A stretch of DNA of 64,000 bases from Quadrisphaera setariae (lineage in GTDB: Bacteria; Actinomycetota; Actinomycetes; Actinomycetales; Quadrisphaeraceae): NCBI RefSeq assembly GCF_008041935.1, contig NZ_VKAC01000010.1, positions 124,001-188,000 on the forward strand, given 5' to 3'. A program made the translations under genes and the position numbers. The number at the start of each line of letters is the position of its first letter. Within the stretch, counting starts at the first letter, position 1. Under the pieces are notes generated by a model. It had not been told where the DNA came from. It ran no database searches and saw only the letters and a list, made by a program, of their open reading frames with translations. Positions 1 through 64,000 of the stretch are shown here, piece after piece.

Positions 1-1058
1 CCATGGCCGACGAGGGCCGTGCCACCTTCCGCGCCTCCCTGGCGGTGCTCGCCGCCGCCGTCGCGCTGGCGGCCGTCCTCGCCGTGGGCATCGCGGTGGT
101 GGTGGCCAGGTCGGTGACCCGTCCGCTCGCCCGGGTGGTCGACGTCATGGGCGCCGTGGCCCACGGACGGCTGGACCGCCGCGTCGGTCTGACCGCGAAG
201 GACGAGGTGGGCCGGCTGGGCACCGCCACCGACGCCTCCCTGGAGGCCCTGGCGGGCACGCTGCGGCAGGTGCGCGAGGAGTCCACCGCCCTGACCGCCT
301 CCTCGGGGACCCTCACCACCGTGTCCACGCTCATGGCGTCCGGAGCGGAGGAGTCGAGCTCGCAGAGCCAGGTCGTGTCCGCGGCCTCCGAGCAGGTCAC
401 CGCCTCCATCTCCACCGTCGCCGCGGCGGGGGAGGAGATGACCGCCGCGATCGCCCAGATCGCCACCGCGACGGCGGACGCCTCCGCGATGGCCTCCAAT
501 GCCGTGGCCGCCGCCGGTCAGGCGGGCGGGGCGATCGAGCGGCTCGGCACCTCCAGCCGGGAGATCGGGGACGTCGTCAAGCTCATCACCTCCATCGCCG
601 AGCAGACCAACCTGCTGGCGCTGAACGCCACCATCGAAGCCGCCCGCGCCGGGGAGATGGGCAAGGGCTTCGCCGTGGTCGCGGGAGAGGTCAAGGAGCT
701 GGCCCGCCAGACCGCCCAGGCCACCGAGGAGATCGTCGGCAAGGTGAGCGCCACCCAGGGCGACGCCGCTGCCGCGGCCGCCGCCGTGACGCAGATCGGT
801 GACGTCATCGGCCGCATCGACGAGGTGCAGGCGACGATCGCCGCCGCGGTGGAGGAGCAGTCCGCCACCACCAGCGAGATGGTCAGGAACGTCACGGAGA
901 TCTCCACCGGCTCCGGCCAGATCTCCGCCAGCATCGCCAGCATCGCGGCCGGTGCCGAGGAGGGGCGCCGCAGCGCCGACGAGACCTCGTCCACGGCGTC
1001 CTCGCTGGCGCAGACCGCCGGGCGCCTCCAGGAGCTCACCGGACGCTTCACCCTCTGA
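1..1058 (+). CDS. Methyl-accepting chemotaxis protein, 5' end outside window
   Basis: This is the C-terminal 350 or so residues of a membrane chemoreceptor that would signal through CheA/CheW. The visible part begins with a hydrophobic segment (about residues 12-35, taken as the second membrane helix). A HAMP linker follows (RSVTRPL onward, about 36-90), then a long coiled-coil signalling domain ending near residue 350. The conserved hairpin tip is intact ([10 protein letters not shown], then EAARAGE and GFAVVA). There is no C-terminal CheR-tethering pentapeptide. The ATG at position 3 lies inside the second membrane helix region, so the ligand-binding domain and first helix must lie upstream of the window. 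Its presence implies flagellar motility. The sensed signal cannot be told. Confidence 0.93.
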
Positions 1059-1099
1059 GCCTCCTGGGCCCTCCCGAGCAGGGTCGCGGTCACACCGCA

Positions 1100-1146
1100 G
1101 GCAGCCGGTGACCAGCGCGTCGACCTCGCGCTGGTCACCGGCTGCC
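1100..1146 (+). terminator. Strong hairpin after the chemoreceptor gene
   Basis: A perfect 20-bp inverted repeat (arms 1100-1119 and 1127-1146) flanks a 7-base loop. It sits 41 bases after the chemoreceptor stop and 35 bases before the next gene. There is no T-run, as is usual in such GC-rich genomes. It reads as an intrinsic-type terminator separating the two genes. Confidence 0.75.
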
Positions 1147-1181
1147 GCGCCGCCGCCACCCGCGCCGTCTAGCCTGAGCCG

Positions 1182-2663
1182 GTGCCGACCGACCGCGCGG
1201 GGCTGCTCGCCTGGGCCCAGCGCTGGGCCGTGAGCGCCGCCGCCGTCGAGGCCGTGCTCGAGCGGGTCGACTCCGGCCCCGCCGTACCGCCTTTCTCGGG
1301 CCTGCCCGACCAGGTGCGCCGCGAGCTCGTCCGGCTGCCGCTGGCAGCCCTGTCCCAGCTGCGGGAGGTCACCGACACCACCCCCGCGGTGCACCGCGCC
1401 GCCGCCCTGGCCCCGGTGCCCGGACGGGCCCCCGCCGCCGCGTGGTCGGTGCTGGACGCCGTCGACCAGGCCGTCTGCGTGGCCGACGTCCGCGCCCCCG
1501 ACTCCCCGATCGTCTACGTCAACCCCGCGTTCACGCGCACCACGGGGTACTCCGAGGCGGACGTGCTCGGGCGCAACTGCCGGTTCCTGCACGACGGCCT
1601 GCTGGAGCCGTCCGCGGACGGCGAGCTCGACGCGCTCGGCACCAGCTCCGGCGAGGTCGCGGCCGCCGTGCAGCGCATCCGCGAGGTCCTGGCCGCGGGG
1701 GAGGCCGGCGTGGTGGTGCTGGCCAACCGCCGCGCCGACGGCCAGCTCTTCGTCAACGAGCTCTCGCTCTCCCCGGTCAACGGTGCTGACGGCGCCCCGG
1801 TGCACTACGTGGCCGTCCAGCGCGACATGACGCCCTACGCCGCGGTGCGCCGCGCCAGGGCGGCGCTCGCCGACGAGCTCGACCAGACCGCCCGCGCCGT
1901 GCAGGCCAGCCTCGTCCCCTCCTCCCTCCCGGACCTGCCGGGCTGGCGCGTGGCCACCGGCTACCAGCCCGCCACCAGCCCCGACGGCCGTCGGGGCGCG
2001 GTCAGCGGTGACTTCTTCGACGTCTTCGCCGGCCCCGCTGGCTCCGGCGGGTCCTGGTACGTGGTCATCGGCGACGTCTCCGGGCGCGGGCCCCGCGCGG
2101 CCGCCAGCACGAGCGCCCTGCGATGGGCGCTGCGCGGCGCCGCGACCACCCACGGCGAGCCGTCCGACCTGCTCACGGCGGTCGGTGGAGCGGTGCACGA
2201 GGCGCTCGACGACAGGTTCGCCACCGTGGCCGCCGTCGCCCTGCCCGTCGAGGAGCGGGCCACCTCGAGCGGTGGGCGCGCCGTCGTCACCCTGGCGCTG
2301 GCGGGCCACCCGCAGCCGGTGCTCCTGCCGGCCCGCGGCACCCCCCGCCTGGTCGGCAGCCCCGGCACGCTGCTCGGCCCCTTCGCCGAGGTGGAGGTGG
2401 CCCAGGTGGAGGTGGAGCTGGACCCCGGAGACCAGCTGGTCCTCTACACCGACGGCGTCACCGAGGCCACCGACCCCCGCGGCCGGCAGCTCGACGAGCA
2501 GGGGCTGCTGGAGCTCCTCGCCGGCCTGGGCGAGGAGGCCCGGCTCGCTCCCGACGCCGCCCAGCGCACCGTGACCGCCGTGACCGCCGCTGTCACGGAC
2601 CACGTGGCGGGCGGGCCCGTCGACGACCTCACGCTCCTCGTCGTCGCCCGCCCCGCCACCTGA
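1182..2663 (+). CDS. LOV photoreceptor domain fused to PP2C/SpoIIE-type phosphatase
   Basis: The 493-residue protein has an unassigned helical N-terminus (1-85), a LOV-type PAS domain (about 90-217), a short linker helix and a SpoIIE/PP2C phosphatase domain (about 240-490). The LOV core is intact: photoactive Cys133 in GRNCRF, and the flavin-contacting Asn182, Asn192 and Gln213. PP2C metal-site aspartates are present (GDFFD at 276-280, GDVSG at 297-301, and a late D before LTLLVV). The likely role is blue-light-controlled dephosphorylation of an anti-sigma-factor antagonist, inferred from the family. Between the Cys helix and the IRE helix the loop is about 17 residues longer than in plant phototropin LOV domains. 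The GTG start follows the upstream hairpin; the Shine-Dalgarno is weak. Confidence 0.9.
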   Translation: MPTDRAGLLAWAQRWAVSAAAVEAVLERVDSGPAVPPFSGLPDQVRRELVRLPLAALSQLREVTDTTPAVHRAAALAPVPGRAPAAAWSVLDAVDQAVCVADVRAPDSPIVYVNPAFTRTTGYSEADVLGRNCRFLHDGLLEPSADGELDALGTSSGEVAAAVQRIREVLAAGEAGVVVLANRRADGQLFVNELSLSPVNGADGAPVHYVAVQRDMTPYAAVRRARAALADELDQTARAVQASLVPSSLPDLPGWRVATGYQPATSPDGRRGAVSGDFFDVFAGPAGSGGSWYVVIGDVSGRGPRAAASTSALRWALRGAATTHGEPSDLLTAVGGAVHEALDDRFATVAAVALPVEERATSSGGRAVVTLALAGHPQPVLLPARGTPRLVGSPGTLLGPFAEVEVAQVEVELDPGDQLVLYTDGVTEATDPRGRQLDEQGLLELLAGLGEEARLAPDAAQRTVTAVTAAVTDHVAGGPVDDLTLLVVARPAT

Positions 2664-2697
2664 GGTGACTCAGCGGGACGCCTTCACCTGCAGATGA

Positions 2698-4419
2698 TCA
2701 GGGGGGTGGGGGTTCGGTGTGCTCGAAGGGGTCGGCTCCCAGCTCCTCGCCCCAGGAGAGCCGCAGCTCCTCGCCGTGGTCCTCGTCCCCACCCCCGGTG
2801 CCGCTGCGCCAGTGCTGGGGCGTGGTCGTGTTGAGCCAGTCCAGCGGCTCCACGCCGCCCGGGGCGCCACCGTCCAGCGCGAGGCGCAGCGCGGCGGCGA
2901 GGTCGGCGTCCACGGCGCCGGCCCGGGTGGCCGGGTCCACCGAGACGAACAGCGCCGTGCCCGAGCGCGCCACGAGGTCGAGCAGCTGCCGGTTCTTCTC
3001 CCACGGCGTGCCGGGTGTGGAGGGCACGCAGTCGGCGTCGACGGCGAACATCGCGCCGTGCTGCGCCAGCCGGAACGCGAGGGTGTTCACCCCGGTGCGG
3101 CGCGTGCGGGACCACGTCAGCCCGGAGGTGTCGTCCCCGGTGCGCTGGGCGTGCTCGAGCCCCGCCGCGAGGTGGCCGACGGTGTTGCACCCCAGGACGA
3201 CGACGTCGCCGGCGGCCTCCCGGACGGCGCGGTAGAAGCCCACCAGCGCCTCTGCCGTCGTCACCGACGGGTCGGCCAGCGCCGGCCCGTCGGCTGCGGG
3301 GGCGGCGCCCATCGCCGGACCCCAGCGGCCGAGCAGGTCGTAGGTGGAGAAGTCGTGCTTGAGCAGCTCGAACCCCCACCCGCGGATGCGGGAGACGTCC
3401 TCCCGGACCACGTCGAGCACCGACGCGTGGCTGGGGTCGAGCGCCCAGCCGTCCTGCCGCTGCCCCGGACCGCCCGTCCCCGCGACCACCGCCTGGGCCA
3501 GCGCACCCGCCAGCGCACCGTCAGGTCGCTCGCGGCGCAGGAGCGGGCGGTACCAGAGCCCGGGCCGGGCGCCCTGGGCGCGCACCGCCGCGGCCGCCTC
3601 GGCGAGGTCGGGGAAGGTCTGCGGGCGCCCGGCGTCCCACGGGCCGCCAGAGGCCTGCCGCCCGTCGGCGACCCCACCGACCGACCAGCCGTCGTCGATG
3701 ACGCCGAACGGCCGCACGGGGTGGTCGCCGGCGAGGTCTGAGACGGTGCGCGCGTCGCGGACCACGGCGTCCAGCCCGAAGCCGCGCCCGTAGGCGTAGT
3801 ACCAGTTGTTGGCCCCCACCAGCGGCGTCGTCGGCAGCAGCGGGTCCGGGCACTGCAGGTGCGCCAGCGCTCGCTGTGCGGTGAAGGCGCTGCCACCACT
3901 GTCCGGCTGGCCCCCCTCCGCGCGCGCGGACACGACGACCGCGGCCGTCGTCGTCCTGCCGGCCAGCTCCACGGGCGCACCGCCGCTGCGCAGGTCGAGC
4001 CACAGGGTGAGGCCGCCGGGGTCGGCGGTCCAGAACGCGAGCGCAGCGCCGCGCACCCGCACGCCGATCCCCTCGGTGCTCCCGGTGCGCGGGTCGTGCA
4101 GCAGCACCGTCCACGGCAGCGGCCGCTCGGGGGTGAGCCCCTGCCACGACAGGTCGCCGTAGGAGCGCTCCCAGGCGTCGCCCAGCACGCGCACACCCTC
4201 GGGCAGCGGCCGCGACCAGCGCAGCGCCACGCGGCTGACCCGCTCCGCCGTCACGTCGACGCGCAGCGCCGCGCCCTCGGTGCTCCCTGGGCCGTCGGCG
4301 AGGAGGTCGACGCGCACGCCCACCGCTCCTGGCGGCGCGAGCCGGTCGCGCACCCCGACCTGGGCGCGCACGAGGTCCGGCGCAGCCACCGCATGGGTGG
4401 CCGCGCTCGTCGTCGTCAC
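2698..4419 (-). CDS. GH36-like alpha-galactosidase family glycosidase
   Basis: This 573-residue protein resembles GH36/melibiase-type retaining alpha-galactosidases: an N-terminal beta-sandwich (about 1-190) and a TIM-barrel catalytic domain (about 195-520). Recognisable elements are DDGW (242-245), WYRP (289-292), the nucleophile region FELLKHDF (Asp356) and the probable acid/base in GDDTSG (Asp429/430). There is no signal peptide, so it acts in the cytoplasm on an imported oligosaccharide. The GTG start overlaps the stop of the upstream ROK gene by four bases (GTGA), so the two are co-transcribed and translationally coupled. They face the sugar importer at 5.7 kb. KHD replaces the more common KWD, and substrate specificity is not provable from sequence; raffinose-synthase-like relatives exist. 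Confidence 0.8.
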   Translation of the reverse strand: MTTTSAATHAVAAPDLVRAQVGVRDRLAPPGAVGVRVDLLADGPGSTEGAALRVDVTAERVSRVALRWSRPLPEGVRVLGDAWERSYGDLSWQGLTPERPLPWTVLLHDPRTGSTEGIGVRVRGAALAFWTADPGGLTLWLDLRSGGAPVELAGRTTTAAVVVSARAEGGQPDSGGSAFTAQRALAHLQCPDPLLPTTPLVGANNWYYAYGRGFGLDAVVRDARTVSDLAGDHPVRPFGVIDDGWSVGGVADGRQASGGPWDAGRPQTFPDLAEAAAAVRAQGARPGLWYRPLLRRERPDGALAGALAQAVVAGTGGPGQRQDGWALDPSHASVLDVVREDVSRIRGWGFELLKHDFSTYDLLGRWGPAMGAAPAADGPALADPSVTTAEALVGFYRAVREAAGDVVVLGCNTVGHLAAGLEHAQRTGDDTSGLTWSRTRRTGVNTLAFRLAQHGAMFAVDADCVPSTPGTPWEKNRQLLDLVARSGTALFVSVDPATRAGAVDADLAAALRLALDGGAPGGVEPLDWLNTTTPQHWRSGTGGGDEDHGEELRLSWGEELGADPFEHTEPPPP

Positions 4420-5585
4420 CGGCCCTCGCCGAGCACGAAGGTGCGGATCGCGGTGACCGCGGCGCCCCGGGCCCACTCGGTGAAGCCGGTGACGTGCACC
4501 TCCACGGGCAGCGGGGCCGCGCGGTCGCTGCGGCCGGTGGCCACGGCTTCGGCCAGCGGCTGCGCCCCGACCTCGGCCAGGCGGACCCCCTCGCCCGAGA
4601 TGATGACCTTCTGCGGCATGACGAGGTTGCCGACGAGCGACACCAGCCGCCCCAGGGCGCGGGCGGAGTCCTCGACGACGCGCCGGGCCACCGGGTCCCC
4701 GGCCTCGGCGAGGTCGTAGACCTCGTCGCGGTGCAGCTGGCGCCCGTGCGCGAGGGAGGCGCGCGTGGTGATGCCGGCCGTGGAGAGCATCGCGTCTGCG
4801 CAGCCGGCGTGCCCGAGGCGGCACAGCGGTCCGTTCGGGTCCAGCGGCAGGTGGCCCACCGTCCCCAGCCCGGCCTCGGGGGTGTCGACCACCTGGCCGT
4901 GCACGGCGTAGGCGTACCCGACGCCCTCGCCCACGGTGATGACGGCGAAGTGGTCCCACCCGCGGGCGGCGCCGAACCACTGCTCCGCGCGCGAGAGGGA
5001 CAGCAGGTCGTTGTCGACGACGACGGGCAGGCCCAGCTCCTCGGCCAGCAGGTCCCCGAGGGCGACCCCGTGCCAGCGCAGGAAGCGCGCGTCCAGCACC
5101 ACGCCGCCCGGCCCCACCTGACCGCCCACGCTGATGCCGACGGCGCGGACGGTGTCCGCGGCGCCTGCGGCCTCCACCGCCGTCCGCACCAGCCGTGCCA
5201 CCGTCTCGACCACCTCCGCGGGGTCGGTGGAGAGCAGCAGCGTCTCGTCGGAGGCCACCACGCGAGCGCGCAGGCCCGTGACCGCGACGTGGGCGGTGTG
5301 CTCGGTGAGCTTGACGCCCACGAAGCGGTGGGCGTCCTCGTCGACGTCGAGGGGGCGGGTGGGGTGGCCGGACGGGCCGTGGGCGCCCCCGGTCTCGACC
5401 AGGAGCCCGCTGTCCAGCAGGGGCTTGGACAGGCGCGTCAGCGTGCCGGCCGACAGGCCGAGGCGACGGGCGATCTCGCTGCGCGGCAGCGGGCCGTCCA
5501 GGAGCACCGCCAGGGCCACGTCGTGCGCGGGGCCGGTCAGCGGGGCCCACGCCGGGGCTGCGGTTCCCGCGGTGGTGCTGGTCAC
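4416..5585 (-). CDS. ROK family transcriptional repressor
   Basis: The 389-residue protein starts with a winged helix-turn-helix (about 15-75, SEIARRLGLSAGTLTRL) and continues with a ROK sugar-kinase-like domain. Phosphate-binding and sugar-binding glycine motifs are visible (ISVGGQVGPGG, VGEGVGYA, GTVGHLPLD), as is a Cys-containing zinc-loop-like segment (CRLGHAGCADA). The full kinase signature is weak, consistent with a sugar-sensing repressor. The chosen GTG gives the usual ROK repressor length; the longer upstream reading adds only unlikely sequence. It is divergent from the ABC sugar operon at 5.7 kb and coupled to the glycosidase at 2.7 kb, so it most likely represses both in the absence of their sugar. 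Confidence 0.88.
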   Translation of the reverse strand: MTSTTAGTAAPAWAPLTGPAHDVALAVLLDGPLPRSEIARRLGLSAGTLTRLSKPLLDSGLLVETGGAHGPSGHPTRPLDVDEDAHRFVGVKLTEHTAHVAVTGLRARVVASDETLLLSTDPAEVVETVARLVRTAVEAAGAADTVRAVGISVGGQVGPGGVVLDARFLRWHGVALGDLLAEELGLPVVVDNDLLSLSRAEQWFGAARGWDHFAVITVGEGVGYAYAVHGQVVDTPEAGLGTVGHLPLDPNGPLCRLGHAGCADAMLSTAGITTRASLAHGRQLHRDEVYDLAEAGDPVARRVVEDSARALGRLVSLVGNLVMPQKVIISGEGVRLAEVGAQPLAEAVATGRSDRAAPLPVEVHVTGFTEWARGAAVTAIRTFVLGEGR

Positions 5586-5661
5586 GTCACCGAGGCTACT
5601 CACTTCATCAGTGGAACGAAAGAACCCGATCTGCTGTCCTTGCGTGGTCCATCCTGGGGTC

Positions 5662-5696
5662 TTGACGGGGCACTTGCTTTCGCCGTAGAAACAAGT
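5662..5696 (+). promoter_or_regulatory. Promoter of sugar ABC operon with overlapping inverted repeat
   Basis: TTGACG (5662-5667) and TAGAAA (5686-5691) are separated by 18 bases and fit a housekeeping promoter reading into the operon at 5747. An imperfect palindrome, ACTTG-c-TTTC-N6-GAAA-CAAGT (5672-5696), covers the spacer and -10 element. This is where a repressor such as the neighbouring ROK protein would block RNA polymerase. Both assignments are inference from sequence. Confidence 0.5.
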
Positions 5697-5746
5697 CACC
5701 ACCCGAGCGGGTCCGCCCGCCCCACCACACCGCCGTGGAGAGCCCC

Positions 5747-6673
5747 GTGACCGCAGGCACCACCTCGCCCCCGCGCACCGCGCCGGCCCCCGCACGTGCC
5801 CCGCGGCGCTCAGGGGAGGGCCTCGCGGCGGTCGGCTTCATCGCCCCCGCCCTGCTGGGTTTCGCCGTCTTCTACTTCTGGCCCACCCTGCGCGGGCTCT
5901 GGTTCTCCCTCACGGAGTACGACTTCTTCAGCCGCCCCCGGTTCGTCGGGCTCGACAACTACGCGCGGATGGCCTCCGACGAGACCTTCTGGAACGCCAT
6001 GAAGGTGACCGTGCAGTACGTCGCCATCAACATCGTCGTGCAGACGGTGCTGGCGGTGCTCATCGCCGTCCTGCTGCAGCGCGTCACCCGCTCGGTGTTC
6101 GTGCGCAGCGTCGTCGTCCTGCCGTTCCTCATCTCCAACGTCGTCGTGGCGCTGCTCTTCTACTGGATGCTCGACGCGCAGATCGGGATCGTGAACGCCG
6201 CCATCACCGGCCTGGGGCTCGACGCGATCCCCTTCTTCGGCGAGCAGGACTGGGTGGTGCCGACCATCGCCCTGGTCAACGTCTGGCGCCACATGGGCTA
6301 CACGGCGCTGCTGGTGTTCGCCGGTCTCATGACCATCCCCGAGGGGCTGTACGAGGCCGGCCGGGTCGACGGCGCCAGCGAGTGGCGCATGTTCTGGTCG
6401 ATCACCCTGCCGCTGCTGCGCCCGGTGCTGGCGCTGGTGCTGGTCATCACCGTCACCGGGTCGTTCCAGGTGTTCGACACCGTCGCCGTCACCACCTCCG
6501 GCGGGCCGGGGGACGCGAGCCGGGTGATCCAGTACTACATCTTCGACCTGGCCTTCCAGCGCCTCGAGTTCGGCTACGCGGCCGCGGTCTCCGTGGTGCT
6601 CTTCGCGATCCTCGCCGTGGTCGCCTTCGTCCAGCTGCGCCTGACCCGCGCCAACGAGTCCGACCTCGCCTGA
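5747..6673 (+). CDS. Carbohydrate ABC transporter permease (MalF/LacF type)
   Basis: An inner-membrane permease of about 308 residues, with six hydrophobic segments and the cytoplasmic coupling motif EAGRVDGASEWRMFWSITLP (EAA loop, about residues 205-224). It carries sugar across the membrane together with the next gene's product, using an ATPase encoded elsewhere. I chose GTG 5747 because GGAGAG lies four bases upstream; GTG 5735 in the same frame has no such site. It is the first gene of an operon with a second permease, a binding lipoprotein and a dehydrogenase. The divergent ROK/GH36 pair suggests an alpha-galactoside-like substrate. Confidence 0.9.
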   Translation: MTAGTTSPPRTAPAPARAPRRSGEGLAAVGFIAPALLGFAVFYFWPTLRGLWFSLTEYDFFSRPRFVGLDNYARMASDETFWNAMKVTVQYVAINIVVQTVLAVLIAVLLQRVTRSVFVRSVVVLPFLISNVVVALLFYWMLDAQIGIVNAAITGLGLDAIPFFGEQDWVVPTIALVNVWRHMGYTALLVFAGLMTIPEGLYEAGRVDGASEWRMFWSITLPLLRPVLALVLVITVTGSFQVFDTVAVTTSGGPGDASRVIQYYIFDLAFQRLEFGYAAAVSVVLFAILAVVAFVQLRLTRANESDLA

Positions 6674-6706
6674 CCGGCCCGAGCTGAAGCCCGAGGAGAC
6701 CGCCCG

Positions 6707-7666
6707 ATGTCCGTGCAGACCCCCGTCGAGCCCGCCGCCGCGGGCCCCACCCGTGCGACCGCCGCACCGGTCCAGAAGGCCCCGAAGGACCGCCGCGCCG
6801 GCATCGGCCGCGTCGTGGCCTGGGCCACCCTCGTCCTGATCATGCTGGTCACGCTCTTCCCGTTCTACTGGATGCTGCGCACCGCGCTGTCCAACGGGAC
6901 CCAGCTGGCCACCGACCCCTCCTCACCGCTGCCGGTGGGGTTCACCTTCGGCGCCTTCGAGCGCGTGCTCGGCCTGTCGACGACGGCCGAGGCCCAGGCC
7001 CAGGGCGGCTCCGGCGCCGCCATCGACTTCTGGCTCTACCTGCTGAACTCGCTGCTCGTCGCCACCCTCATCACCGCTGGCCAGGTGTTCTTCGGCGCGA
7101 TGGCGGCCTACGCCTTCGCCCGGCTGCGCTGGCCCGGCCGGGACCTCGTCTTCTTCGTCTTCCTCACCGCGCTCATGGTCCCGCCGATCTTCACGCAGCT
7201 GCCGAACTTCCTCCTCATGCGCGACCTCGGCCTGCTCAACACCTACGCCGCGATCGTGCTGCCGTTCTTCTTCATGACGCCGTTCGCGGTGTTCTTCCTG
7301 CGGCAGTTCTTCCTCGGCATCCCCAGGGAGGTCGAGGAGGCCGCTGTCCTCGACGGCGCAGGGACCGTCCGCCGGTTCTTCCGCGTCATCGCCCCCATGG
7401 CCTCCGGGCCGCTGATCACGCTGGCGATCCTGCAGTACATCCAGGCGTGGAACGAGTACTTCTGGCCGCTGCTCGTGGCCAGCGACCGCAGCGTCCGGGT
7501 GCTCACGGTCGGCCTGGGCGTCTTCAGGTCGCAGACGCCGCAGGGAACGCCGGACTGGGCGGGCCTCATGGCGGCCACGCTGCTGGCCGCGCTGCCCATC
7601 GTCGTCCTGTTCGCCGTCTTCAGCCGGCGCATCGTCGACTCCATCGGCTTCTCCGGGATCAAGTGA
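6707..7666 (+). CDS. Carbohydrate ABC transporter permease (MalG/LacG type)
   Basis: The 319-residue inner-membrane protein is the second half of the permease pair. It has six membrane segments after a roughly 35-residue polar, Ala/Pro-rich N-terminus, and an EAA loop (EVEEAAVLDGAGTVRRFFRV, about residues 207-226). The ATG has a well-placed GAGGAG about nine bases upstream. It follows the first permease by 33 bases and precedes the binding-protein gene by 10, so the three are one transcript. It contacts the shared ATPase through the EAA loop. Confidence 0.91.
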   Translation: MSVQTPVEPAAAGPTRATAAPVQKAPKDRRAGIGRVVAWATLVLIMLVTLFPFYWMLRTALSNGTQLATDPSSPLPVGFTFGAFERVLGLSTTAEAQAQGGSGAAIDFWLYLLNSLLVATLITAGQVFFGAMAAYAFARLRWPGRDLVFFVFLTALMVPPIFTQLPNFLLMRDLGLLNTYAAIVLPFFFMTPFAVFFLRQFFLGIPREVEEAAVLDGAGTVRRFFRVIAPMASGPLITLAILQYIQAWNEYFWPLLVASDRSVRVLTVGLGVFRSQTPQGTPDWAGLMAATLLAALPIVVLFAVFSRRIVDSIGFSGIK

Positions 7667-7676
7667 GGCACCCGAC

Positions 7677-9050
7677 ATGAGCACCTCCGCACCCAGCCAC
7701 CGCCGCCCGAGCCGCCTCCGCCGGGGACTGGCCGCCGCCTCCGCCGCGCTCGCCCTGACCGTCACCGGCTGCGCCTCCTACGGCGTCGACCAGGGCGGCG
7801 ACGGCGAGAGCGGCACCATCACGTACTGGATGTGGGACTCGGCCCAGCTGCCCGCCTACCAGCAGTGCGCCACCGACTTCCACGCCGCCAACCCCGACGT
7901 CGACGTCCAGATCGAGCAGTTCGGGTGGGACGACTACTGGAACAAGCTCTTCACCGGCTTCGTCGCCGGGTCGGCGCCCGACGTGTTCGTCGACCACACC
8001 TCCCGCTTCGGCGAGTTCGCCGCCCGCGGGCTCATCGAGCCCCTCGACGACCAGGTCGCCGCCTCGGGCCTCGAGCTCGGCCAGTACGTGCCGGGCAGCG
8101 CCGAGCTGTGGGTGGGCCCCGACGGCAGGAGGTACGGCCTCCCGAAGGACTTCGACACCGTCGGGATGTTCTACAACGCCGAGATGGCGACGGAAGCAGG
8201 GCTGACCCCGGAGCAGATGAACGCCCTGACGTGGAACCCCACCGACGGCGGCACCTTCGAGAAGGCCATCGCCCACCTCACCGTCGACACCAACGGCGTG
8301 CGCGGCGACGAGCCGGGCTTCGACAAGAGCAGCATCGCCACCTACGGACTGGGCCTGGAGAACTCCGGCGAGGCGTTCGGGCAGACGCAGTGGTCGTGGT
8401 TCACCCAGACCACCGGCTGGTCGCCGGTCGACGAGGCGTGGGGGACGACCTTCCACTACGACGACCCCCGCTTCCAGCAGTCGATCACCTGGTGGACGGG
8501 TCTCGTCGACAAGGGCTACATGCCGCCGCTGTCCCTCACCCAGGGCGGCTCGCTCGACCAGCAGCTGCAGGCCGGCAAGTACGCCCTCATCACCAACGGC
8601 TCGTGGAACATCGCCAACTACTCCAAGCTCAAGGGCATCGAGCTCGCCGTGGCCAAGACCCCCGTGGGCCCTGAGGGCCGCAGGACGATGACCAACTCCC
8701 TGGGCGACTCCATCTCCACCACCTCCCAGAACAAGGGCGCGGCGTGGAAGTGGGTCCGCTACCTCGCCAGCCCCGCCTGCCAGGACGTCGTCGCGCGCGG
8801 CGGGATCGTCTTCCCCGCCATCGCCTCCACCACCCCGGCCGCCGTGGAGACGCTGTCGAAGACCGGCCTCGACGTCACGGCGTTCACCGACCCCATCGCC
8901 GACGGCGAGACGTTCCCCTACCCGGAGATCCTCCAGGCCTCCGAGATCCAGTCGATCATGGGCACCGCCATGGACCAGGTGGTCGGCGGGCAGGCCCCCG
9001 CGTCCTCGCTGACCGCCGTCAACGGCCGCGTCGAGGCCGTCTTCCAGTAG
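7677..9050 (+). CDS. Extracellular sugar-binding lipoprotein
   Basis: The 457-residue protein has a lipoprotein signal: Arg-rich start, hydrophobic core and lipobox LTVTGC, with the acylated Cys near residue 33. The rest is a family-1 periplasmic-type binding protein (ITYWMWD start of the mature fold, DVFVDHTSRF, GLPKDFDTVGMFYN, and a WKWVRYLASPACQ C-terminal region). Anchored outside the membrane, it captures the sugar for the two permeases encoded just upstream. A GAGG lies eight bases before the ATG. The ligand cannot be read from sequence; an oligosaccharide matching the GH36-like enzyme is the best guess. Confidence 0.92.
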   Translation: MSTSAPSHRRPSRLRRGLAAASAALALTVTGCASYGVDQGGDGESGTITYWMWDSAQLPAYQQCATDFHAANPDVDVQIEQFGWDDYWNKLFTGFVAGSAPDVFVDHTSRFGEFAARGLIEPLDDQVAASGLELGQYVPGSAELWVGPDGRRYGLPKDFDTVGMFYNAEMATEAGLTPEQMNALTWNPTDGGTFEKAIAHLTVDTNGVRGDEPGFDKSSIATYGLGLENSGEAFGQTQWSWFTQTTGWSPVDEAWGTTFHYDDPRFQQSITWWTGLVDKGYMPPLSLTQGGSLDQQLQAGKYALITNGSWNIANYSKLKGIELAVAKTPVGPEGRRTMTNSLGDSISTTSQNKGAAWKWVRYLASPACQDVVARGGIVFPAIASTTPAAVETLSKTGLDVTAFTDPIADGETFPYPEILQASEIQSIMGTAMDQVVGGQAPASSLTAVNGRVEAVFQ

Positions 9051-9127
9051 CCGGCGCCGAGCAGGCCGGCCCAGCACCCACCCCCCCCAGACCCTGACCC
9101 ACGCCCAGACCCGGAGGTCCACCCCTC

Positions 9128-10330
9128 GTGTTCTCGATCGCCTTCATCGGCGCCGGCCAGTTCGCCGGCTCCTTCACCGAGCTCTTCAAGCGCCACCCCG
9201 GCGTCTCCGACATCTTCGTGACCGACGTGCTGCCCGAGCGGGCCGAGGCCCTCGTGGCCGAGCAGGGCCTCGCTGGGACGTTCGCCTCCTTCGAGGACGC
9301 GCTCGCCTCCGACGTCGACGCCGTCGCGATCTTCACCCAGCGCTGGACCCACGGCCCGCTGGTCGTGCAGGCGCTGCGAGCCGGCAAGCACGTCTACTCC
9401 GCCGTCCCCATGGCCATCACCGAGGACGAGATCGCCGCTGTCGTGGACGCCGTCCGCGAGACCGGCCTCACCTACATGATGGGCGAGACGAGCCACTACA
9501 ACCCGGCCACCGTCTACGCCCGCCAGCACGTGGGCAAGGGCACCTTCGGCCGGGTCTTCTACGCCGAGGGCGACTACGTCCACGACATGGACCTGGGCTT
9601 CTACGACGCCTACAGGTACTCCGGCGGCGAGGGCTGGAAGGCCACCGCCTCCTACCCGCCCATGCTCTACCCCACCCACGCCCTCGGCGGCGTGCTCGGG
9701 GCGCTGGACACCGACGCCGCGCACGTGGTGTCGGTGAGCTGCCTGGGCGTGGCAGACCAGCGCGGCGACGGCGTCTTCGACAGGCGCGTGTCGATGTTCG
9801 ACAACGACGTCTCCAACGCCACCGCGCTGTTCGAGCTGTCCGACGGCGGTGTGGTCCGCACCAACGAGATGCGCCGCGTGGGCTACCCCTCGCACCTGCG
9901 CGAGTCGCGGTTCCGGTTCTTCGGCACCGACGCCAGCTTCGAGCAGCTGGCCACGGTGTCGCTGTTCCAGGACAAGCAGGGCGTGCAGGACGTCTCCGCC
10001 GACCTCGACTCCGAGGCCTCGGTGTCCGAGGACGACCCCTCGCTCGCCCACGTGGCGCCCGAGCTGCGCGCCGCGTTCGTGTCGGGGCACGCGCCCGTGC
10101 ACGACGTCGCTCGGCTGCCGCGGGAGTTCGCCGGGGCGCCCAACGGCCACGAGGGCAGCCACCAGTTCCTCGTGGACGACTTCGTCACCGCGGTGAACAC
10201 GGCCACCCTGCCGCCGGTCAACGCCTGGGTCGCGGCGCGGTACACGCTGCCCGGTGTGGTGGCTCACGAGTCGATGCGCCGCGGCGGAGAGCGCCTGCCG
10301 GTCCGCGACCTCGGGAACCCGCCCGCCTGA
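9128..10330 (+). CDS. Gfo/Idh/MocA family oxidoreductase
   Basis: The 400-residue protein has an N-terminal Rossmann fold for NAD(P) (IGAGQFAG, residues 6-13) and a C-terminal alpha/beta dimerisation domain typical of glucose-fructose oxidoreductase and inositol dehydrogenase relatives. The catalytic-region motif AGKHVYSAVPMA replaces the classic GKHVxxEKP, so the usual Lys is not evident. GTG start with GGAGG eight bases upstream. It lies 77 bases after the binding-protein gene and before a strong terminator, so it is the last operon gene. It probably oxidises a sugar derivative released from the imported substrate. Confidence 0.87.
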   Translation: MFSIAFIGAGQFAGSFTELFKRHPGVSDIFVTDVLPERAEALVAEQGLAGTFASFEDALASDVDAVAIFTQRWTHGPLVVQALRAGKHVYSAVPMAITEDEIAAVVDAVRETGLTYMMGETSHYNPATVYARQHVGKGTFGRVFYAEGDYVHDMDLGFYDAYRYSGGEGWKATASYPPMLYPTHALGGVLGALDTDAAHVVSVSCLGVADQRGDGVFDRRVSMFDNDVSNATALFELSDGGVVRTNEMRRVGYPSHLRESRFRFFGTDASFEQLATVSLFQDKQGVQDVSADLDSEASVSEDDPSLAHVAPELRAAFVSGHAPVHDVARLPREFAGAPNGHEGSHQFLVDDFVTAVNTATLPPVNAWVAARYTLPGVVAHESMRRGGERLPVRDLGNPPA

Positions 10331-10346
10331 CCCCCGTCGTCTCGTT

Positions 10347-10397
10347 CGTGATCACGGGGGACGTGCGCAGCGGCCGCGGACGTCCCCCGTGATCACG
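10347..10397. terminator. Bidirectional hairpin between convergent genes
   Basis: A perfect 18-bp inverted repeat (10347-10364 and 10380-10397) flanks a 15-base loop. It lies between the dehydrogenase stop and the convergent histidine kinase gene. The right arm includes the kinase stop codon (10393-10395). Each arm also contains the self-complementary decamer CGTGATCACG. It can terminate transcripts from both sides. Confidence 0.75.
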
Positions 10398-11874
10398 GAG
10401 GGGTGAGGGGGAGCGTCAGACGCAGGACGGCGCCGGGTCCCGTCCCGTCGGCGCCGGGGTCGCCGCCGGCGCCGGGGTCAGCGGCCACGAGGTCTCCACC
10501 GTGGGCGCGGGCGATGGCTCGGGCGATCGCCAGGCCGAGGCCGGCGCCGCCCGAGCGCCGGTCCCGGCCGGCGTCCAGGCGCACCAGCCTCTCGAAGACC
10601 CGCTCGCGCTGGTCGGCGGGGATGCCGGCGCCGGTGTCGCGCACCTCGAGGACGGCCTCGCCCCCGCGCGCAGCCACCGACACCACCACCGAGCCCCCAC
10701 CGCCGACGGCACGGCGCGCGTTGTCGAGCACGTTGGTGAGCACCTGGCCCACCCGCACCGCGTCGCAGCTCACCACCAGCGGCCCCGCCGCCTCCACGCC
10801 CCAGGTCGTCCCGGTGCCGAGCAGCCGCTGCCGCTCCACCTCCTGGCGCGCCAGCTCGACGACGTCGACCTCGGCGCGCTGCAGCTCGACGCCCTCCTCC
10901 AGCCGCGCCGCCGTCAGCAGGTCGCCCACCAGCCGCGAGGCCCGGGTGCTCTCGCGGACCATCGCGGCCAGGGCGCGCTCGCGCTCCTCGCGGTCCGGGT
11001 CGGCGCGGAGGAGGTTCTCGGCGCTGGCCTGGAAGCCGGCCAGCGGGGTGCGCAGCTCGTGGGAGGCGTCGGACAGGAACGCGCGCATCTGCTGCTGGGA
11101 CCGCTCTGCGGTGGCCACAGCGGACTCCAGCTCGTCGATCATCGCGTCGAAGGCCAGCGCGGTGCGCCCCAGCTCGGTGTCCGGTCGGCCCGACCCCAGG
11201 CGCCGGCCCCGGTCACCGGCGGCGATGCCGCGCGCCACCGACGTCATGTCGTCCAGCGGGCGCAGCGCCGCGGCCACCACGCGGCCCAGTGCGAACCAGC
11301 CCACCACGAGCGCACCCGCGCCCCCCACCACCTCGAGGACGACGAGGCCCGTCACCGTCTCGCGCACGTAGGAGTCGTCCACGGACAGGGTCAGCTGGGC
11401 GCCGCTGTCCAGCCGGGTGACGGTGAAGAGGGTGCTGCCGTCGCGCAGCACCTGGTCCGGTGGCGCCGGTCCCGCGGGAGGGCCGCCCCCCGGGCCGCGC
11501 GAGGCGCGGGCCGCCTGCCCCTGCCCGTCGTCCGACGCCGCGGCTCCCGGGGGCTGCGGTGCCACGGGCGTGCTGACGCAGCCCTCGTCCTCGGTGCACA
11601 GCTGCACGCCGACGCCGTCACCCTCGAGCTTGCTCACCAGCTGCTGCGCGCTGAGGCTGCCGTCCAGCTGCTGGGCCAGCGCGGCGCGGTCGGTCAGGCG
11701 CGTCTGCAGGTCGGAGCGCAGCCGCACCACGAGCAGGACGTCGACGACGACGAACAGCGCCACCAGCAGCACGGCGAGCAGCACGAGCACCGCCCAGCGC
11801 ACGCGCCCCGCCAGCGAGGCGGGCCCGGAGCTGAAGCGCACACCCCGGCGCAGGAGGGGCAGAGCGGTCCTCAC
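10393..11874 (-). CDS. Sensor histidine kinase of OmpR-type two-component system
   Basis: The 493-residue membrane sensor has a membrane helix (about 20-45), an extracytoplasmic loop with a Pro/Gly-rich stretch and two Cys residues, and a second helix near 170-195. A HAMP linker follows, then a dimerisation domain with phospho-accepting His in DASHELRTPLAG, and an ATPase domain with N-box (NVLDNARRAV), DTGAGIP and GGAGLGLAIARAIARAHGG. The GTG start overlaps the response-regulator stop by four bases (GTGA), so the regulator is translated first. The stop lies in the terminator hairpin. The signal is unknown; the divergent secreted protein at 12.7 kb is the likely regulated output. Confidence 0.91.
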   Translation of the reverse strand: MRTALPLLRRGVRFSSGPASLAGRVRWAVLVLLAVLLVALFVVVDVLLVVRLRSDLQTRLTDRAALAQQLDGSLSAQQLVSKLEGDGVGVQLCTEDEGCVSTPVAPQPPGAAASDDGQGQAARASRGPGGGPPAGPAPPDQVLRDGSTLFTVTRLDSGAQLTLSVDDSYVRETVTGLVVLEVVGGAGALVVGWFALGRVVAAALRPLDDMTSVARGIAAGDRGRRLGSGRPDTELGRTALAFDAMIDELESAVATAERSQQQMRAFLSDASHELRTPLAGFQASAENLLRADPDREERERALAAMVRESTRASRLVGDLLTAARLEEGVELQRAEVDVVELARQEVERQRLLGTGTTWGVEAAGPLVVSCDAVRVGQVLTNVLDNARRAVGGGGSVVVSVAARGGEAVLEVRDTGAGIPADQRERVFERLVRLDAGRDRRSGGAGLGLAIARAIARAHGGDLVAADPGAGGDPGADGTGPGAVLRLTLPLTPP

Positions 11875-12545
11875 GGGCGCAGCACGTAGCCGAGGCCGCG
11901 CACCGTGTGGATCAACCGCGGGCCGTGCGCCTCGGTCTTGCGGCGCAGCGCGCTGACGTGCACCTCCACGAGGTTGGGGTCGTAGTCCTCGTAGCCCCAC
12001 ACCTGGGTGAGGATCTGCGTCTTGCTCAGCGTGCGGCCGCGCCCGGCCACCAGGTAGGCCAGCAGCCGGTGCTCGGTGCCCGTGAGGTCGAGCACGTGAC
12101 CGCCGCGGGTGGCGACGCTGGACGCCTCGTCCAGCACGAGGTCGCCCACCTGCACCGTGGACGGGACCCGTCCCAGGCGCTGCAGCAGCGCGCGCACCCG
12201 GGCCAGGAGCTCCGCGGTCACGTAGGGCTTGACCACGTAGTCGTCGGCGCCGGTGGAGAAGCCGCGCAGGCGGTCGTCGACGGCGTCGCGGGCGGTGAGG
12301 AACAGCAGCCCGGCGTCGCTGCGCTCCCGCAGAGCCCGCGCGAGGGCGAACCCGTCGCGCAGGCCCGGCAGCATGACGTCGAGCAGGGCCACGTCGGGTC
12401 GGAAGGCGTCGACGGCGCCCTCGAAGCCCTCGCCGTCCGGCAGGGCCTCCACCACGAAACCGTCGGAGCGCAGCGCCTCGACGAGCGCCTCGCGCACGGA
12501 GGCGTCGTCCTCGACCACCAGGGCACGGGCAGCGGCAGCAGGCAC
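11871..12545 (-). CDS. OmpR/PhoB family response regulator
   Basis: The 224-residue protein has a receiver domain (1-115) with the acidic pocket EDD, phospho-acceptor Asp in LLDVMLPG, T/S position in FLTARDA and conserved Lys in VVKPY. A winged-helix DNA-binding domain (about 130-222) ends in the typical HTVRGLGYVLRP. It receives phosphate from the kinase encoded immediately downstream. The GTG start 12545 gives the receiver its normal N-terminus (ALVVEDD). A tandem 11-bp-spaced repeat upstream (12605-12622) looks like a binding site for this class, suggesting autoregulation and control of the divergent secreted gene. Confidence 0.91.
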   Translation of the reverse strand: MPAAAARALVVEDDASVREALVEALRSDGFVVEALPDGEGFEGAVDAFRPDVALLDVMLPGLRDGFALARALRERSDAGLLFLTARDAVDDRLRGFSTGADDYVVKPYVTAELLARVRALLQRLGRVPSTVQVGDLVLDEASSVATRGGHVLDLTGTEHRLLAYLVAGRGRTLSKTQILTQVWGYEDYDPNLVEVHVSALRRKTEAHGPRLIHTVRGLGYVLRP

Positions 12546-12604
12546 CCGACCATTCTGGGCGGCCCACCCTGAGGCGCTCCTGAAGACGTCGGAGCGGGCC
12601 CGTC

Positions 12605-12622
12605 GCTTCAGGTCGGCTTCAG
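12605..12622. promoter_or_regulatory. Tandem GCTTCAG repeats, probable OmpR-family binding site
   Basis: GCTTCAG occurs at 12605-12611 and again at 12616-12622, exactly 11 bases apart. That is the head-to-tail spacing bound by OmpR/PhoB dimers. A reverse-oriented CTGAAG lies at 12580-12585. The site is 60 bases upstream of the response-regulator start and about 70 bases upstream of the secreted-protein gene. The repeat is seen; the binding protein is inferred. Confidence 0.55.
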
Positions 12623-12689
12623 ACCCGCCGCCCAGCGTTGTCGTCAGGTCCCGCTGAACCGGCGGGCCACGACTCCTCTGGAGGACATC

Positions 12690-13550
12690 GTGAACCAGCC
12701 CACGCAGCCCACGCAGCCCACGCGCACCCGCCGCGGCCGTCGCACCCTGCTCGCCATCGCCCTGGCCGGTGGCCTGACCGTGGGGGGCGCCGGTCTCGCC
12801 CTCGCCGACGGGATGCCGGACGCGTCGCCGTCCGCCAGCGCCTCCGCCGCCCCCTCGGCCCCGGGCGGCGCGGCGGCGCAGGGCCAGGCACCCGCCGAGG
12901 GCCAGGCGCCCGCGGGTGGTCCCGCCGCCGGCGGGCCGGAGGCCGGGAAGCACACGCCCCACCTCGACGGCACCGTCAAGGAGGTCACCGACTCCGGGTT
13001 CACCCTGGTCGACCGGGACGGGTTCACCCGCACGGTGAGCACGAGCAGCAGCACCACCTACTCCACGGCCCCCACCCCGCCGGCGCCCCCGGCGGCTCCC
13101 GCCGGCGGGGAGGGCGCACAGCCCGCGGCCCCCGCCCCGAGCGGCGACAGCTCGTCGGCTCCGGCTGCTCCCTCGGCCCCGTCGTCGTCCTCCGACCAGA
13201 AGAGCGCGCAGCCTGCGCAGCCCGCGCAGCCCGCGACCGCAGACCGCTCCAGCACCGTCGTGGTCGGTGCCCACGTGGTCGCCGAGGGGTCGGTGGCCAG
13301 CGACGGCACCACGCTCGACGCCACCAGCGTCTCCACCGCGCCGACCCCGCCCCAGGGCGGTCCGGCCGACGGTGGACCCGCGAAGGGCGGACCGGCCGGC
13401 GCACCCGCCCCGCGCGAGGGTCAGGGGCCGGCCAAGGGGCAGGGGCAGGGAGGGGGCAGCGCCCCGGCCGCCCCCCAGGTGCAGGGCGATGCGCCCGCCG
13501 CGCCGTCGGCCCCGGCCGGCGGTGACCAGGCCCCGGTCCAGGGCTCCTGA
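12690..13550 (+). CDS. Secreted Pro/Ala/Gly-rich protein with split DUF5666-like domain
   Basis: The 286-residue protein has a twin-Arg-containing, signal-like N-terminus (RRGRRTLLAIALAGG, about 13-40). A low-complexity Ala/Pro/Gly segment follows, then a short beta-rich segment (HLDGTVKEVTDSGFTLVDRD, about 90-109). A long Pro/Ser/Ala insert comes next, then a second beta segment (VVVGAHVVAEGSV, about 189-201) and a Gly/Pro/Gln-rich tail. The two beta segments together resemble a DUF5666-like OB-type domain interrupted by the insert. GGAGGA lies four bases before the GTG. It is divergent from the two-component system and probably its target. An exported cell-wall-associated role is plausible; function is unknown. 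Confidence 0.75.
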   Translation: MNQPTQPTQPTRTRRGRRTLLAIALAGGLTVGGAGLALADGMPDASPSASASAAPSAPGGAAAQGQAPAEGQAPAGGPAAGGPEAGKHTPHLDGTVKEVTDSGFTLVDRDGFTRTVSTSSSTTYSTAPTPPAPPAAPAGGEGAQPAAPAPSGDSSSAPAAPSAPSSSSDQKSAQPAQPAQPATADRSSTVVVGAHVVAEGSVASDGTTLDATSVSTAPTPPQGGPADGGPAKGGPAGAPAPREGQGPAKGQGQGGGSAPAAPQVQGDAPAAPSAPAGGDQAPVQGS

Positions 13551-13585
13551 CCGCGGCGGAGGCACCGGCGCGAGCCGGCCCACCC

Positions 13586-13624
13586 GTCCCCCGGTCGAGC
13601 GCGTGAGGCGCTCGGCCGGGGGAC
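13586..13624 (+). terminator. Hairpin after secreted-protein gene
   Basis: A 17-bp stem (13586-13602 with 13608-13624, one T-G wobble) and 5-base loop lie 36 bases after the secreted-protein stop and before the GAF-ANTAR gene. It reads as an intrinsic-type terminator. Confidence 0.7.
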
Positions 13625-13720
13625 TCCTGCGCCCTTGGCGCCGGGGTCTGACCTGCCCACTAGATTGGGTGGCCGCCCGTCCAGACGCGCGGCGGGCGCA
13701 GCAGTACCAGGGGAGACAGG

Positions 13721-14431
13721 ATGTCGGTCGACGTCGCCTACGCCGAGCTGGGGAGGATCCTCCTCGACCGCACGCCGTTGAACGCCGTCCTCCAGCGGGT
13801 GGCGGAGCTGGCCCGCGACTGCGTGCCCGGGGCCGACGAGGCGTCGGTGACCCTCGTGCAGGGACGGCGTGCCACGTCGGTGGCCTTCACCGGCAACCTC
13901 GCCGTCCAGCTGGACGAGCGCCAGTACGAGCTGGGCTTCGGGCCCTGCATGGACGCCGCGATGTCGGGCCAGACCATCACGATCAGCAACACCGCCGAGG
14001 GCGACCGGGCCTACCCGGGGTTCTCCGAGGTGGCCGCACGCGCCGGCGTGCGGGCCACGCTGTCCGTGGGCCTGGCGGTGCCCGGCCGCACCGTGGGGGC
14101 GCTGAACCTCTACGACACCCACGGCCAGAGCGTCCTCACCGCGCAGTCGCAGGAGGTCGCCACGGTCTTCGCCGGCCACGCGGCCATCGCCCTGACCAAC
14201 GCCCTCGCGGTGGAGAGCACCCGCGAGCTGGCCGAGCAGCTGCAGCGGGCGATGGCCTCGCGAGCGGTCATCGAGCAGGCCAAGGGCATCATCGCGGTGC
14301 AGCGGGGGGTCTCCCCCGAGCAGGCGTTCGCCCTGCTGTCGCGCCGCTCGCAGGACTCCAACCGCAAGCTGGCCGAGCTGGCCGGCGAGGTGGTGGAGGC
14401 CGTCGCCCAGGGGCGCGACACCGGCTGGTGA
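13721..14431 (+). CDS. GAF-ANTAR domain RNA-binding regulator
   Basis: The 236-residue cytoplasmic protein combines a GAF sensory domain (about 15-165) with a C-terminal ANTAR domain (about 175-230; AVIEQAKGIIAVQRGVSPEQAF and aromatic/basic helices after it). ANTAR proteins bind paired hairpins in nascent mRNA and prevent termination, often after a signal reaches the sensory domain. GGGGAGAC precedes the ATG. It appears monocistronic: a hairpin lies upstream and a convergent gene downstream. A -10-like TAGATT lies at 13661-13666. The small molecule or redox signal of the GAF domain and the RNA targets are unknown. Confidence 0.9.
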   Translation: MSVDVAYAELGRILLDRTPLNAVLQRVAELARDCVPGADEASVTLVQGRRATSVAFTGNLAVQLDERQYELGFGPCMDAAMSGQTITISNTAEGDRAYPGFSEVAARAGVRATLSVGLAVPGRTVGALNLYDTHGQSVLTAQSQEVATVFAGHAAIALTNALAVESTRELAEQLQRAMASRAVIEQAKGIIAVQRGVSPEQAFALLSRRSQDSNRKLAELAGEVVEAVAQGRDTGW

Positions 14432-14450
14432 CGCTGCGGCCGGTGCCGCC

Positions 14451-14573
14451 TCAGCGGCGGCGCGGGCGCGCCTCCACCAGCAGTCGGCGCTCGATGAGGT
14501 CGAGCAGGAAGACGAGCGCCGCGACGAAGGGCAGGAGCGCGAGGGCGAGCAGCACGCCTCCACGGTGACCCAC
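14451..14573 (-). CDS. Possible 40-residue single-helix membrane peptide
   Basis: A short frame between two convergent-strand genes reads GTG to TGA. It encodes a hydrophobic run (VLLALALLPFVAALVFLLDL) followed by a basic tail with several Arg residues. Codon third positions are G/C-rich as in real genes, and the predicted helix plus positive-inside tail looks like a genuine small membrane protein. No convincing Shine-Dalgarno sits before the GTG at 14573; a GGAGG just precedes an internal GTG. It would be the last gene after the CNNM pair on this strand. Function unknown and existence uncertain. Confidence 0.35.
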   Translation of the reverse strand: MGHRGGVLLALALLPFVAALVFLLDLIERRLLVEARPRRR

Positions 14574-14624
14574 CCGAGCGGCGCCAACGGTGCGACACGC
14601 CGAGCGCGAGGGCACGGCGCGCCG

Positions 14625-15692
14625 TCAGCGCGGGCCGCGTGGGACGCCTGTGACGGACGCCGCGGCGTCCGCCCGCACCTCCCCGACCAGCTCCTCGAGC
14701 ACGTCCTCCAGCGCGGCGACCCCCAGCAGCGCGCCGCCGGAGTCCTCCACCCGGGCGAGGTGCGCTCCGGTCTCCTGCATGCGCCGCAGCACGGGGCGCA
14801 GCGCGTCGCCGTCGGAGACGGTCGCCAGGGCCCGCACGTAGCGGGAGGGCACCTGCGCGGCCCGGGCCTGCGGGTCGAGCGTGAGCACGTCCTTGACGTG
14901 CACGTACCCGGCCAGCCCGCCCGCGCCGTCGTCGATCGGGAAGCGGGAGAAGCCCGTGCGGGCAGCGGCGTCCTGCACCTGCGCCACGGTGGCGCCGCGG
15001 GGGAGCGTGGCCAGCGAGCCCAGCGGCAGCAGCACCGCCGCTGCGGTGCGGTCGGCGAAGCCGAGGGCGGCGGTCGCGAGCTCCTCGACGTCCTCCTCCA
15101 GCAGCCCCTCCGAGCGGGCCTCGGCCACCAGGCCCGCCACCTCCTCGCGGGTGAAGGCGCTGGCCACCTCGGCCTTCGGCTCCACCTTGAACAGCCGCAG
15201 CACGTGGTTGGCGATCCAGTTGGAGACGGCGATGACGGGGCGCAGCACCATCGACAGCGCGCGCAGCGGCGGCGCCAGCACCAGCGCCGCGCGGTCGGGA
15301 CCGGCCAGCGCCAGGTTCTTGGGCACCACCTCGCCGAGCACCACGTGCGCCGTGACCACCAGGGCCAGCGCGATGGCGAAGGCCACCGGGTGCACCAGGG
15401 CCTCCGGGAGGCCCGCGGCCTCGAACAGCGGCTCGAGCTGGTGGGCCACGGCCGGCTCGCCGACGGCGCCCAGGCCCAGCGAGCACAGCGTGATGCCCAG
15501 CTGGGCGCACGAGAGCATGGAGGTGACGTCCTCCATGGCGCGCAGGGTGGTGCGCGCCGCGCGGCTGCCGCCGGCGGCCAGCAGCTCCACGGAGGAGCGG
15601 CGCGCGGAGATCACGGCGAACTCGGCCCCCACGAAGAAGGCGTTGAGGGCCAGCAGCACCACGGCGAGGCCGATGGCCAGTCCGTCGCTCAC
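14625..15692 (-). CDS. CNNM/HlyC-CorC family membrane protein (second of pair)
   Basis: The 355-residue protein has an N-terminal CNNM (DUF21) domain of four hydrophobic segments (about 1-175, containing AEFAVISARR and LGEVVPKNLAL). A cytoplasmic CBS pair follows (about 190-335). It lacks the C-terminal transporter-associated CorC/HlyC domain present in its partner, so it is the short form. The family is linked to magnesium/cobalt homeostasis and export. The GTG start overlaps the stop of the longer paralogue by four bases, so both are made together and may form a hetero-oligomer. Confidence 0.88.
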   Translation of the reverse strand: MSDGLAIGLAVVLLALNAFFVGAEFAVISARRSSVELLAAGGSRAARTTLRAMEDVTSMLSCAQLGITLCSLGLGAVGEPAVAHQLEPLFEAAGLPEALVHPVAFAIALALVVTAHVVLGEVVPKNLALAGPDRAALVLAPPLRALSMVLRPVIAVSNWIANHVLRLFKVEPKAEVASAFTREEVAGLVAEARSEGLLEEDVEELATAALGFADRTAAAVLLPLGSLATLPRGATVAQVQDAAARTGFSRFPIDDGAGGLAGYVHVKDVLTLDPQARAAQVPSRYVRALATVSDGDALRPVLRRMQETGAHLARVEDSGGALLGVAALEDVLEELVGEVRADAAASVTGVPRGPR

Positions 15693-17131
15693 CGGTGCCC
15701 CTCCTCGTCGCCGGCCCCGTCACGGGAGGAGCGGCCGGTCCCGTCGGCCCCGGCGGTCCCGCCCGCTCCGCCGTCACCGTCGTCGCCGGGCTCGCGCAGC
15801 CGCAGGTGCACGACGTCGAGCCGCAGCCCGTCGCGCGCCTCCACGCGCAGCTCCGCGGGGCGCTCCACGGGCAGCCCGTCGTCGTCGACCTCGGCGGTGG
15901 TCACCACCACCCGCGCGTGCTCGCCCACACCGGGCAGGCGGCCCAGCTCGCGCAGCACGAGGCCGGCGACGGTCTCGTAGTCGGGGTGCTCGGGCAGCTG
16001 CACACCGGTGCGGGCAGCCACCTCGTCGGGACGCAGCAGCCCGGACAGCAGCCACCCGCCCTCGCCGTCCTCGCGCACGGTCGAGGTGACGACGTCGTGC
16101 TCGTCGACCACCTCGCCGACGATCTCCTCCACCAGGTCCTCGAAGGTGACCACGCCCGCGAAGCCCCCGTACTCGTCCACCACCACGGCCAGCTGCAGGG
16201 GGGAGCCCTTGAGCTGGTCGAGCAGCTCGTCCAGCTCGAGGGTCTCCGGCACCAGCGCCGGCGCCTCCACCACGTCGCGCAGCAGCACGCCCGTCGCCTC
16301 CTCGGGAGGCACCAGCAGCGCCTGGCGGGCGTGCACCACGCCCAGCACGTCGTCCTGGTCGGAGCCGGTCACCGGGAAGCGCGAGCGGCCGGAGTCGTGG
16401 ACGGCCGCGACCAGCTCGGTGAGGTCGTCGTCGGCGGACAGGGTGCGCACCCGGATCCGCGGCGTCATCACGTCGGCGGCGCGCCGGCCCGAGAACGCCA
16501 GCGAGCGCTGCACCAGGGCGGCGGTCTCCTCCTCCAGCGTCCCCTGCTCCGCGGACCTCCGGACCAGGGAGAGCAGCTCGTCGGCGGAGCGCGCCGACGC
16601 CAGCTCCTCCTGCGGCTCGGTGCGGAACAGGCCCCGCAGCAGCGCGTTGGCCATGCCGTTGAGCAGCCGGATCGGCCAGGCCATGGCCCGTGCGAAGCCG
16701 CGGCTGAAGCCCTGCACCGCGTAGGCGGTGGCGTAGGGCAGCGAGATGGCGAGGTTCTTGGGCACCAGCTCGCCGAAGACCATGGTGCCCAGCGTCGAGA
16801 GGGCCAGAGCGAGGGCCACGGAGACCGCCGTCGCCGTGCCTCCGGTGATGCCGACGTCGGCGAGCACCGGCGCGATGAGCCTGCCGATGGCCGGTTCCGC
16901 GAGGTAGCCGATGGCGAGGTTGGTGATGGTGATGCCGACCTGCGCTCCCGACAGCTGCGTCGAGAGGTTGCGCAGCGCGTCGAGCGTGCCCGCCGCGCGG
17001 CGGTCACCGCCCTCCGCGTCGCGCTCGACGGTCGCCCTGTCGACGGTCAGGAGGGAGAACTCGGCGGCGACGAAGCCTCCGCAGGCCACGACGAGCGCAG
17101 CGGCGGTGAGCAGGAGGAGCAGCTCTGTCAC
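15689..17131 (-). CDS. CNNM/HlyC-CorC family membrane protein (long form)
   Basis: The 480-residue protein has a CNNM transmembrane domain (about 1-200; AEFSLLTVDRATVE, GELVPKNLAISLP), a CBS pair (about 215-335; VVVDEYGGFAGVVTFEDL) and a CorC/HlyC transporter-associated domain (about 350-435). A short acidic/Gly-rich tail completes it. Such proteins influence Mg2+ and other divalent-metal transport at the cytoplasmic membrane; the older haemolysin label is misleading. It is followed by a shorter paralogue with a GTGA overlap. Start is GTG 17131. Confidence 0.9.
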   Translation of the reverse strand: MTELLLLLTAAALVVACGGFVAAEFSLLTVDRATVERDAEGGDRRAAGTLDALRNLSTQLSGAQVGITITNLAIGYLAEPAIGRLIAPVLADVGITGGTATAVSVALALALSTLGTMVFGELVPKNLAISLPYATAYAVQGFSRGFARAMAWPIRLLNGMANALLRGLFRTEPQEELASARSADELLSLVRRSAEQGTLEEETAALVQRSLAFSGRRAADVMTPRIRVRTLSADDDLTELVAAVHDSGRSRFPVTGSDQDDVLGVVHARQALLVPPEEATGVLLRDVVEAPALVPETLELDELLDQLKGSPLQLAVVVDEYGGFAGVVTFEDLVEEIVGEVVDEHDVVTSTVREDGEGGWLLSGLLRPDEVAARTGVQLPEHPDYETVAGLVLRELGRLPGVGEHARVVVTTAEVDDDGLPVERPAELRVEARDGLRLDVVHLRLREPGDDGDGGAGGTAGADGTGRSSRDGAGDEEGHR

Positions 17132-17143
17132 GGTCTCGCCAGG

Positions 17144-17986
17144 CTAGGCCCTGGCGAGCACGCACGCCGCTCCCCGGTCGTCGTCGTGGACGACGACCGG
17201 CCGCAGGCCGCCGGACCGGCAGGCCGCCGCCGTGCCCGCCTCCTGGTGCTCGCTGGTCTCCAGCAGCAGCGCCCCGCCCGGGGCCAGCCACTCCTGAGCG
17301 CCCGCCGCCACCCGGCGGTGCACGTCCAGGCCGTCGGAGCCGCCGTCGAGCGCGGTGAGGGGCTCGTGGTCGCGCGCCTCCGGCGGCATCAGCGCCACCG
17401 ACCCGGTGGGCACGTAGGGCGCGTTGACGAGCAGCAGGTCCACCCGCCCGCGCAGCTGCGCGGGCAGCGCCGCGTAGAGGTCTCCGGTGTGCGCGTGCGC
17501 CCCCAGCGGCCCGGTGGGGTGCCGGGCGAGGTTCTGGGCGGCGCAGGCCGTGGCCAGCGGGTCGAGGTCGGCGGCGTGCAGCTCCACGGGCGCCCCGGAC
17601 CGCGCGGCGGCCACCGCCACCGCCAGCCCCACGGCGCCCGTCCCGCAGCACAGGTCGACGACGACGGCGGGCGCTGCGACCCCGGGTGCCGACCGCGCCG
17701 CCCCCCGTCCTTCCGACCGGCGCTCGGCGAGCACGGCGAGCCCCTCCCGGACCAGCAGCTCGCTGCGCCGCCGGGGCACGAACACGCCGGTGGCGGTAGC
17801 CACCCGCAAGCCGGCGAACTCGGCCCAGCCGAGCACCAGCTCCAGCGGCTCCCCGCGCTCGCGGCGGCGCACGCGCTCCTCGAGCGCTGCCGCGGAGGAC
17901 CCCTCGGCGAGCAGCAGCGCGGCCTCCTCCTCGGCGAACACGCAGCCCGCCGCTCGGAGCCGGGCCACCAGCTCCGCCTCCCTCAC
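17144..17986 (-). CDS. PrmC-related SAM-dependent methyltransferase
   Basis: The 280-residue protein has an N-terminal helical domain (1-75, with GEPLELVLGWAEFAG) and a Rossmann methyltransferase domain with SAM-binding VVDLCCGTGAVGLAVA (about 113-128). The family motif is NAPYVP rather than the NPPY of true PrmC release-factor methyltransferases. That fits the separate actinobacterial group of putative protein-(N5)-glutamine methyltransferases, whose substrate is uncertain. GTG 17986 gives the usual length; GTG 18007 is also possible. It follows the zinc-permease gene by 38 bases on the same strand and may be co-transcribed, though no functional link is evident. Confidence 0.8.
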   Translation of the reverse strand: MREAELVARLRAAGCVFAEEEAALLLAEGSSAAALEERVRRRERGEPLELVLGWAEFAGLRVATATGVFVPRRRSELLVREGLAVLAERRSEGRGAARSAPGVAAPAVVVDLCCGTGAVGLAVAVAAARSGAPVELHAADLDPLATACAAQNLARHPTGPLGAHAHTGDLYAALPAQLRGRVDLLLVNAPYVPTGSVALMPPEARDHEPLTALDGGSDGLDVHRRVAAGAQEWLAPGGALLLETSEHQEAGTAAACRSGGLRPVVVHDDDRGAACVLARA

Positions 17987-18024
17987 CGCCGGCTCACCAC
18001 CGCGCACCGCGTCGGGGCGCCGGG

Positions 18025-18930
18025 TCAGACCGGAGATCCGGCCAGCCCGGAGGGCTGGCCGGGACGGGCCGGAGGCACCGGGCGGCGCCGCGTCCAGCCG
18101 CGCCGGCCGCGGCGTGCGCCCAGCACGCGGCAGACCACGTAGATGGCGAAGGAGATCGTGGTGACGAACGGGCTGATGGGCACGGTCCCGCCCAGCGCCA
18201 GCAGGATGCCGCCCACGGCGGAGGTGACCGCGAAGGCCACCGACAGCACGGGCACCCACAGCGGCGAGGCGGAGACCCGGGTGGCGGCCGCGGCCGGGGT
18301 GATGAGCAGCGACAGCACGAGCAGCGCCCCCACCACCTGCACCGCCATGGCCACGGACAGCCCGAGCACCACCATGAACACCAGCGACAGCCCGCGCACC
18401 GGCACCCCGCGCGCGGCGGCGCCGTCGGGGTCGACGCTGGCGAACAGCAGCGGGCGCCACACCACGGCCAGCACGGCGAGCACGACCGCGGAGGTGGCCA
18501 GCATCGTCACCAGGCGCGGGTCGTCGACGGCCACCACCTGCCCGGTGAGCAGACCGAACTTGTTGGCCGACCGCCCCGGGTAGAGCGCCAGGAAGAGCAC
18601 GCCCAGACCCAGCCCGAAGGGCATGAGCACGCCGATGATCGAGTTCCGGTCCCGGGCGCGCACGCCCAGCACCCCGATGAGCACCGCGGCGAGCAGCGAT
18701 CCGACCACCGAGCCCAGCACCACGTCCACCGAGAGCAGCAGCGCCGCTGCCGCCCCCGCGAAGCTCAGCTCGGAGATGCCGTGGACGGCGAAGGCCATGT
18801 CGCGGGCCGCCACGAGCACCCCCACCAGACCGCCCACCAGGCCCAGCGCCGCCGCGGCCCACAGCGAGTTGGTGACCAGGGGCAGCAGGCGCGAGTAGTC
18901 GTCGAAGTTGATGACCGCGTCCCAGCTCAT
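18025..18930 (-). CDS. Zinc/manganese ABC transporter permease (ZnuB-like)
   Basis: The 301-residue integral membrane protein of the ABC-3 family has eight or so hydrophobic segments and a conserved HGISELSFAGAAAALL stretch near residue 50. It forms the channel of a metal importer. The ATG start overlaps the ATPase stop (ATGA) and GGAGG lies eight bases upstream, fixing this start. The binding protein, ATPase and Zur regulator lie just upstream on the same strand, and a Zur box precedes the binding-protein gene, which argues for zinc. The C-terminus has a basic, Pro-rich tail. Confidence 0.9.
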   Translation of the reverse strand: MSWDAVINFDDYSRLLPLVTNSLWAAAALGLVGGLVGVLVAARDMAFAVHGISELSFAGAAAALLLSVDVVLGSVVGSLLAAVLIGVLGVRARDRNSIIGVLMPFGLGLGVLFLALYPGRSANKFGLLTGQVVAVDDPRLVTMLATSAVVLAVLAVVWRPLLFASVDPDGAAARGVPVRGLSLVFMVVLGLSVAMAVQVVGALLVLSLLITPAAAATRVSASPLWVPVLSVAFAVTSAVGGILLALGGTVPISPFVTTISFAIYVVCRVLGARRGRRGWTRRRPVPPARPGQPSGLAGSPV

Positions 18931-19754
18931 GCGGCGCCTCCTGCGGCGAGCGCCTGGCCGGGGTGGCAGTCGTGGTCGGCCTGCGCTCCGGTCGCGGCGA
19001 TGAGCACGCGCCCGGCGTGGTGGAGCACCTCCACACGGGTCCCGTACAGCTCGGTGAGCGAGGCGGTGGTGAGCACCTCGTCGGGCGTGCCCACGCGGTG
19101 GCCCGCGGGGGCCAGGTACAGCACCTTGTCCACCACGTCGAGCACGGGGTTGATCTCGTGGGTGACGAAGAGCACCGCCGTCCCGGCGCGCCGTCGGGCG
19201 TCGATGACGCTGACGACCTCGCGCTGGTGGGCCAGGTCGAGGGAGAGCAGCGGCTCGTCGCACAGCAGCAGGGCGGGGTCGGTGGCCACCGCCTGCGCGA
19301 CGCGGACCCGCTGCTGCTCGCCGCCGGAGAGCAGCCCCACCGGCACGTCGCCGTACGCGGTGGCACCCACGGAGGCCAGCAGCTCGTCCACGCGGGCGCG
19401 CACCCGCCGGCTGGGCAGGGGCACGCCCCAGCGGTGCCCGTCGAGCCCCTGGCGCACCAGGTCGCGGGCGCGCAGGGGCGTCATCGGGTCGATGAGCCGC
19501 TGCTGGGGCACGTAGCCGATCTCGGAGGAGCCGGCGCGCGGAGGGCGACCCCGCACCTCCAGGCGACCGCTCGTGAGCGGCTGCTGGCCGAGCACCGCCC
19601 GCACCAGGCTGGTCTTGCCCGAGCCGTTGGGGCCCAGCACGGCCACCAGCTCCCCAGGGTGCACGTCGAGGTCGAGGCCGGACCAGACCTCGTGCTCGCC
19701 GTAGCGGAGCCCGGCGCCGCGCAGCGACAGCGCGGGCGCGTCCGCCGCGCCCAC
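18927..19754 (-). CDS. Zinc/manganese ABC transporter ATPase (ZnuC-like)
   Basis: The 275-residue cytoplasmic ATPase has Walker A GPNGSGKTS (about 41-49), Q-loop in YVPQQR, ABC signature LLSGGEQQR, Walker B ALLLCDEP and switch His in FVTHE. It energises the metal permease encoded next, with which it shares an ATGA overlap. GTG 19754 lies five bases after the binding-protein stop and is preferred over an upstream ATG (19808) that would overlap that gene. It is part of the zinc-import operon under the Zur box at 20.84 kb. Confidence 0.9.
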   Translation of the reverse strand: MGAADAPALSLRGAGLRYGEHEVWSGLDLDVHPGELVAVLGPNGSGKTSLVRAVLGQQPLTSGRLEVRGRPPRAGSSEIGYVPQQRLIDPMTPLRARDLVRQGLDGHRWGVPLPSRRVRARVDELLASVGATAYGDVPVGLLSGGEQQRVRVAQAVATDPALLLCDEPLLSLDLAHQREVVSVIDARRRAGTAVLFVTHEINPVLDVVDKVLYLAPAGHRVGTPDEVLTTASLTELYGTRVEVLHHAGRVLIAATGAQADHDCHPGQALAAGGAA

Positions 19755-19759
19755 CCGGC

Positions 19760-20803
19760 TCAGCCCTGGACCGCGGCGCGGATCGCCTCGGCGTTCGCGG
19801 TCATCCACTGCGTGTAGTCCTGCCCGTCGGGGAGCGTCTCGGTCACGGGGACCACGGCGGTGCCAGCGGCCTTCGCCGCGTCCAGCACGGCCTCGGTCTC
19901 CGCACCCGTGGTCTGCTCGTTGTACACCAGCGCCTTGACGGCGCCGTCGCCGAACAGGGCCTTGGTGTCGGCCAGCACCGCGGGGGAGACGTCGGTGCCC
20001 TCCTCCACGGCCTCGGAGAAGGCCTCGGGGGTCTTCACCACCAGGCCCATCGCCTCGAGCATGTAGTCGGGCACCGGCTCGGTGATCGCCACGCCCGCGC
20101 CCGCTGAGCTCGTCTTCACGGACGCCTCGACCTGCTGCACGGCGGCCAGGCCGTCGGTGAAGGCCTTGGCGTTGGCCTGGAAGGTGCTCGCGCCGGACGG
20201 GTCGACCGCGGACAGCTGCTGGGCGATCGCCTCGGCGACCTTCCCGGCGGTGCCCAGGTCGTACCAGACGTGCTCGTTGAACTCCCCGTGGTCGTGGCCA
20301 CCGCCGTCCGCGTGGTCACCGTGGTCGTCGGAGTGCTCGCCGCCGTGCCCGGCGCCGTGGTCCTCCGCGGAGGCCTCCTGCGAGCCCTCCAGGCCGGAGA
20401 CCTCGACGGCGTCGACCACGGGGGCCTTGGTGCCGGAGGCCGACAGCAGCTGCGTCATGAAGGGGTCGTAGCCACCGCCGTTCATGACGACCACCTTCGC
20501 GTCCTGCACCAGCAGCTGGTCGCGCGTGGTGGCCTCGAAGGAGTGCGGGTCCTGGCTGGGGTCGTTGATGATCGAGGTCACCTCGACCGCGTCACCGCCG
20601 ACGGCCTCGGCCACGCTCCCCCAGACGTCGGTGGAGGCCACCAGGGCGATCTTGCCACCGGCTGCGGCGGTGGAGGGGGCTCCGGTGCTGGCCTGGGCGC
20701 CGGGGGACGTCGAGCCGCCGCCGCAGGCGGACAGCAGGAGGGCGGAGGTCAGGCCGCCGGCGACGGCGAGCGCGCGGACGGGGCGGAGCGCAGGGCGGAG
20801 CAC
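19760..20803 (-). CDS. Zinc-binding lipoprotein of ABC importer (ZnuA-like)
   Basis: The 347-residue cluster A-I metal-binding protein has a lipoprotein signal (lipobox LLSAC, Cys27). Metal-ligand His87 lies in DPHSFE, and a second ligand region is NEHVWYD (His178). Between them (about 145-175) is a loop with around ten His and many Asp/Glu residues, the hallmark of zinc-specific members. It delivers zinc to the permease and ATPase encoded immediately downstream. Start is GTG 20803, 32 bases downstream of a Zur-type palindrome. Expression is therefore expected only when zinc is scarce. Confidence 0.93.
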   Translation of the reverse strand: MLRPALRPVRALAVAGGLTSALLLSACGGGSTSPGAQASTGAPSTAAAGGKIALVASTDVWGSVAEAVGGDAVEVTSIINDPSQDPHSFEATTRDQLLVQDAKVVVMNGGGYDPFMTQLLSASGTKAPVVDAVEVSGLEGSQEASAEDHGAGHGGEHSDDHGDHADGGGHDHGEFNEHVWYDLGTAGKVAEAIAQQLSAVDPSGASTFQANAKAFTDGLAAVQQVEASVKTSSAGAGVAITEPVPDYMLEAMGLVVKTPEAFSEAVEEGTDVSPAVLADTKALFGDGAVKALVYNEQTTGAETEAVLDAAKAAGTAVVPVTETLPDGQDYTQWMTANAEAIRAAVQG

Positions 20804-20834
20804 GGGCCCTCCAGGGCGGAGACGAGAGTCGGAG

Positions 20835-20854
20835 TGATAACTCTTCTCATCTTA
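20835..20854 (-). promoter_or_regulatory. Zur box overlapping the -10 of the zinc-import operon
   Basis: On the minus strand TGAGAAGAGTTATCA (20849 to 20835) is an imperfect palindrome of the form TGAnAAnnnTTnTCA, as in actinobacterial Zur sites. A -10-like TAAGAT (20854-20849) overlaps its edge. This places zinc-loaded Zur, encoded just upstream, directly over the promoter of the binding-protein gene. Confidence 0.72.
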
Positions 20855-20931
20855 CGCCCGTGATCGAGTGCCTCGGGACGCCGAACGCCCCACCGGCGCC
20901 CGGACGGGTGGCGACGGGGCGGAGGGGGGGC

Positions 20932-21363
20932 TCAGCGGGCGGCGGCGCAGTCGGCGCAGGTGCCGAAGATCTCCACCACGTGGTCGACGTCGGTGAAGCC
21001 GTGCGCCGCGGCGGTCTTGCGGGCCCACGCCTCCACGGCGGAGCCCTCCACCTCCTCGGCGCGCCCGCAGCGGCGGCAGACGAGGTGGTGGTGGTGCCCG
21101 GTGCTGCAGCGCCGGTAGACGGCCTCGCCGTCCTCCCCGGTGCGCAGGACGTCGACCTCGCCGTCCTCCACGAGCGCCTGCAGCGCCCGGTAGACCGTGG
21201 CCAGGCCGATGGGGTTGCCCTGCTCGCGCAGGCGCGCGTAGAGGTCCTGCGCGCTGGTGAACGCGGGCTCGGAGTCGAGCATGGCGGCCACCGCCGCCCG
21301 CTGGCGTCCCGTGCGGCGCTGAGCAGGGCGGTTGCGGGCTGGAGCTTCCTCGGTCATCGCCAC
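20932..21363 (-). CDS. zur: Fur family zinc-uptake regulator Zur
   Basis: The 143-residue protein has a winged helix (about 18-85; FTSAQDLYARLRE, GLATVYRALQAL) and a metal-binding dimerisation domain. The latter carries HHHHLVCRRCG and a final CADC, the two Cys pairs of the structural zinc site. It is located directly upstream of, and on the same strand as, a zinc ABC importer preceded by a Zur-type palindrome. Zur is therefore far more likely than Fur or PerR. Zinc-bound protein would repress the importer. A 128-base gap separates the two units, so it may have its own promoter. Confidence 0.9.
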   Translation of the reverse strand: MAMTEEAPARNRPAQRRTGRQRAAVAAMLDSEPAFTSAQDLYARLREQGNPIGLATVYRALQALVEDGEVDVLRTGEDGEAVYRRCSTGHHHHLVCRRCGRAEEVEGSAVEAWARKTAAAHGFTDVDHVVEIFGTCADCAAAR

Positions 21364-21506
21364 CCATCATCACACGCCGCAGGGGCGCGGAGGCCCTGCC
21401 GCGGTGCGCCGGACGGGGCGGGCGACGCTCTCCCGAGATGCCGGACCCGGGGATCGGGCATAGCGTCGTCGACGCCAGAAAACCTCTCTCCACCAGGGCG
21501 GACGCC

Positions 21507-21779
21507 ATGCTCGGAACCATCATCGGCCTCATCATCATCGGCATCATCGCCGGCTACATCGCCCGCCTGGTCGTGCCGGGCCGCTCGGGCCTCGGCATCG
21601 GCGGGACGCTGCTGCTGGGCGTCGTCGGGTCCTTCGTCGGGGGCTTCCTCGCCTACCTCCTCTTCCGCGGTGGCACGGGCTTCGTCCAGCCCGCCAGCTG
21701 GATCGGCTCGATCATCGGCGCGATCATCGTGCTGGCCATCTACCAGGCCACCCGCGGCCGCAGCCACAGCCGCGCCTGA
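21507..21779 (+). CDS. GlsB/YeaQ/YmgE family stress-response membrane protein
   Basis: A 90-residue membrane protein with three hydrophobic segments and the family's glycine pattern (IGLIIIGIIAGYIARLVVPG, then GIGGTLLLGVVGSFVGG, then IGSIIGAIIVLAIY). ATG 21507 begins the family's usual MLGTIIG start; the frame extends upstream without further recognisable sequence. It stands alone, followed by a strong hairpin. Members are often induced by general stress or stationary phase; the old label transglycosylase-associated has no clear basis. Confidence 0.88.
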   Translation: MLGTIIGLIIIGIIAGYIARLVVPGRSGLGIGGTLLLGVVGSFVGGFLAYLLFRGGTGFVQPASWIGSIIGAIIVLAIYQATRGRSHSRA

Positions 21780-21846
21780 CCCCTCCCGGGACCGCCGTCC
21801 CGCGGCCGCGCCCCGAGGGGGTCGTCGAGCCGAGCGCGACCCCGCC

Positions 21847-21885
21847 CGCCGCAGCCCCACCCGCCGAACGGGTGGGGCTGCGGCG
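21847..21885 (+). terminator. Hairpin after the stress membrane protein gene
   Basis: A perfect 17-bp stem (21847-21863 and 21869-21885) with a 5-base loop lies 67 bases after the stop. It precedes the amylosucrase gene by about 105 bases. Confidence 0.75.
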
Positions 21886-21991
21886 CGTCCGGGGTCGCCC
21901 GGCCGGGCCCGCGCCACCTGGGGCGGAGGTCCGCCGATGGATACCGTGTCGGGCGCGCCGCGCGAGCCGGCGCTGCCGAGCGGGAGGCGTG

Positions 21992-23953
21992 GTGGACGTG
22001 GTGCAGGTGGCCGGCTCCAGGGACGGGGCAGCCGGGGGGTTCGTCGAGGACGTCGCGGGTGACCTCCTCGCAGACCTGGGCGACGAGCGGCGCGAGCTGT
22101 TCTCCCTGCGCGTCGAGCGCTGGTGGCCCGACCTGCGCGCCGGTCTGGCGGCCGTGCACCGCCCGGAGGTCGCGGACCAGCTCGAGCGCCGCCTGCTGCG
22201 CGCGGCGGCCTCCGCCTACGCCGAGCGGGAGCCCGAGCTCCACCGCCTCGACCAGGCCCGCACCCTGCGCCCCGACTGGTTCCAGGAGCCGTCGATGCTG
22301 GGCTACGCGGCCTACACCGAGCGGTACGCCGGAGACCTGCGCGGCGTCCAGGGGCGCCTGGACCACCTGCGGGAGCTCGGCGTCACCTACCTCCACCTCA
22401 TGCCGGTCCTACAGCCGCGCGAGGGCGACAGCGACGGCGGCTACGCCGTGGCCGACTACCGCTCGGTGCGCCCCGACCTCGGCGACGTCGATGACCTGCG
22501 CGAGCTCGCCCGCGCGCTGCGCGCCCAGGGCACCTCGCTCGTGCTGGACCTCGTCCTCAACCACGTGGCCCGCGAGCACGAGTGGGCCCGCAGGGCCCGC
22601 GAGGGCGATCCCCGCTACCGCGCCTACTTCCACGTCCACCCCGACCGCGCCGTCCCCGACGCCTACGAGCGCACGCTCCCGGAGGTCTTCCCCGACTTCG
22701 CCCCCGGCAACTTCACCTGGGACGAGGAGCTCGAGGGGTGGGTCTGGACCACCTTCAACAGCTTCCAGTGGGACGTCGACTGGTCCAACCCGGACGTGCT
22801 GGTCGAGTACGCCGAGATCGTCCTGTTCCTGGCCAACCTCGGCGTGGAGGTGCTCCGCCTCGACGCGATCGCCTTCATCTGGAAGCGCCTGGGCACCGAC
22901 TGCCAGAACCAGCCGGAGGTCCACAGCCTCACCCAGGTGCTGCGCGCGCTGACCCGCGTGGCGTGTCCCGGCGTGCTGCTCAAGGCCGAGGCGATCGTCT
23001 CCCCCCAGCAGCTGGTCGCCTACCTCGGCCAGGGCGAGCACCACGGCCGCGTGTCCGACCTGGCGTACCACAACACCCTCATGGTCCAGTTCTGGTCGAT
23101 GATCGCCTCGCAGGACGCGCGCCTGGCGGCCCACGCGCTGCGCTCCCTGCCCGCGGCGCCCACGAGCGCGGCGTGGATCACCTACGTGCGCTGCCACGAC
23201 GACATCGGCTGGGCCGTCAGCGACGAGGACGCCGCCGCGGTGGGCCTCAACGGGTTCGACCACCGCGCGTTCCTGTCCGACTGGTTCAGCGGCGCCTTCC
23301 CCGGCTCCACGGCCCGGGGCCTGGTCTTCCAGGAGAACCCCGTCACGCGCGACCGCCGCATCTCCGGGTCGGCGGCGGCGCTCACGGGCCTGGTGGACGC
23401 GCAGGTGGCCGGCGACCGCGCCGGCGTCGAGGCGGGCATCGCGAAGGTGCTCCTGGGCCACGCGCTGGTCATGGGGTGGGGTGGGATCCCGGTCATCTGG
23501 ATGGGTGACGAGCTGGGCCTGCGCGGTGACGACGCCTGGGCCAGCGAGCCGGGCCACGAGTCCGACAACCGCTGGGCGCACCGCCCGTGGATGGACGAAG
23601 GCGCCCTGGCCGCACGTCACGACGAGGCGACGGTGCCCGGGCGGCTCTTCGCCGGGGTCCGCCACCTCGCGCAGGCACGTGCCCGCCTGCCCCACCTGCA
23701 CGCCTCGGTGCCCTCCCAGGTGCTCGAGGTGCACGACCCGGGCGTCCTGCCCGTGCTGCGGCGCCACCCCGTGGGCGACCTGCTGTGCCTGTACAACACC
23801 ACTGACGGGTGGCGGCACTACCCGGGGTGGCGCCTCGCCGAGCTGGGCCTCGACGGGGCCCGCGACGCCCTGACCGGACGCCCCGCGCACGTCGGAGATG
23901 ACGGGAACGTCTGGCTCGCCCCCTGGTCGGCGGCGTGGCTGCACCGGGCCTGA
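21992..23953 (+). CDS. Amylosucrase-type GH13 enzyme
   Basis: The 653-residue GH13 subfamily-4 protein has a helical N-terminal domain (about 1-105), an (alpha/beta)8 barrel with B and B' domains, and a C-terminal beta domain. Catalytic groups are visible: nucleophile Asp in VLRLDAIAFIWK, acid/base Glu in LLKAEAI and transition-state Asp in RCHDDIGW, with LVLNHVAREH earlier. Amylosucrase makes alpha-1,4-glucan from sucrose, releasing fructose; related sucrose hydrolases share the fold. There is no signal peptide, so it is intracellular. Several GTGs crowd the start; 21992 has GGGAGG four bases upstream. It may link sucrose to storage glucan. Confidence 0.88.
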   Translation: MDVVQVAGSRDGAAGGFVEDVAGDLLADLGDERRELFSLRVERWWPDLRAGLAAVHRPEVADQLERRLLRAAASAYAEREPELHRLDQARTLRPDWFQEPSMLGYAAYTERYAGDLRGVQGRLDHLRELGVTYLHLMPVLQPREGDSDGGYAVADYRSVRPDLGDVDDLRELARALRAQGTSLVLDLVLNHVAREHEWARRAREGDPRYRAYFHVHPDRAVPDAYERTLPEVFPDFAPGNFTWDEELEGWVWTTFNSFQWDVDWSNPDVLVEYAEIVLFLANLGVEVLRLDAIAFIWKRLGTDCQNQPEVHSLTQVLRALTRVACPGVLLKAEAIVSPQQLVAYLGQGEHHGRVSDLAYHNTLMVQFWSMIASQDARLAAHALRSLPAAPTSAAWITYVRCHDDIGWAVSDEDAAAVGLNGFDHRAFLSDWFSGAFPGSTARGLVFQENPVTRDRRISGSAAALTGLVDAQVAGDRAGVEAGIAKVLLGHALVMGWGGIPVIWMGDELGLRGDDAWASEPGHESDNRWAHRPWMDEGALAARHDEATVPGRLFAGVRHLAQARARLPHLHASVPSQVLEVHDPGVLPVLRRHPVGDLLCLYNTTDGWRHYPGWRLAELGLDGARDALTGRPAHVGDDGNVWLAPWSAAWLHRA

Positions 23954-23979
23954 GGAGCCGCTGGTCCACCATGTGACGC

Positions 23980-24774
23980 ATGGGGAGTCGCGGCGAGGGC
24001 CTCGCGCTCGCGCTGCTGCGCGTCGCGCTGGGCCTGCTGTGGCTCCAGGACCTCGTCCTGCCGCGCCTCGGGGCGGCGAGCTGGACCGCCGGGAGCCTCG
24101 GGCTGGACGCCGCGGTCGGCTGGCTGCTGCCGGCGCTCGAGGTGGGGCTCGTCGTGACGCTGCTGACGGGCCTGCTCGTGCGCGCCGCGGGCGCCGTGGG
24201 TGCGACCCTGGCCGTCACGGGAGCCGTCCACCTCGCGACCGCGGCCGGAGGCGGCACCGACGCCCCCGGGGTCTGGGCGGTGGCCCTGCTCGCCGTCGTG
24301 CACGCCGTGCTCCTCGTCGGGGGCGGCGGCAGCTGGGGCGCGCTCGACGGCGTGCGCGCCAGCGGTAACCCCGCCCAGGCGGCGGCGCTGGGCCGCACCT
24401 GGGGCCTGCTCGCGCTGGCCGCCGGGGTGACCGTGGCGGTGCTGGCCCGGGGCTCGGCCCCGCTGTGGACGGCCCAGCACGTGGTGGAGCTGCCGAAGGG
24501 GCTGCTCAACCTCGGCACGTGGGACCTGCCGGGCGCCCTCGTGGTCGGGGGCGCCGGGCTGGTGCTGCTGCTCGGCACCGCTCCGCGGATGTCCCCGATG
24601 GCGCTGGTCGCGCTCCTCGTGGCGGGCGGGGGTGCGGTGCTCGTGGTCGTCGGCGTGCTCGCCGGCGGCGTCGCCACGGCGTCGCTGCTCGGCGCCGTGG
24701 CCGTCGTCGCGGCGGTCTGCGCGCCCCACCTGAGGGCCGCTGCCGGCGGCGGTGGGGACGACGGCGAGGGCTGA
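23980..24774 (+). CDS. Polytopic membrane protein, DoxX-like N-terminus
   Basis: The 264-residue protein has about seven or eight hydrophobic segments. The first four, with LRVALGLLWLQDLVLPRLG and later LLVRAAG and VHLATA, loosely resemble the DoxX/SURF4 fold. The rest has no recognised motif. The C-terminus is a short Gly/Asp/Glu tail. It starts 26 bases after the amylosucrase stop, so it could be co-transcribed. It converges on the HMCES gene with only 13 bases between stops. No catalytic residues stand out. Confidence 0.75.
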   Translation: MGSRGEGLALALLRVALGLLWLQDLVLPRLGAASWTAGSLGLDAAVGWLLPALEVGLVVTLLTGLLVRAAGAVGATLAVTGAVHLATAAGGGTDAPGVWAVALLAVVHAVLLVGGGGSWGALDGVRASGNPAQAAALGRTWGLLALAAGVTVAVLARGSAPLWTAQHVVELPKGLLNLGTWDLPGALVVGGAGLVLLLGTAPRMSPMALVALLVAGGGAVLVVVGVLAGGVATASLLGAVAVVAAVCAPHLRAAAGGGGDDGEG

Positions 24775-24787
24775 CCAGCCCGTCCGA

Positions 24788-25570
24788 CTACCCCTGCTGC
24801 TCCAGCTGGTCGAGGGGCAGCACCAGCTGGGGTCCGTTGACGCGCGGGCTGCCCACGGCGCGGCCCACCTCGTGGGTGGCCAGCTGCGGGGGCGGTACGG
24901 CGTCGAGCACCTGGCGCACCAGGTCGAGGTCGGTCAGCGCCGGGTCGAGCCAGTCGCCCTGGAAGTCCGCGGGCAGCACCACGGGGCTGCGGTCGTGGAT
25001 GCGCCCGGCCTCGTCGCGGGCCTGCGTGGTGATGACCGTGACCGTCCACAGCCACGGGTCCTGACCGTCGGGTGCGGCCGGGTCCCTCCAGAGCTCGTAG
25101 AGCCCCGCGAAGGTCACCGGCCCGCCGTCGGCCGCGTGCAGGAAGTGGGGCACCTTGACCTCCTTGCCGGAGCCGTCGGGCGCCGGGCGGCGCTCCCACT
25201 CGAAGTAGCCGTCGGCCGGCACGAGGCAGCGCCTTCGGGCCGCGGCGCGCTTGTAGGCGGGCTTCTCGGTGACCGTCTCGACGCGCGCGTTGATCATCCG
25301 CGAGCCGACCGAGGGGTCCTTCGCCCAGGACGGCACCAGCCCCCACCGCAGCGTGCGCAGCTGCCGCTGGGCGCCGTCCTTCCCGTCGCCACCGGCAGCG
25401 GGGGAGCCGGCGGCCTCGTCGTCCCGCGGCTCCCGCTCGACCACCGCGCGCACCTGCTGCGTCGGCGCGACGTTCCACGACGGGCCCACCTCGGGGCCCA
25501 CCACGGCGTCGACGGCGTAGTCCTCCACGAGCTGGGCGTCGGACCTGCTGCTGGCGTAGCGACCGCACAC
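24788..25570 (-). CDS. HMCES/YedK (SRAP) abasic-site DNA-protein crosslink protein
   Basis: The 260-residue protein covalently shields abasic sites in single-stranded DNA through its N-terminal Cys2. The start is fixed by this chemistry: GTG 25570 immediately precedes TGC, giving M-C-G-R-Y after the initiator. Other family residues are seen: WNVAPTQ (Asn in the site), GLVPSWAKD, NARVET (Glu), RCLVPADGYFEW and the late HDRSPVVL with the active-site His. There is an Asp/Glu/Gly insert after the first strand (about 55-80). It acts in the cytoplasm on damaged replication intermediates. Longer upstream readings would bury the Cys and are rejected. Confidence 0.92.
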   Translation of the reverse strand: MCGRYASSRSDAQLVEDYAVDAVVGPEVGPSWNVAPTQQVRAVVEREPRDDEAAGSPAAGGDGKDGAQRQLRTLRWGLVPSWAKDPSVGSRMINARVETVTEKPAYKRAAARRRCLVPADGYFEWERRPAPDGSGKEVKVPHFLHAADGGPVTFAGLYELWRDPAAPDGQDPWLWTVTVITTQARDEAGRIHDRSPVVLPADFQGDWLDPALTDLDLVRQVLDAVPPPQLATHEVGRAVGSPRVNGPQLVLPLDQLEQQG

Positions 25571-25576
25571 GCGAGG

Positions 25577-25650
25577 AAGTCTGCCCCCACCCGGTGACAT
25601 CGGCTGGTCACCGGCTGGAGTCGCCGCGTGGTCCCCCTCGCAGCAGACTT
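25577..25650. repeat. Nested inverted repeats upstream of HMCES and YihY genes
   Basis: AAGTCTGC (25577-25584) is mirrored by GCAGACTT (25643-25650). Inside it CCGGTGAC (25591-25598) is mirrored by GTCACCGG (25607-25614). They occupy the divergent promoter region. They may be operators or a cruciform; no LexA-type GAAC-N4-GTTC is present. Confidence 0.4.
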
Positions 25651-25704
25651 GCGGCGACGTCGAGCCCACGGCGGACCACCGCCTGAAGGGCCCGCCCCGC
25701 CGAG

Positions 25705-26919
25705 ATGAGCGACGTCGACCACGCCCGCACCGCCGAGAAGGCGCGCACCGCGCCCGCACCGGACGACCCGCGCAAGCCCGACGACCCCACCGACCTCACC
25801 AAGCGGTCGTGGACGTACGTGCTGCGCAAGACGCTGCGCGAGTTCACCGGTGACGGCTGCCTCGACCTGGCGGCCGCGCTCGTCTACTACGCGGTGCTGG
25901 CGCTGTTCCCCGGGCTGGTGGCGATCATCTCGCTGGTGGGCGTGCTGGGGCAGGGGCCGCAGACCACCCAGACGCTGCTCGACGTCGTCGGCGGCTTCGC
26001 GCCCAAGACGGTCACCGACCAGCTGGGGAACGTGATCAACGACCTCCAGGCCAGCCAGGCGGCGGGCCTCGGGCTCGTGGTGGGCCTCCTGGGGGCGCTG
26101 TGGTCGGCCTCGGGCTACGTGGGCGCCTTCTCGCGCGCCATGAACCGCATCTACGGCATCACCGAGGGGCGCCCGTTCTGGAAGATGCGCCCGATGCAGC
26201 TCTTCGTCACCGTGGTGGCGGTCGTGCTGGTGGTGGCGGCGCTCATCATCCTCGTGGTCTCGGGGCCGGTGGCGGAGTCGATCGGGGACGTCATCGGCCT
26301 GGGCTCGGCTGCGCTGACGGTCTGGGGCGTCGCCAAGTGGCCGGTGCTGGCGCTCATCGTCGTCGTCGTCGTCGCGGTGCTGTACCAGATGACGCCCAAC
26401 ATCAAGCGGCCGAAGTGGACGTGGACGAGCGTCGGCGCCGTCGTCGCGATCCTGGTCTGGGCCCTGGCGTCGACGCTGTTCGGCATCTACGTCTCGGGCT
26501 TCAGCAACTACAACAAGACGTACGGCAGCTTCGCCGCAGTGATCATCTTCCTGCTGTGGCTGTGGATCACCAACCTCGCGCTGCTGTTCGGCGCCGAGCT
26601 CGACGCCGAGCTCGAGCGGGGCCGTGAGCTCCAAGCGGGCATCGAGGCCGAGGAGGACCTCCAGCTGCCGCCGCGCGACACCCGCAAGAGCGACAAGGCG
26701 GAGGCCAAGCACGAGCAGGACGTCGCCCTCGGCCGCCAGCTGCGGCTCGCCCACGGCGCTGAGCGAGACGACGACGAGCGCGGCGGCGCCTCGTCGGGCC
26801 GCAGCCCGGGGGGTGGCTCGCACGCCGCGGGCAGCGCCCACCCGGGTGGGGTCGCGGTGCCGGACCGGCAGGCCGAGCGCGACGCCGCGGTGCGCCGTGC
26901 GGGGGGCACCCCCGTCTGA
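25705..26919 (+). CDS. YihY/BrkB family inner-membrane protein
   Basis: The 404-residue protein has a polar N-terminus (1-35), six hydrophobic segments (about 50-310) with family features (ALVYYAVLALFPGLVAI, GALWSASGYVGAF, NIKRPKW) and LWLWITNLALLFGAELDAELER at the end of the membrane domain. A charged, Gly/Ser-rich cytoplasmic tail of about 90 residues follows. The family was once named ribonuclease BN by mistake and its members are of uncertain transport or envelope function. ATG start; monocistronic, ending in a strong hairpin. Confidence 0.9.
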   Translation: MSDVDHARTAEKARTAPAPDDPRKPDDPTDLTKRSWTYVLRKTLREFTGDGCLDLAAALVYYAVLALFPGLVAIISLVGVLGQGPQTTQTLLDVVGGFAPKTVTDQLGNVINDLQASQAAGLGLVVGLLGALWSASGYVGAFSRAMNRIYGITEGRPFWKMRPMQLFVTVVAVVLVVAALIILVVSGPVAESIGDVIGLGSAALTVWGVAKWPVLALIVVVVVAVLYQMTPNIKRPKWTWTSVGAVVAILVWALASTLFGIYVSGFSNYNKTYGSFAAVIIFLLWLWITNLALLFGAELDAELERGRELQAGIEAEEDLQLPPRDTRKSDKAEAKHEQDVALGRQLRLAHGAERDDDERGGASSGRSPGGGSHAAGSAHPGGVAVPDRQAERDAAVRRAGGTPV

Positions 26920-26932
26920 CCCGAGCTGTCCC

Positions 26933-26968
26933 GAGGTGGCCGTCCCGCTCTGGCGGGGCGGCCACCTC
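26933..26968 (+). terminator. Hairpin after YihY gene
   Basis: A 16-bp stem (26933-26948 and 26953-26968, one T-G wobble) with a 4-base loop starts 13 bases after the stop codon. It is followed by GTCGTT. Confidence 0.78.
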
Positions 26969-27031
26969 GTCGTTGCGAGACACGCCGCGGCGGTGCTGGC
27001 CTGTCGCCTCACGTTCCTCTAACTTCTCTCA

Positions 27032-27058
27032 AGTCACACGAGTCACACAAGTAGCAGC
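27032..27058 (+). promoter_or_regulatory. Tandem 9-bp repeats upstream of orphan gene
   Basis: AGTCACACG (27032-27040) and AGTCACACA (27041-27049) are followed by a degenerate third unit starting AGT (27050-27058). They lie about 75-100 bases before the ATG of the hypothetical gene. A -10-like TAACTT lies just upstream at 27020-27025. Head-to-tail repeats with 9-base phase suggest cooperative binding by a small DNA-binding protein, which I cannot name. Confidence 0.45.
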
Positions 27059-27133
27059 GATCACGTGAGCACCGCCCGTCACGCAGTCCCCGGCAGGTCC
27101 GGGGCCGGCCCGCCAGCCAGATCGGAGCCAGGA

Positions 27134-27604
27134 ATGTCCTCTGCCCCTGCTTCACCGGTGGTCGACCTCGACGTGTGGCGCGAGCGCGCACGCGTCGTCC
27201 GCGGCGCCGAGGCCCCGGCTGCCGCGGCGCCCGAAGAGGTGGCCCCCGCCGCTGCGAGCGGTGGCACCGGTTCTGTGCTCCGCATGCCCTCACCTGCGGG
27301 CCCCGGTCCTCTGAGCGTCTTCGGCCCCGTGATGGCCTTCGGCCTGGTGCGTCGCCCGGCCCCGGCCGGCGGGCTGCCCGTCCGCCCGCGCGCGGTGCAC
27401 GCGCCGCAGCTGGAGGCGCTGAGCGCCGACGGTGCCAGCGCTGACGGTGGCCCCGACGCCGCGAGACAGCCGGCCCCCGCCGGGCCGCCTGCTCTGCGCC
27501 TGCTGCCCGCCCTGTCCAGCGAGCACGGCACCACGTCCGCGCCGATGCCGCGGCTGCGCGCCGTGCTCGACAGCCGCGGCACCCCCCGGGGTCCCCGCCG
27601 CTGA
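27134..27604 (+). CDS. Hypothetical Ala/Pro-rich protein
   Basis: A 156-residue soluble protein of unknown function. It opens with an amphipathic acidic/basic stretch (VVDLDVWRERARVVRG, residues 8-23), then Ala/Pro-rich sequence, a short hydrophobic core (LSVFGPVMAFGLVRRP, about 65-80) and a Pro/Ala tail with basic end. ATG 27134 is preceded by GGAGCCAGGA; an in-frame start at 27065 lacks such a site. Codon third positions are strongly G/C, arguing that it is real. It stands alone between two hairpins, with unusual tandem repeats in its leader. No family recognised. Confidence 0.6.
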   Translation: MSSAPASPVVDLDVWRERARVVRGAEAPAAAAPEEVAPAAASGGTGSVLRMPSPAGPGPLSVFGPVMAFGLVRRPAPAGGLPVRPRAVHAPQLEALSADGASADGGPDAARQPAPAGPPALRLLPALSSEHGTTSAPMPRLRAVLDSRGTPRGPRR

Positions 27605-27629
27605 GACCACCACCACCGACCCACCCGCA

Positions 27630-27658
27630 CGACCCAGCTCGACCCAGCTCGACCCAGC
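27630..27658. repeat. Tandem CGACCCAGCT repeat
   Basis: Nearly three head-to-tail copies of a 10-base unit lie just after the hypothetical gene and before its terminator hairpin. No function is evident. Confidence 0.5.
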
Positions 27659-27668
27659 ACCGCGCAGC

Positions 27669-27699
27669 AGGCCGGGCCCCGGACACCGGGGTCCGGCCT
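27669..27699 (+). terminator. Hairpin after orphan gene
   Basis: A 14-bp stem (27669-27682 and 27686-27699, one G-T wobble) and a 3-base loop lie 64 bases after the stop of the hypothetical gene. Confidence 0.68.
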
Positions 27700-27861
27700 G
27701 GCTGCGTCACGGCGGCGCATCTGGGCCCGGCGCTGCGCGGAGCGGCCCGCGTGCCCCAGACTGCTCCCAGGGTCCGGGCTCGCAGCGGCCGGACTCCGGA
27801 CGCTCCAGGACGGGGCGGCCTGGGGCACCGCGGTCGCGCGAGCCGACGAGCGGGAGGTCCT

Positions 27862-30456
27862 GTGGAAGGTGGTCGAGCCGCTGCCTGGGCCGAGCGCTCC
27901 GGCGAACCGGCCGTCGGCGAGGGCCCTGGCCCCGCCGCGAGCGCGGGTGGACGAGGCGGCGTCCTGCCGCCGCCCGGCACGACGGGGCTGGACCGTCTGG
28001 CGGACCTCGCGGCCCGGCTGGTCGGGGCGCCGTGGGCGCAGGTCTCCCTCGTGCACGACGACGTGCACGAGGTGGTGGCCTCCGCGGCGACGCCCACAGG
28101 CTTCGCGCCCCGGCGCGAGGACCGCGCGCAGGACACGCTGTGCGAGCTCGTCGTGCTCGACGACCGGGTCGTGGTGGTGGAGGACGCCGTCAGCGACCCC
28201 CGCACCGCCGAGCGCCCCGGGGTCCTCGCCGGGGTGGTGGGCGCCTACCTCGGCGTGCCGCTGGTCCACGAGGGCCGCACCAGCGGCGTGCTGTGCGCGT
28301 ACGGCCCGGAGCCGCGCCGCTGGGAGCAGCACCAGGTCGACGCGCTCGTGCACCTCGCCGCCAGCGCCGCCGCCGAGCTCGACCTGGAGCGCATCGCCCG
28401 CGACGTCGAGCGCAGCCGCCTGCGGGTCCAGCTCGCCGTGGACGCCGCCGGCGTGGGCAGCTGGGACTGGGACCTCGCCACGGGCGCCCTGGAGTGGGAC
28501 GACCGGCTGCTCGAGCTCTTCGGGGTTGACCGCGACTCCTTCGGCGGGACCATCGAGGCCTTCAGCTCCTACCTCCACGCCGACGACCGCGACCGCGTCT
28601 CGGCGGCGCTGCGCCACTCGATCGACACGTGCGGGGACTTCCACGCCGAGTACCGGGTGGTGCGCCCCTGCGGCGAGGTCCGGTGGGTCCAGGCGCGCGG
28701 CCGCACCCTGTGCGACCAGGAGGGCCGCGCCGTCCGCGTGGTCGGCGCCGCCTACGACACCACCGACGTCCACGAGGGCGAGGCCCGGGTGGCCCGGGTC
28801 CTGGAGAGCATGTCGGCGGCGTTCTACAGCCTCGACACGTCCTTCCGCTTCACCTACGTCAACGCCGAGGCCGAGCGCCTCCTCGGCCGGTCCCGCACCG
28901 AGCTGCTGGGCGGGTCGGTCTGGGAGCTGTTCCCCGGCACCGTGGACAGCGGGTTCGAGCGCCACTACCGGGGCGCGCTGGCCAGCGGGCAGCCCTCCTC
29001 CTTCGAGGAGCACTACCCGCCGCCCCTGGACGGCTGGTACGAGGTGCGCGTGTGGCCCGTGCCCGACGGGCTGTCCGTGTACTTCCTGGAGATCACCGAG
29101 CGCCGCCGCGCCCAGCAGCGCGCCGACGCGTCCGCCGCCCGCCTGGAGCTGCTCGCCCGCACCACCGAGCAGCTCACGGAGGTGCTCGACGGGCGCACCG
29201 CCGTCGCCCGGCTCGCGACGCTCGTGGTGCCCGCGCTCGCCGACTGGTCCGTGGTCTCGCTCCTGGAGGACGACGGCGGCCTGCGCGACGTCGGCTGGGC
29301 CCACCGCGACCCCGCCCGGCTCGGGCTGGTCGAGCGCTACGCCGACCGGCGCTCCCGCGGCCTGCGCGACAGCTCACCGCTGCTGCGCGCCCTGGCCACC
29401 GGTGAGGCGCAGCTGGTCCCCTCCGACGCCGTCACCGCGGTCCGGGAGGCGCTCGGGGACGAGGAGGCCCGGCACCTGGTCGGCGAGCTCGCGCCGGAGG
29501 CGCTCTGCGTGCTGCCCCTGACCGCCCACGGCCGCACGCTCGGAGCGCTGTCGCTGTTCTGGGGGAGCGAGCGCGGCGGACCCGGCGTCGACGACCTCGC
29601 CACGGCCCGCGAGGTCGCGTCGCGGGCGGGCACGGCGCTGGAGAACGCCCGCCTCTACGAGCGCCAGCGCGACCTCGCCGAGGAGCTGCAGCGCAGCCTG
29701 CTCACCGCGCCGCCAGAGCCGGACCACCTCGAGGTGGCGGTCCGCTACCTGCCGGCCGGCGTGGCCGCCCAGGTGGGCGGCGACTGGTACGACGCGTTCC
29801 TGCAGCCGGACGGCGCCACCGTCGTCGTCATCGGTGACGTGGTCGGGCACGACTCCGCGGCGGCGGCCGCCATGGGCCAGCTGCGCGGGCTGCTGCGCGG
29901 CATCGCCTACACCACGGGCGCGGGGCCCGCCGAGGTGCTGGAGCGCCTCGACGCCGCCATCCCCGGCCTGCTCATGTCCACCACGGCCACCGCGGCCGTG
30001 CTGCGCCTGGAGCAGGGTGGCTCCGAGCGCGCTGACCGGACGACGGCCCTGCGCTGGTCCAGCGCCGGCCACCCGCCGCCGTTCGTGCTGCACCCCGACG
30101 GCTCGGTGGTCGCCCTCGAGGTCGACGACCCCGACCTGCTGCTCGGCATCGACCCCTCGGTCGTGCGGCAGGAGCGGGTGGAGGTCGTCCGTCGCGGGTG
30201 CACGGTGCTCCTCTACTCCGACGGGCTGGTGGAGCGCCGGGGGCAGTCGCTCGACGTGGGGCTGGAGCGGCTGCGCCGGCTGCTCGCCGAGCGCGGCCAC
30301 CTGCCCCTGCAGGAGCTCTGCGACCAGCTGCTGAGCGAGCTCGTCAGCACCCGGCCGGAGGACGACGTCGCACTGGTCGCGGTGCGCCTGCACCCCGAGG
30401 ACCAGCCGCGACCCGCCGAGGCCGGCCCCCGCGTGGTCCCGCCCGGGCTCGGCTGA
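27862..30456 (+). CDS. Multi-sensor SpoIIE-type PP2C phosphatase (GAF-PAS-PAS-GAF-PP2C)
   Basis: The 864-residue cytoplasmic protein has GAF (about 42-180), PAS (about 195-305; SWDWDLATGALEWDDRLLELFG), a second PAS (about 310-420), GAF (about 435-605) and a PP2C/SpoIIE phosphatase (about 620-850). Phosphatase metal ligands are present (GGDWYDAF, GDVVGHD, PEDDVALVAV). Such proteins dephosphorylate anti-sigma-antagonist proteins in response to small molecules or redox state. GTG 27862 is chosen because GGGAGG lies four bases upstream; the frame extends further but without recognisable sequence. The SigF-like gene 1.8 kb downstream is a possible beneficiary. Unlike the phosphatase at 1.2 kb, neither PAS has the LOV cysteine motif. 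Confidence 0.9.
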   Translation: MEGGRAAAWAERSGEPAVGEGPGPAASAGGRGGVLPPPGTTGLDRLADLAARLVGAPWAQVSLVHDDVHEVVASAATPTGFAPRREDRAQDTLCELVVLDDRVVVVEDAVSDPRTAERPGVLAGVVGAYLGVPLVHEGRTSGVLCAYGPEPRRWEQHQVDALVHLAASAAAELDLERIARDVERSRLRVQLAVDAAGVGSWDWDLATGALEWDDRLLELFGVDRDSFGGTIEAFSSYLHADDRDRVSAALRHSIDTCGDFHAEYRVVRPCGEVRWVQARGRTLCDQEGRAVRVVGAAYDTTDVHEGEARVARVLESMSAAFYSLDTSFRFTYVNAEAERLLGRSRTELLGGSVWELFPGTVDSGFERHYRGALASGQPSSFEEHYPPPLDGWYEVRVWPVPDGLSVYFLEITERRRAQQRADASAARLELLARTTEQLTEVLDGRTAVARLATLVVPALADWSVVSLLEDDGGLRDVGWAHRDPARLGLVERYADRRSRGLRDSSPLLRALATGEAQLVPSDAVTAVREALGDEEARHLVGELAPEALCVLPLTAHGRTLGALSLFWGSERGGPGVDDLATAREVASRAGTALENARLYERQRDLAEELQRSLLTAPPEPDHLEVAVRYLPAGVAAQVGGDWYDAFLQPDGATVVVIGDVVGHDSAAAAAMGQLRGLLRGIAYTTGAGPAEVLERLDAAIPGLLMSTTATAAVLRLEQGGSERADRTTALRWSSAGHPPPFVLHPDGSVVALEVDDPDLLLGIDPSVVRQERVEVVRRGCTVLLYSDGLVERRGQSLDVGLERLRRLLAERGHLPLQELCDQLLSELVSTRPEDDVALVAVRLHPEDQPRPAEAGPRVVPPGLG

Positions 30457-30489
30457 GCCCAGGTCGTCCGGCCGAGCGCCCGACCGGCC

Positions 30490-31428
30490 TCAGGCGGCGG
30501 AGGAGGCCCCCAGCCGCAGCACCACCCGGAACAGCGAGCGGGGGTCCTGCAGCTGCGCGGGCCGCGCCAGCGCAGCACGCGGCACCACGTCGACCCAGCG
30601 CACCGCGCGCCGGTGGGGCACGAGCGCCGAGCTGCCGGCGAACGAGTACTCCCCGGTGACCTCCCCCAGGAGCAGGGAGCGTCCCTCCTGGACGGGGACC
30701 GCCACCTCGTCGCCGACGGCGACCTCGCCCACCAGCGCCTCCAGCTGGCGCAGCGCCTTGCCCGGGCGCCGCTTCACGCCGGTCTCCTGCGCGCGCTCGG
30801 CGAGCAGCGCGCGCAGGCCACCCGGTCCAGCTGCGGGCGCCAGGTCCGCCGGCACGTCGATGCCGCTGCTCGTGTCCAGGCCCACCACACCGCGGTCCAC
30901 CAGGACGCCGAGGGTGGTGGGGTCGGCGGCACGCACCACCCACAACGCCCGCCCGGGGACGGCGGGGCGCTCGGGCACGTCGTCGGAGCCCGGCCACACG
31001 TACTCGAGGTCGGGCGCGAGGCCGGCCTCGAAGCGGGGGCCGTAGTGGTCGGCGTCCTTGCGCAGCAGGTTGGAGCGGTGCGACCGGTGCAGCGCGGCGT
31101 CGCCCAGCCAGGACGGCAGCTGGCCGGAGGCAGCCATCTGCTCCTGGGTGGTGCTGGCCGCCTCGGGGGCGAACTCGGCGATGAGCGCCGCGGTGGAGTC
31201 GGCGTGGCCGCGTCCGGTCCACTCCTGCACGCAGTCCAGCCCGTAGCGCACCAGCGCGGGGGTGCGCCCCCGCCACATGGCCACCACCGGGTGGCTGCTC
31301 CACCCGTACTCGGGCAGCTCCAGCGCCCGGAGCACCTGCAGCACCTCGACGCGCTGCTTGCCCAGGCGCGGCCCGTCCAGCACCGCGGCGCTGCCGGCGA
31401 AGCCCGGGAAGGGCAGGAAGGTCTGCAC
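30490..31428 (-). CDS. MSMEG_6728-type protein: pyrimidine-dimer-glycosylase-like domain plus PUA-like domain
   Basis: The 312-residue protein starts MQTFLPFPGF and has a domain resembling the pyrimidine-dimer DNA glycosylase (Pyr_excise) fold (about 1-145; LDGPRLGKQRVEVLQVL, then HPVVAMWRG). The C-terminal part (about 155-312) reads WVVRAADPTTLGVLVDRGVVGLD, then GDEVAVPVQEGRSLLLGEVTGEY. This is the pattern of PUA/EVE-like N-terminal modules found in Mrr-type restriction proteins. The combination suggests recognition and handling of damaged or modified bases. GTG start. It lies upstream on the opposite strand to the PP2C gene. A 12-bp tandem repeat lies 20 bases before the start. Enzyme activity is inference. 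Confidence 0.68.
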   Translation of the reverse strand: MQTFLPFPGFAGSAAVLDGPRLGKQRVEVLQVLRALELPEYGWSSHPVVAMWRGRTPALVRYGLDCVQEWTGRGHADSTAALIAEFAPEAASTTQEQMAASGQLPSWLGDAALHRSHRSNLLRKDADHYGPRFEAGLAPDLEYVWPGSDDVPERPAVPGRALWVVRAADPTTLGVLVDRGVVGLDTSSGIDVPADLAPAAGPGGLRALLAERAQETGVKRRPGKALRQLEALVGEVAVGDEVAVPVQEGRSLLLGEVTGEYSFAGSSALVPHRRAVRWVDVVPRAALARPAQLQDPRSLFRVVLRLGASSAA

Positions 31429-31447
31429 GCCGGATCGGTCCTCGCTG

Positions 31448-31483
31448 CTGGTGGTGGTGCCGGTGGTGGTGCCGGTGGTGGTG
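31448..31483. repeat. Three-copy 12-bp tandem repeat in leader
   Basis: CTGGTGGTGGTG is followed by two exact copies of CCGGTGGTGGTG. It lies 20 bases upstream of the minus-strand gene start at 31428. Such GGT-rich arrays can slip during replication and would change leader spacing. Confidence 0.7.
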
Positions 31484-31539
31484 CTGGGAGCGCTGACCGC
31501 GGCACCGGTGCTACCACCGGCGCCGCTGCCGCGCGGGCG

Positions 31540-31788
31540 CTACTGCGCCGGGTGCCCCTCGGGCTCGGCCTCGGCCGGCTCGGACAGGCGGCCCGTCGCG
31601 TCCACCACCTGACCGGTCTCGTCGGCGTCGCCGGAGACCACGCGCACCTCGTCCGGCACGGAGTTGACGCCCATCGCCGCGGCGATGTCGGCCTCGGTGA
31701 CCTCCGGCAGGCCGGCGGTGGGGTCGTCGTCGGTGCCGGTGCCCAGGGGGGTGGCGGCGTCGGTGCTCGTGCGGTCCTGCTGGCTCAT
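31540..31788 (-). CDS. Small acidic hypothetical protein (82 residues)
   Basis: A small, acidic, probably largely disordered protein. Thr/Asp-rich start, a short helix-forming core (LPEVTEADIAAAMGVNSVPDEVRVV, about 28-52 within which EADIAAAMG is notable), then an Asp/Glu/Pro-rich tail. Its ATG overlaps the stop of the 96-residue gene by one base (TGATG), so the two are translationally coupled. Together they are divergent from a sigma-factor gene. No family recognised. Small size, acidity and the position next to an orphan sigma factor would suit a regulatory partner, but that is speculation. Confidence 0.65.
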   Translation of the reverse strand: MSQQDRTSTDAATPLGTGTDDDPTAGLPEVTEADIAAAMGVNSVPDEVRVVSGDADETGQVVDATGRLSEPAEAEPEGHPAQ

Positions 31789-32078
31789 CAGCTCTCCTCG
31801 CGGGTCTTCTCGTGGGCGTTGCCGGCGGTCTCCTCGAGCGGCGCGTCGACGCCCAGCTCGCGGTCCACCACCACGTGGCGGCCCTGGCTCACCTCGGCGG
31901 CGGTGTCGTCGACCCACTTCTGGGGCTGCTCGGGGAAGCCGCGCTCCTCGATCCGCCGCGAGAGCGCCTCGCGCACCACGTCCAGGTCGCCCCCGGCGTG
32001 GTCGGCGTGGACCTCGGAGACGATCTGCTGCAGCAGCACCTGGCGGTCGTGCTGGGCCTCGGGGGCGGGTTCCGGCAT
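31788..32078 (-). CDS. Small helical hypothetical protein (96 residues)
   Basis: A soluble, charged protein with predicted helices (DRQVLLQQIVSEVHADH and LDVVREALSRRIEERG, about 11-50; WVDDTAAEVSQGRHVVV, about 55-71). The repeated helix-Asp/Glu pattern resembles a small dimeric helical domain. I do not recognise a named family. It is the first gene of a coupled pair (TGATG overlap with the 82-residue gene) divergent from the sigma-factor gene 202 bases away. The shared intergenic region has a 10-base direct repeat. No obvious ribosome site beyond a purine-poor leader. Confidence 0.65.
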   Translation of the reverse strand: MPEPAPEAQHDRQVLLQQIVSEVHADHAGGDLDVVREALSRRIEERGFPEQPQKWVDDTAAEVSQGRHVVVDRELGVDAPLEETAGNAHEKTREES

Positions 32079-32109
32079 GTGCCCTGCCTACCACCGGCGA
32101 GGGGTGCCG

Positions 32110-32133
32110 ACCACTCCTGTTGAACCACTCCTG
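32110..32133. promoter_or_regulatory. Direct repeats between sigma-factor gene and small-gene pair
   Basis: ACCACTCCTG occurs at 32110-32119 and 32124-32133, 14 bases apart, in the divergent promoter region. It is close to the 96-residue gene (32 bases upstream of its start) and about 150 bases before the sigma gene. A regulator of either unit could bind here. Confidence 0.4.
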
Positions 32134-32280
32134 GCTCGGCTTGCCGGGGGTGCGGGGCGGTGCTGTGCTGGACCGCGTCCCGGGGCCCGAGACCGCTGGC
32201 CCTCCGGGCCACCGCCCTCCGGTCGGTCCCTGGGCGACCGCGCCCGTGCGGCGAACGACGCGAGAGCACAGGAGCCTTCG

Positions 32281-33093
32281 ATGACCGCGTCCGTCGACGC
32301 CCCCGCGGCCCGCCCGGAGGGAGCGGGCAGCGCCCGCGAGCAGGCCACCGAGGACCTCCTGCTCCGCGCCTCCACAGCTGGCCCCGCAGAACGCGCCCGC
32401 CTGCTCGACGAGGTCGTCGTCCTCAACCTCCCCGTGGCCCGCGCCCTCGCGGCGCGCTTCCGCGACCGCGGTGAGCTGCAGGACGACCTCGTGCAGGTCG
32501 CCTCCCTGGCGCTGGTCAAGGCCGCCCAGGGCTACCAGCCCGGCAAGGGGCGCGGGTTCCTGCCCTACGCCGTGCCCACCATCACCGGTGAGCTGCGCCG
32601 CCACTTCCGCGACCGGCAGTGGGGCGTGAGGCCCCCGCGCCGGCTCCAGGAGCTGCGGCTGTCACTGGGCGCCGCCGCCGCCGAGCTCACCCAGAAGATC
32701 GGGCGCGCGCCCACCGTCCCCCAGCTCGCCGAGCACCTCGGGGTGGACCAGGAGGAGGTCATCGAGGCCCTGGCCGCCGCGCAGGACTACCACCTGGCCT
32801 CCCTGGACGCCCCCATGGACGGCGAGGCCGACGGCACGCCGCTCGGCGCCACCCTCGGGGGTGACGACGGAGCCATCGACAGGCTGGTCGACCACGTCAG
32901 CGTGGCCCCGCTGCTCGCGTCCCTGCCCGAGCGGGACCGCAGGATCCTGTCGCTGCGGTTCTTCCGCGGGTGGACGCAGAGCCAGATCGCCGCGGACATC
33001 GGGGTCACCCAGATGCAGGTCTCCCGGCTCCTCGCCCGCACCCTTGAGCGGCTGCGCACCCAGCTCGAGGACGCCGAGGCCGAGGCCGCCTGA
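32281..33093 (+). CDS. RNA polymerase sigma factor, SigB/SigF family
   Basis: The 270-residue group 3 sigma factor has region 2 (about 40-115; DDLVQVASLALVKAAQGYQPGKG-type core and VPTITGELRRHFRD), region 3 (about 120-175; RAPTVPQLAEHLGV) and region 4 (about 210-262; LPERDRRILSLRFFRGWTQSQIA). In relatives it directs stress or sporulation genes and is held by an RsbW/UsfX-type anti-sigma factor. No such gene lies beside it here, so it is an orphan locus. ATG 32281. The stop is three bases from the convergent upp stop. Two PP2C phosphatases in the window could act in its partner-switch. Confidence 0.92.
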   Translation: MTASVDAPAARPEGAGSAREQATEDLLLRASTAGPAERARLLDEVVVLNLPVARALAARFRDRGELQDDLVQVASLALVKAAQGYQPGKGRGFLPYAVPTITGELRRHFRDRQWGVRPPRRLQELRLSLGAAAAELTQKIGRAPTVPQLAEHLGVDQEEVIEALAAAQDYHLASLDAPMDGEADGTPLGATLGGDDGAIDRLVDHVSVAPLLASLPERDRRILSLRFFRGWTQSQIAADIGVTQMQVSRLLARTLERLRTQLEDAEAEAA

Positions 33094-33096
33094 GCG

Positions 33097-33732
33097 TCAG
33101 ACCACCCCGTAGAGCCTGTCTCCTGCGTCGCCGAGGCCCGGCACGATGTAGCCGTTCTCGTCCAGGCGCTCGTCCACGGCCGCTGTCACCACGGTGATGG
33201 GGGCGTCCGCCCCGAAGGACGACGTCACCACGTCCAGTCCCTCCGGCGCCGCCAGCAGGCACACCGCCGTGACGTCCGTGGCCCCGATCTCGAACAGGTA
33301 GCGGATCGCCGCGACCAGCGTGCCGCCGGTGGCGAGCATCGGGTCGAGCACGTAGCACTGCCGGCCCGACAGGTCGTCGGGGAGGCGGTGCGCGTAGGTG
33401 CTGGCCTGCAGCGTCTCCTCGTCGCGGACCATGCCGAGGAAGCCCACCTCGGCGGTGGGCAGCAGGCGGGTCATCCCGTCGAGCATGCCCAGCCCTGCGC
33501 GCAGGATCGGCACCACGAGCGGCTTGGGGCTGGCCAGCTTGACCCCCGTGGTGGTCGCCACGGGGGTGGAGATCTCCTGCGGCTCCACCCGCGCGCCGCG
33601 CGTCGCCTCGTAGGCGAGCAGGGTGACCAGCTCGTCCGCGAGGCGCCGGAACGTCGGCGACTCCGTCTTGGCGTCCCGCAGGACGGTCAGCTTGTGGGCC
33701 ACCAGGGGGTGGTCGACGACCTGCACGCGCAC
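33097..33732 (-). CDS. upp: Uracil phosphoribosyltransferase
   Basis: The 211-residue cytoplasmic salvage enzyme converts uracil and PRPP to UMP and pyrophosphate. Family features are clear: an early flexible-loop strand ([14 protein letters not shown], about 72-85), PRPP-binding [11 protein letters not shown] (about 127-137) and the uracil-binding C-terminal [17 protein letters not shown]. Length matches the family. GTG start. It converges on the sigma gene with three bases between stop codons, and is divergent from the tRNA-deaminase-associated gene, an arrangement common in actinomycetes. Confidence 0.96.
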
Positions 33733-33819
33733 GGTCGACGACCCTACCCACCCGAGGAGGTCCGTGGACGCGCCGCGTGGGCCTCGCCTGCGGCGCCGGT
33801 GTGCGCCACGATGACCTCC

Positions 33820-34320
33820 ATGTCGTACTTCACCGCGGTCCTGGCCTCCGACGGAGACGGCTGGCGCTCCGTCGACCTCGACGTCGAGGACGCCGTGGAC
33901 GTCGAGGAGCTCGCCGACGAGGTCCGCGCCGCCGTCGACGGCTCCGGCGACGCCCCCGGCCCCCTCCTGGTCGTCCTCGAGCGCGAGGACGACTGGTTCG
34001 CCCTCGTCAGGGTGGACGGGGAGGAGCCCCGCGCCTTCGTCTCCGACCTGGCCTCAGCCACCAGCAGCCACTACGGGGAGCTGCTCAGCGTCACCGCCGA
34101 CTCCCCGGCGCCGCAGCCCGCCCCGCAGGAGGACGAGGAGGAGGACAGCGCCGCCCGCGTGGCCGCGCCGACGTGGGCCGGGGACGCCGACCTCCTGTCC
34201 GACCTCGACCTGCCCGGGAGCGAGCTCGCCGACACCGCCGAGTCGCGCGACCCCGCCAGCGCGCTGGTGGCGGTGGGCGAGAAGGTCGGCTTCGTCGACC
34301 TCCTCGAGGCGCTGCGCTGA
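33820..34320 (+). CDS. tRNA adenosine deaminase-associated protein
   Basis: The 166-residue acidic soluble protein of an actinobacterial family always found beside tadA. N-terminal half: [21 protein letters not shown] and [13 protein letters not shown], predicted mixed alpha/beta. Then a Pro/Glu-rich hinge and a conserved C-terminal segment ([12 protein letters not shown] and [15 protein letters not shown]). Two in-frame ATGs (33811, 33820) are possible; the second gives the family's MSYF start. Its stop overlaps the apparent CTG start of tadA (CTGA), so the two are co-translated. Its biochemical role is unknown; stabilising or targeting the deaminase is a guess. Confidence 0.88.
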
Positions 34321-34817
34321 CGCGCTCCCCGCTGCACAGCACCACCGGCGACGAGCGCCTGGTCCGGCTCGCGCTGGCCCAGGCGCGCCTCGCGCCGCTG
34401 GCCGCCGGTGACGTGCCGATCGGCGCCGTCGTCGTCGACGGCTCCGGAGTGGTGCTCGCCGTCGGCGCCAACGAGCGGGAGGCCACGGGTGACCCGACCG
34501 GGCACGCCGAGGTGGTGGCCCTGCGCCGCGCCGCGGCCGCGACCGGGTCCTGGCGGTTGGAGGGCGCGACCCTGGCGGTGACGCTGGAGCCCTGCACGAT
34601 GTGCGCCGGTGCCCTCGTCCTCGCCCGCGTGGCCCGGGTCGTCTTCGGGGCCTGGGACCCCAAGGCCGGTGCCGTCGGGTCGCTGTGGGACGTCGTGCGG
34701 GACCCGCGCCTCAACCACCGTCCCGAGGTGGTCGGCGGGGTGCTCGCGGAGCCGTGCGGAGCCCTCCTGCGCGACTTCTTCGGGGAGCGGCGCACGGACG
34801 GGACGGCGGCCGGGTAG
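34317..34817 (+). CDS. tadA: tRNA(adenine34) deaminase, apparent CTG start
   Basis: The zinc enzyme that converts A34 to inosine in tRNA-Arg(ACG). Zinc and proton-relay motifs are intact: GHAEVVALR and LEPCTMCAGAL. Length is 166 residues from CTG 34317. No ATG, GTG or TTG occurs in frame between the upstream gene's interior and a GTG near 34411, which would remove the first helix and strand. CTG 34317 overlaps the preceding stop as CTGA and has GAGG seven bases upstream, so I take it as the start. It is co-transcribed with its associated protein. A tRNA-Ser gene follows by 10 bases. Confidence 0.9.
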   Translation: MTRSPLHSTTGDERLVRLALAQARLAPLAAGDVPIGAVVVDGSGVVLAVGANEREATGDPTGHAEVVALRRAAAATGSWRLEGATLAVTLEPCTMCAGALVLARVARVVFGAWDPKAGAVGSLWDVVRDPRLNHRPEVVGGVLAEPCGALLRDFFGERRTDGTAAG

Positions 34818-34827
34818 TGTGCTCGGC

Positions 34828-34915
34828 GGTGGCGTGACCGAGCGGCCGAAGGAGCGCGCCTCGAAAGCGCGTGAGGGGAAACTCTCCGTGGGTTCAAATC
34901 CCACCGCCACCGCCA
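34828..34915 (+). tRNA. tRNA-Ser (anticodon CGA), CCA encoded
   Basis: Acceptor arms GGTGGCG (34828-34834) and CGCCACC (34905-34911) pair, with discriminator G and encoded CCA to 34915. The anticodon stem CGCGC/GCGCG holds loop CTCGAAA, giving anticodon CGA (Ser, UCG codon). A long variable arm (GTGAGGGGAAACTCTCC) is typical of class II tRNA-Ser. T arm GTGGG-TTCAAAT-CCCAC is intact. Confidence 0.95.
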
Positions 34916-34919
34916 CGAG

Positions 34920-34949
34920 GACGGCGGCGCCCGCAGGGGCGCCGCCGTC
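34920..34949 (+). terminator. Hairpin after tRNA-Ser(CGA)
   Basis: A perfect 13-bp stem (34920-34932 and 34937-34949) with loop GCAG begins five bases after the CCA end, followed by TCGTCGTCT. It ends the tadA-tRNA transcript. Confidence 0.82.
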
Positions 34950-34988
34950 TCGTCGTCTGCGGGCTCCGCCAGGTCGCGGCGGGTCGGC

Positions 34989-35279
34989 TCAGCGGCCGCG
35001 GACCCCGGCCACCAGGCCCCCCACCACGAGCAGGCCGCCCAGCGCCACCAGGGCCACGGCGGCCACTGCACCCGCGTCCACCCGGACGTCCGCCAGCACG
35101 CCCAGGCCCACGAGGACCGCCACGAGCAGGGCCGCCAGGCCCGTGACGAGGCTCGGGACGTGGGGGCCTCCCGGTGTCGGCTCGACGGGCTCCTTGGTCG
35201 GCTCCTTGGTCGGCTGCTCGGTCGGCTGCTCGTCACCGGGGGCGGGTGCTGGCAGGGGGAGGGTCTGGTCGGTGCTCAT
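34989..35279 (-). CDS. Small two-helix membrane protein, PspC operon
   Basis: The 96-residue protein has a polar N-terminus rich in Pro, Glu and Thr with repeated TKEP/TEQP units (about 18-40). Two membrane helices follow (about 48-67 and 72-92) and the protein ends in VRGR. ATG 35279 overlaps the stop of the upstream PspC/toast-rack gene (ATGA), so it is coupled to it. Function unknown. Its position suggests an accessory membrane component of the envelope-stress unit. Confidence 0.78.
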   Translation of the reverse strand: MSTDQTLPLPAPAPGDEQPTEQPTKEPTKEPVEPTPGGPHVPSLVTGLAALLVAVLVGLGVLADVRVDAGAVAAVALVALGGLLVVGGLVAGVRGR

Positions 35280-36577
35280 GCTGCGCTCCTGACGATCTCG
35301 AGCTGGCCGATGGCGGTGCGGGCGTCCACGACGAGGCGGACCGGCTCGGAGGTGCCGCCCGTCGTCGCCGGCGCTCTCGAGGTGGTGCTCGTGAAGAAGC
35401 CGTCGTCGGCGCCGCGGGTGGTCCACCCGGGGCCGCTGGTGACCACCTCGCCGATGACGCCGCTGGTGCGGACCTCCACGTCGGCGCCGGCGGGAACGAT
35501 CACGCGGGCCTCGCCGAAGCCGTGCCGCAGCTCCACGTCCACGGTGCTGCCCGCCGCGGCGGGGTCGTCGGCCAGGGAGCGCAGGTCGAGGGTGGCCTCA
35601 CCGGCCCAGGAGGCGTAGCCGCGCTCGGCCTGCGCCGCCGTCAGCGGCCGCCAGCCGATGTCGCCGACGCCCCGCACGTCGGCGCCCGGGGGCACCGCCA
35701 GCGCGAGGAGCGCCGTGGCCGCGCCGGCGAACGCCCAGAACCCGAGGCCGTCCCCGCGCCGCCCGGCCAGTCCCGCCACCACCAGCGCCAGGGCCACCAC
35801 GGCGGTGGCCGCGGCCGCTGCGACGGAGGCGACCTGCGGCGTGGTGAGGACCTGCTGCCCCGTCGACCACGCCGACCAGCCCTGCCCGTCGAGACCGAGC
35901 GGCGCCAGCTGCTGCGGCCGGGCCGCCAGCCACGCCGCCGCCCCCACGAGCAGCGCCGCACCGAGCACCGCCGCCGTCGTCCACGCCGGCACCGCCGGGC
36001 GCGGCGCGCGCCGCGGTCCGCCGTGGGCGCTGCGCACCGCTGCGCCCACGGGCTGCCCGTCGGGACGGGCACCGCCCGCCGACGCCGGGACCAGCCGCGG
36101 CAGCAGCACCACCCCGACCGCCAGCACGACGCCGACGACGACGAGGGCGGCCACGTCGCCGCCGCTGACCACCCGGCCGTCCGCCACCCAGGACCACGGG
36201 CTGGGGACCGCCGAGGCCAGCGCCACCAGGCCGAGCGCCAGGACCGCCGAGGCCGACACCTGCCCGCCCACCAGCGCCCGCGCCTCGATGCGCCCCTCGC
36301 GGTCCGGGAGCAGCAGCCACGCCGCGGCGTACAGGACCAGGCCGACGCCACCTAGGAGCGCGACGACCACCACCACGACCCGCAGCAGCACGGGGTCGAC
36401 GCCGAGGCGGTCGGCGGTGCCGGCGGCGACGCCTCCGAGCCACCGCTCGTCGGAGCGGCGCAGGTCCAGGCGCTCGAGCCAGTCCCAGAAGGCTGTGCGA
36501 GAGGAGGCGGTGCTCCCGGACGAGCCGCAGCCGGATCCGGGGCTGCCGCCGGTGGCGGAGGTGGGTGTGGAGGTCAT
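35276..36577 (-). CDS. PspC-domain membrane protein with C-terminal toast-rack domain
   Basis: The 433-residue protein has a Gly/Ser-rich start, then a PspC domain (about 38-98; DERWLGGVAAGTADRLGVDP followed by a hydrophobic helix ending LLLPDREG). Further membrane helices follow (about 110-310). An extracytoplasmic-type beta-helical toast-rack/DUF4097-like domain ends the protein (about 325-430; LDLRSL, VDVELRHGFGEARVIVP, VRLVVDARTAIGQLEI). PspC proteins sense cell-envelope stress. It is divergent from a PspC-kinase gene across 152 bases and coupled to a small membrane gene, so the three form an envelope-stress module. ATG 36577 lacks a strong ribosome site. Confidence 0.87.
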   Translation of the reverse strand: MTSTPTSATGGSPGSGCGSSGSTASSRTAFWDWLERLDLRRSDERWLGGVAAGTADRLGVDPVLLRVVVVVVALLGGVGLVLYAAAWLLLPDREGRIEARALVGGQVSASAVLALGLVALASAVPSPWSWVADGRVVSGGDVAALVVVGVVLAVGVVLLPRLVPASAGGARPDGQPVGAAVRSAHGGPRRAPRPAVPAWTTAAVLGAALLVGAAAWLAARPQQLAPLGLDGQGWSAWSTGQQVLTTPQVASVAAAAATAVVALALVVAGLAGRRGDGLGFWAFAGAATALLALAVPPGADVRGVGDIGWRPLTAAQAERGYASWAGEATLDLRSLADDPAAAGSTVDVELRHGFGEARVIVPAGADVEVRTSGVIGEVVTSGPGWTTRGADDGFFTSTTSRAPATTGGTSEPVRLVVDARTAIGQLEIVRSAA

Positions 36578-36685
36578 GGCGTCGAGCGTGCTCCGCAGCC
36601 GGGCCGGGCGGATCCGGGGAGGACCCTGACCCGACCCTGGTCGTGACGACCCCGGCTCGGGGTCGGACCGGGGCGGTCCCAGGGT

Positions 36686-36713
36686 GGCGCACGCGTGACC
36701 TGCGGCGCACGCG
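36686..36713. promoter_or_regulatory. Direct repeats in divergent PspC promoter region
   Basis: GGCGCACGCG occurs at 36686-36695 and again at 36704-36713, 18 bases apart. They lie just before the PspC-kinase start at 36730. It may be a binding site for the LuxR-type regulator of the same operon; inferred. Confidence 0.35.
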
Positions 36714-36729
36714 CCGCGACGATGGACCG

Positions 36730-38043
36730 GTGAGCACCACGAGCGCCTCCGCTCCCGCTGCCGGGACGCGCCGTCGGCCTCCGCTGCGCCGTCCGGCCCG
36801 TGGCCGCTGGGCGGGCGGGGTGGCCGCGGGCACCGCGCGCCACCTCCACCTGCCTGTCGCCGTGGCCCGGGTGCTCTGGCTGGGGCTGGTCGCCGCTGGA
36901 GGGGCCGGGCTCGTGGGGTACGCCCTGCTGTGGGTGCTCGTGCCCGCGGACGGCGAGGGCGTCCCAGCGGGTTCCGGGCGCGGAGCCGTGGAGCGGCTCG
37001 CGCGGTGGAGCCCCTCCGGAGGGGCGGGGGCGCAGCTGGTGGTGGGCGCCGTGCTCCTGGCCACGGGCGTCCAGCTGGTCCTGCAGCGCAGCAGCGCGGA
37101 CACCGCCTCCGGCGTCCTCGTGCCCGTCGCCGCCGGGCTCGCCGGAGCGGTGGTCGCGTGGGGGTCGCTGGAGCCCGCCCGGCGCACCGCCCTCCTCCTG
37201 CAGGTGGGGGGTGGCACACCGGACGGCACGCGCCGCGCGGTGCTCGGCGCCGCTCTGGCCGTCGGCGGCCTGGTCCTCCTGGCCCTCGGCGGCGCCCAGG
37301 CCCAGGCCCTCGGTCCCGCCGCCGTGGCGGCGCTCGCGGTGCTCGGCGGCGCCGCGCTGGTGGTGGCGCCGTGGGCCGTGCGGCTGGTGCGGGACCTCGG
37401 CGAGGAGCGGACCGCCAGGCTGCGGGAGGCGGAGCGGGCCGAGGTGGCCGCCCACCTGCACGACTCCGTGCTCCAGACCCTCGCGCTGCTGCAGCGCCAC
37501 AGCGACGACTCCGCCACCGTCACCCGCCTCGCCCGCCGCCAGGAGCGGGAGCTGCGCGACTGGCTCTACGGCGGGCGGGCGCGTGCGGGGGAGGAGGGGC
37601 CGGAGCGGACCCTGGCCGAACGGGTGCGCGCGGAGGCCGCGGACGTCGAGGACGCCGTCGGCGTGCCCGTGGAGGTGGTCGTCGTGGGGGACCGCGAGGT
37701 GGGACGCGTCGAGGAGGCCCTGGTCGCCGCGTTGCGGGAGGCGGTGCTCAACGCCGTGCGCCACGGCCGTCCCCCGGTCCAGGTGTACCTGGAGGCCGGG
37801 AGCGGTGGTGCCGAGGCCTTCGTGCGCGACCACGGTGGCGGCTTCGACCCGGAGGCGGTGCCCGCCGACCGCCGCGGCGTGCGCGAGTCGGTCCTCGGCA
37901 GGATGACCAGGGCGGGCGGCTCCGCGCAGGTGGGTCCCGCCCCGGGGGGAGGCACCGAGGTGGTGCTCCGCACGGCAGCAGTGGCTGCTGGTGCGGCCGA
38001 GCCCGGTCGGGTGCAGGACGAGCAGGACGGAGCAGGGGGGTGA
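36730..38043 (+). CDS. PspC-domain sensor histidine kinase
   Basis: The 437-residue membrane kinase has an N-terminal PspC domain (about 22-78; GRWAGGVAAGTARHLHLPVA). Four to five further hydrophobic segments follow (about 95-225), then a HisKA_3-type dimerisation helix with phospho-acceptor His in AHLHDSVLQTLALLQ (about 248-262) and a short HATPase_c domain (LREAVLNAVRHG, DHGGGFDPEAV, GRMTRAGG). It likely senses envelope stress directly through PspC. GTG start; the stop overlaps the regulator's GTG (GTGA). Its cognate regulator is the next gene; the divergent PspC/toast-rack protein may modulate it. Confidence 0.9.
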   Translation: MSTTSASAPAAGTRRRPPLRRPARGRWAGGVAAGTARHLHLPVAVARVLWLGLVAAGGAGLVGYALLWVLVPADGEGVPAGSGRGAVERLARWSPSGGAGAQLVVGAVLLATGVQLVLQRSSADTASGVLVPVAAGLAGAVVAWGSLEPARRTALLLQVGGGTPDGTRRAVLGAALAVGGLVLLALGGAQAQALGPAAVAALAVLGGAALVVAPWAVRLVRDLGEERTARLREAERAEVAAHLHDSVLQTLALLQRHSDDSATVTRLARRQERELRDWLYGGRARAGEEGPERTLAERVRAEAADVEDAVGVPVEVVVVGDREVGRVEEALVAALREAVLNAVRHGRPPVQVYLEAGSGGAEAFVRDHGGGFDPEAVPADRRGVRESVLGRMTRAGGSAQVGPAPGGGTEVVLRTAAVAAGAAEPGRVQDEQDGAGG

Positions 38044-38726
38044 GCGGGTTGAGGGTGCTCCTCGTCGACGACCACGCGCTGGTGCGCTCGGGGGTGCGGG
38101 CCGTGCTCCCGCCCGACCTCGTGGTGGTCGGTGAGGCCGACGACGTCGGCTCCGCTGTGGAGGCCGTCCAGCGCCACGCGCCCGACGTCGTCCTCCTCGA
38201 CGTGCACCTGCCGGGGGGCGACGCACCCGGCGGCGCCGGCAGCGGCGGCGCGGAGGTGCTGCGCCGCTGCGCGGGTGCGCAGCGGGCCGACGGCCAGCCG
38301 GTGCGCTTCCTCGCCCTCAGCGTCTCCGACGCCGCCGAGGACGTCATCGCCGTGGTGCGCGCCGGGGCCCGCGGCTACGTGACGAAGTCCGTGGACGCCG
38401 CGTCGCTCGCCGACGCGGTGCGCCGCGTCGCCGAGGGCGACGCCGTGTTCTCCCCGCGACTGGCCGGCTTCGTGCTGGACGCCTTCGGCGCGGTCGGCGG
38501 CGCCGCCGAGGTCGCCACCACCGACGCCGAGCTGGACCGGCTCTCCGCCCGCGAGCGCGAGGTGATGCGCCTCATCGCCCGCGGGTACGCCTACAAGGAC
38601 GTGGCGCGCCAGCTGTTCATCTCGGTGAAGACGGTGGAGACCCACGTCTCGGCGGTGCTGCGCAAGCTGCAGCTGTCGAGCCGCCACGAGCTGACGCGCT
38701 GGGCCAGCGACCGCCGCCTCCTGTGA
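38040..38726 (+). CDS. NarL/LuxR family response regulator
   Basis: The 228-residue protein has a receiver domain (about 3-125; LLVDDHALVRSG, phospho-Asp in VVLLDVHLPGG, Lys in YVTKS) and a LuxR-type helix-turn-helix (about 165-225; LSAREREVMRLIARGYAYKD, VKTVETHVSAVLRKL). An insert rich in Gly/Ala (about 60-75) lengthens the receiver loop after the phosphorylation site. It is phosphorylated by the PspC-kinase, with which it shares a GTGA overlap. The last 110 bases of the gene overlap, antisense, the 3' end of the c-di-GMP gene. Confidence 0.92.
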   Translation: MSGLRVLLVDDHALVRSGVRAVLPPDLVVVGEADDVGSAVEAVQRHAPDVVLLDVHLPGGDAPGGAGSGGAEVLRRCAGAQRADGQPVRFLALSVSDAAEDVIAVVRAGARGYVTKSVDAASLADAVRRVAEGDAVFSPRLAGFVLDAFGAVGGAAEVATTDAELDRLSAREREVMRLIARGYAYKDVARQLFISVKTVETHVSAVLRKLQLSSRHELTRWASDRRLL

Positions 38727-40524
38727 CGCCTGCGCCGACGTCTGCTCCGGCCTCCTGGCGGGCCCACAGGGCAGGCACGTCGTCGGGGTGGAGCGGCTCG
38801 CTCACCGCGCTGCCCTGGGCGAGCAGGCAGCGCCCCGGGGCCAGCTGCCGCAGCAGGTCGAGGTGCTCGGAGCTCCGGACGCCCTCGGCGGTCACGGGGA
38901 CGCCGAGCCCGTGGCCCAGCTCCACGAGGGTGCGCACGACCACGGCCGACCTCACGTCGTCCACCGCCTGCTCCACGAACCGGCGGTCGATCTTGAGGCC
39001 GTCCACGTGCAGCTCCGACAGGTGGCTGAGCCCCGCCGCCCCGCTGCCGACGTCGTCGAGGGTGATGGCCACGCCGAGCGCCCGCAGCGCGCGCAGCGCC
39101 GGCTGAGCGGCGCGCAGGTGAGCGGCGGTGGCCACCTCCGGCAGCTCCAGCCGCAGGGCGCGGGAGGGCACGTCCGCGTGCGCCAGCTCCCGCGCCACCA
39201 CGGCGGGCAGCTCCGGGCACAGCAGTCCTGCGACCGAGAGGTTGACGTTGAGGTGGTCGGGCACCGCGTCGCCGTGCCCGGCCACCCACCGCGCCCGCTG
39301 CGCCAGCGCCGTGCGGAGGACGTGGACGTCGAGGTCCGCGGAGTAGCCGGCCGCCGCGACGTCGTCGAGGAAGTCAGCCGGGGCGAGCAGACCCCGCTCG
39401 GGGTGGCGCCACCGCACCAGCGCCTCCAGGCTGCGCACCGACCCGTCGGCCACGGCCACGATCGGCTGGTAGTGGACCTCCAGCTGCCCGGCAGCGGCAG
39501 CGGCCTCGAAGGCGCGCCGGTCGGGTGACACCGGTGCCGCCGCGCTGCACCACGAGGCGTCCACCACCTCCGAGCGCTGGCCGCCGGCCTGCTTGGCGCG
39601 GTAGGCGGCGAGGTCGGCCTCGTGCAGCAGGGCGCTGGGCTCGGCCGGCAGGGCCGCGCACACCGCCACCCCCGCGCTCGCCCGGCCGGGCAGCACCCGG
39701 CCGCCCAGCTCGTGAGGACGTGCCAGCGCGGCCTGCAGGCCCGCTGCCAGGCGCTGGCCGTCCGCGGGGGTGGCGTCCGGGACCAGCACCGCGAACTCGT
39801 CACCGCCGAGGCGGGCCACCACGGCCTGCGGTCCCGCGCAGCCGCGGAGGCGGTCGGCGGTGCAGCGCAGCAGCTGGTCTCCGGTGGCGTGCCCGGAGGA
39901 GTCGTTCACGGCCTTGAAGCCGTCGAGGTCGACGAAGGCGACGACGGCGCCCCCGGTGCCCGCGCAGACCTCGTCCAGGCGGCGCAGGAAGTGCGCGCGG
40001 TTGGCCAGCCCGGTCAGCGGGTCGGTGAGGGCCTCCACCGCGAGCTGCGCCGACAGCGCCCGGAAGACGTGCTCAGCCTCCAGCAGCCGCAGGTCCCCGT
40101 CCGGGCGGCGCACCAGCACCTCGGAGAACCGGCGAGACCGCTCGCGGGCCAGGAGCAGCTCCGCGGCCCGCGGCACGCCCGTGCGCGCGTCCAGGACGAG
40201 CACGTCGCGGTCGGCGAGCTGGCCCACCGGCCGCTGGGCGTGCAGGGAGCGGCCGTAGCCGAAGCGCCCGCTCATGGCGCTGAGGAAGGCGGCGCGCGAG
40301 AGGAGACCGGGCGCGGTCGGGGCGCCCGCTGCGCCGTCGACGTCGGGTCGACCGTCCTGGCCGTCGTCGGTGACGGCAAGGCACAGCAGCTCGGGGTCGG
40401 CGCGGAAGGCCTCGTCCACCTGCCAGCACGGGGTGGCCGACGGCACGGACCTCAAGGGCTGGCCGAGGTCGTCGACGCACGCCACCGGATCCGCCTCGAG
40501 CAGGGCCTGGGGCACCTCGCTCAC
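38617..40524 (-). CDS. CBS-GGDEF-EAL cyclic-di-GMP turnover protein
   Basis: The 635-residue soluble protein has an N-terminal CBS-pair sensor (about 15-155; GLLSRAAFLSAMSGRFGYGRSL-type pattern). A GGDEF domain (about 160-325) carries an intact RLGGDEFAV, and an EAL domain (about 345-595) retains LEALVRW, NVNLS, LELPE, LDDVGSG, LKID, AEGV and QGSAVSEPL. Both cyclase and phosphodiesterase may be active; the CBS pair suggests nucleotide control. GTG 40524 has GGAGG five bases upstream. The last ~40 residues are Arg/Ser/Gly-rich and unlike the family; they are read antisense to the 3' end of the response-regulator gene. Confidence 0.88.
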   Translation of the reverse strand: MSEVPQALLEADPVACVDDLGQPLRSVPSATPCWQVDEAFRADPELLCLAVTDDGQDGRPDVDGAAGAPTAPGLLSRAAFLSAMSGRFGYGRSLHAQRPVGQLADRDVLVLDARTGVPRAAELLLARERSRRFSEVLVRRPDGDLRLLEAEHVFRALSAQLAVEALTDPLTGLANRAHFLRRLDEVCAGTGGAVVAFVDLDGFKAVNDSSGHATGDQLLRCTADRLRGCAGPQAVVARLGGDEFAVLVPDATPADGQRLAAGLQAALARPHELGGRVLPGRASAGVAVCAALPAEPSALLHEADLAAYRAKQAGGQRSEVVDASWCSAAAPVSPDRRAFEAAAAAGQLEVHYQPIVAVADGSVRSLEALVRWRHPERGLLAPADFLDDVAAAGYSADLDVHVLRTALAQRARWVAGHGDAVPDHLNVNLSVAGLLCPELPAVVARELAHADVPSRALRLELPEVATAAHLRAAQPALRALRALGVAITLDDVGSGAAGLSHLSELHVDGLKIDRRFVEQAVDDVRSAVVVRTLVELGHGLGVPVTAEGVRSSEHLDLLRQLAPGRCLLAQGSAVSEPLHPDDVPALWARQEAGADVGAGVTGGGGRWPSASARGGSTAAACAAPPRRGSPPSSPR

Positions 40525-40646
40525 GCCGACCTCCGGGGGGACACGAGGGTGGAGTGTGTCAGTGATCCGCACCCGTGGGAGACCACCGCTGCGGAGCGGG
40601 GCTGCGGACCCGGCGGCGGAGCCGGGCACGAGATCGTCAGGCGCAC

Positions 40647-40665
40647 CTAGGTTAGCCTCACCTCA
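40647..40665 (+). promoter_or_regulatory. IdeR/DtxR iron box
   Basis: CTAGGTTAGCCTCACCTCA agrees at 16 of 19 positions with the IdeR/DtxR consensus TTAGGTTAGCCTAACCTAA. It lies 55 bases upstream of the siderophore-binding-protein start. Iron-loaded IdeR would repress the operon. Confidence 0.85.
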
Positions 40666-40719
40666 TCGCGAGCCCCAGAGCTCAGCCCCCTCACGTCCCA
40701 GCCCTGGAGCAGCAGCCCC

Positions 40720-41790
40720 GTGCCCATCCGCCTGTCCCGCCCCCGCACCCGCACCGGCGCCCTCGCCGCCGCCCTCGTGGCCGTCCTCGCCGGCGCGCTC
40801 ACGGGCTGCGGCGCCTCCGAGCCGGTCGAGGCCCCCGCGACGGTAGCTCCGGCTGGAGAGGGACGCACCCAGTACCCGCTCGTGCTGGACAACTGCGGCC
40901 AGCAGGTCGTGGTCGACGCCCCGCCGCAGCGCGTCGCCTCCCTCGACCAGGGCTCCACCGAGATCCTGCTGTCGCTCGGGCTCGCCGACCGCGTGGTCGG
41001 CACCGCCTCCTGGACCGACCCCGTGCTGCCGGAGCTCGCCGAGGCCGGCGCCTCCGTGCCGCGCCTGGCCGACAACGCCCCCACCTACGAGGTGCTCCTC
41101 GGTGCCGACCCCGACTTCGTCACCGCCTCCTTCGGGCGCCACTTCGCCGAGGGCGGGGTCACCACCCGCGAGCGGCTCGCGGAGACCGGTGTCGACAGCT
41201 ACCTGTCGCCCACCGACTGCGAGGGCTCGACGAGCATCAACGGCGGCGGCACCCGCACCCGCCCGGTGACCGTGGAGGCGGTGTACCAGGAGGTGCACGA
41301 GCTGGCCGAGGTCTTCGACGTCGCCGACCGCGGCGACGCGCTCGTCGCCCGGCTCCAGCAGCGCGCAGCGGCCGCCACCGAGGGCATGGACCTGTCGGGC
41401 ACCACGGTCGCGTTCTGGTTCGCCGACACCTCCACCCCGTACATCGCCGGCGGCTTCGGGGCGCCCGCGCTGCTCACCGCGCCGACCGGCCTGCAGAACG
41501 CCTTCGCGGACCGGCCTGAGGACTGGAACGCCACCGGGTGGGAGACCGTCGTGGCCGCCCAGCCCGACGTGCTGGTGCTGGGCGACCTGCAGCGCGACAG
41601 GTTCAGCGGCGACCGCCTCGACGACAAGACCGCCTTCCTCGCCGCCGACCCGCTCACCTCGACCATGGACGCGGTGCAGCACCAGCGGTACATCGCGCTC
41701 CACGGCGCCGAGATGAACCCCTCCATCCGCTTCGTCGACGGCCTGGAGAAGGTGCGCGCCTGGTACGACGAGCACCGGGACGAGCTCTGA
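40720..41790 (+). CDS. Iron-siderophore ABC transporter binding lipoprotein
   Basis: The 356-residue FecB/BtuF-type binding protein has a lipoprotein signal (Arg-rich start, ALTGC lipobox, Cys about residue 30). A two-lobed fold follows (RVASLDQGSTEILLSLGLADRVVG, about 73-96; ADPDFVTASFGRHF; LVLGDLQRDRF). It binds an iron-siderophore outside the membrane and hands it to the permease encoded next. GTG start with GGAG about ten bases upstream. An IdeR box precedes it. A Cys pair (about 59 and 167) may form a disulphide. Confidence 0.92.
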   Translation: MPIRLSRPRTRTGALAAALVAVLAGALTGCGASEPVEAPATVAPAGEGRTQYPLVLDNCGQQVVVDAPPQRVASLDQGSTEILLSLGLADRVVGTASWTDPVLPELAEAGASVPRLADNAPTYEVLLGADPDFVTASFGRHFAEGGVTTRERLAETGVDSYLSPTDCEGSTSINGGGTRTRPVTVEAVYQEVHELAEVFDVADRGDALVARLQQRAAAATEGMDLSGTTVAFWFADTSTPYIAGGFGAPALLTAPTGLQNAFADRPEDWNATGWETVVAAQPDVLVLGDLQRDRFSGDRLDDKTAFLAADPLTSTMDAVQHQRYIALHGAEMNPSIRFVDGLEKVRAWYDEHRDEL

Positions 41791-42866
41791 GCAGGACGAC
41801 GGCGGCGCCGTCGTCGCCGTCCCGCGCAGCGGCCGGTGGCCGTCCGTGGCAGCGGGGGCTGGTCCCGGCGGCGGTGCTGGTCGCGGGCGCTGTCCTCCTG
41901 GTCTGGTCGGTCGGGGTGGCCACCACCCTCGGGCCCGCCGACGTCTCCCTGGTCAACGTCCGCGACGTGCTCCTCAACCACCTGACCGGCGCCGGGATCC
42001 CCGTGCGCGCCTCCGAGGACGCCATCGTCTGGGAGGAGCGCCTGCCGCGGGCCCTGGTGGCCGCGGCCTGCGGCGCGGGCCTGTCGGTGTGCGGCGTGGT
42101 GCTCCAGTCGCTGCTGCGCAACGCCCTGGCCGACCCCTTCGTCCTGGGGATCTCCTCCGGTGCCTCCGCCGGCGCCGTCGTCATCGGGGTCATGGGCCTG
42201 GGCGGCGGGGTGCTGGGGCTGTCCGGCGGGGCCTTCGTGGGGGCGCTGCTGGCCTTCGCCGCGGTGCTGGGGCTGACCCGGCTGGCTGGCGGCGGCACGA
42301 CCGTGGTCGTGCTGGCCGGGGTGGCCAGCACCCAGCTATTCTCCGCGCTCACCTCGCTGGTCGTCTTCGCCGTGGCCGACTCCGACCAGGTCCGCGGGGT
42401 CGTGTTCTGGCTGCTCGGGTCGCTGGAGGGCGTGCGGTGGCCCGACGTCGTGCTCACCGGCTCGGTGGTGCTAGTCGGGGTGGCGGTGTGCGTGGTGGCC
42501 GCCCGCTCGCTGGACGCCCTCGCCTTCGGCGACGACCTCGCGTCCTCCCTCGGCGTCCCCGTGGCGCACCTGCGGGCGGGCCTGCTGGTGCTCACCGCGC
42601 TGCTCACCGCCGCGCTGGTCAGCGTGGTCGGAGCCGTGGGCTTCGTGGGGCTGGTGCTCCCGCACGCCGCGCGCCTGCTCGTGGGCCAGTCGCACCTGCG
42701 GCTGGTGCCCGTGGCGGCGCTGCTCGGAGCGGTGTTCGTGGTCTGGGTCGACGCGGTGGGCCGGGTGGCCTTCGCGCCCACCCCGCTGCCCGTGGGCGTC
42801 GGGACCGCGCTGGTGGGCGTGCCCGTGTTTGCCGCGCTCCTCGTGCGCCGGCGCCGTCGCGCCTGA
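41787..42866 (+). CDS. FecCD family iron-siderophore permease, apparent CTG start
   Basis: An inner-membrane permease of about 359 residues with eight to ten helices. It has the FecCD motifs LPRALVAAACGAGLSVCGVVLQ, NALADPFVLGISSGASAGA and GAVGFVGLVLPHAARLL. It imports the siderophore delivered by the upstream lipoprotein. No ATG/GTG/TTG is available near the junction. The frame opens at CTG 41787, which overlaps the previous stop as CTGA; the next in-frame GTG (41875) falls inside the first membrane helix. CTG is therefore the probable start. No FecE-type ATPase gene follows; the next gene is convergent. Confidence 0.88.
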   Translation: MSRTTAAPSSPSRAAAGGRPWQRGLVPAAVLVAGAVLLVWSVGVATTLGPADVSLVNVRDVLLNHLTGAGIPVRASEDAIVWEERLPRALVAAACGAGLSVCGVVLQSLLRNALADPFVLGISSGASAGAVVIGVMGLGGGVLGLSGGAFVGALLAFAAVLGLTRLAGGGTTVVVLAGVASTQLFSALTSLVVFAVADSDQVRGVVFWLLGSLEGVRWPDVVLTGSVVLVGVAVCVVAARSLDALAFGDDLASSLGVPVAHLRAGLLVLTALLTAALVSVVGAVGFVGLVLPHAARLLVGQSHLRLVPVAALLGAVFVVWVDAVGRVAFAPTPLPVGVGTALVGVPVFAALLVRRRRRA

Positions 42867-42869
42867 GCG

Positions 42870-43169
42870 TCAGTCGGGGACCACCAGCACCCGCGCGTGG
42901 AGCACGCTGCGCTGCTGCAGCGCCGCTCTCAGGGCCCGGTGGAGCCCGTCCTCCAGGTAGAGCGCGCCTCGCCACTGCACCACGTGGGCGAACAGGTCTC
43001 CGTAGAAGGTCGAGTCCTCCGACAGCAGGTTGACCAGGTCCAGCGTGCGCTTGGTGGTCACGAGCTCGTCCAGGCGCACCTGCCGCGGGGGCACGGCGGC
43101 CCACTGGCGGGGGGTGTCGCAGCCGTGCTCGGGGTAGGGCCGGGAGTCTCCGACGCGGGCGAAGATCAC
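42870..43169 (-). CDS. Conserved actinobacterial small protein (VapB-like label in some databases)
   Basis: A 99-residue soluble protein with the pattern VIFARVGDSRPYPEHG at the start. A highly conserved middle follows (VRLDELVTTKRTLDLVNLL, FYGDLFAHVVQW, LYLEDGLHRALRAALQQR) and HARVLVV ends it. This family occurs widely in actinomycetes; from memory it is sometimes labelled a VapB-type antitoxin, but no PIN-domain toxin gene is beside it. The GTG 43169 gives the family start. It converges on the siderophore permease with a 3-base gap. Molecular role unknown. Confidence 0.75.
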   Translation of the reverse strand: MIFARVGDSRPYPEHGCDTPRQWAAVPPRQVRLDELVTTKRTLDLVNLLSEDSTFYGDLFAHVVQWRGALYLEDGLHRALRAALQQRSVLHARVLVVPD

Positions 43170-43203
43170 CCCGTCGAGCCTACGCCGCGCCGTCCGGACG
43201 CCC

Positions 43204-43422
43204 TCAGGCGACGACCGCCAGGTGCCGTCGGCGGGTGCTGGGCACCGGGGCGCGACCGTTAGCCGCGGGGGGCGTCCCGCCGACCAGCAGGGCCCCCGAG
43301 CAGGCGGTGCACACCCGCTCGGGACACGCCTCGCCGTGCCCCTCGGCACACGGAGGGACCTCGAAGGGCCGCGGCCCCGAGCACCAGGGGCAGTGCAGCT
43401 CCTCCAGCACGTCCTGCGGCAC
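43204..43422 (-). CDS. Small Cys-rich zinc-ribbon-like protein
   Basis: The 72-residue protein starts VPQDVLEELHCPWCSGPRPF. It contains CPWC, a second Cys in EVPPCAEGHGEACPE, and CTACSG, a four-to-six-Cys pattern fitting one or two zinc sites. The C-terminus is basic (STRRRHLAVVA). GTG 43422 is supported by GAGGAGG five bases upstream. It lies 34 bases upstream of the small conserved gene on the same strand and may be co-transcribed with it, just downstream of the tRNA-Ser(GGA) terminator. Function unknown; nucleic-acid binding is possible. Confidence 0.65.
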   Translation of the reverse strand: MPQDVLEELHCPWCSGPRPFEVPPCAEGHGEACPERVCTACSGALLVGGTPPAANGRAPVPSTRRRHLAVVA

Positions 43423-43521
43423 GCGGACCTCCTCGCACGGCACCGCAGCGGCGCCTCCTCGACGACCCGGGCACCGTCCCAGAGGGGTCTGACAGTCCGG
43501 TCCGCGGCCGGGTGACGCAGC

Positions 43522-43551
43522 GGGGCCCGGACGCTGCTGCGTCCGGGCCCC
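43522..43551 (-). terminator. Hairpin after tRNA-Ser(GGA)
   Basis: A perfect 13-bp stem (43522-43534 and 43539-43551) with a 4-base loop lies five bases past the tRNA 3' end on the minus strand. It ends the tRNA transcript. Confidence 0.82.
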
Positions 43552-43556
43552 GAGGG

Positions 43557-43641
43557 CGGAGGATGCGGGATTTGAACCCGCGAGGGCGTTAACCCAACCC
43601 GCGTTCCAGGCGAGCGCCATAGGCCACTAGGCGAATCCTCC
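43557..43641 (-). tRNA. tRNA-Ser (anticodon GGA)
   Basis: On the minus strand, acceptor GGAGGAT (43641-43635) pairs with ATCCTCC (43564-43558); discriminator G at 43557. Anticodon stem CTCGC/GCGGG holds loop CTGGAAC, giving anticodon GGA (Ser, UCC). The long variable arm marks class II tRNA-Ser. T loop TTCAAAT is intact. CCA is not encoded. It is divergent from the SRP RNA gene, a common actinobacterial arrangement upstream of dnaX. Confidence 0.95.
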
Positions 43642-43712
43642 GTGGGCGACATTACCGGACGGGTGCGGCGTCCGTCAGCGGTCCCCCGTTCCCGCGGCGC
43701 GCCACGGGCCGA

Positions 43713-43741
43713 TCGGACCCGCGGCGCAGGGGCGCTACAGT
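43713..43741 (+). promoter_or_regulatory. Promoter of SRP RNA gene
   Basis: TCGGAC (43713-43718) and TACAGT (43736-43741) are separated by 17 bases. The -10 ends six bases before the first base of the SRP RNA stem (43748), matching a transcription start there. Confidence 0.6.
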
Positions 43742-43747
43742 GGGCGC

Positions 43748-43836
43748 GGCCCCTCGTGCGGCGCCATCCTGCTGAACCCCCCCAGGGCCGGAAGGCAGCA
43801 AGGGCAGGTGGGCTCTGGCGGGTGCGCGAGGGGTCC
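43748..43836 (+). ncRNA. ffs: Signal recognition particle RNA, small bacterial (4.5S) type
   Basis: A single long hairpin RNA of about 89 nt: terminal arms GGCCCCTCG and CGAGGGGTCC pair. The conserved domain IV core is present (GCTGAAC..., CAGGGCCGGAAGGCAGCAAGGGCAG within 43789-43808 including GGAAGGCAGCA). It binds Ffh and directs membrane-protein targeting. It lies 79 bases upstream of dnaX, the usual place in actinomycetes. Confidence 0.93.
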
Positions 43837-43914
43837 TTCCCTGTCCGGCCCCGCTGTCCACAGGCGCTGCAGCGGTGGCCCCGAGCTGTCGGAACCCGGC
43901 GGGAGGATGCTGAC

Positions 43915-46758
43915 GTGGCCACCGCTCTGTACCGCCGCTACCGCCCTGACTCGTTCGCCGAGGTGATCGGGCAGGAGCACGTCACCGACCCCCTGCGCGC
44001 GGCGCTGCGGTCGGGACGCATCGGCCAGGCGTACCTCTTCTCGGGGCCGCGGGGCTGCGGCAAGACCACCTCGGCGCGCATCCTGGCCCGCTGCCTCAAC
44101 TGCGCCCAGGGCCCCACCGACACCCCGTGCGGCACCTGCGACAGCTGCGTGGAGCTCGCCCGGGGAGGCCCGGGCAGCCTCGACGTGGTCGAGATCGACG
44201 CGGCCAGCCACGGAGGCGTCGACGACGCCCGCGAGCTGCGCGAGCGCGCCACCTTCGCCCCGGCGCGAGACCGCCAGAAGGTCTTCATCATCGACGAGGC
44301 GCACATGGTGACGCCGCAGGGCTTCAACGCCCTGCTGAAGATCGTCGAGGAGCCGCCGCCCCACATCGCCTTCATCTTCGCCACCACCGAGCCGGACAAG
44401 GTGCTGGGCACCATCCGCTCGCGCACCCACCACTACCCGTTCCGCCTCGTCCCGCCCCAGGTGCTGCAGGCGCACCTGCAGCAGGTCTGCGAGGCCGAGG
44501 GCGTCCAGGTGGGCCAGGGCGTGCTGCCGCTGGTGGTGCGGGCGGGCGCGGGCTCGGTGCGCGACTCGCTGTCGGTGCTCGACCAGCTGGCAGCGGGAGC
44601 CGGTCCGGCCGGCATCGACTACGAGCACGCGGTGGGCCTGCTCGGGTACACCCACGCGACCCTCCTGGACGACGTCACCGCGGCCTTCGCCGCCGGCGAC
44701 GGCGCCACGGTCTTCCAGGTGGTCGATCGGGTCATCTCCTCCGGGCAGGACCCGCGCCGCTTCGTTGACGACCTGCTCCAGCGCCTGCGCGACCTCGTCG
44801 TGGTGCAGGCCGTGGGGGATCGCGCCGCGCAGGTCTTCCCCGGCGTCCCCTCCGACCAGCTGGAGCGGATGGCGGTGCAGGCTGCCGGATTCGGCGCCGC
44901 GCAGCTCTCCCGCGCCGCGGACCTCGCCAACACCGCCTCCACCGAGATGACCGGCGCCACCTCCCCACGCCTGCACCTCGAGCTGCTGTGCGCCCGGATG
45001 CTGCTGCCCGCCGCCGACGACGGCGAGCGCGGCCTCGCGGCGCGTCTGGACCGCGTCGAGCGGCGCCTCGCCGTCCCCGGGGGAGTGCCCGCTGCCGGTG
45101 GCGCCTCGCCGGCGGAGCACGAGGGCGCGGCCCGTGCTCTGCACCCCGTCGCCGCCGACCTGCCCGGGGAGCCTCCGCCGGGCGACGACGGCGAGCCGCG
45201 GGGCGCCCGGCACGTCCGCGACCTCATCGCCCGCCGCCGCGACGGTGGCGTCCCCGCCCCCGTCCCCGCTGCGCAGCCGGCCGGCCCACCGGCTGAGCGC
45301 CACGAGCGCGCTGAGGGCCAGGACAGGTCTGCGGCTCCAGCCGTGCCGGCCCCCTCCCAGGCCGCACCCCCGTCGGACCCGAGGCCCCCCGCCGCGGCTC
45401 CGACCGCGGCGGACCCTCGCGAGTGGCCTGACGACGGACCCGCCGCTCCGAGCGCTGCCGCTCCCGCTGCGGAGGCCGGGCCCGCGGCTCCGCCCGCCCG
45501 TGAGGAGGCGGTCCCCGCAGCCACGGGCCGTGCGGGCCAGGACAGCGCGGACGAGCCGTCGCAGCCGAGCGAGGCCGCCACCCCCGTGGCCGTCTCGCCC
45601 GACCCGGTCGGTGCGGTGCCGACCGGTGGGCCGGCCGGTGCCCACTCCACCGAGGCCGTGCGGCGGATGTGGCCCGAGGTCCTGGACCACCTCGCCAGCG
45701 TCAAGCGCCGCACCTGGACGCGGGTGAGCCAGGACGCCCAGGTCGTCCACGTCGACGACCAGCGCGTCGTGCTGCAGTTCGCCCGGCCCAACACCCTGCA
45801 GGCGTTCAGCATCGGCCCCCACGCGGACTTCGTCCGCGAGGCGCTCATCGCCGTCATCGGGCTCGACCGGCAGGTCGTCGCCACCAACGCGGGCGCCCCC
45901 GTCCCGGGGGCCTCGTCGGCGCCCGCGGGGGGACGCGCGGCCCCGGTGGCCCCTGCACCCGCTCCCGTCGCCGCTCCTCCTGCCGAGCGCCCCACCGCTC
46001 CCGCTCCCGCCGGCGCCGAGCGTCCCGCTGCTCCCAGCGGCGCTGCGCGCCCCGGGCACGGGACGGCGGCGCCCCCCGCCGACGCGGACGAGCCCGTGCG
46101 GCACCGTGACAGCGCCCCCCGAGACGACGCACGCGGCAGCGCCACCCCGCGGGGAGCCGGCCGGCCGGACCAGGCGCCGCCTCCCGCGCGGCGCCAGCGC
46201 AGCGCCGCCCCGCCCCCCTGGGAGGACGCGCCTCCGCCGGAGCCCCCGGACGACGGTGAGCCGCCGCCTCCGGAGGACGACGACCCCTGGGCCGACGCCG
46301 GACAGCTCTCCCGCCAGCGCCCCGCGGCGCCGGCGGCTCCGTCGTCCTCAGGGGAACCGCGCGCAGCGGCGACGCCGCCACCTGCCCCCGAGCGCGGCCC
46401 GGCGCCCTCCACCGCGCCGGCGGGCGGTGCCGCTCCGACCGCTCGGCCTGCCGCTCGGCCTGCCGCGCAGCCCACCCCGCAGCCGTCCCACCAGCCCGCG
46501 CAGCGCGCGGGAGCGGCGGGGCGCCCCCTCAGCGGGGCCGACCTGGCCCGGTCCGCCATGCGCTCCGCGGCCGCTGCCGGGGGCGCGGTGTCCGGGGACG
46601 GGGGCGGCGCCGGCAGCACCGCCGGCCGCGGGCCGCTGGCTCCCGAGGACGAGCCGAGCCGGGACGACCCTGATGCCGAGGGCTCGGGCCAGGTCGGCCT
46701 GCCCGTGGTGCAGCGCCTGCTCGGAGGCCGGGTGCTCTCCGTCGACGAGCGCCGCTGA
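43915..46758 (+). CDS. dnaX: DNA polymerase III subunit gamma/tau
   Basis: The clamp-loader ATPase: YRRYRPDSFAEVIGQEHV start, Walker A SGPRGCGKTTS (about 43-53), zinc-binding Cys cluster (CLNCAQGP, CGTCDSC), Walker B VFIIDEAHM, sensor FATTEPDK and a collar domain to about residue 365. After that come about 580 residues, mostly Pro/Ala-rich, interrupted by a folded tau-like block (about 580-660; EAVRRMWPEVLDHLASVKRR, VLQFARPNTLQAF) and a conserved C-terminal tip (GLPVVQRLLGGRVL). At 947 residues it is long for the family. GTG 43915 has GGGAGG eight bases upstream. No programmed frameshift site for a separate gamma was evident. Confidence 0.95.
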   Translation: MATALYRRYRPDSFAEVIGQEHVTDPLRAALRSGRIGQAYLFSGPRGCGKTTSARILARCLNCAQGPTDTPCGTCDSCVELARGGPGSLDVVEIDAASHGGVDDARELRERATFAPARDRQKVFIIDEAHMVTPQGFNALLKIVEEPPPHIAFIFATTEPDKVLGTIRSRTHHYPFRLVPPQVLQAHLQQVCEAEGVQVGQGVLPLVVRAGAGSVRDSLSVLDQLAAGAGPAGIDYEHAVGLLGYTHATLLDDVTAAFAAGDGATVFQVVDRVISSGQDPRRFVDDLLQRLRDLVVVQAVGDRAAQVFPGVPSDQLERMAVQAAGFGAAQLSRAADLANTASTEMTGATSPRLHLELLCARMLLPAADDGERGLAARLDRVERRLAVPGGVPAAGGASPAEHEGAARALHPVAADLPGEPPPGDDGEPRGARHVRDLIARRRDGGVPAPVPAAQPAGPPAERHERAEGQDRSAAPAVPAPSQAAPPSDPRPPAAAPTAADPREWPDDGPAAPSAAAPAAEAGPAAPPAREEAVPAATGRAGQDSADEPSQPSEAATPVAVSPDPVGAVPTGGPAGAHSTEAVRRMWPEVLDHLASVKRRTWTRVSQDAQVVHVDDQRVVLQFARPNTLQAFSIGPHADFVREALIAVIGLDRQVVATNAGAPVPGASSAPAGGRAAPVAPAPAPVAAPPAERPTAPAPAGAERPAAPSGAARPGHGTAAPPADADEPVRHRDSAPRDDARGSATPRGAGRPDQAPPPARRQRSAAPPPWEDAPPPEPPDDGEPPPPEDDDPWADAGQLSRQRPAAPAAPSSSGEPRAAATPPPAPERGPAPSTAPAGGAAPTARPAARPAAQPTPQPSHQPAQRAGAAGRPLSGADLARSAMRSAAAAGGAVSGDGGGAGSTAGRGPLAPEDEPSRDDPDAEGSGQVGLPVVQRLLGGRVLSVDERR

Positions 46759-46812
46759 GGCCACCTCTGGCGTCCGGCCCGAGCGGTCGGTGCTGCCACG
46801 TAGGCTCGACGC

Positions 46813-47412
46813 GTGTACGAGGGCGCGGTCCAAGACCTCATCGACGAGCTCGGGCGGCTCCCCGGTGTGGGGCCCAAGAGCGCCCAGCGCCTGGCGTTCC
46901 ACCTCCTCGCCGCTGATGAGGACGAGGTGGCCCGCCTCGTCTCGGCACTCACGGAGGTGAAGCGCCGGGTGAGGTTCTGCTCGGTGTGCGGCAACGTCGC
47001 GCAGGAGGAGCAGTGCCGCATCTGCCTCGACCCGCGGCGCGACACCACCGTGCTGTGCGTGGTGGAGGAGCCGAAGGACGTCGTCGCCATCGAGCGCACC
47101 CGCGAGTTCCGCGGCCGCTACCACGTGCTCGGCGGCGCCATCAGCCCCATCGAGGGCGTCGGTCCTGACGACCTGCGCGTGCGCGAGCTGCTGTCGCGCC
47201 TGGCCTCGGGCGAGGTCACCGAGGTCATCCTCGCCACCGACCCCAACCTCGAGGGGGAGGCGACCGCCACGTACCTCGCGCGGATGCTCAAGCCGATGGG
47301 GCTGCGCGTCACGCGCCTGGCCTCGGGCCTGCCCGTCGGCGGCGACCTGGAGTACGCCGACGAGGTCACGCTCGGTCGCGCCTTCGAGGGCCGTCGCCTC
47401 CTCGACGTCTGA
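46813..47412 (+). CDS. recR: Recombination mediator protein RecR
   Basis: The 199-residue protein has an N-terminal helix-hairpin-helix ([24 protein letters not shown]), a four-Cys zinc finger (CSVCGN, CRICLD, about 56-73) and a Toprim domain ([33 protein letters not shown]). With RecF/RecO it loads RecA at gaps in single-stranded DNA. GTG start. It follows dnaX by 54 bases and is likely co-transcribed, ending at the bidirectional hairpin. In many bacteria a ybaB gene lies between dnaX and recR; here there is none. Confidence 0.97.
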
Positions 47413-47416
47413 CGCG

Positions 47417-47452
47417 CCGAGGGGCGCCCCGCCGCAGCGGGACGCCCCTCGG
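47417..47452. terminator. Hairpin between convergent recR and msiK-type genes
   Basis: Arms 47417-47432 and 47437-47452 form a 16-bp stem with one mismatch and a 4-base loop CGCA. It starts five bases after the recR stop and can serve both convergent transcripts. Confidence 0.78.
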
Positions 47453-47488
47453 GTGGTGCTGGTGGTGCCGAGCCGCCTGGGGCGGAGC

Positions 47489-48562
<1,074 letters not shown>

Positions 48563-48729
48563 GAGAAAGCGTCCTCCCACCGGCAGGAACGTGCCGGACG
48601 ATCCGAGTGAGGGACTCCGCCTGGCCGTCGGTGGCCGTGCGGAGGGCTACCGGCGACCGAGGTGGACGCCGGTGTCCGCGGCCCATAGTGCCCTAGACGG
48701 GGCGATCACGGAACCCCCGTACCTGCGAC

Positions 48730-49554
48730 TCAGCCTCTGAGAACGCTCACAAGGTGCTGGAGCAGGGCTGAGACGTCCTCGGGGGTGCCCACGCGGAACT
48801 CCGCCGCGGTCTCGCCGTCGCCCACCTTGACCCCGACGTCACCGGCGGCGGGTTCGAGGGCGCCGAAGGCGTCCTCGTCGGTGACGTCGTCCCCGGCGTA
48901 CAGCACCACCGGCCGGGTCCCGGTGCGCTCGGCCAGCCGGTCGCGCAGCGCGACCAGGGCGCTGCCCTTGTCGGCCTCGACCACGCTGAGCTCGACGACC
49001 TCCTTGCCGCGCAGCGCGCGCACGCCCTCCCACGCGCCAGGACCGTCCGCGACGAGCCGGGAGGCCTCGGCGGCCGCGTCGCGGGCCGCCGAGCGCGTGT
49101 GCAGCACGGCCCCGGCCGGCTTCAGCTCCAGGTGCGTCCCCTCGTGGGCGTCCGCCACGGCCCGCACCGCCTCCACCACCCGCGCGAGCAGCGCGCGCTG
49201 CTCGTCGTCGAGGTCGCTGGGCACGCCGTCGCCCTCGGCGCCGTGGCTGGCCACGAGCAGGGCGCCGTCCGGCGGGTCGGCCACCTCGCGCAGGGAGGCC
49301 ATGGCCCGGCCGCTGACCAGGGCCACCGACACCCGGTCCACGCGGGCCAGTGCGGCGAGGGACGCGGCGCTGGCCGGCAGCGAACGCGCCGCACCGGGCT
49401 GCTCGACGATCGGAGCGAGCACCCCGTCGAAGTCGAACGCGAGCAGCACCGACGGCGCTGCGGACAGGGCGTCGATGGCGGCGCGCAGCTCGCTGAGCAG
49501 CGCGCCGTCACCCCCCGCTGGAGGCGAGGACGACGACGACGGCGACGCGCTCAC
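48730..49554 (-). CDS. otsB: Trehalose-6-phosphate phosphatase
   Basis: The 274-residue HAD-family enzyme removes phosphate from trehalose-6-phosphate. The catalytic motif is [12 protein letters not shown] (about 38-49), with later HAD motifs [11 protein letters not shown] and [12 protein letters not shown] (about 225-236). GTG start overlaps the otsA stop by four bases (GTGA), so otsA and otsB form a coupled operon for the OtsAB trehalose route. Trehalose protects against osmotic and desiccation stress. The N-terminal 15 residues are Ser/Pro-rich and may be disordered. Confidence 0.95.
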
Positions 49555-51017
49555 CGGGCACCCGCCGCGGCCTGCTCGGCCTCCGGGGTGGCGGCCCCGG
49601 AGCCCTGTCCCGTCTCCAGGGCCGAGAGGAACGCCTCCGCCCAGCGCGTCACGTCGTGCGTGCGCACGCGCCGTCGCAGCTGGCGCATCCGGCGGGTCTG
49701 CTCCTTCTCCGGCATCTCCAGCGCCTGGTGGACCGCGCGCTTGAGGCCGGAGATGTCGTGGGGGTTGACCAGGAGCGCCCCGCCCAGCTCGTCGGCGGCG
49801 CCCGTGAACTCGCTGAGCACCAGCACGCCGCGCTCGTCGAGCCGTGAGGCCGCGTACTCCTTGGCCACGAGGTTCATGCCGTCCCGCAGCGCCGTGACGA
49901 GCATGACGTCGGCGGCCTGGTAGAGCGCGGACATCTCCTCGCGCGGCTGGTTGTGGTGCAGGTAGTGCACCGCCGCGCGCCCGATCGAGCCGTGCTCGCC
50001 GTTGATGCGGCCCACGGCCAGCTCGATCTCGTCGCGGAGCTGGCGGTAGCTGTCCACGCGCTCGCGGCTGGGGGTGGCCACCTGCACCAGCACCGTGTCC
50101 TCGGGGTCGACGACGCCGTCGTCGAGGAGCTCCCCGTAGGCCTTGAGCCGGTGCATGATCCCCTTGGTGTAGTCCAGCCGGTCCACGCCGAGCAGCAGCT
50201 TGCGCGGCGCTCCGAGCTCGAAGCGCACCTCGGTCACCCGCGACTGCACCGACGGCTGCGCGGCCAGCTCCTCGTAGGCGGGCGTGTCGATGGAGATCGG
50301 GAACGCCGCGGCGTGCACCTGGCGCTCTCCGCGGTCGTCGTCGCGGACGGTGATGCGGTGCCGTCGGCTGTCGAGCCCGAGGAGGCGCCGGCAGACCCGC
50401 AGGAAGTTGTTGGCGTCGGACTGCCGCTGGAAGCCCACGAGGTCTGCGCCCAGCAGGCCCTCGACCACCTGCCGGCGCCACGGCATCTGCGCGAAGAGCT
50501 CGTACGGCGGGAAGGGGATGTGGTTGAAGAAGCCGATCTTGAGGTCGGGGCGCAGCTCCCGCAGCACGGCCGGCACCAGCTGCAGCTGGTAGTCCTGCAC
50601 CCACACCGTCGCCCCGCGGGCGGCCTGGGCGGCGGCCGCCTCGGCGAAGCGCCGGTTGACCTTGACGTAGGCGTCCCACCAGGCCCGGTGGTACGTCGGC
50701 ACGGCGATGACGTCGTGGTAGAGCGGCCACAGCGTGTCGTTGGAGAAGCCCTCGTAGTAGGTCGAGACCTCCTCCTCGGACAGCGGCACGGGCACGAGGT
50801 GCATGTCCTCGCCGTCGAACGGCTCCGGCGCCTCGCCGGCGTCTCCGCTCCAGCCGACCCAGGCGCCCTCCGCGCGGCGCATCACCGGCTCCAGCGCCGT
50901 CACCAGACCGCCGGGGGAGGTTCGCCAGGAGGTGCTCCCGTCGTCAGCGACCACGCGGTCGACGGGGAGCCGGTTGGCCACCACCACGAAGTCGTACTCG
51001 CCCACGGCCTGCGGCAC
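49551..51017 (-). CDS. otsA: Alpha,alpha-trehalose-phosphate synthase (GT20)
   Basis: The 488-residue glycosyltransferase joins a nucleotide-glucose donor (UDP- or ADP-/GDP-glucose) and glucose-6-phosphate to give trehalose-6-phosphate. Family motifs: VVVANRLPV (11-19), [38 protein letters not shown], and the nucleotide-binding [15 protein letters not shown]. The C-terminal 30 residues are Gly/Ala/Glu-rich and not conserved. GTG 51017. It is the first gene of the otsAB operon, divergent from the Ser/Thr kinase gene across 150 bases. Confidence 0.96.
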
Positions 51018-51167
51018 CGGCGTCAGCTCCCCGCTCGTCCAGCAGCTCCCACCGGCCCCCCGGGAGCTGGCTCGGACCCGACCCTAGGCGGGCGTCGTCC
51101 GCCCCGCGACCGCCGCCCCGCCGCGCCGCGCCACGCGAGGGGGCCCTCCGCCGCGTACCGTGGCGGG

Positions 51168-53153
51168 GTGGACGCCAGGACCTCGGGGCTCGGCGCGCGC
51201 GACAGCGCCGCCCTCCGCGCGCCCGGTCCGCCCACCGGGACGCCGGCGTCGCAGGGCCCCGCGACCCCGTCGGTCATCGGCCGGCTGGGCCCCTACCGCC
51301 TCCTGCAGGTCATCGGCGGCGGCGGCATGGGCGTGGTCCACCTGGGGCTCGACCCGGCCGGGCGGGCGGTGGCCATCAAGGTGCTGCGACCCCACGTCGC
51401 CGCCGACCCGTCGGCGCGCAGCCGCCTGGCGCGTGAGGTCGACGCCCTCCAGCGGGTGCGCTCGCCGCGCGTCGCCGAGGTCCTCGACGCCGACCCCGAC
51501 GCTGACCAGCCCTACGTGGTCACCGAGTTCGTCCCCGCTCCGCCGCTCGACCTGCTGGTCGAGCGCGAGGGTCCCCTCGGGGGCGCCGCGCTCGGCCGCC
51601 TCGGCCTGGGGCTGGGCGACGCGCTCGCAGCCATCCACCACGCCGGGGTGGTCCACCGGGACCTCAAGCCGGGCAACGTGCTCGTGGCCGACGGCGACCC
51701 GGTGGTCATCGACTTCGGCATCGCGCAGGTGGCCGACGACGTCCGGCTCACCAGCGCGGGCCTGGTCATGGGGACCCCGGGGTACCTGGCGCCCGAGGTG
51801 CTCGACGGCGCGTCCCCCACCTCCTCCGGCGACTGGTGGGGCTGGGCCGCCACCCTCGCCTTCGCCGCCACGGGCCGCCCCCCGTTCGGCACCGGGCCGT
51901 CCGAGGCCGTGCTGTCCAGGGTCCGACGGGGCGCGGCGGACGTCACCGGCGCCCCGGAGCCGCTGGTGGGCCTGCTGCGGTCCGCGCTGTCGCCGGAGCC
52001 CTCGCTGCGCCCCCCGCCGCGACGCCTGCGCCAGGCCGTGCAGGCGCTCCTGGACCCCGACGTCGGCACGTGGCCGCCCGTGCGCACCGGCTCCAGCGCC
52101 GCGCCCACGGCGGCCGTGCCGCTCCACCGACCCGCTGCACGCACCTCGGCCGTTCCAGCTCTGCACGTGCAGCCCTCCTCCGCGCAGTCCTCCACCGCGC
52201 TCCCCGAGACCACCGTCATGCCGGAGGCGGCGCCGCCGCTCGACGGCGCCCCGCCGGAGGCCGCTCCCGTCCCCTGGCCCGAGCCGGCGGCCCGCAGCAG
52301 CGGCCCCGCCCGGAGGGCCGAGGCGCCCACCGAGCTGGTGGGCGGGCTCGCCGCCGCCCGGCCCGAGCGGTCGGAGAGCACCAGGGTGCTGCCCTCCGAG
52401 GCGCCCGTGACGCGCCCGCACGACAGCGCTCAGCACGACCGGACCCAGGTGGTCCCTCCCTACGACGGGACCCACCGCGCCGGCGCTCCGTACGAGCCCC
52501 CGCCGGGCTACGAGCGGCCTGCGCCCCCGGCGCCGGCCCCCCCGTACGCACCCATCGGAGAGGGGGCCGAGCAGGGCCGGCCCGCCACCGGCGCGGTGCT
52601 GCTCCTGCTGCTGCTCGTGGCCGTGGCGCTCGGCGCCGTGGCGCCGCTGGTCGCGGCGTCCGCCGTCGCCGTCGCCGTCGTGCTGGCGCGCACGGTCGAC
52701 AGGTCGGTCGCCGCCGTGGTCCGCCGGCGCTACGAGCGGGGCCCGCGCCGCTCCGACGGCACCGTGGCGGCGCTGGCGCTGCCGGGCCAGCTGCTGGTGG
52801 CCCTGTTCGCGTCGCTGCCCGCCCTCCTGCTGCCCGCGGCCATGGCCGTCAGCACCGCCTTCCTCGTGGGGTGGGCCATCGCGCCGCAGAGCACCCCCGT
52901 GCCGGGGCAGGCGCTGCCGCTGGCGGCGGCCGTGCTCGTGGGAGCGGTGACGGCCTGGTGGGGGCCGGGCAGCCGGACCGTGCGCCGAGGCTCCCGCACG
53001 GCGGTCCGCGGGGCGCTGCCCGGACGGACCAGCAGCCGCGTGGCGGTCTCCGTGCTGGCGCTGGTGCTGGTGGCCTGCGTCATCGTGGTGGTGAACAGCG
53101 GCGGCACCCCTGACTGGACCCCGCTGACCGACGCTCCACCCGGCCTGGGCTGA
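51168..53153 (+). CDS. Ser/Thr protein kinase with four-helix membrane C-terminus
   Basis: The 661-residue Hanks-type kinase has all core residues: glycine loop GGGGMGVV (about 50-57), Lys71 in AIKVL, HRDLKPGN (Asp165), DFGIA (Asp182) and GTPGYLAPE. After about residue 300 comes a Pro/Ala/Arg-rich linker of about 170 residues, then four hydrophobic segments (about 480-660). It ends in a very short external tail, and there are no PASTA or other sensor repeats. The kinase is thus cytoplasmic, tethered by a bundle of helices. GTG start. It is divergent from otsA; targets unknown. Confidence 0.9.
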   Translation: MDARTSGLGARDSAALRAPGPPTGTPASQGPATPSVIGRLGPYRLLQVIGGGGMGVVHLGLDPAGRAVAIKVLRPHVAADPSARSRLAREVDALQRVRSPRVAEVLDADPDADQPYVVTEFVPAPPLDLLVEREGPLGGAALGRLGLGLGDALAAIHHAGVVHRDLKPGNVLVADGDPVVIDFGIAQVADDVRLTSAGLVMGTPGYLAPEVLDGASPTSSGDWWGWAATLAFAATGRPPFGTGPSEAVLSRVRRGAADVTGAPEPLVGLLRSALSPEPSLRPPPRRLRQAVQALLDPDVGTWPPVRTGSSAAPTAAVPLHRPAARTSAVPALHVQPSSAQSSTALPETTVMPEAAPPLDGAPPEAAPVPWPEPAARSSGPARRAEAPTELVGGLAAARPERSESTRVLPSEAPVTRPHDSAQHDRTQVVPPYDGTHRAGAPYEPPPGYERPAPPAPAPPYAPIGEGAEQGRPATGAVLLLLLLVAVALGAVAPLVAASAVAVAVVLARTVDRSVAAVVRRRYERGPRRSDGTVAALALPGQLLVALFASLPALLLPAAMAVSTAFLVGWAIAPQSTPVPGQALPLAAAVLVGAVTAWWGPGSRTVRRGSRTAVRGALPGRTSSRVAVSVLALVLVACVIVVVNSGGTPDWTPLTDAPPGLG

Positions 53154-53266
53154 CGACGCCGGGCCGTCCGGCGGGAGCCGCAGGCCCGCGCCACGTCGAC
53201 GTCCAGCGACCTCCCAGGCGGCGCCCGTAGCCTGGGGAGCTGACCGGACACCCTGGAGGAAGCCCC

Positions 53267-54043
53267 GTGCCCGACCGGCCCACCACCAAGGACGCCCGCC
53301 GCGACGCCGCGCGCGAGAAGGCCCGCCAGATGCGGGAGGCGCAGGCCCGCAAGCAGCGGCGCAACCGCGTCCTCGCCATCTCCGCCGCTGCCGTGGCGCT
53401 GGTGCTGGTCGTCGGCGCCGTGGCGTTCGGCATCAGCCGCGCCGGTGGGGGCGAGCCCGCAGCCGCGCCGCCCGGGGTCACCGCTGACGGGGGGATCGTG
53501 CTCGGCAAGAGCGACGCCCCGCACACCATCACGATCTTCCAGGACTACCAGTGCCCGGTCTGCAAGGCCTACGAGGCCGCGGTCGGCCCGTGGCTGGACC
53601 AGCAGGTCCAGGCGGGCACCACCAAGCTCGAGTACCGGCCGCTGACCTTCCTCGACAGCCAGTCCGGCGGCACGAAGTACTCCACGCGCGCGGCGAACGC
53701 CGCGTACTGCCTGGCGGGTCAGCAGGGGGCGGACTTCTACGAGTTCAACACCGCCATGTACGTGGAGCAGCCCGAGGAGGGCGGCACCGGCCTGACCGAC
53801 AGCAAGATCGTGTCCATCGCGAAGGCCGCCGGCGGTGACGTCGGCACGTGCATCGCGAACGGCACCTACGACGACTTCGCCCAGCAGATGAACGACGCGG
53901 CGTTCAAGCTCACGGACTCCCAGGGCCAGCGGGTGGTCAACGGCACCCCGACGGTCCTCGTCGACGGCAAGCTGCTCCAGAACTCCCAGGGCGGGGCTCC
54001 CGGCCAGCAGGAGCTGGCCCAGGCCATCGGCGTCGCGGGCTGA
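53267..54043 (+). CDS. Membrane-anchored DsbA-like thiol oxidoreductase
   Basis: The 258-residue protein has a charged cytoplasmic N-terminus rich in Arg/Lys (1-33), one membrane helix (about 34-58), then an external thioredoxin fold of the DsbA/DsbG-like Thioredoxin_4 group. The active site is CPVC (about 95-98, after FQDYQ), with cis-Pro loop GTPTVLVDG (about 228-236). It forms disulphides in exported proteins. GGAGGAAG precedes the GTG. Its stop overlaps the ATG of the VKOR gene (TGATG), so it is paired with its own reoxidising partner. Confidence 0.92.
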   Translation: MPDRPTTKDARRDAAREKARQMREAQARKQRRNRVLAISAAAVALVLVVGAVAFGISRAGGGEPAAAPPGVTADGGIVLGKSDAPHTITIFQDYQCPVCKAYEAAVGPWLDQQVQAGTTKLEYRPLTFLDSQSGGTKYSTRAANAAYCLAGQQGADFYEFNTAMYVEQPEEGGTGLTDSKIVSIAKAAGGDVGTCIANGTYDDFAQQMNDAAFKLTDSQGQRVVNGTPTVLVDGKLLQNSQGGAPGQQELAQAIGVAG

Positions 54044-54744
54044 TGAGCGCTCGCAGCGGCGTGCGACCCCCCGCTCCGCGCGCGTCGTCGTCCTCCGCTG
54101 TCTCCGAGGACGACGACGCACCGCGAGTCGCCGAGGGACACCTCTCCGCGGACCCGGTGCCCCCGCGCCGCCTGGGGCTGCTGCTGACCGTCGGCGGCGT
54201 GATCGGCTTCCTCGCGGCGTTCACGCTGACGGTGGAGCGCATCAAGCTGCTCCTCGACCCGACGGGCTACACGCCGTCCTGCGACATCAACCCGTTCATC
54301 TCCTGCGGGTCGGTGATGGTGACCTGGCAGGCGCGGCTGTTCGGGTTCCCCAACCCGCTCATCGGCATCGCGGCCTTCGCCGTCGCGACCACGCTGGGGG
54401 TCCTCCTGCTGTCCGGCACCCCGCTGCCGCGCTGGGTGCGGGCGGGCTGGCAGGTGGGCATCACCCTGGGGTTCGTCTTCATCTGCTGGCTGATGACCCA
54501 GAGCCTCTACTCGATCAAGGCGCTGTGCCCGTGGTGCATGGTCGCCTGGGCGGTGGTCATCCCGATGTTCTGGACCACCACCGTCGACTCCCTCGACCGC
54601 GGGACCATCCCGGTGCCGCGGGGAGCCCGCCGGGCCGTCGCCGCGCTGGTGGAGTACCGGCTGCTGCTCACGGTGCTGACGGACCTGCTCGTCGTCGTCC
54701 TCATCGCCCAGGCCTTCTGGGACCAGTGGGTCGCCCTCGTCTGA
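54043..54744 (+). CDS. Vitamin K epoxide reductase-type (VKOR) membrane protein
   Basis: The 233-residue protein has a Ser/Asp-rich start, then four or five membrane helices (about 45-225). The loop Cys pair is in CDINPFISC (about 80-88) and the active-site CPWC is in KALCPWCMVAW (about 165-175). VKOR proteins reoxidise DsbA by passing electrons to quinone, replacing DsbB in actinobacteria. The TGATG overlap with the DsbA-like gene supports this partnership. It converges on the LacI-type regulator gene with a 12-base gap and no clear terminator between. Confidence 0.93.
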   Translation: MSARSGVRPPAPRASSSSAVSEDDDAPRVAEGHLSADPVPPRRLGLLLTVGGVIGFLAAFTLTVERIKLLLDPTGYTPSCDINPFISCGSVMVTWQARLFGFPNPLIGIAAFAVATTLGVLLLSGTPLPRWVRAGWQVGITLGFVFICWLMTQSLYSIKALCPWCMVAWAVVIPMFWTTTVDSLDRGTIPVPRGARRAVAALVEYRLLLTVLTDLLVVVLIAQAFWDQWVALV

Positions 54745-54756
54745 GGGTTCTGAGCC

Positions 54757-55779
54757 TCAGGCGCCGAGGGTCGAGGCGCGCAGCACCAGCTGCGCGGGCA
54801 GCACCGTGCGGGGCGGCACGTCACGCCCGTCCACGGCGTCGAGCAGCAGCTGCGCAGCGCGCCGCCCCACCTCGGCCAGGCGCAGGTCCACGGTGGTCAG
54901 GGGCGGGCGCGAGGCCAGCGCCATGACGTCCCAGTCGTCCACGCCCGTCACGGCGACGTCGTCGGGGACCGACCGGCCCAGCTCGCGCAGCCGGTCGCAG
55001 ACCCCTCGGGCGATCTGGTCGCTGCCGCAGCTGACGGCGTCGAGGTCGGGGTGGTGGCGCAGCAGCACGTCCACGGCCTGGCGGCCCCACTGCTCGCTCC
55101 AGGCGCCGAACAGCGGCTCGCCGGCCAGCGCCCCGCCGAGCGCACCGACCACGGCTGCGGCCCGCACGCGGGCGCTGTGGTGCTCGGGCCAGCCGGTGAC
55201 GTGCCCGACGCGTCGGCGGCCGAGGTCGAGCAGGTGCCGGGCGGCGTCGGCGGCGCCGGCGGCGTCGTCCACCACGACGTTGGTGTCGCCCTCACGGGCC
55301 GAGGGCTGGAAGGCGTAGACCACCGGCACAGCACCGGCGGCGGCGCCGAGGTCGACCGGTGGGCGCGGGTCGGTGCGCCGGCCCGTGACGATGACGCCGT
55401 CGACCCTGCGGCTCGCCAGCATCTTCAGCAGGTGCTTCTCGCGCAGGGCGTCGTCGCGGGTGTCGCACAGCAGCACCGCCATGTCGCCGGCGCCGAGGGT
55501 GTCCTCGGCGCCCTGCAGCACCGGGGCGGTGAAGCGCCCGAAGCTGTCGGTGGTCACGAGCCCCACGGTGAAGCTGCGCCCGGAGGACAGGGCGCGTCCG
55601 ACCCCGTCCGGGGTGAAGCCGAGCTGCTGGGCCGCCTGCCGCACGCGCTCGACGGTCCCGGGGCGCAGCTGCCCCGTGCCGTTGAGCGCCTTGGAGGCGG
55701 TGCCGGGGGAGACCCCTGCCAGTGCCGCGACGTCGACGATGCGCACCGCCGGTCGGCGGTGCACGGTCCTGCTGGTCAC
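54757..55779 (-). CDS. LacI family transcriptional regulator
   Basis: The 340-residue protein has an N-terminal LacI helix-turn-helix (about 13-35; IVDVAALAGVSPGTASKALNG) with a hinge helix, followed by a periplasmic-binding-type sugar-sensing domain (GRSFTVGLVTTD, DVAVTGVDDWD). GTG 55779 has GAGGAGG five bases upstream and gives the family length. It is divergent from the GH127/sugar ABC operon, and a LacI-type palindrome overlaps that operon's start site. It probably represses the operon until an arabinose-containing sugar is present. Confidence 0.92.
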   Translation of the reverse strand: MTSRTVHRRPAVRIVDVAALAGVSPGTASKALNGTGQLRPGTVERVRQAAQQLGFTPDGVGRALSSGRSFTVGLVTTDSFGRFTAPVLQGAEDTLGAGDMAVLLCDTRDDALREKHLLKMLASRRVDGVIVTGRRTDPRPPVDLGAAAGAVPVVYAFQPSAREGDTNVVVDDAAGAADAARHLLDLGRRRVGHVTGWPEHHSARVRAAAVVGALGGALAGEPLFGAWSEQWGRQAVDVLLRHHPDLDAVSCGSDQIARGVCDRLRELGRSVPDDVAVTGVDDWDVMALASRPPLTTVDLRLAEVGRRAAQLLLDAVDGRDVPPRTVLPAQLVLRASTLGA

Positions 55780-55869
55780 TGGCACCTCCTCGCCTCGGAG
55801 CGATCGAGCTTTCCTGTCTGTCGTCCCCTGCGGGCCGATCGTAGACCCCATGACCATCTCCACCAGGGG

Positions 55870-55915
55870 TTGTCTGGTGGGCAGCATCGCGGCTACGGTT
55901 CCAGAAAACGTGTTC
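55870..55915 (+). promoter_or_regulatory. Promoter and LacI-type operator of the GH127 operon
   Basis: TTGTCT (55870-55875) and TACGGT (55894-55899) are 18 bases apart. The near-perfect palindrome GAAAACGTGTTC (55904-55915), with the central ACGT typical of LacI sites, falls at the expected transcription start. Bound repressor would block initiation. The operator's owner is inferred from proximity. Confidence 0.62.
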
Positions 55916-55950
55916 CTAGCGTTCCGCGACGATGCGAGAGAAGGATCCGC

Positions 55951-57972
55951 GTGGCCTCGACGACCACCGCCCAGACCACCGCCCAGGGCGCCGGGCCGGC
56001 CGGTGCCGCACCGGTGGTCGCCGGCCCCGTCCGCCCCACCCCGGGCACCACGGCGCTGCAGCCGGTGGCCCCCGGCGCCGCCCGCATCACCGGCGGCTAC
56101 TGGGCCGACCGCCAGCGCGCCAACCGCGAGAACGCCATCCCCACCGGCCGCGAGCGCCTCGAGAGCGCCGGCAACCTCACCAACCTGCGCATCGCCGCGG
56201 GCACCGCCCCCGAGGGCGCGCAGGTCACCGGCCCGATCTTCATGGACTCCGACGTCCACAAGTGGCTCGAGGCGGCGGCGTGGGAGCACGGGCGCGAGCC
56301 CAGCGAGCAGCTGCTCGGCTGGATCCGCGAGCTCACGGCGGAGGTCGCGGCGGCGCAGGCCGAGGACGGCTACCTCGACTCCGTGGTGCAGGTGCAGGAC
56401 GGCTCCCTCGGGAAGCGCGGGCGGTACGCCGACCTGCCGTGGAGCCACGAGATGTACTGCGCCGGGCACCTGTTCCAGGCGGCCGTCGCCGTCAGCAGGG
56501 CGACCGGTGAGCGCGGGCTCCTCGACGTCGCCGTGAAGCTGGCCGACCACCTCGACGCGACCTTCGGCGACGGCGAGGGGCAGCTGCGCGACGTCGACGG
56601 GCACCCCGTGGTCGAGATGGGCCTGGTGGAGCTGTTCCGCGAGACCGGTGAGCGCCGCTACCTGGAGCTGGCGCGCTGGATGGTCGAGGCGCGCGGCACC
56701 GGGATCATTGAGGGCCACGGCAAGGAGCCGACGTACTTCTCCGACCGGGTGCGGGTGCGCGAGGCCACCACGGTGGAGGGCCACGCGGTGCGCGCGGTGT
56801 ACCTGACCGCCGGTGCCGCCGACGTGGCCGCGGAGACCGGTGACGCCGAGCTGCTGGCCGCCCTGGAGCGGCAGTTCGCCCACATGTGGGCCACGAAGAC
56901 CTACATCACCGGCGGCCTCGGCTCGCGCTGGGACTGGGAGGCCTTCGGAGACCCCTACGAGCTGCCCAGCGACCGCGCCTACGCCGAGACGTGCGCCGCC
57001 ATCGGGGGGATCCAGTGGGCCTGGCGGATGCTGCTGTCCACCGGGGACGCCCGTTACGCCGACGCCGCGGAGCGCATGCTCCACAACGGCTTCCCCGCCG
57101 GCGTCTCCCTGAGCGGTGACGAGTACTTCTACGTGAACCCGCTGCAGTTCCGGGACGGCTCCCACCCCTTCGAGAACCGCAGCCCGGCGCACGGCCGCCG
57201 CGGCTGGTTCGACTGCGCGTGCTGCCCGCCCAACATCATGCGGACCCTCTCCAGCCTCGACGGCCACCTCGCCACCACGGGCGCCGTCGACGGCACCGAG
57301 GGCGTCCAGCTGCACCTGTTCGCGCCGAGCTCGCTGACCGCGCAGGTCGAGGGCGTCGGTCCGGTGCGCCTGGCCGTGGAGACCGGGTACCCGTGGGACG
57401 GCGGCGTCCGGGTGCAGGTGGAGGAGGTCGGTCAGGGGGAGCCCGTCGACGGCGCGCAGTGGACGCTGTCCGTGCGCGTCCCCGCCTGGGCCGCCGGGGC
57501 CACCGCCCGCGTCGGCGACCAGCAGCTCCAGCCGCAGCCCGGCACCTACCTCCGCGTGACGCGCGCCTGGGCCGCCGGTGACGTGCTCCAGCTCGACCTC
57601 CCGCTCGACGTGCGCCTCTCGCGCGCCGACCGCCGCGTCGACGACGCCCGCGGCGCCGTCGCCCTCGAGCGCGGCCCGCTCGTGTACGCCCTCGAGCAGG
57701 TCGACCAGCCCGAGGGGGTCCTCGTCGACGACGTCGTGGTCGACGCCGGCGCTCCGGTCGGCGTGGAGCGTCGCGACGACCTGCTGGGCGGGGTCGTCGT
57801 CCTCCACCCGCGCGGCCGCTCCGCTGGGCACGAGGGCGGTGGGGCCACCTGGCTGCCCGCGGCCGAGCCCGAGCCGGCGCCGGGGAGCGACGTCGAGCTC
57901 ACCGCCGTGCCGTACGCGGTGTGGGCCAACCGCGGCGTCGGCCCGATGCGGGTCTGGCTGCCCGTGCGCTGA
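55951..57972 (+). CDS. GH127 beta-L-arabinofuranosidase family glycosidase
   Basis: The 673-residue cytoplasmic enzyme has an (alpha/alpha)6 barrel (about 45-470) and C-terminal beta domains. The zinc-cysteine active site is complete: Glu346 and Cys348 in YAETCAA, and Cys424/Cys425 in FDCACCPPN, matching the Cys-nucleophile GH127 arrangement. It releases L-arabinofuranose from beta-linked oligosaccharides. GTG start, with AGAAGGAT just upstream. First gene of an operon with a sugar importer, under a LacI-type repressor. The N-terminal 40 residues are Thr/Ala/Pro-rich and not a signal peptide. Related GH146 enzymes are an alternative. Confidence 0.9.
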   Translation: MASTTTAQTTAQGAGPAGAAPVVAGPVRPTPGTTALQPVAPGAARITGGYWADRQRANRENAIPTGRERLESAGNLTNLRIAAGTAPEGAQVTGPIFMDSDVHKWLEAAAWEHGREPSEQLLGWIRELTAEVAAAQAEDGYLDSVVQVQDGSLGKRGRYADLPWSHEMYCAGHLFQAAVAVSRATGERGLLDVAVKLADHLDATFGDGEGQLRDVDGHPVVEMGLVELFRETGERRYLELARWMVEARGTGIIEGHGKEPTYFSDRVRVREATTVEGHAVRAVYLTAGAADVAAETGDAELLAALERQFAHMWATKTYITGGLGSRWDWEAFGDPYELPSDRAYAETCAAIGGIQWAWRMLLSTGDARYADAAERMLHNGFPAGVSLSGDEYFYVNPLQFRDGSHPFENRSPAHGRRGWFDCACCPPNIMRTLSSLDGHLATTGAVDGTEGVQLHLFAPSSLTAQVEGVGPVRLAVETGYPWDGGVRVQVEEVGQGEPVDGAQWTLSVRVPAWAAGATARVGDQQLQPQPGTYLRVTRAWAAGDVLQLDLPLDVRLSRADRRVDDARGAVALERGPLVYALEQVDQPEGVLVDDVVVDAGAPVGVERRDDLLGGVVVLHPRGRSAGHEGGGATWLPAAEPEPAPGSDVELTAVPYAVWANRGVGPMRVWLPVR

Positions 57973-57991
57973 CCGGGAGCCTCCCCAGACC

Positions 57992-58029
57992 CCGCCGGGT
58001 CCGCCCGTCCAGCAGGGCGGACCCGGCGG
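57992..58029 (+). terminator. Hairpin inside the GH127 operon
   Basis: A perfect 15-bp stem (57992-58006 and 58015-58029) with an 8-base loop lies between the glycosidase stop and the binding-protein start (58056). Since the transporter genes have no other obvious promoter, it may be a partial terminator or an mRNA-stabilising processing site setting relative levels. Confidence 0.6.
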
Positions 58030-58055
58030 CACCCAGCACGGAAGGGGGCGCAGCG

Positions 58056-59375
58056 GTGCGCACCAGACGGGAGTTCCTCGCCCTGGCGGGGCTCGCAGGC
58101 CTGGCCGGCGTCTCGCCGGCGCTCGCGGGGTGCGGCAGCGGAGTGCTGCCGGCCCCCGACACCACCGCCGCGGGCTTCGGGCAGGACGCCACCGGCGTGC
58201 TCCGCCTGTGGGCCCGCTCCGACACCCAGACCGGCACCCAGGCGGTGGTCGACGCCTTCCACGCCAGCCAGGACCGCATCCGCGTGGAGCTCACCCCCGT
58301 CCTCGGCACGCAGTACGTCACCAAGCTCGCCACGGCCATCCGCGCCCGGGCCGTCCCGGACCTGCTGGCGATGAACGACATCGACACGATCCTGTTCATC
58401 GTCCGCGACGTCTTCACCGACCTCACCGACCTCGTGGCCCAGCTGCCGGGGCGCGAGCAGCTGAGCCCGGGCCAGACGGCGCTGTCGACCCTGGACGACA
58501 GGGTCTACGGGCTGCCGTTCCTGGCCGACGACTCCGTGCTCTGGCACAACACCGAGCTGCTGGGCCGCGCGAGCGTCGACCCGGCGTCCCTGACCGACCT
58601 CGACGGGTGCCTGGCCGCCGCCCGCGCCGTGCGCGAGCTGGGCGGCGACACCTACGGGTGGTCGCTGGCGGGCAACGCCAGCGGCATCATCGGCTTCGTC
58701 ACGCAGCCCCACACCTGGGCCGCGGGGACCGACATGATCTCCGGAGAGGTCGGGGAGCAGCGCGGCGGGATCGAGGGCAACGGCGCCCTGCGGGCCGTCC
58801 TCGACTTCTACAGGACGATGTGGTCCGAGGGCCTGATGCCCCGCGGCAACTTCTCCGACACCGGCACCTCGTGGGGCTCGGACTTCACCGCCGGCGAGGT
58901 CGGGCTGCTGCCCGGCAACTACTTCGCCGCCGTCATGGACCAGCCCGCCGAGGTCGCCGCCCGCACCGGCGTCTCGCTCCTGCCCGGCCCCACCGGCGGG
59001 GTCTCCTTCTTCACCGGCGGTGACAACCTCTGCATCCCGCGTGGCGCGCAGAACGCCTCGGCCGCCTGGGAGTTCACCCGCTTCGCGCTCGACGTGGCGC
59101 AGCAGGAGCGGCTGCCGGTGGGCGGCTACTTCCCGGTCCGCGCCGACGCCGCGACCGACCGCTACCGCGAGGAGTTCCCACTGGCCGTGGCCCCGCTCGA
59201 GCAGATCCGGGCCGGCTACGCGCCGCGCACCCTGTCCTACAACCTCCTCTACAACCAGCCGGACAGCCCGTACTTCGAGATGTTCAGGCGGGCGGTGTTC
59301 GACGGTGACGTCGACGGCGCGATGGCCGGGGCGCAGAGCGCCTACGACCGCGTCCTCGAGCAGGCGCAGCGATGA
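58056..59375 (+). CDS. Sugar-binding lipoprotein of ABC importer
   Basis: The 439-residue family-1 solute-binding protein has a twin-arginine-like lipoprotein signal: RTRREFLALAGLAGLAG, then lipobox-type ALAGC with Cys near residue 26. The mature fold starts TGVLRLWARSD and continues with LLAMNDIDTILF, YGLPFLADDSVLWHN and a GNYFAAVMD loop. It captures a sugar, likely arabinose-containing, for the two permeases encoded next. The next gene's ATG overlaps its stop (ATGA). GTG start with a GGGGG stretch upstream. Confidence 0.91.
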   Translation: MRTRREFLALAGLAGLAGVSPALAGCGSGVLPAPDTTAAGFGQDATGVLRLWARSDTQTGTQAVVDAFHASQDRIRVELTPVLGTQYVTKLATAIRARAVPDLLAMNDIDTILFIVRDVFTDLTDLVAQLPGREQLSPGQTALSTLDDRVYGLPFLADDSVLWHNTELLGRASVDPASLTDLDGCLAAARAVRELGGDTYGWSLAGNASGIIGFVTQPHTWAAGTDMISGEVGEQRGGIEGNGALRAVLDFYRTMWSEGLMPRGNFSDTGTSWGSDFTAGEVGLLPGNYFAAVMDQPAEVAARTGVSLLPGPTGGVSFFTGGDNLCIPRGAQNASAAWEFTRFALDVAQQERLPVGGYFPVRADAATDRYREEFPLAVAPLEQIRAGYAPRTLSYNLLYNQPDSPYFEMFRRAVFDGDVDGAMAGAQSAYDRVLEQAQR

Positions 59376-60262
59376 CCGCGCAGCAGGGGCGCAGCACCAT
59401 CACGCACCGCTCGTCCACGGGCCTGCTGCTCGTGCTGCCGGCGCTGGCGTTCGTCGTCGTCTTCGTGCTGGTGCCGTTCGTCTTCGCGATCGGCATCTCG
59501 CTGACCAGCTGGCCCCTGGTCGGCGCCTTCCGGTTCATCGGACTGGAGAACTTCGCGGCCATCCCCGGCGACACCGCGTTCCTGCGCTCGGTGGGCTACA
59601 CGCTGCTGTACACGGCGATCGTCACGCTCCCGATCCTCGTGGTCGGCTACCTCATGGCGGTGGTGGTCCGGGCGAACCGCCGGGGCTCCACGCTGCTGCG
59701 CACGCTCTTCTTCCTGCCGTACGTCATCGGCCTGTCCACGCTGAGCTTCCTGCTGGTGCTCGAGGCCCAGCCCGGCAGCGGTGCGGTGAACCTCGTGCTC
59801 CAGGCCGTGGGAGCCACCGACGGCCAGACGGCGTGGTTCACCTCCGGGCCGCTGGCCACCGCGCTCATCAGCCTGCTGGTGGTGTGGGGCGTCTCCGGGC
59901 TGACCATGGTGCTGCTGCTCTCGGGCATGCAGGCCGTGCCGCGGGAGTGCTACGAGTCGGCCGAGGTCGACGGAGCCACCTGGTGGCAGCGCGAGCGCGA
60001 CATCACCATCCCCATGCTCCGCCGCCCCATCGCCATGAGCCTCATCCTCTCGGTGATCGGCTCGTTCCTGGCCTTCACGCAGTTCTTCGTGCTGACCCAG
60101 GGCGGTCCGGGCACCGACACCACCCCGGTGGTGCTCGCCATCTACAACCGCGCGTTCGTGCAGCTGCAGGTCGGTTCCGCCACCGCGCTGTCGTTGGTGC
60201 TCGTGCTGGTGGTGGCCCTGGTGACCGCCACCCAGTTCTGGCTGCTGCGCGAGAAGGACTGA
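59372..60262 (+). CDS. Carbohydrate ABC transporter permease (first of pair)
   Basis: A 296-residue MalF-type permease with six membrane helices and EAA loop YESAEVDGATWWQRERDITIP (about 194-214; key residues E, D-G). ATG 59372 overlaps the binding-protein stop (ATGA). Pairs with the following permease. No ATPase gene in the operon, so it must use one from elsewhere, such as the MsiK-type product. Confidence 0.92.
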   Translation: MTAQQGRSTITHRSSTGLLLVLPALAFVVVFVLVPFVFAIGISLTSWPLVGAFRFIGLENFAAIPGDTAFLRSVGYTLLYTAIVTLPILVVGYLMAVVVRANRRGSTLLRTLFFLPYVIGLSTLSFLLVLEAQPGSGAVNLVLQAVGATDGQTAWFTSGPLATALISLLVVWGVSGLTMVLLLSGMQAVPRECYESAEVDGATWWQRERDITIPMLRRPIAMSLILSVIGSFLAFTQFFVLTQGGPGTDTTPVVLAIYNRAFVQLQVGSATALSLVLVLVVALVTATQFWLLREKD

Positions 60263-60273
60263 GGGAGACGCCC

Positions 60274-61194
60274 ATGGCCACCGCTGCCCCCACCCGCTCC
60301 GCCACCGGGGGACCCCGCCGGCCCGGCAGAGGGACGACGACGCCGAGCGCTGCCGGACACGCCGAGTCCCGCACCAAGCTGGTCCTCTACGGGCTGGCGG
60401 GGGTGCTGGCGGTCCTCGTCTTCGCTGCGCCGCTGCTGTGGTCGCTGCTGCGGGCCTTCCAGACCAACGCCGTCATCACCGAGGCGCCGTCCTGGGCGAC
60501 GTTCTTCGACCTCACGGCCGCCAACTTCGCGGCCGTCGGCGGCACCGCGGGGCTCGGGCGGGCGACCCTCAACAGCCTCGTGGTCTCGCTCTCGACGGCC
60601 GTGCTCACCGCCGCCGTCGCCACGGCGGCCGGGTACGGCTTCGGCCGCTTCCGGTTCCGCTTCTCGGGCGCGGCCTTCGGGGCCATCGTGCTGACGCTCA
60701 TGATCCCGTTTCAGGCGATCATCACGCCGCTGTTCATGCAGCTCAACGCCATGCGGCTGACCGACAGCCTGCTCGGGCTGGTGCTCTTCTACACCACCGT
60801 GAACCTGCCGTTCGGCGTCTTCGTCATGCGCAACGCCTTCGCCGCGGTGCCCTCGGAGCTGGAGGACGCCGCCTTCGTCGACGGCGCGGGCACCGGCCGG
60901 ACCTTCTTCTCCGTCCTGCGCCCCCTGGTGACGCCCGGCATCGCCACCACGGCGCTGTACGCCTTCCTGGCGTCGTGGACCGAGTTCCTCGGGGCGCTGA
61001 CGTTCCTCACCCAGCAGCAGCTCTACACGCTGCCGGTGGCCCTGCTGAACCTGCAGCAGGGTGCGTACGGCGCCGTCGACTACGGGCTTCTGGCCGCTGG
61101 GGCGCTCATCGCGATGATCCCGTGCGTGGTGCTCTACGTGGGACTGCAGCGCTACTACGTGGCCGGCCTGGCGAGCGGCTCCCTCAAGGGCTGA
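60274..61194 (+). CDS. Carbohydrate ABC transporter permease (second of pair)
   Basis: A 306-residue MalG-type permease with a polar Arg/Pro/Thr-rich N-terminus (1-35), six membrane helices and EAA loop ELEDAAFVDGAGTGRTFFSV (about 196-215). ATG preceded by GAGGGAGA. It follows the first permease by 11 bases and ends the operon; no clear terminator hairpin is seen in the 277 bases before the MFS gene, though that stretch is GC-rich with several short inverted repeats. Confidence 0.92.
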   Translation: MATAAPTRSATGGPRRPGRGTTTPSAAGHAESRTKLVLYGLAGVLAVLVFAAPLLWSLLRAFQTNAVITEAPSWATFFDLTAANFAAVGGTAGLGRATLNSLVVSLSTAVLTAAVATAAGYGFGRFRFRFSGAAFGAIVLTLMIPFQAIITPLFMQLNAMRLTDSLLGLVLFYTTVNLPFGVFVMRNAFAAVPSELEDAAFVDGAGTGRTFFSVLRPLVTPGIATTALYAFLASWTEFLGALTFLTQQQLYTLPVALLNLQQGAYGAVDYGLLAAGALIAMIPCVVLYVGLQRYYVAGLASGSLKG

Positions 61195-61471
61195 CCCGCC
61201 GTGCGGCCCGCAGCCGGGCGCTCGGGTGCGGTCCCGGGGAGGCCGGGAACAGCAGCGGCAGGCCCGGCTGCGCGGGCTCGAGACGACGGAAACAGCGGTC
61301 TGATGGCGCCCTGGCCGCCGATGCGCCACGCGAGCGGCCCTGCTCGAGTGGGAATCAGCGGCGCTCCTCTGGCACTGTAGGGAGTGCCGGCCCGCGTCAC
61401 GGGTCTGCCCACCGCCGGGGTGCTGACCCGGCCGCGGCGCCCCTGAGCGCTGGTACCTGAACGGATCGTGC

Positions 61472-62749
61472 GTGTCCCTCGCTGTCTACCGCGGTGTCCT
61501 CGCGCGCCGCGGCGTCCCCGCCGTCATCCTCATCGGGCTCTTCGCGCGCATCCCCATCGCGGCAGCGCCCGTCGTCCTCACCCTCCACGTGGTGCTCGAC
61601 CTCGGGCACGGCTACGGCCTGGCCGGCCTGCTCGGCGCGGCCTTCGCCGTCGGCGCCGCGGTCGGTGCCCCGCTCGTGGGCCGCACCGTCGACAGGGTGG
61701 GCCTGCGGCCCGTCGTCGCCGTCACCACCGTCGCCTCCACCGCCTTCTGGGTGGTCGCCCCGCGCCTGGAGTACTCGGCGCTGCTGCCCGCAGCGCTGCT
61801 CGCCGGGCTGCTGTCGCTGCCCGTGTTCTCCGTGACCCGCCAGGCGCTCGCGGCGATGCTCACCCCCGAGCTGCGCCGCCCCGGCTTCTCGCTGGACTCG
61901 ATGGCCGTCGAGATGAGCTTCGCCGTCGGCCCTGCGGCGGGCATCGCGCTCTACACCGCCACCAGCGCCGCGACCACGCTGACGGCGGTGGCCGGGCTCG
62001 TGCTCGTGGCGGGTGCGGCGCTGTTCGTGCTCGACCCGCCGGTGCGCGACCCCGAGCTCACGCGCACCCTGGCGGTGGGCGAGCGCGCTGAGCGACCCCG
62101 GCTGAGGAGCTGGCTGAGCCGCCCCGTCGTGGCGCTGCTGCTGGTGACCTCGGCCGCCACCGTCACGGTGAGCGGCACCGACACCGCGCTGTCCGCGGTG
62201 ATGACCTCCTGGGACGCCGTGCCGCACCTCGGTCTGGTCTTCGCGGTGTGGTGCATGGCCTCGCTCGTGGGCGGGTTCGTCTTCGGCGCCATGAAGGACC
62301 GGCCGTCCCCGCTGCTCGTGCTCCTGCTGCTGGCGGGCACCGCCCTGCCGGTCTCCCTGGCGGGGAGCTGGCCGGTGCTGGCGCTGCTCGTGGTGCCGAC
62401 GGGGCTGTTCTGCGCCCCGCTCATGGCGGGCACCGCCGAGGCACTCACCCACGCCACCCCCGCCACCGTGCGCGGCCTGGTGCTGGGCGTGCACGCCTCC
62501 GCGCTGACGCTGGGAGACGCCTTCGGCGCGCCGCTCACGGGCGTCGCCGTGGACCGGTTCGGGGCCCAGTGGGGCTTCGCCGCCGTGGGCGCCGCCGGAC
62601 TGGTGCTGGCCGCGCTCGCGCTGCTGGTCGGCGGTTGGCGGGTCCCGGCGGCAGCGGCGCCCGCCTCGGGCGGCCGCTCGTCGTCGTCCTCGTCCTCCGA
62701 GCCCGCCGTGCCGGCACCCCGCGCCGAGTCCGCCGACGCGCTGGCCTGA
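61472..62749 (+). CDS. MFS transporter
   Basis: The 425-residue polytopic protein has twelve predicted helices and a signature-like loop GRTVDRVGLRPVVAVT between helices 2 and 3 (about 69-84). The C-terminal tail is Ser-rich and acidic. It resembles sugar-efflux or drug-efflux MFS members without a close named family. GTG 61472. It starts 277 bases after the arabinoside operon and converges on the ThuA gene with a 21-base gap. Substrate unknown; sugar efflux next to sugar loci is a guess. Confidence 0.86.
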   Translation: MSLAVYRGVLARRGVPAVILIGLFARIPIAAAPVVLTLHVVLDLGHGYGLAGLLGAAFAVGAAVGAPLVGRTVDRVGLRPVVAVTTVASTAFWVVAPRLEYSALLPAALLAGLLSLPVFSVTRQALAAMLTPELRRPGFSLDSMAVEMSFAVGPAAGIALYTATSAATTLTAVAGLVLVAGAALFVLDPPVRDPELTRTLAVGERAERPRLRSWLSRPVVALLLVTSAATVTVSGTDTALSAVMTSWDAVPHLGLVFAVWCMASLVGGFVFGAMKDRPSPLLVLLLLAGTALPVSLAGSWPVLALLVVPTGLFCAPLMAGTAEALTHATPATVRGLVLGVHASALTLGDAFGAPLTGVAVDRFGAQWGFAAVGAAGLVLAALALLVGGWRVPAAAAPASGGRSSSSSSSEPAVPAPRAESADALA

Positions 62750-62770
62750 CGCCGCGGCTGCGCGCAGCCC

Positions 62771-63532
62771 CTAGAAGCGGCGCGGCGGGTTGGTGCAGCC
62801 CAGCTGCTCCTCGCTGAGCCGCTCCACCTCCGGCCGGTGCGCCCACACCACCGCGTTCGCGATGACCCGGCGCACGTCGGGGTGCTGGTAGACCGGGTAC
62901 TCCTGGTCCCCGGGGGAGAAGTAGAAGACCCGGCCCTGCCCGCGCTGGTAGGTCACCCCGGAGCGGAAGACCTCGCCGCCGGCGAAGGTGGACAGGAACA
63001 CCACCTCGTCGGGGTGGGGGATGCCGAACGGCTCCCCGTACATCTCCTGCTTCTCGATGACGATCGGGTTGGCCACGCCCCGTGCGATGGGGTGCGACGG
63101 GTCCGTGGTCCACACGAGCTCGCGCTCGCCCTCGTTGCGCCACGCGAGCGAGCACGTGGTGCCCAGCAGCCGCGTGAAGATCTTCGAGTAGTGCGCCGAG
63201 TGGAGCCCGACGAAGCCCATCCCGGCCAGCACGTGGCGGTGGACGCGGGCGACCACCTCGTCGCTGACCTGCTCGTGGGCGGCATGGCCCCACCACAGCA
63301 GCACGTCGGTGCCGGCGAGCACCTCCTCGGTGAGCCCGTGGTCGGGCTCGGAGGCCAGCGTCGCCGTGCGCACCACGGCCCGCTCGCCGAGGTGCTCGGT
63401 GATGCCCGCGGCGATGGCCCCGTGCATGCCGTCGGGGTAGATCTCCCCGATCCACTCCGGGTGCTGGCGCGCTTCGTGCACGCCCTCGTTCCAGACCGTC
63501 ACCCGCACCGGGCCGCTCGTCGTCGGGCTCAC
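62771..63532 (-). CDS. ThuA domain protein
   Basis: The 253-residue protein is related to ThuA, a class I glutamine-amidotransferase-like fold linked to trehalose/sucrose utilisation. Features: [11 protein letters not shown] start (about 10-20), [29 protein letters not shown] (about 107-120) and late [13 protein letters not shown]. No amidotransferase Cys triad is evident. GTG start overlaps the upstream dehydrogenase stop (GTGA), so both are made together. The pair probably oxidises a disaccharide; thuA and thuB encode such partners in rhizobia. Confidence 0.9.
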
Positions 63533-64000
63533 AGCTGGACCTCCCTGTTCTCGCGCGCCGAGGCGTAGCAGGCGTCGATGATGCGGGCGCGGTCCAGGGC
63601 CAGCGACCCGTCGTGGTCCTTCCACGCCGCAGCGCCGCTGCGCACCACGTCGACGAAGGCGTCCACCACCGCGGCGTGACCGCGCCCCGGCTCCACCGGC
63701 ACGGTCCTGTCGGCGGCCTCGCCGTCCGCCGTGAGCGGGCTGTCGGTGAACAGCCGCAGCTCGCCCACCGGGTCGGGGTTCCCCTCGACGACGAGCTCCG
63801 CGCCGCCGTCGGTGCCGCGCACGGTCATGCCCATCTGGTCGACCGGCTCGCGGAACACCGCCCAGGAGGTCTCCAGCTGCAGCAGACCGCCGCCCTCCAG
63901 GCGCAGGAAGGCGTGGGCGAGGTCCTCGACCTCGTAGGCCGACACGTCACCGGAGAGCGACTTGCTGCCCCCGCGGCTCCCTCCCAGCCCGCGCGGGCCC
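63529..64000 (-). CDS. Gfo/Idh/MocA family oxidoreductase, cut by window edge
   Basis: The last ~157 residues of a dehydrogenase; the frame is open to the right edge, so the N-terminal NAD(P)-binding domain lies outside. The visible part is the C-terminal alpha/beta domain: an [22 protein letters not shown] strand pair, then a [12 protein letters not shown] edge and the terminal [13 protein letters not shown] with [20 protein letters not shown] helix. The stop overlaps the ThuA gene's GTG (GTGA). By analogy to ThuB it may oxidise a disaccharide at C3; that is inference. Confidence 0.88.

Follow-up and report, generated by a model that had tools for sequence, protein, structure and literature searches.

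Does an unusually long loop on the flavin side of a bacterial LOV domain imply that the protein uses FAD? The question is raised by a gene of Quadrisphaera setariae that lies in the window (the whole stretch of DNA that was analysed, 64,000 nucleotides). Its open reading frame (1182-2663, + strand) starts with GTG and encodes a LOV-SpoIIE/PP2C protein of 493 residues. The reading favoured here, which is reasonably probable, is that of an RsbU/RsbP-like phosphatase located in the cytoplasm and serving as a blue-light receptor, which would bind FMN and carry a genus-specific acidic insert gained once.

The gene and its LOV domain

LOV-SpoIIE proteins as such were previously known (PMC4844311). 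In the present protein, Pfam identifies SpoIIE (PF07228) at residues 289-490 (E = 1.3e-35) and PAS_9 at residues 104-217 (E = 7.4e-16), and the closest solved chains to the 493 residues are LOV photoreceptors. The closest named relatives of the gene are found in Streptomyces sp. NP160 (84%) and Quadrisphaera granulorum DSM 44889 (80%); the five other congener orthologs show 69-90% identity, and the whole protein has no relative among viral contigs. Three further LOV proteins are encoded in the host genome (4.9 Mb). Two are larger LOV-PP2C proteins, both of which have the canonical loop of 11 residues; the third is a LOV-GGDEF protein, and its reading frame contains an EAL domain as well. The gene and its upstream neighborhood contain the following features.

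1182-2663, + strand: gene of the LOV-PP2C (SpoIIE-type) phosphatase, 493 aa; five congener orthologs have the same start region
1100-1146, no strand assigned: perfect 20-bp inverted repeat with a 7-nt loop (fold z = -5.5)

The gene upstream codes for a chemotaxis receptor; the 20-bp hairpin separates the two, so the LOV gene probably forms a transcription unit by itself. The repeat occurs once in the genome, has no exact copy in the five congeners, and is a probable terminator of the chemotaxis gene, lacking a T-run. Scanning the surroundings of the LOV gene for Rfam families, sigma-70 promoters, and terminators gave no hit.

The sensor domain and two of its residues are located as follows.

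1443-1835, + strand: LOV domain, aa 88-218 (PAS_9 match; the model is nearest to bacterial LOVs)
1578-1580, + strand: Cys133, the adduct cysteine of NCRFL, a motif that begins at aa 132
1590-1592, + strand: His137, replacing the Gln of GxNCRFLQ in the alignments, in six of six congeners

Among solved structures, the AlphaFold2 model of the LOV part is best matched in VIA-align by MrLOVe (9vf7; Z 19.5, rmsd 1.5 Å over 134 residues). The core fold and the flavin-contacting residues are shared with bacterial LOVs (MrLOVe, Brucella LOV-HK, RsLOV), from which the Quadrisphaera protein differs by 17 additional residues between helices E and F and by a His for the Gln of NCRFLQ. Among the flavin-contacting residues, N182 opens NRRADG, N192 lies in FVNEL, and Q213 in VAVQRD. 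The first-pass annotation, made from the sequence of the window, had described a LOV-PP2C phosphatase with the blue-light photochemical residues Cys133, Asn182, Asn192, and Gln213. All four are present and exactly numbered, and both the sequence and the predicted fold agree with the description.

The context of the adduct cysteine is GRNCRFLH, to be compared with the quoted LOV motif GxNCRFLQ (PMC4428443), and in the sister genera the motif ends in Gln, not His. This replacement, together with the occurrence of Cys-less LOV-like paralogs in a related genus, could suggest that the domain has lost light sensing and now serves as a redox or structural PAS module. Yet none of the six congeners has lost Cys133, either Asn, or Gln213, and ten further family members retain the Cys, which makes such a loss of light sensing highly improbable.

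Length, distribution, and rarity of the E-F insert

The spacing between NCRFL and RIR is 28 residues, versus 11 in canonical LOV domains, and hence there is an insert of 17 residues. The earlier estimate of about 29 residues instead of about 11 was thus correct to within one residue. On the same ruler, the count is 11 residues for a canonical LOV encoded in the same genome, 22 for VVD, and 20 for ZTL. Other parts of the protein that bear on the insert are given with it.

1602-1652, + strand: E-F insert, aa 141-157, 17 aa, acidic, without Lys or Arg (six congeners, mean pairwise identity 0.66)
1608-1631, + strand: predicted extra helix in the insert, aa 143-150 (AlphaFold2, block pLDDT 91-96, two runs)
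1647-1697, + strand: helix F, aa 156-172, with its N-terminus predicted to be lengthened by the insert (AlphaFold2, both runs, local pLDDT >90)
1182-1436, + strand: N-terminal helical extension, aa 1-85 (strong matches in the six congeners only)

Each of the six species sampled in the genus, Q. granulorum among them, has the 28-residue loop. Among other members of the family, the loop has 11 residues in a sister genus (g2) and 16 in the family g17, where one member has 21 (for one g17 member, L021, the length of 16 is taken from the alignment). The LOV-PP2C proteins of g2 and g17, which belong to the same order, have the same LOV-linker-PP2C arrangement and are 51-59% identical to the Quadrisphaera protein, but they differ from it in these loops, and nothing in them strongly matches the N-terminal extension. 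In a maximum likelihood tree built after dropping the insert columns, every loop class forms a single clade, and the 28-residue class has 100/100 support. The 17-residue insert therefore fits a single gain in the Quadrisphaera lineage. An assembly or frameshift artefact is ruled out, since the same 28-residue loop is present in six genomes that form one clade.

To assess how rare such loops are, a canonical LOV profile was run on samples drawn from the phylum (396 genomes), the order (396), and the class (296), about 1,090 genomes in total with a slight overlap of the samples. The length of an insert was taken as the span of the match relative to that of the profile; rows were judged by eye and the largest were recomputed. 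Outside the family, matches of at least 100 bits carry at most 3 additional residues, so that at this threshold the survey lends no support to the idea that long-loop LOVs are widespread in the phylum. The profile is biased toward canonical loops, and the survey thus gives a lower bound on diversity; the window's own LOV domain surfaced as two split pieces. The loop comparison across relatives, which the first-pass annotation had proposed as a check, shows the long insert to be rare, not common, in the bacterial LOVs surveyed. Two weaker matches with 12 additional residues were rejected as long-loop LOVs, as they correspond to LOV-like PAS domains that lack the Cys and carry their additional residues beyond helix F. 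In the related genus, L080 and L081 contain LOV-like PAS domains that have 'GRELLFWTGPDTD' or 'GRDLLFWTGPDTD' replacing GRNCRFLQG, lack the adduct Cys, and have 12 extra residues located after helix F.

Could the insert be the product of near-neutral drift in length, at a corner that tolerates it, and be devoid of a function of its own? Loop lengths of 11, 16, 21, and 28 do coexist within one family, and among the six congeners the core of the insert is less conserved (identity 0.66) than the LOV core (0.86-0.89). Drift is nevertheless possible rather than likely: the loop has exactly 28 residues in all six species, its acidic and predicted helical character is maintained, and its identity has not collapsed, the N-terminal extension having a similar value (0.67). 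Close relatives with loops of 11, 16, 21, and 28 residues constitute a natural, clade-restricted test of the LOV E-F corner, since one protein family allows the choice of flavin, the lifetime of the adduct, and the coupling to the phosphatase to be compared directly.

Flavin choice and role of the insert

The full protein was modelled by AlphaFold2 from 31 alignment rows (mean pLDDT 89) and the LOV part alone from 14 (mean pLDDT 93). According to these models, the insert would be an extra helix plus an extended helix F, not an open loop; in both alignments four rows only carry the insert, and the helix prediction rests on those. Going by sequence order, the AlphaFold2 models being flavin-free, the insert would lie at the E-F corner, close to the phosphate of the flavin.

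The first-pass annotation had proceeded from the long loop to FAD use, on the example of fungal VVD and WC-1. The insert would then form a similar adenosine pocket and the protein would natively use FAD. Two observations are in favor of such a pocket. The insert lies at the same location as the VVD loop and is longer (28 versus 22 residues), and in the same lineage the Gln of the motif has become His137, at a position that we take to be the ribityl/phosphate end of the LOV flavin site, suggesting a change at that end.

The comparison with VVD itself is less favorable. There, the extended loop holds the adenosine of FAD, and a loop lysine is placed on the pyrophosphate and is thought to increase affinity (PMC3836802). 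The Quadrisphaera loop is helical by prediction, and between residues 137 and 161 the six orthologs have no Lys or Arg and a net charge of -4 to -6, versus +2 for VVD and +3 for ZTL on the same comparison. Hence, among the features of FAD-type LOVs, the extended E-F loop is present and the basic residue for the pyrophosphate is missing. Since there is no Lys or Arg, the net charge is negative, and the VVD lysine has no counterpart, loop charge points away from FAD. A second comparison is provided by the LOV domains of plant ZEITLUPE/ADAGIO, which have an insert of 9 residues at the same position: ZTL structures contain FMN despite it (PMC5370183), with a basic loop and with output domains other than the present one. 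Because ZTL binds FMN with an insert at the same place, neither where an insert lies nor how long it is suffices to predict FAD, and caution is required in that FAD should not be inferred from a long E-F insert by itself. Phototropin-like LOVs have comparable affinity for riboflavin, FMN, and FAD (PMC3836802), and such promiscuity leaves FAD a small probability here. In the literature searched, composed largely of papers outside subscription, no bacterial LOV was found that combines a long loop with bound FAD. In conclusion, the argument from loop length to FAD is not sustained, given the lack of Lys and Arg, the precedent of ZTL, and the predicted helix; a VVD/WC-1-like pocket is quite improbable, and the bound flavin is probably FMN.

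Rather than holding an adenine ring, the insert would more probably shield the tail of the flavin, tune the lifetime of the adduct, or offer a surface to the N-terminal extension or to a partner. Within the sampled family, the insert and the N-terminal extension are both confined to the genus Quadrisphaera, and the strong matches to the extension come from those species that also carry the insert. The extension (85 aa) corresponds to no family in Pfam or PHROGs, and outside the genus it has only weak matches (18-25 bits), judged to be due to chance. AlphaFold2 places helices in it at residues 5-14, 19-30, 43-50, and 54-64 (block pLDDT 49-91). One might speculate that the insert, as an acidic helix lying over the phosphate of the flavin, provides a second exit for the signal or an intramolecular lid, and so couples the flavin tail with the N-terminal extension, an idea that we regard as unlikely.

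PP2C output and proposed signalling

The C-terminal half of the protein contains the linker and the phosphatase.

1830-1913, + strand: putative signalling helix/coiled-coil linker from LOV to PP2C, aa 217-244 (AlphaFold2; mechanism by analogy with RsbU/RsbP)
1926-2651, + strand: PP2C/SpoIIE domain, aa 249-490, with Asp277, Asp298, Asp424, and Asp481/482

The aspartates lie in SGDFFD, GDVSGRG, TDG, and DDLTLL, and are presumably metal-binding residues, as in PPM enzymes. The PP2C model resembles the RsbU domain of Rv1364c (3ke6; Z 25.4 in VIA-align), with which it shares the PP2C fold, and SiaA (6k4e; Z 25.2). AlphaFold2 predicts one continuous helix (217-244) between LOV and PP2C. The order of sensor, helical linker, and SpoIIE-type PP2C is that of the RsbU/RsbP-type PPM (PP2C) phosphatases, in which, for RsbU and its relatives, a coiled-coil linker carries the sensor signal and dimerises the phosphatase domains, a mechanism proposed to be general (PMC12143880). 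The present protein differs from these in that its sensor is a LOV domain with an adduct Cys and in its genus-specific N-terminal extension. Moreover, no rsbV/rsbW, STAS, or anti-sigma gene was identified beside it in the window.

By analogy with this RsbU-type linker mechanism (PMC12143880), light may act through the linker helix. Blue light would produce the Cys133-flavin adduct, adduct formation would flip Gln213, and this change would travel, in a dimer, along the long linker helix (217-244) and switch the PP2C domain. The switch would in turn alter the dephosphorylation of a serine-phosphorylated STAS anti-anti-sigma partner; that the substrate is such an RsbV-like protein is a guess, and signalling by a dimer through the linker is suggested by the same analogy. 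In two deeper congeners, a gene for a PAS-GAF-SpoIIE-HATPase_c_2 protein is found directly downstream of the LOV-PP2C gene, on the same strand.

L085, 2504-5377, - strand: PAS-GAF-SpoIIE-HATPase_c_2 gene
L086, 8245-11115, + strand: PAS-GAF-SpoIIE-HATPase_c_2 gene

Its presence in these two genomes fits a partner-switching output. The gene is missing downstream of LOV-PP2C in the species of the window, and no close ortholog of it is found in the other four congeners (best hit 49%, partial). LOV-PP2C proteins are potential optogenetic phosphatases.

Elsewhere in the window, positions 27445-30453 code for a second SpoIIE-type phosphatase, with GAF and PAS domains, and positions 13664-14428 for a GAF-ANTAR protein, a candidate RNA-binding antiterminator.
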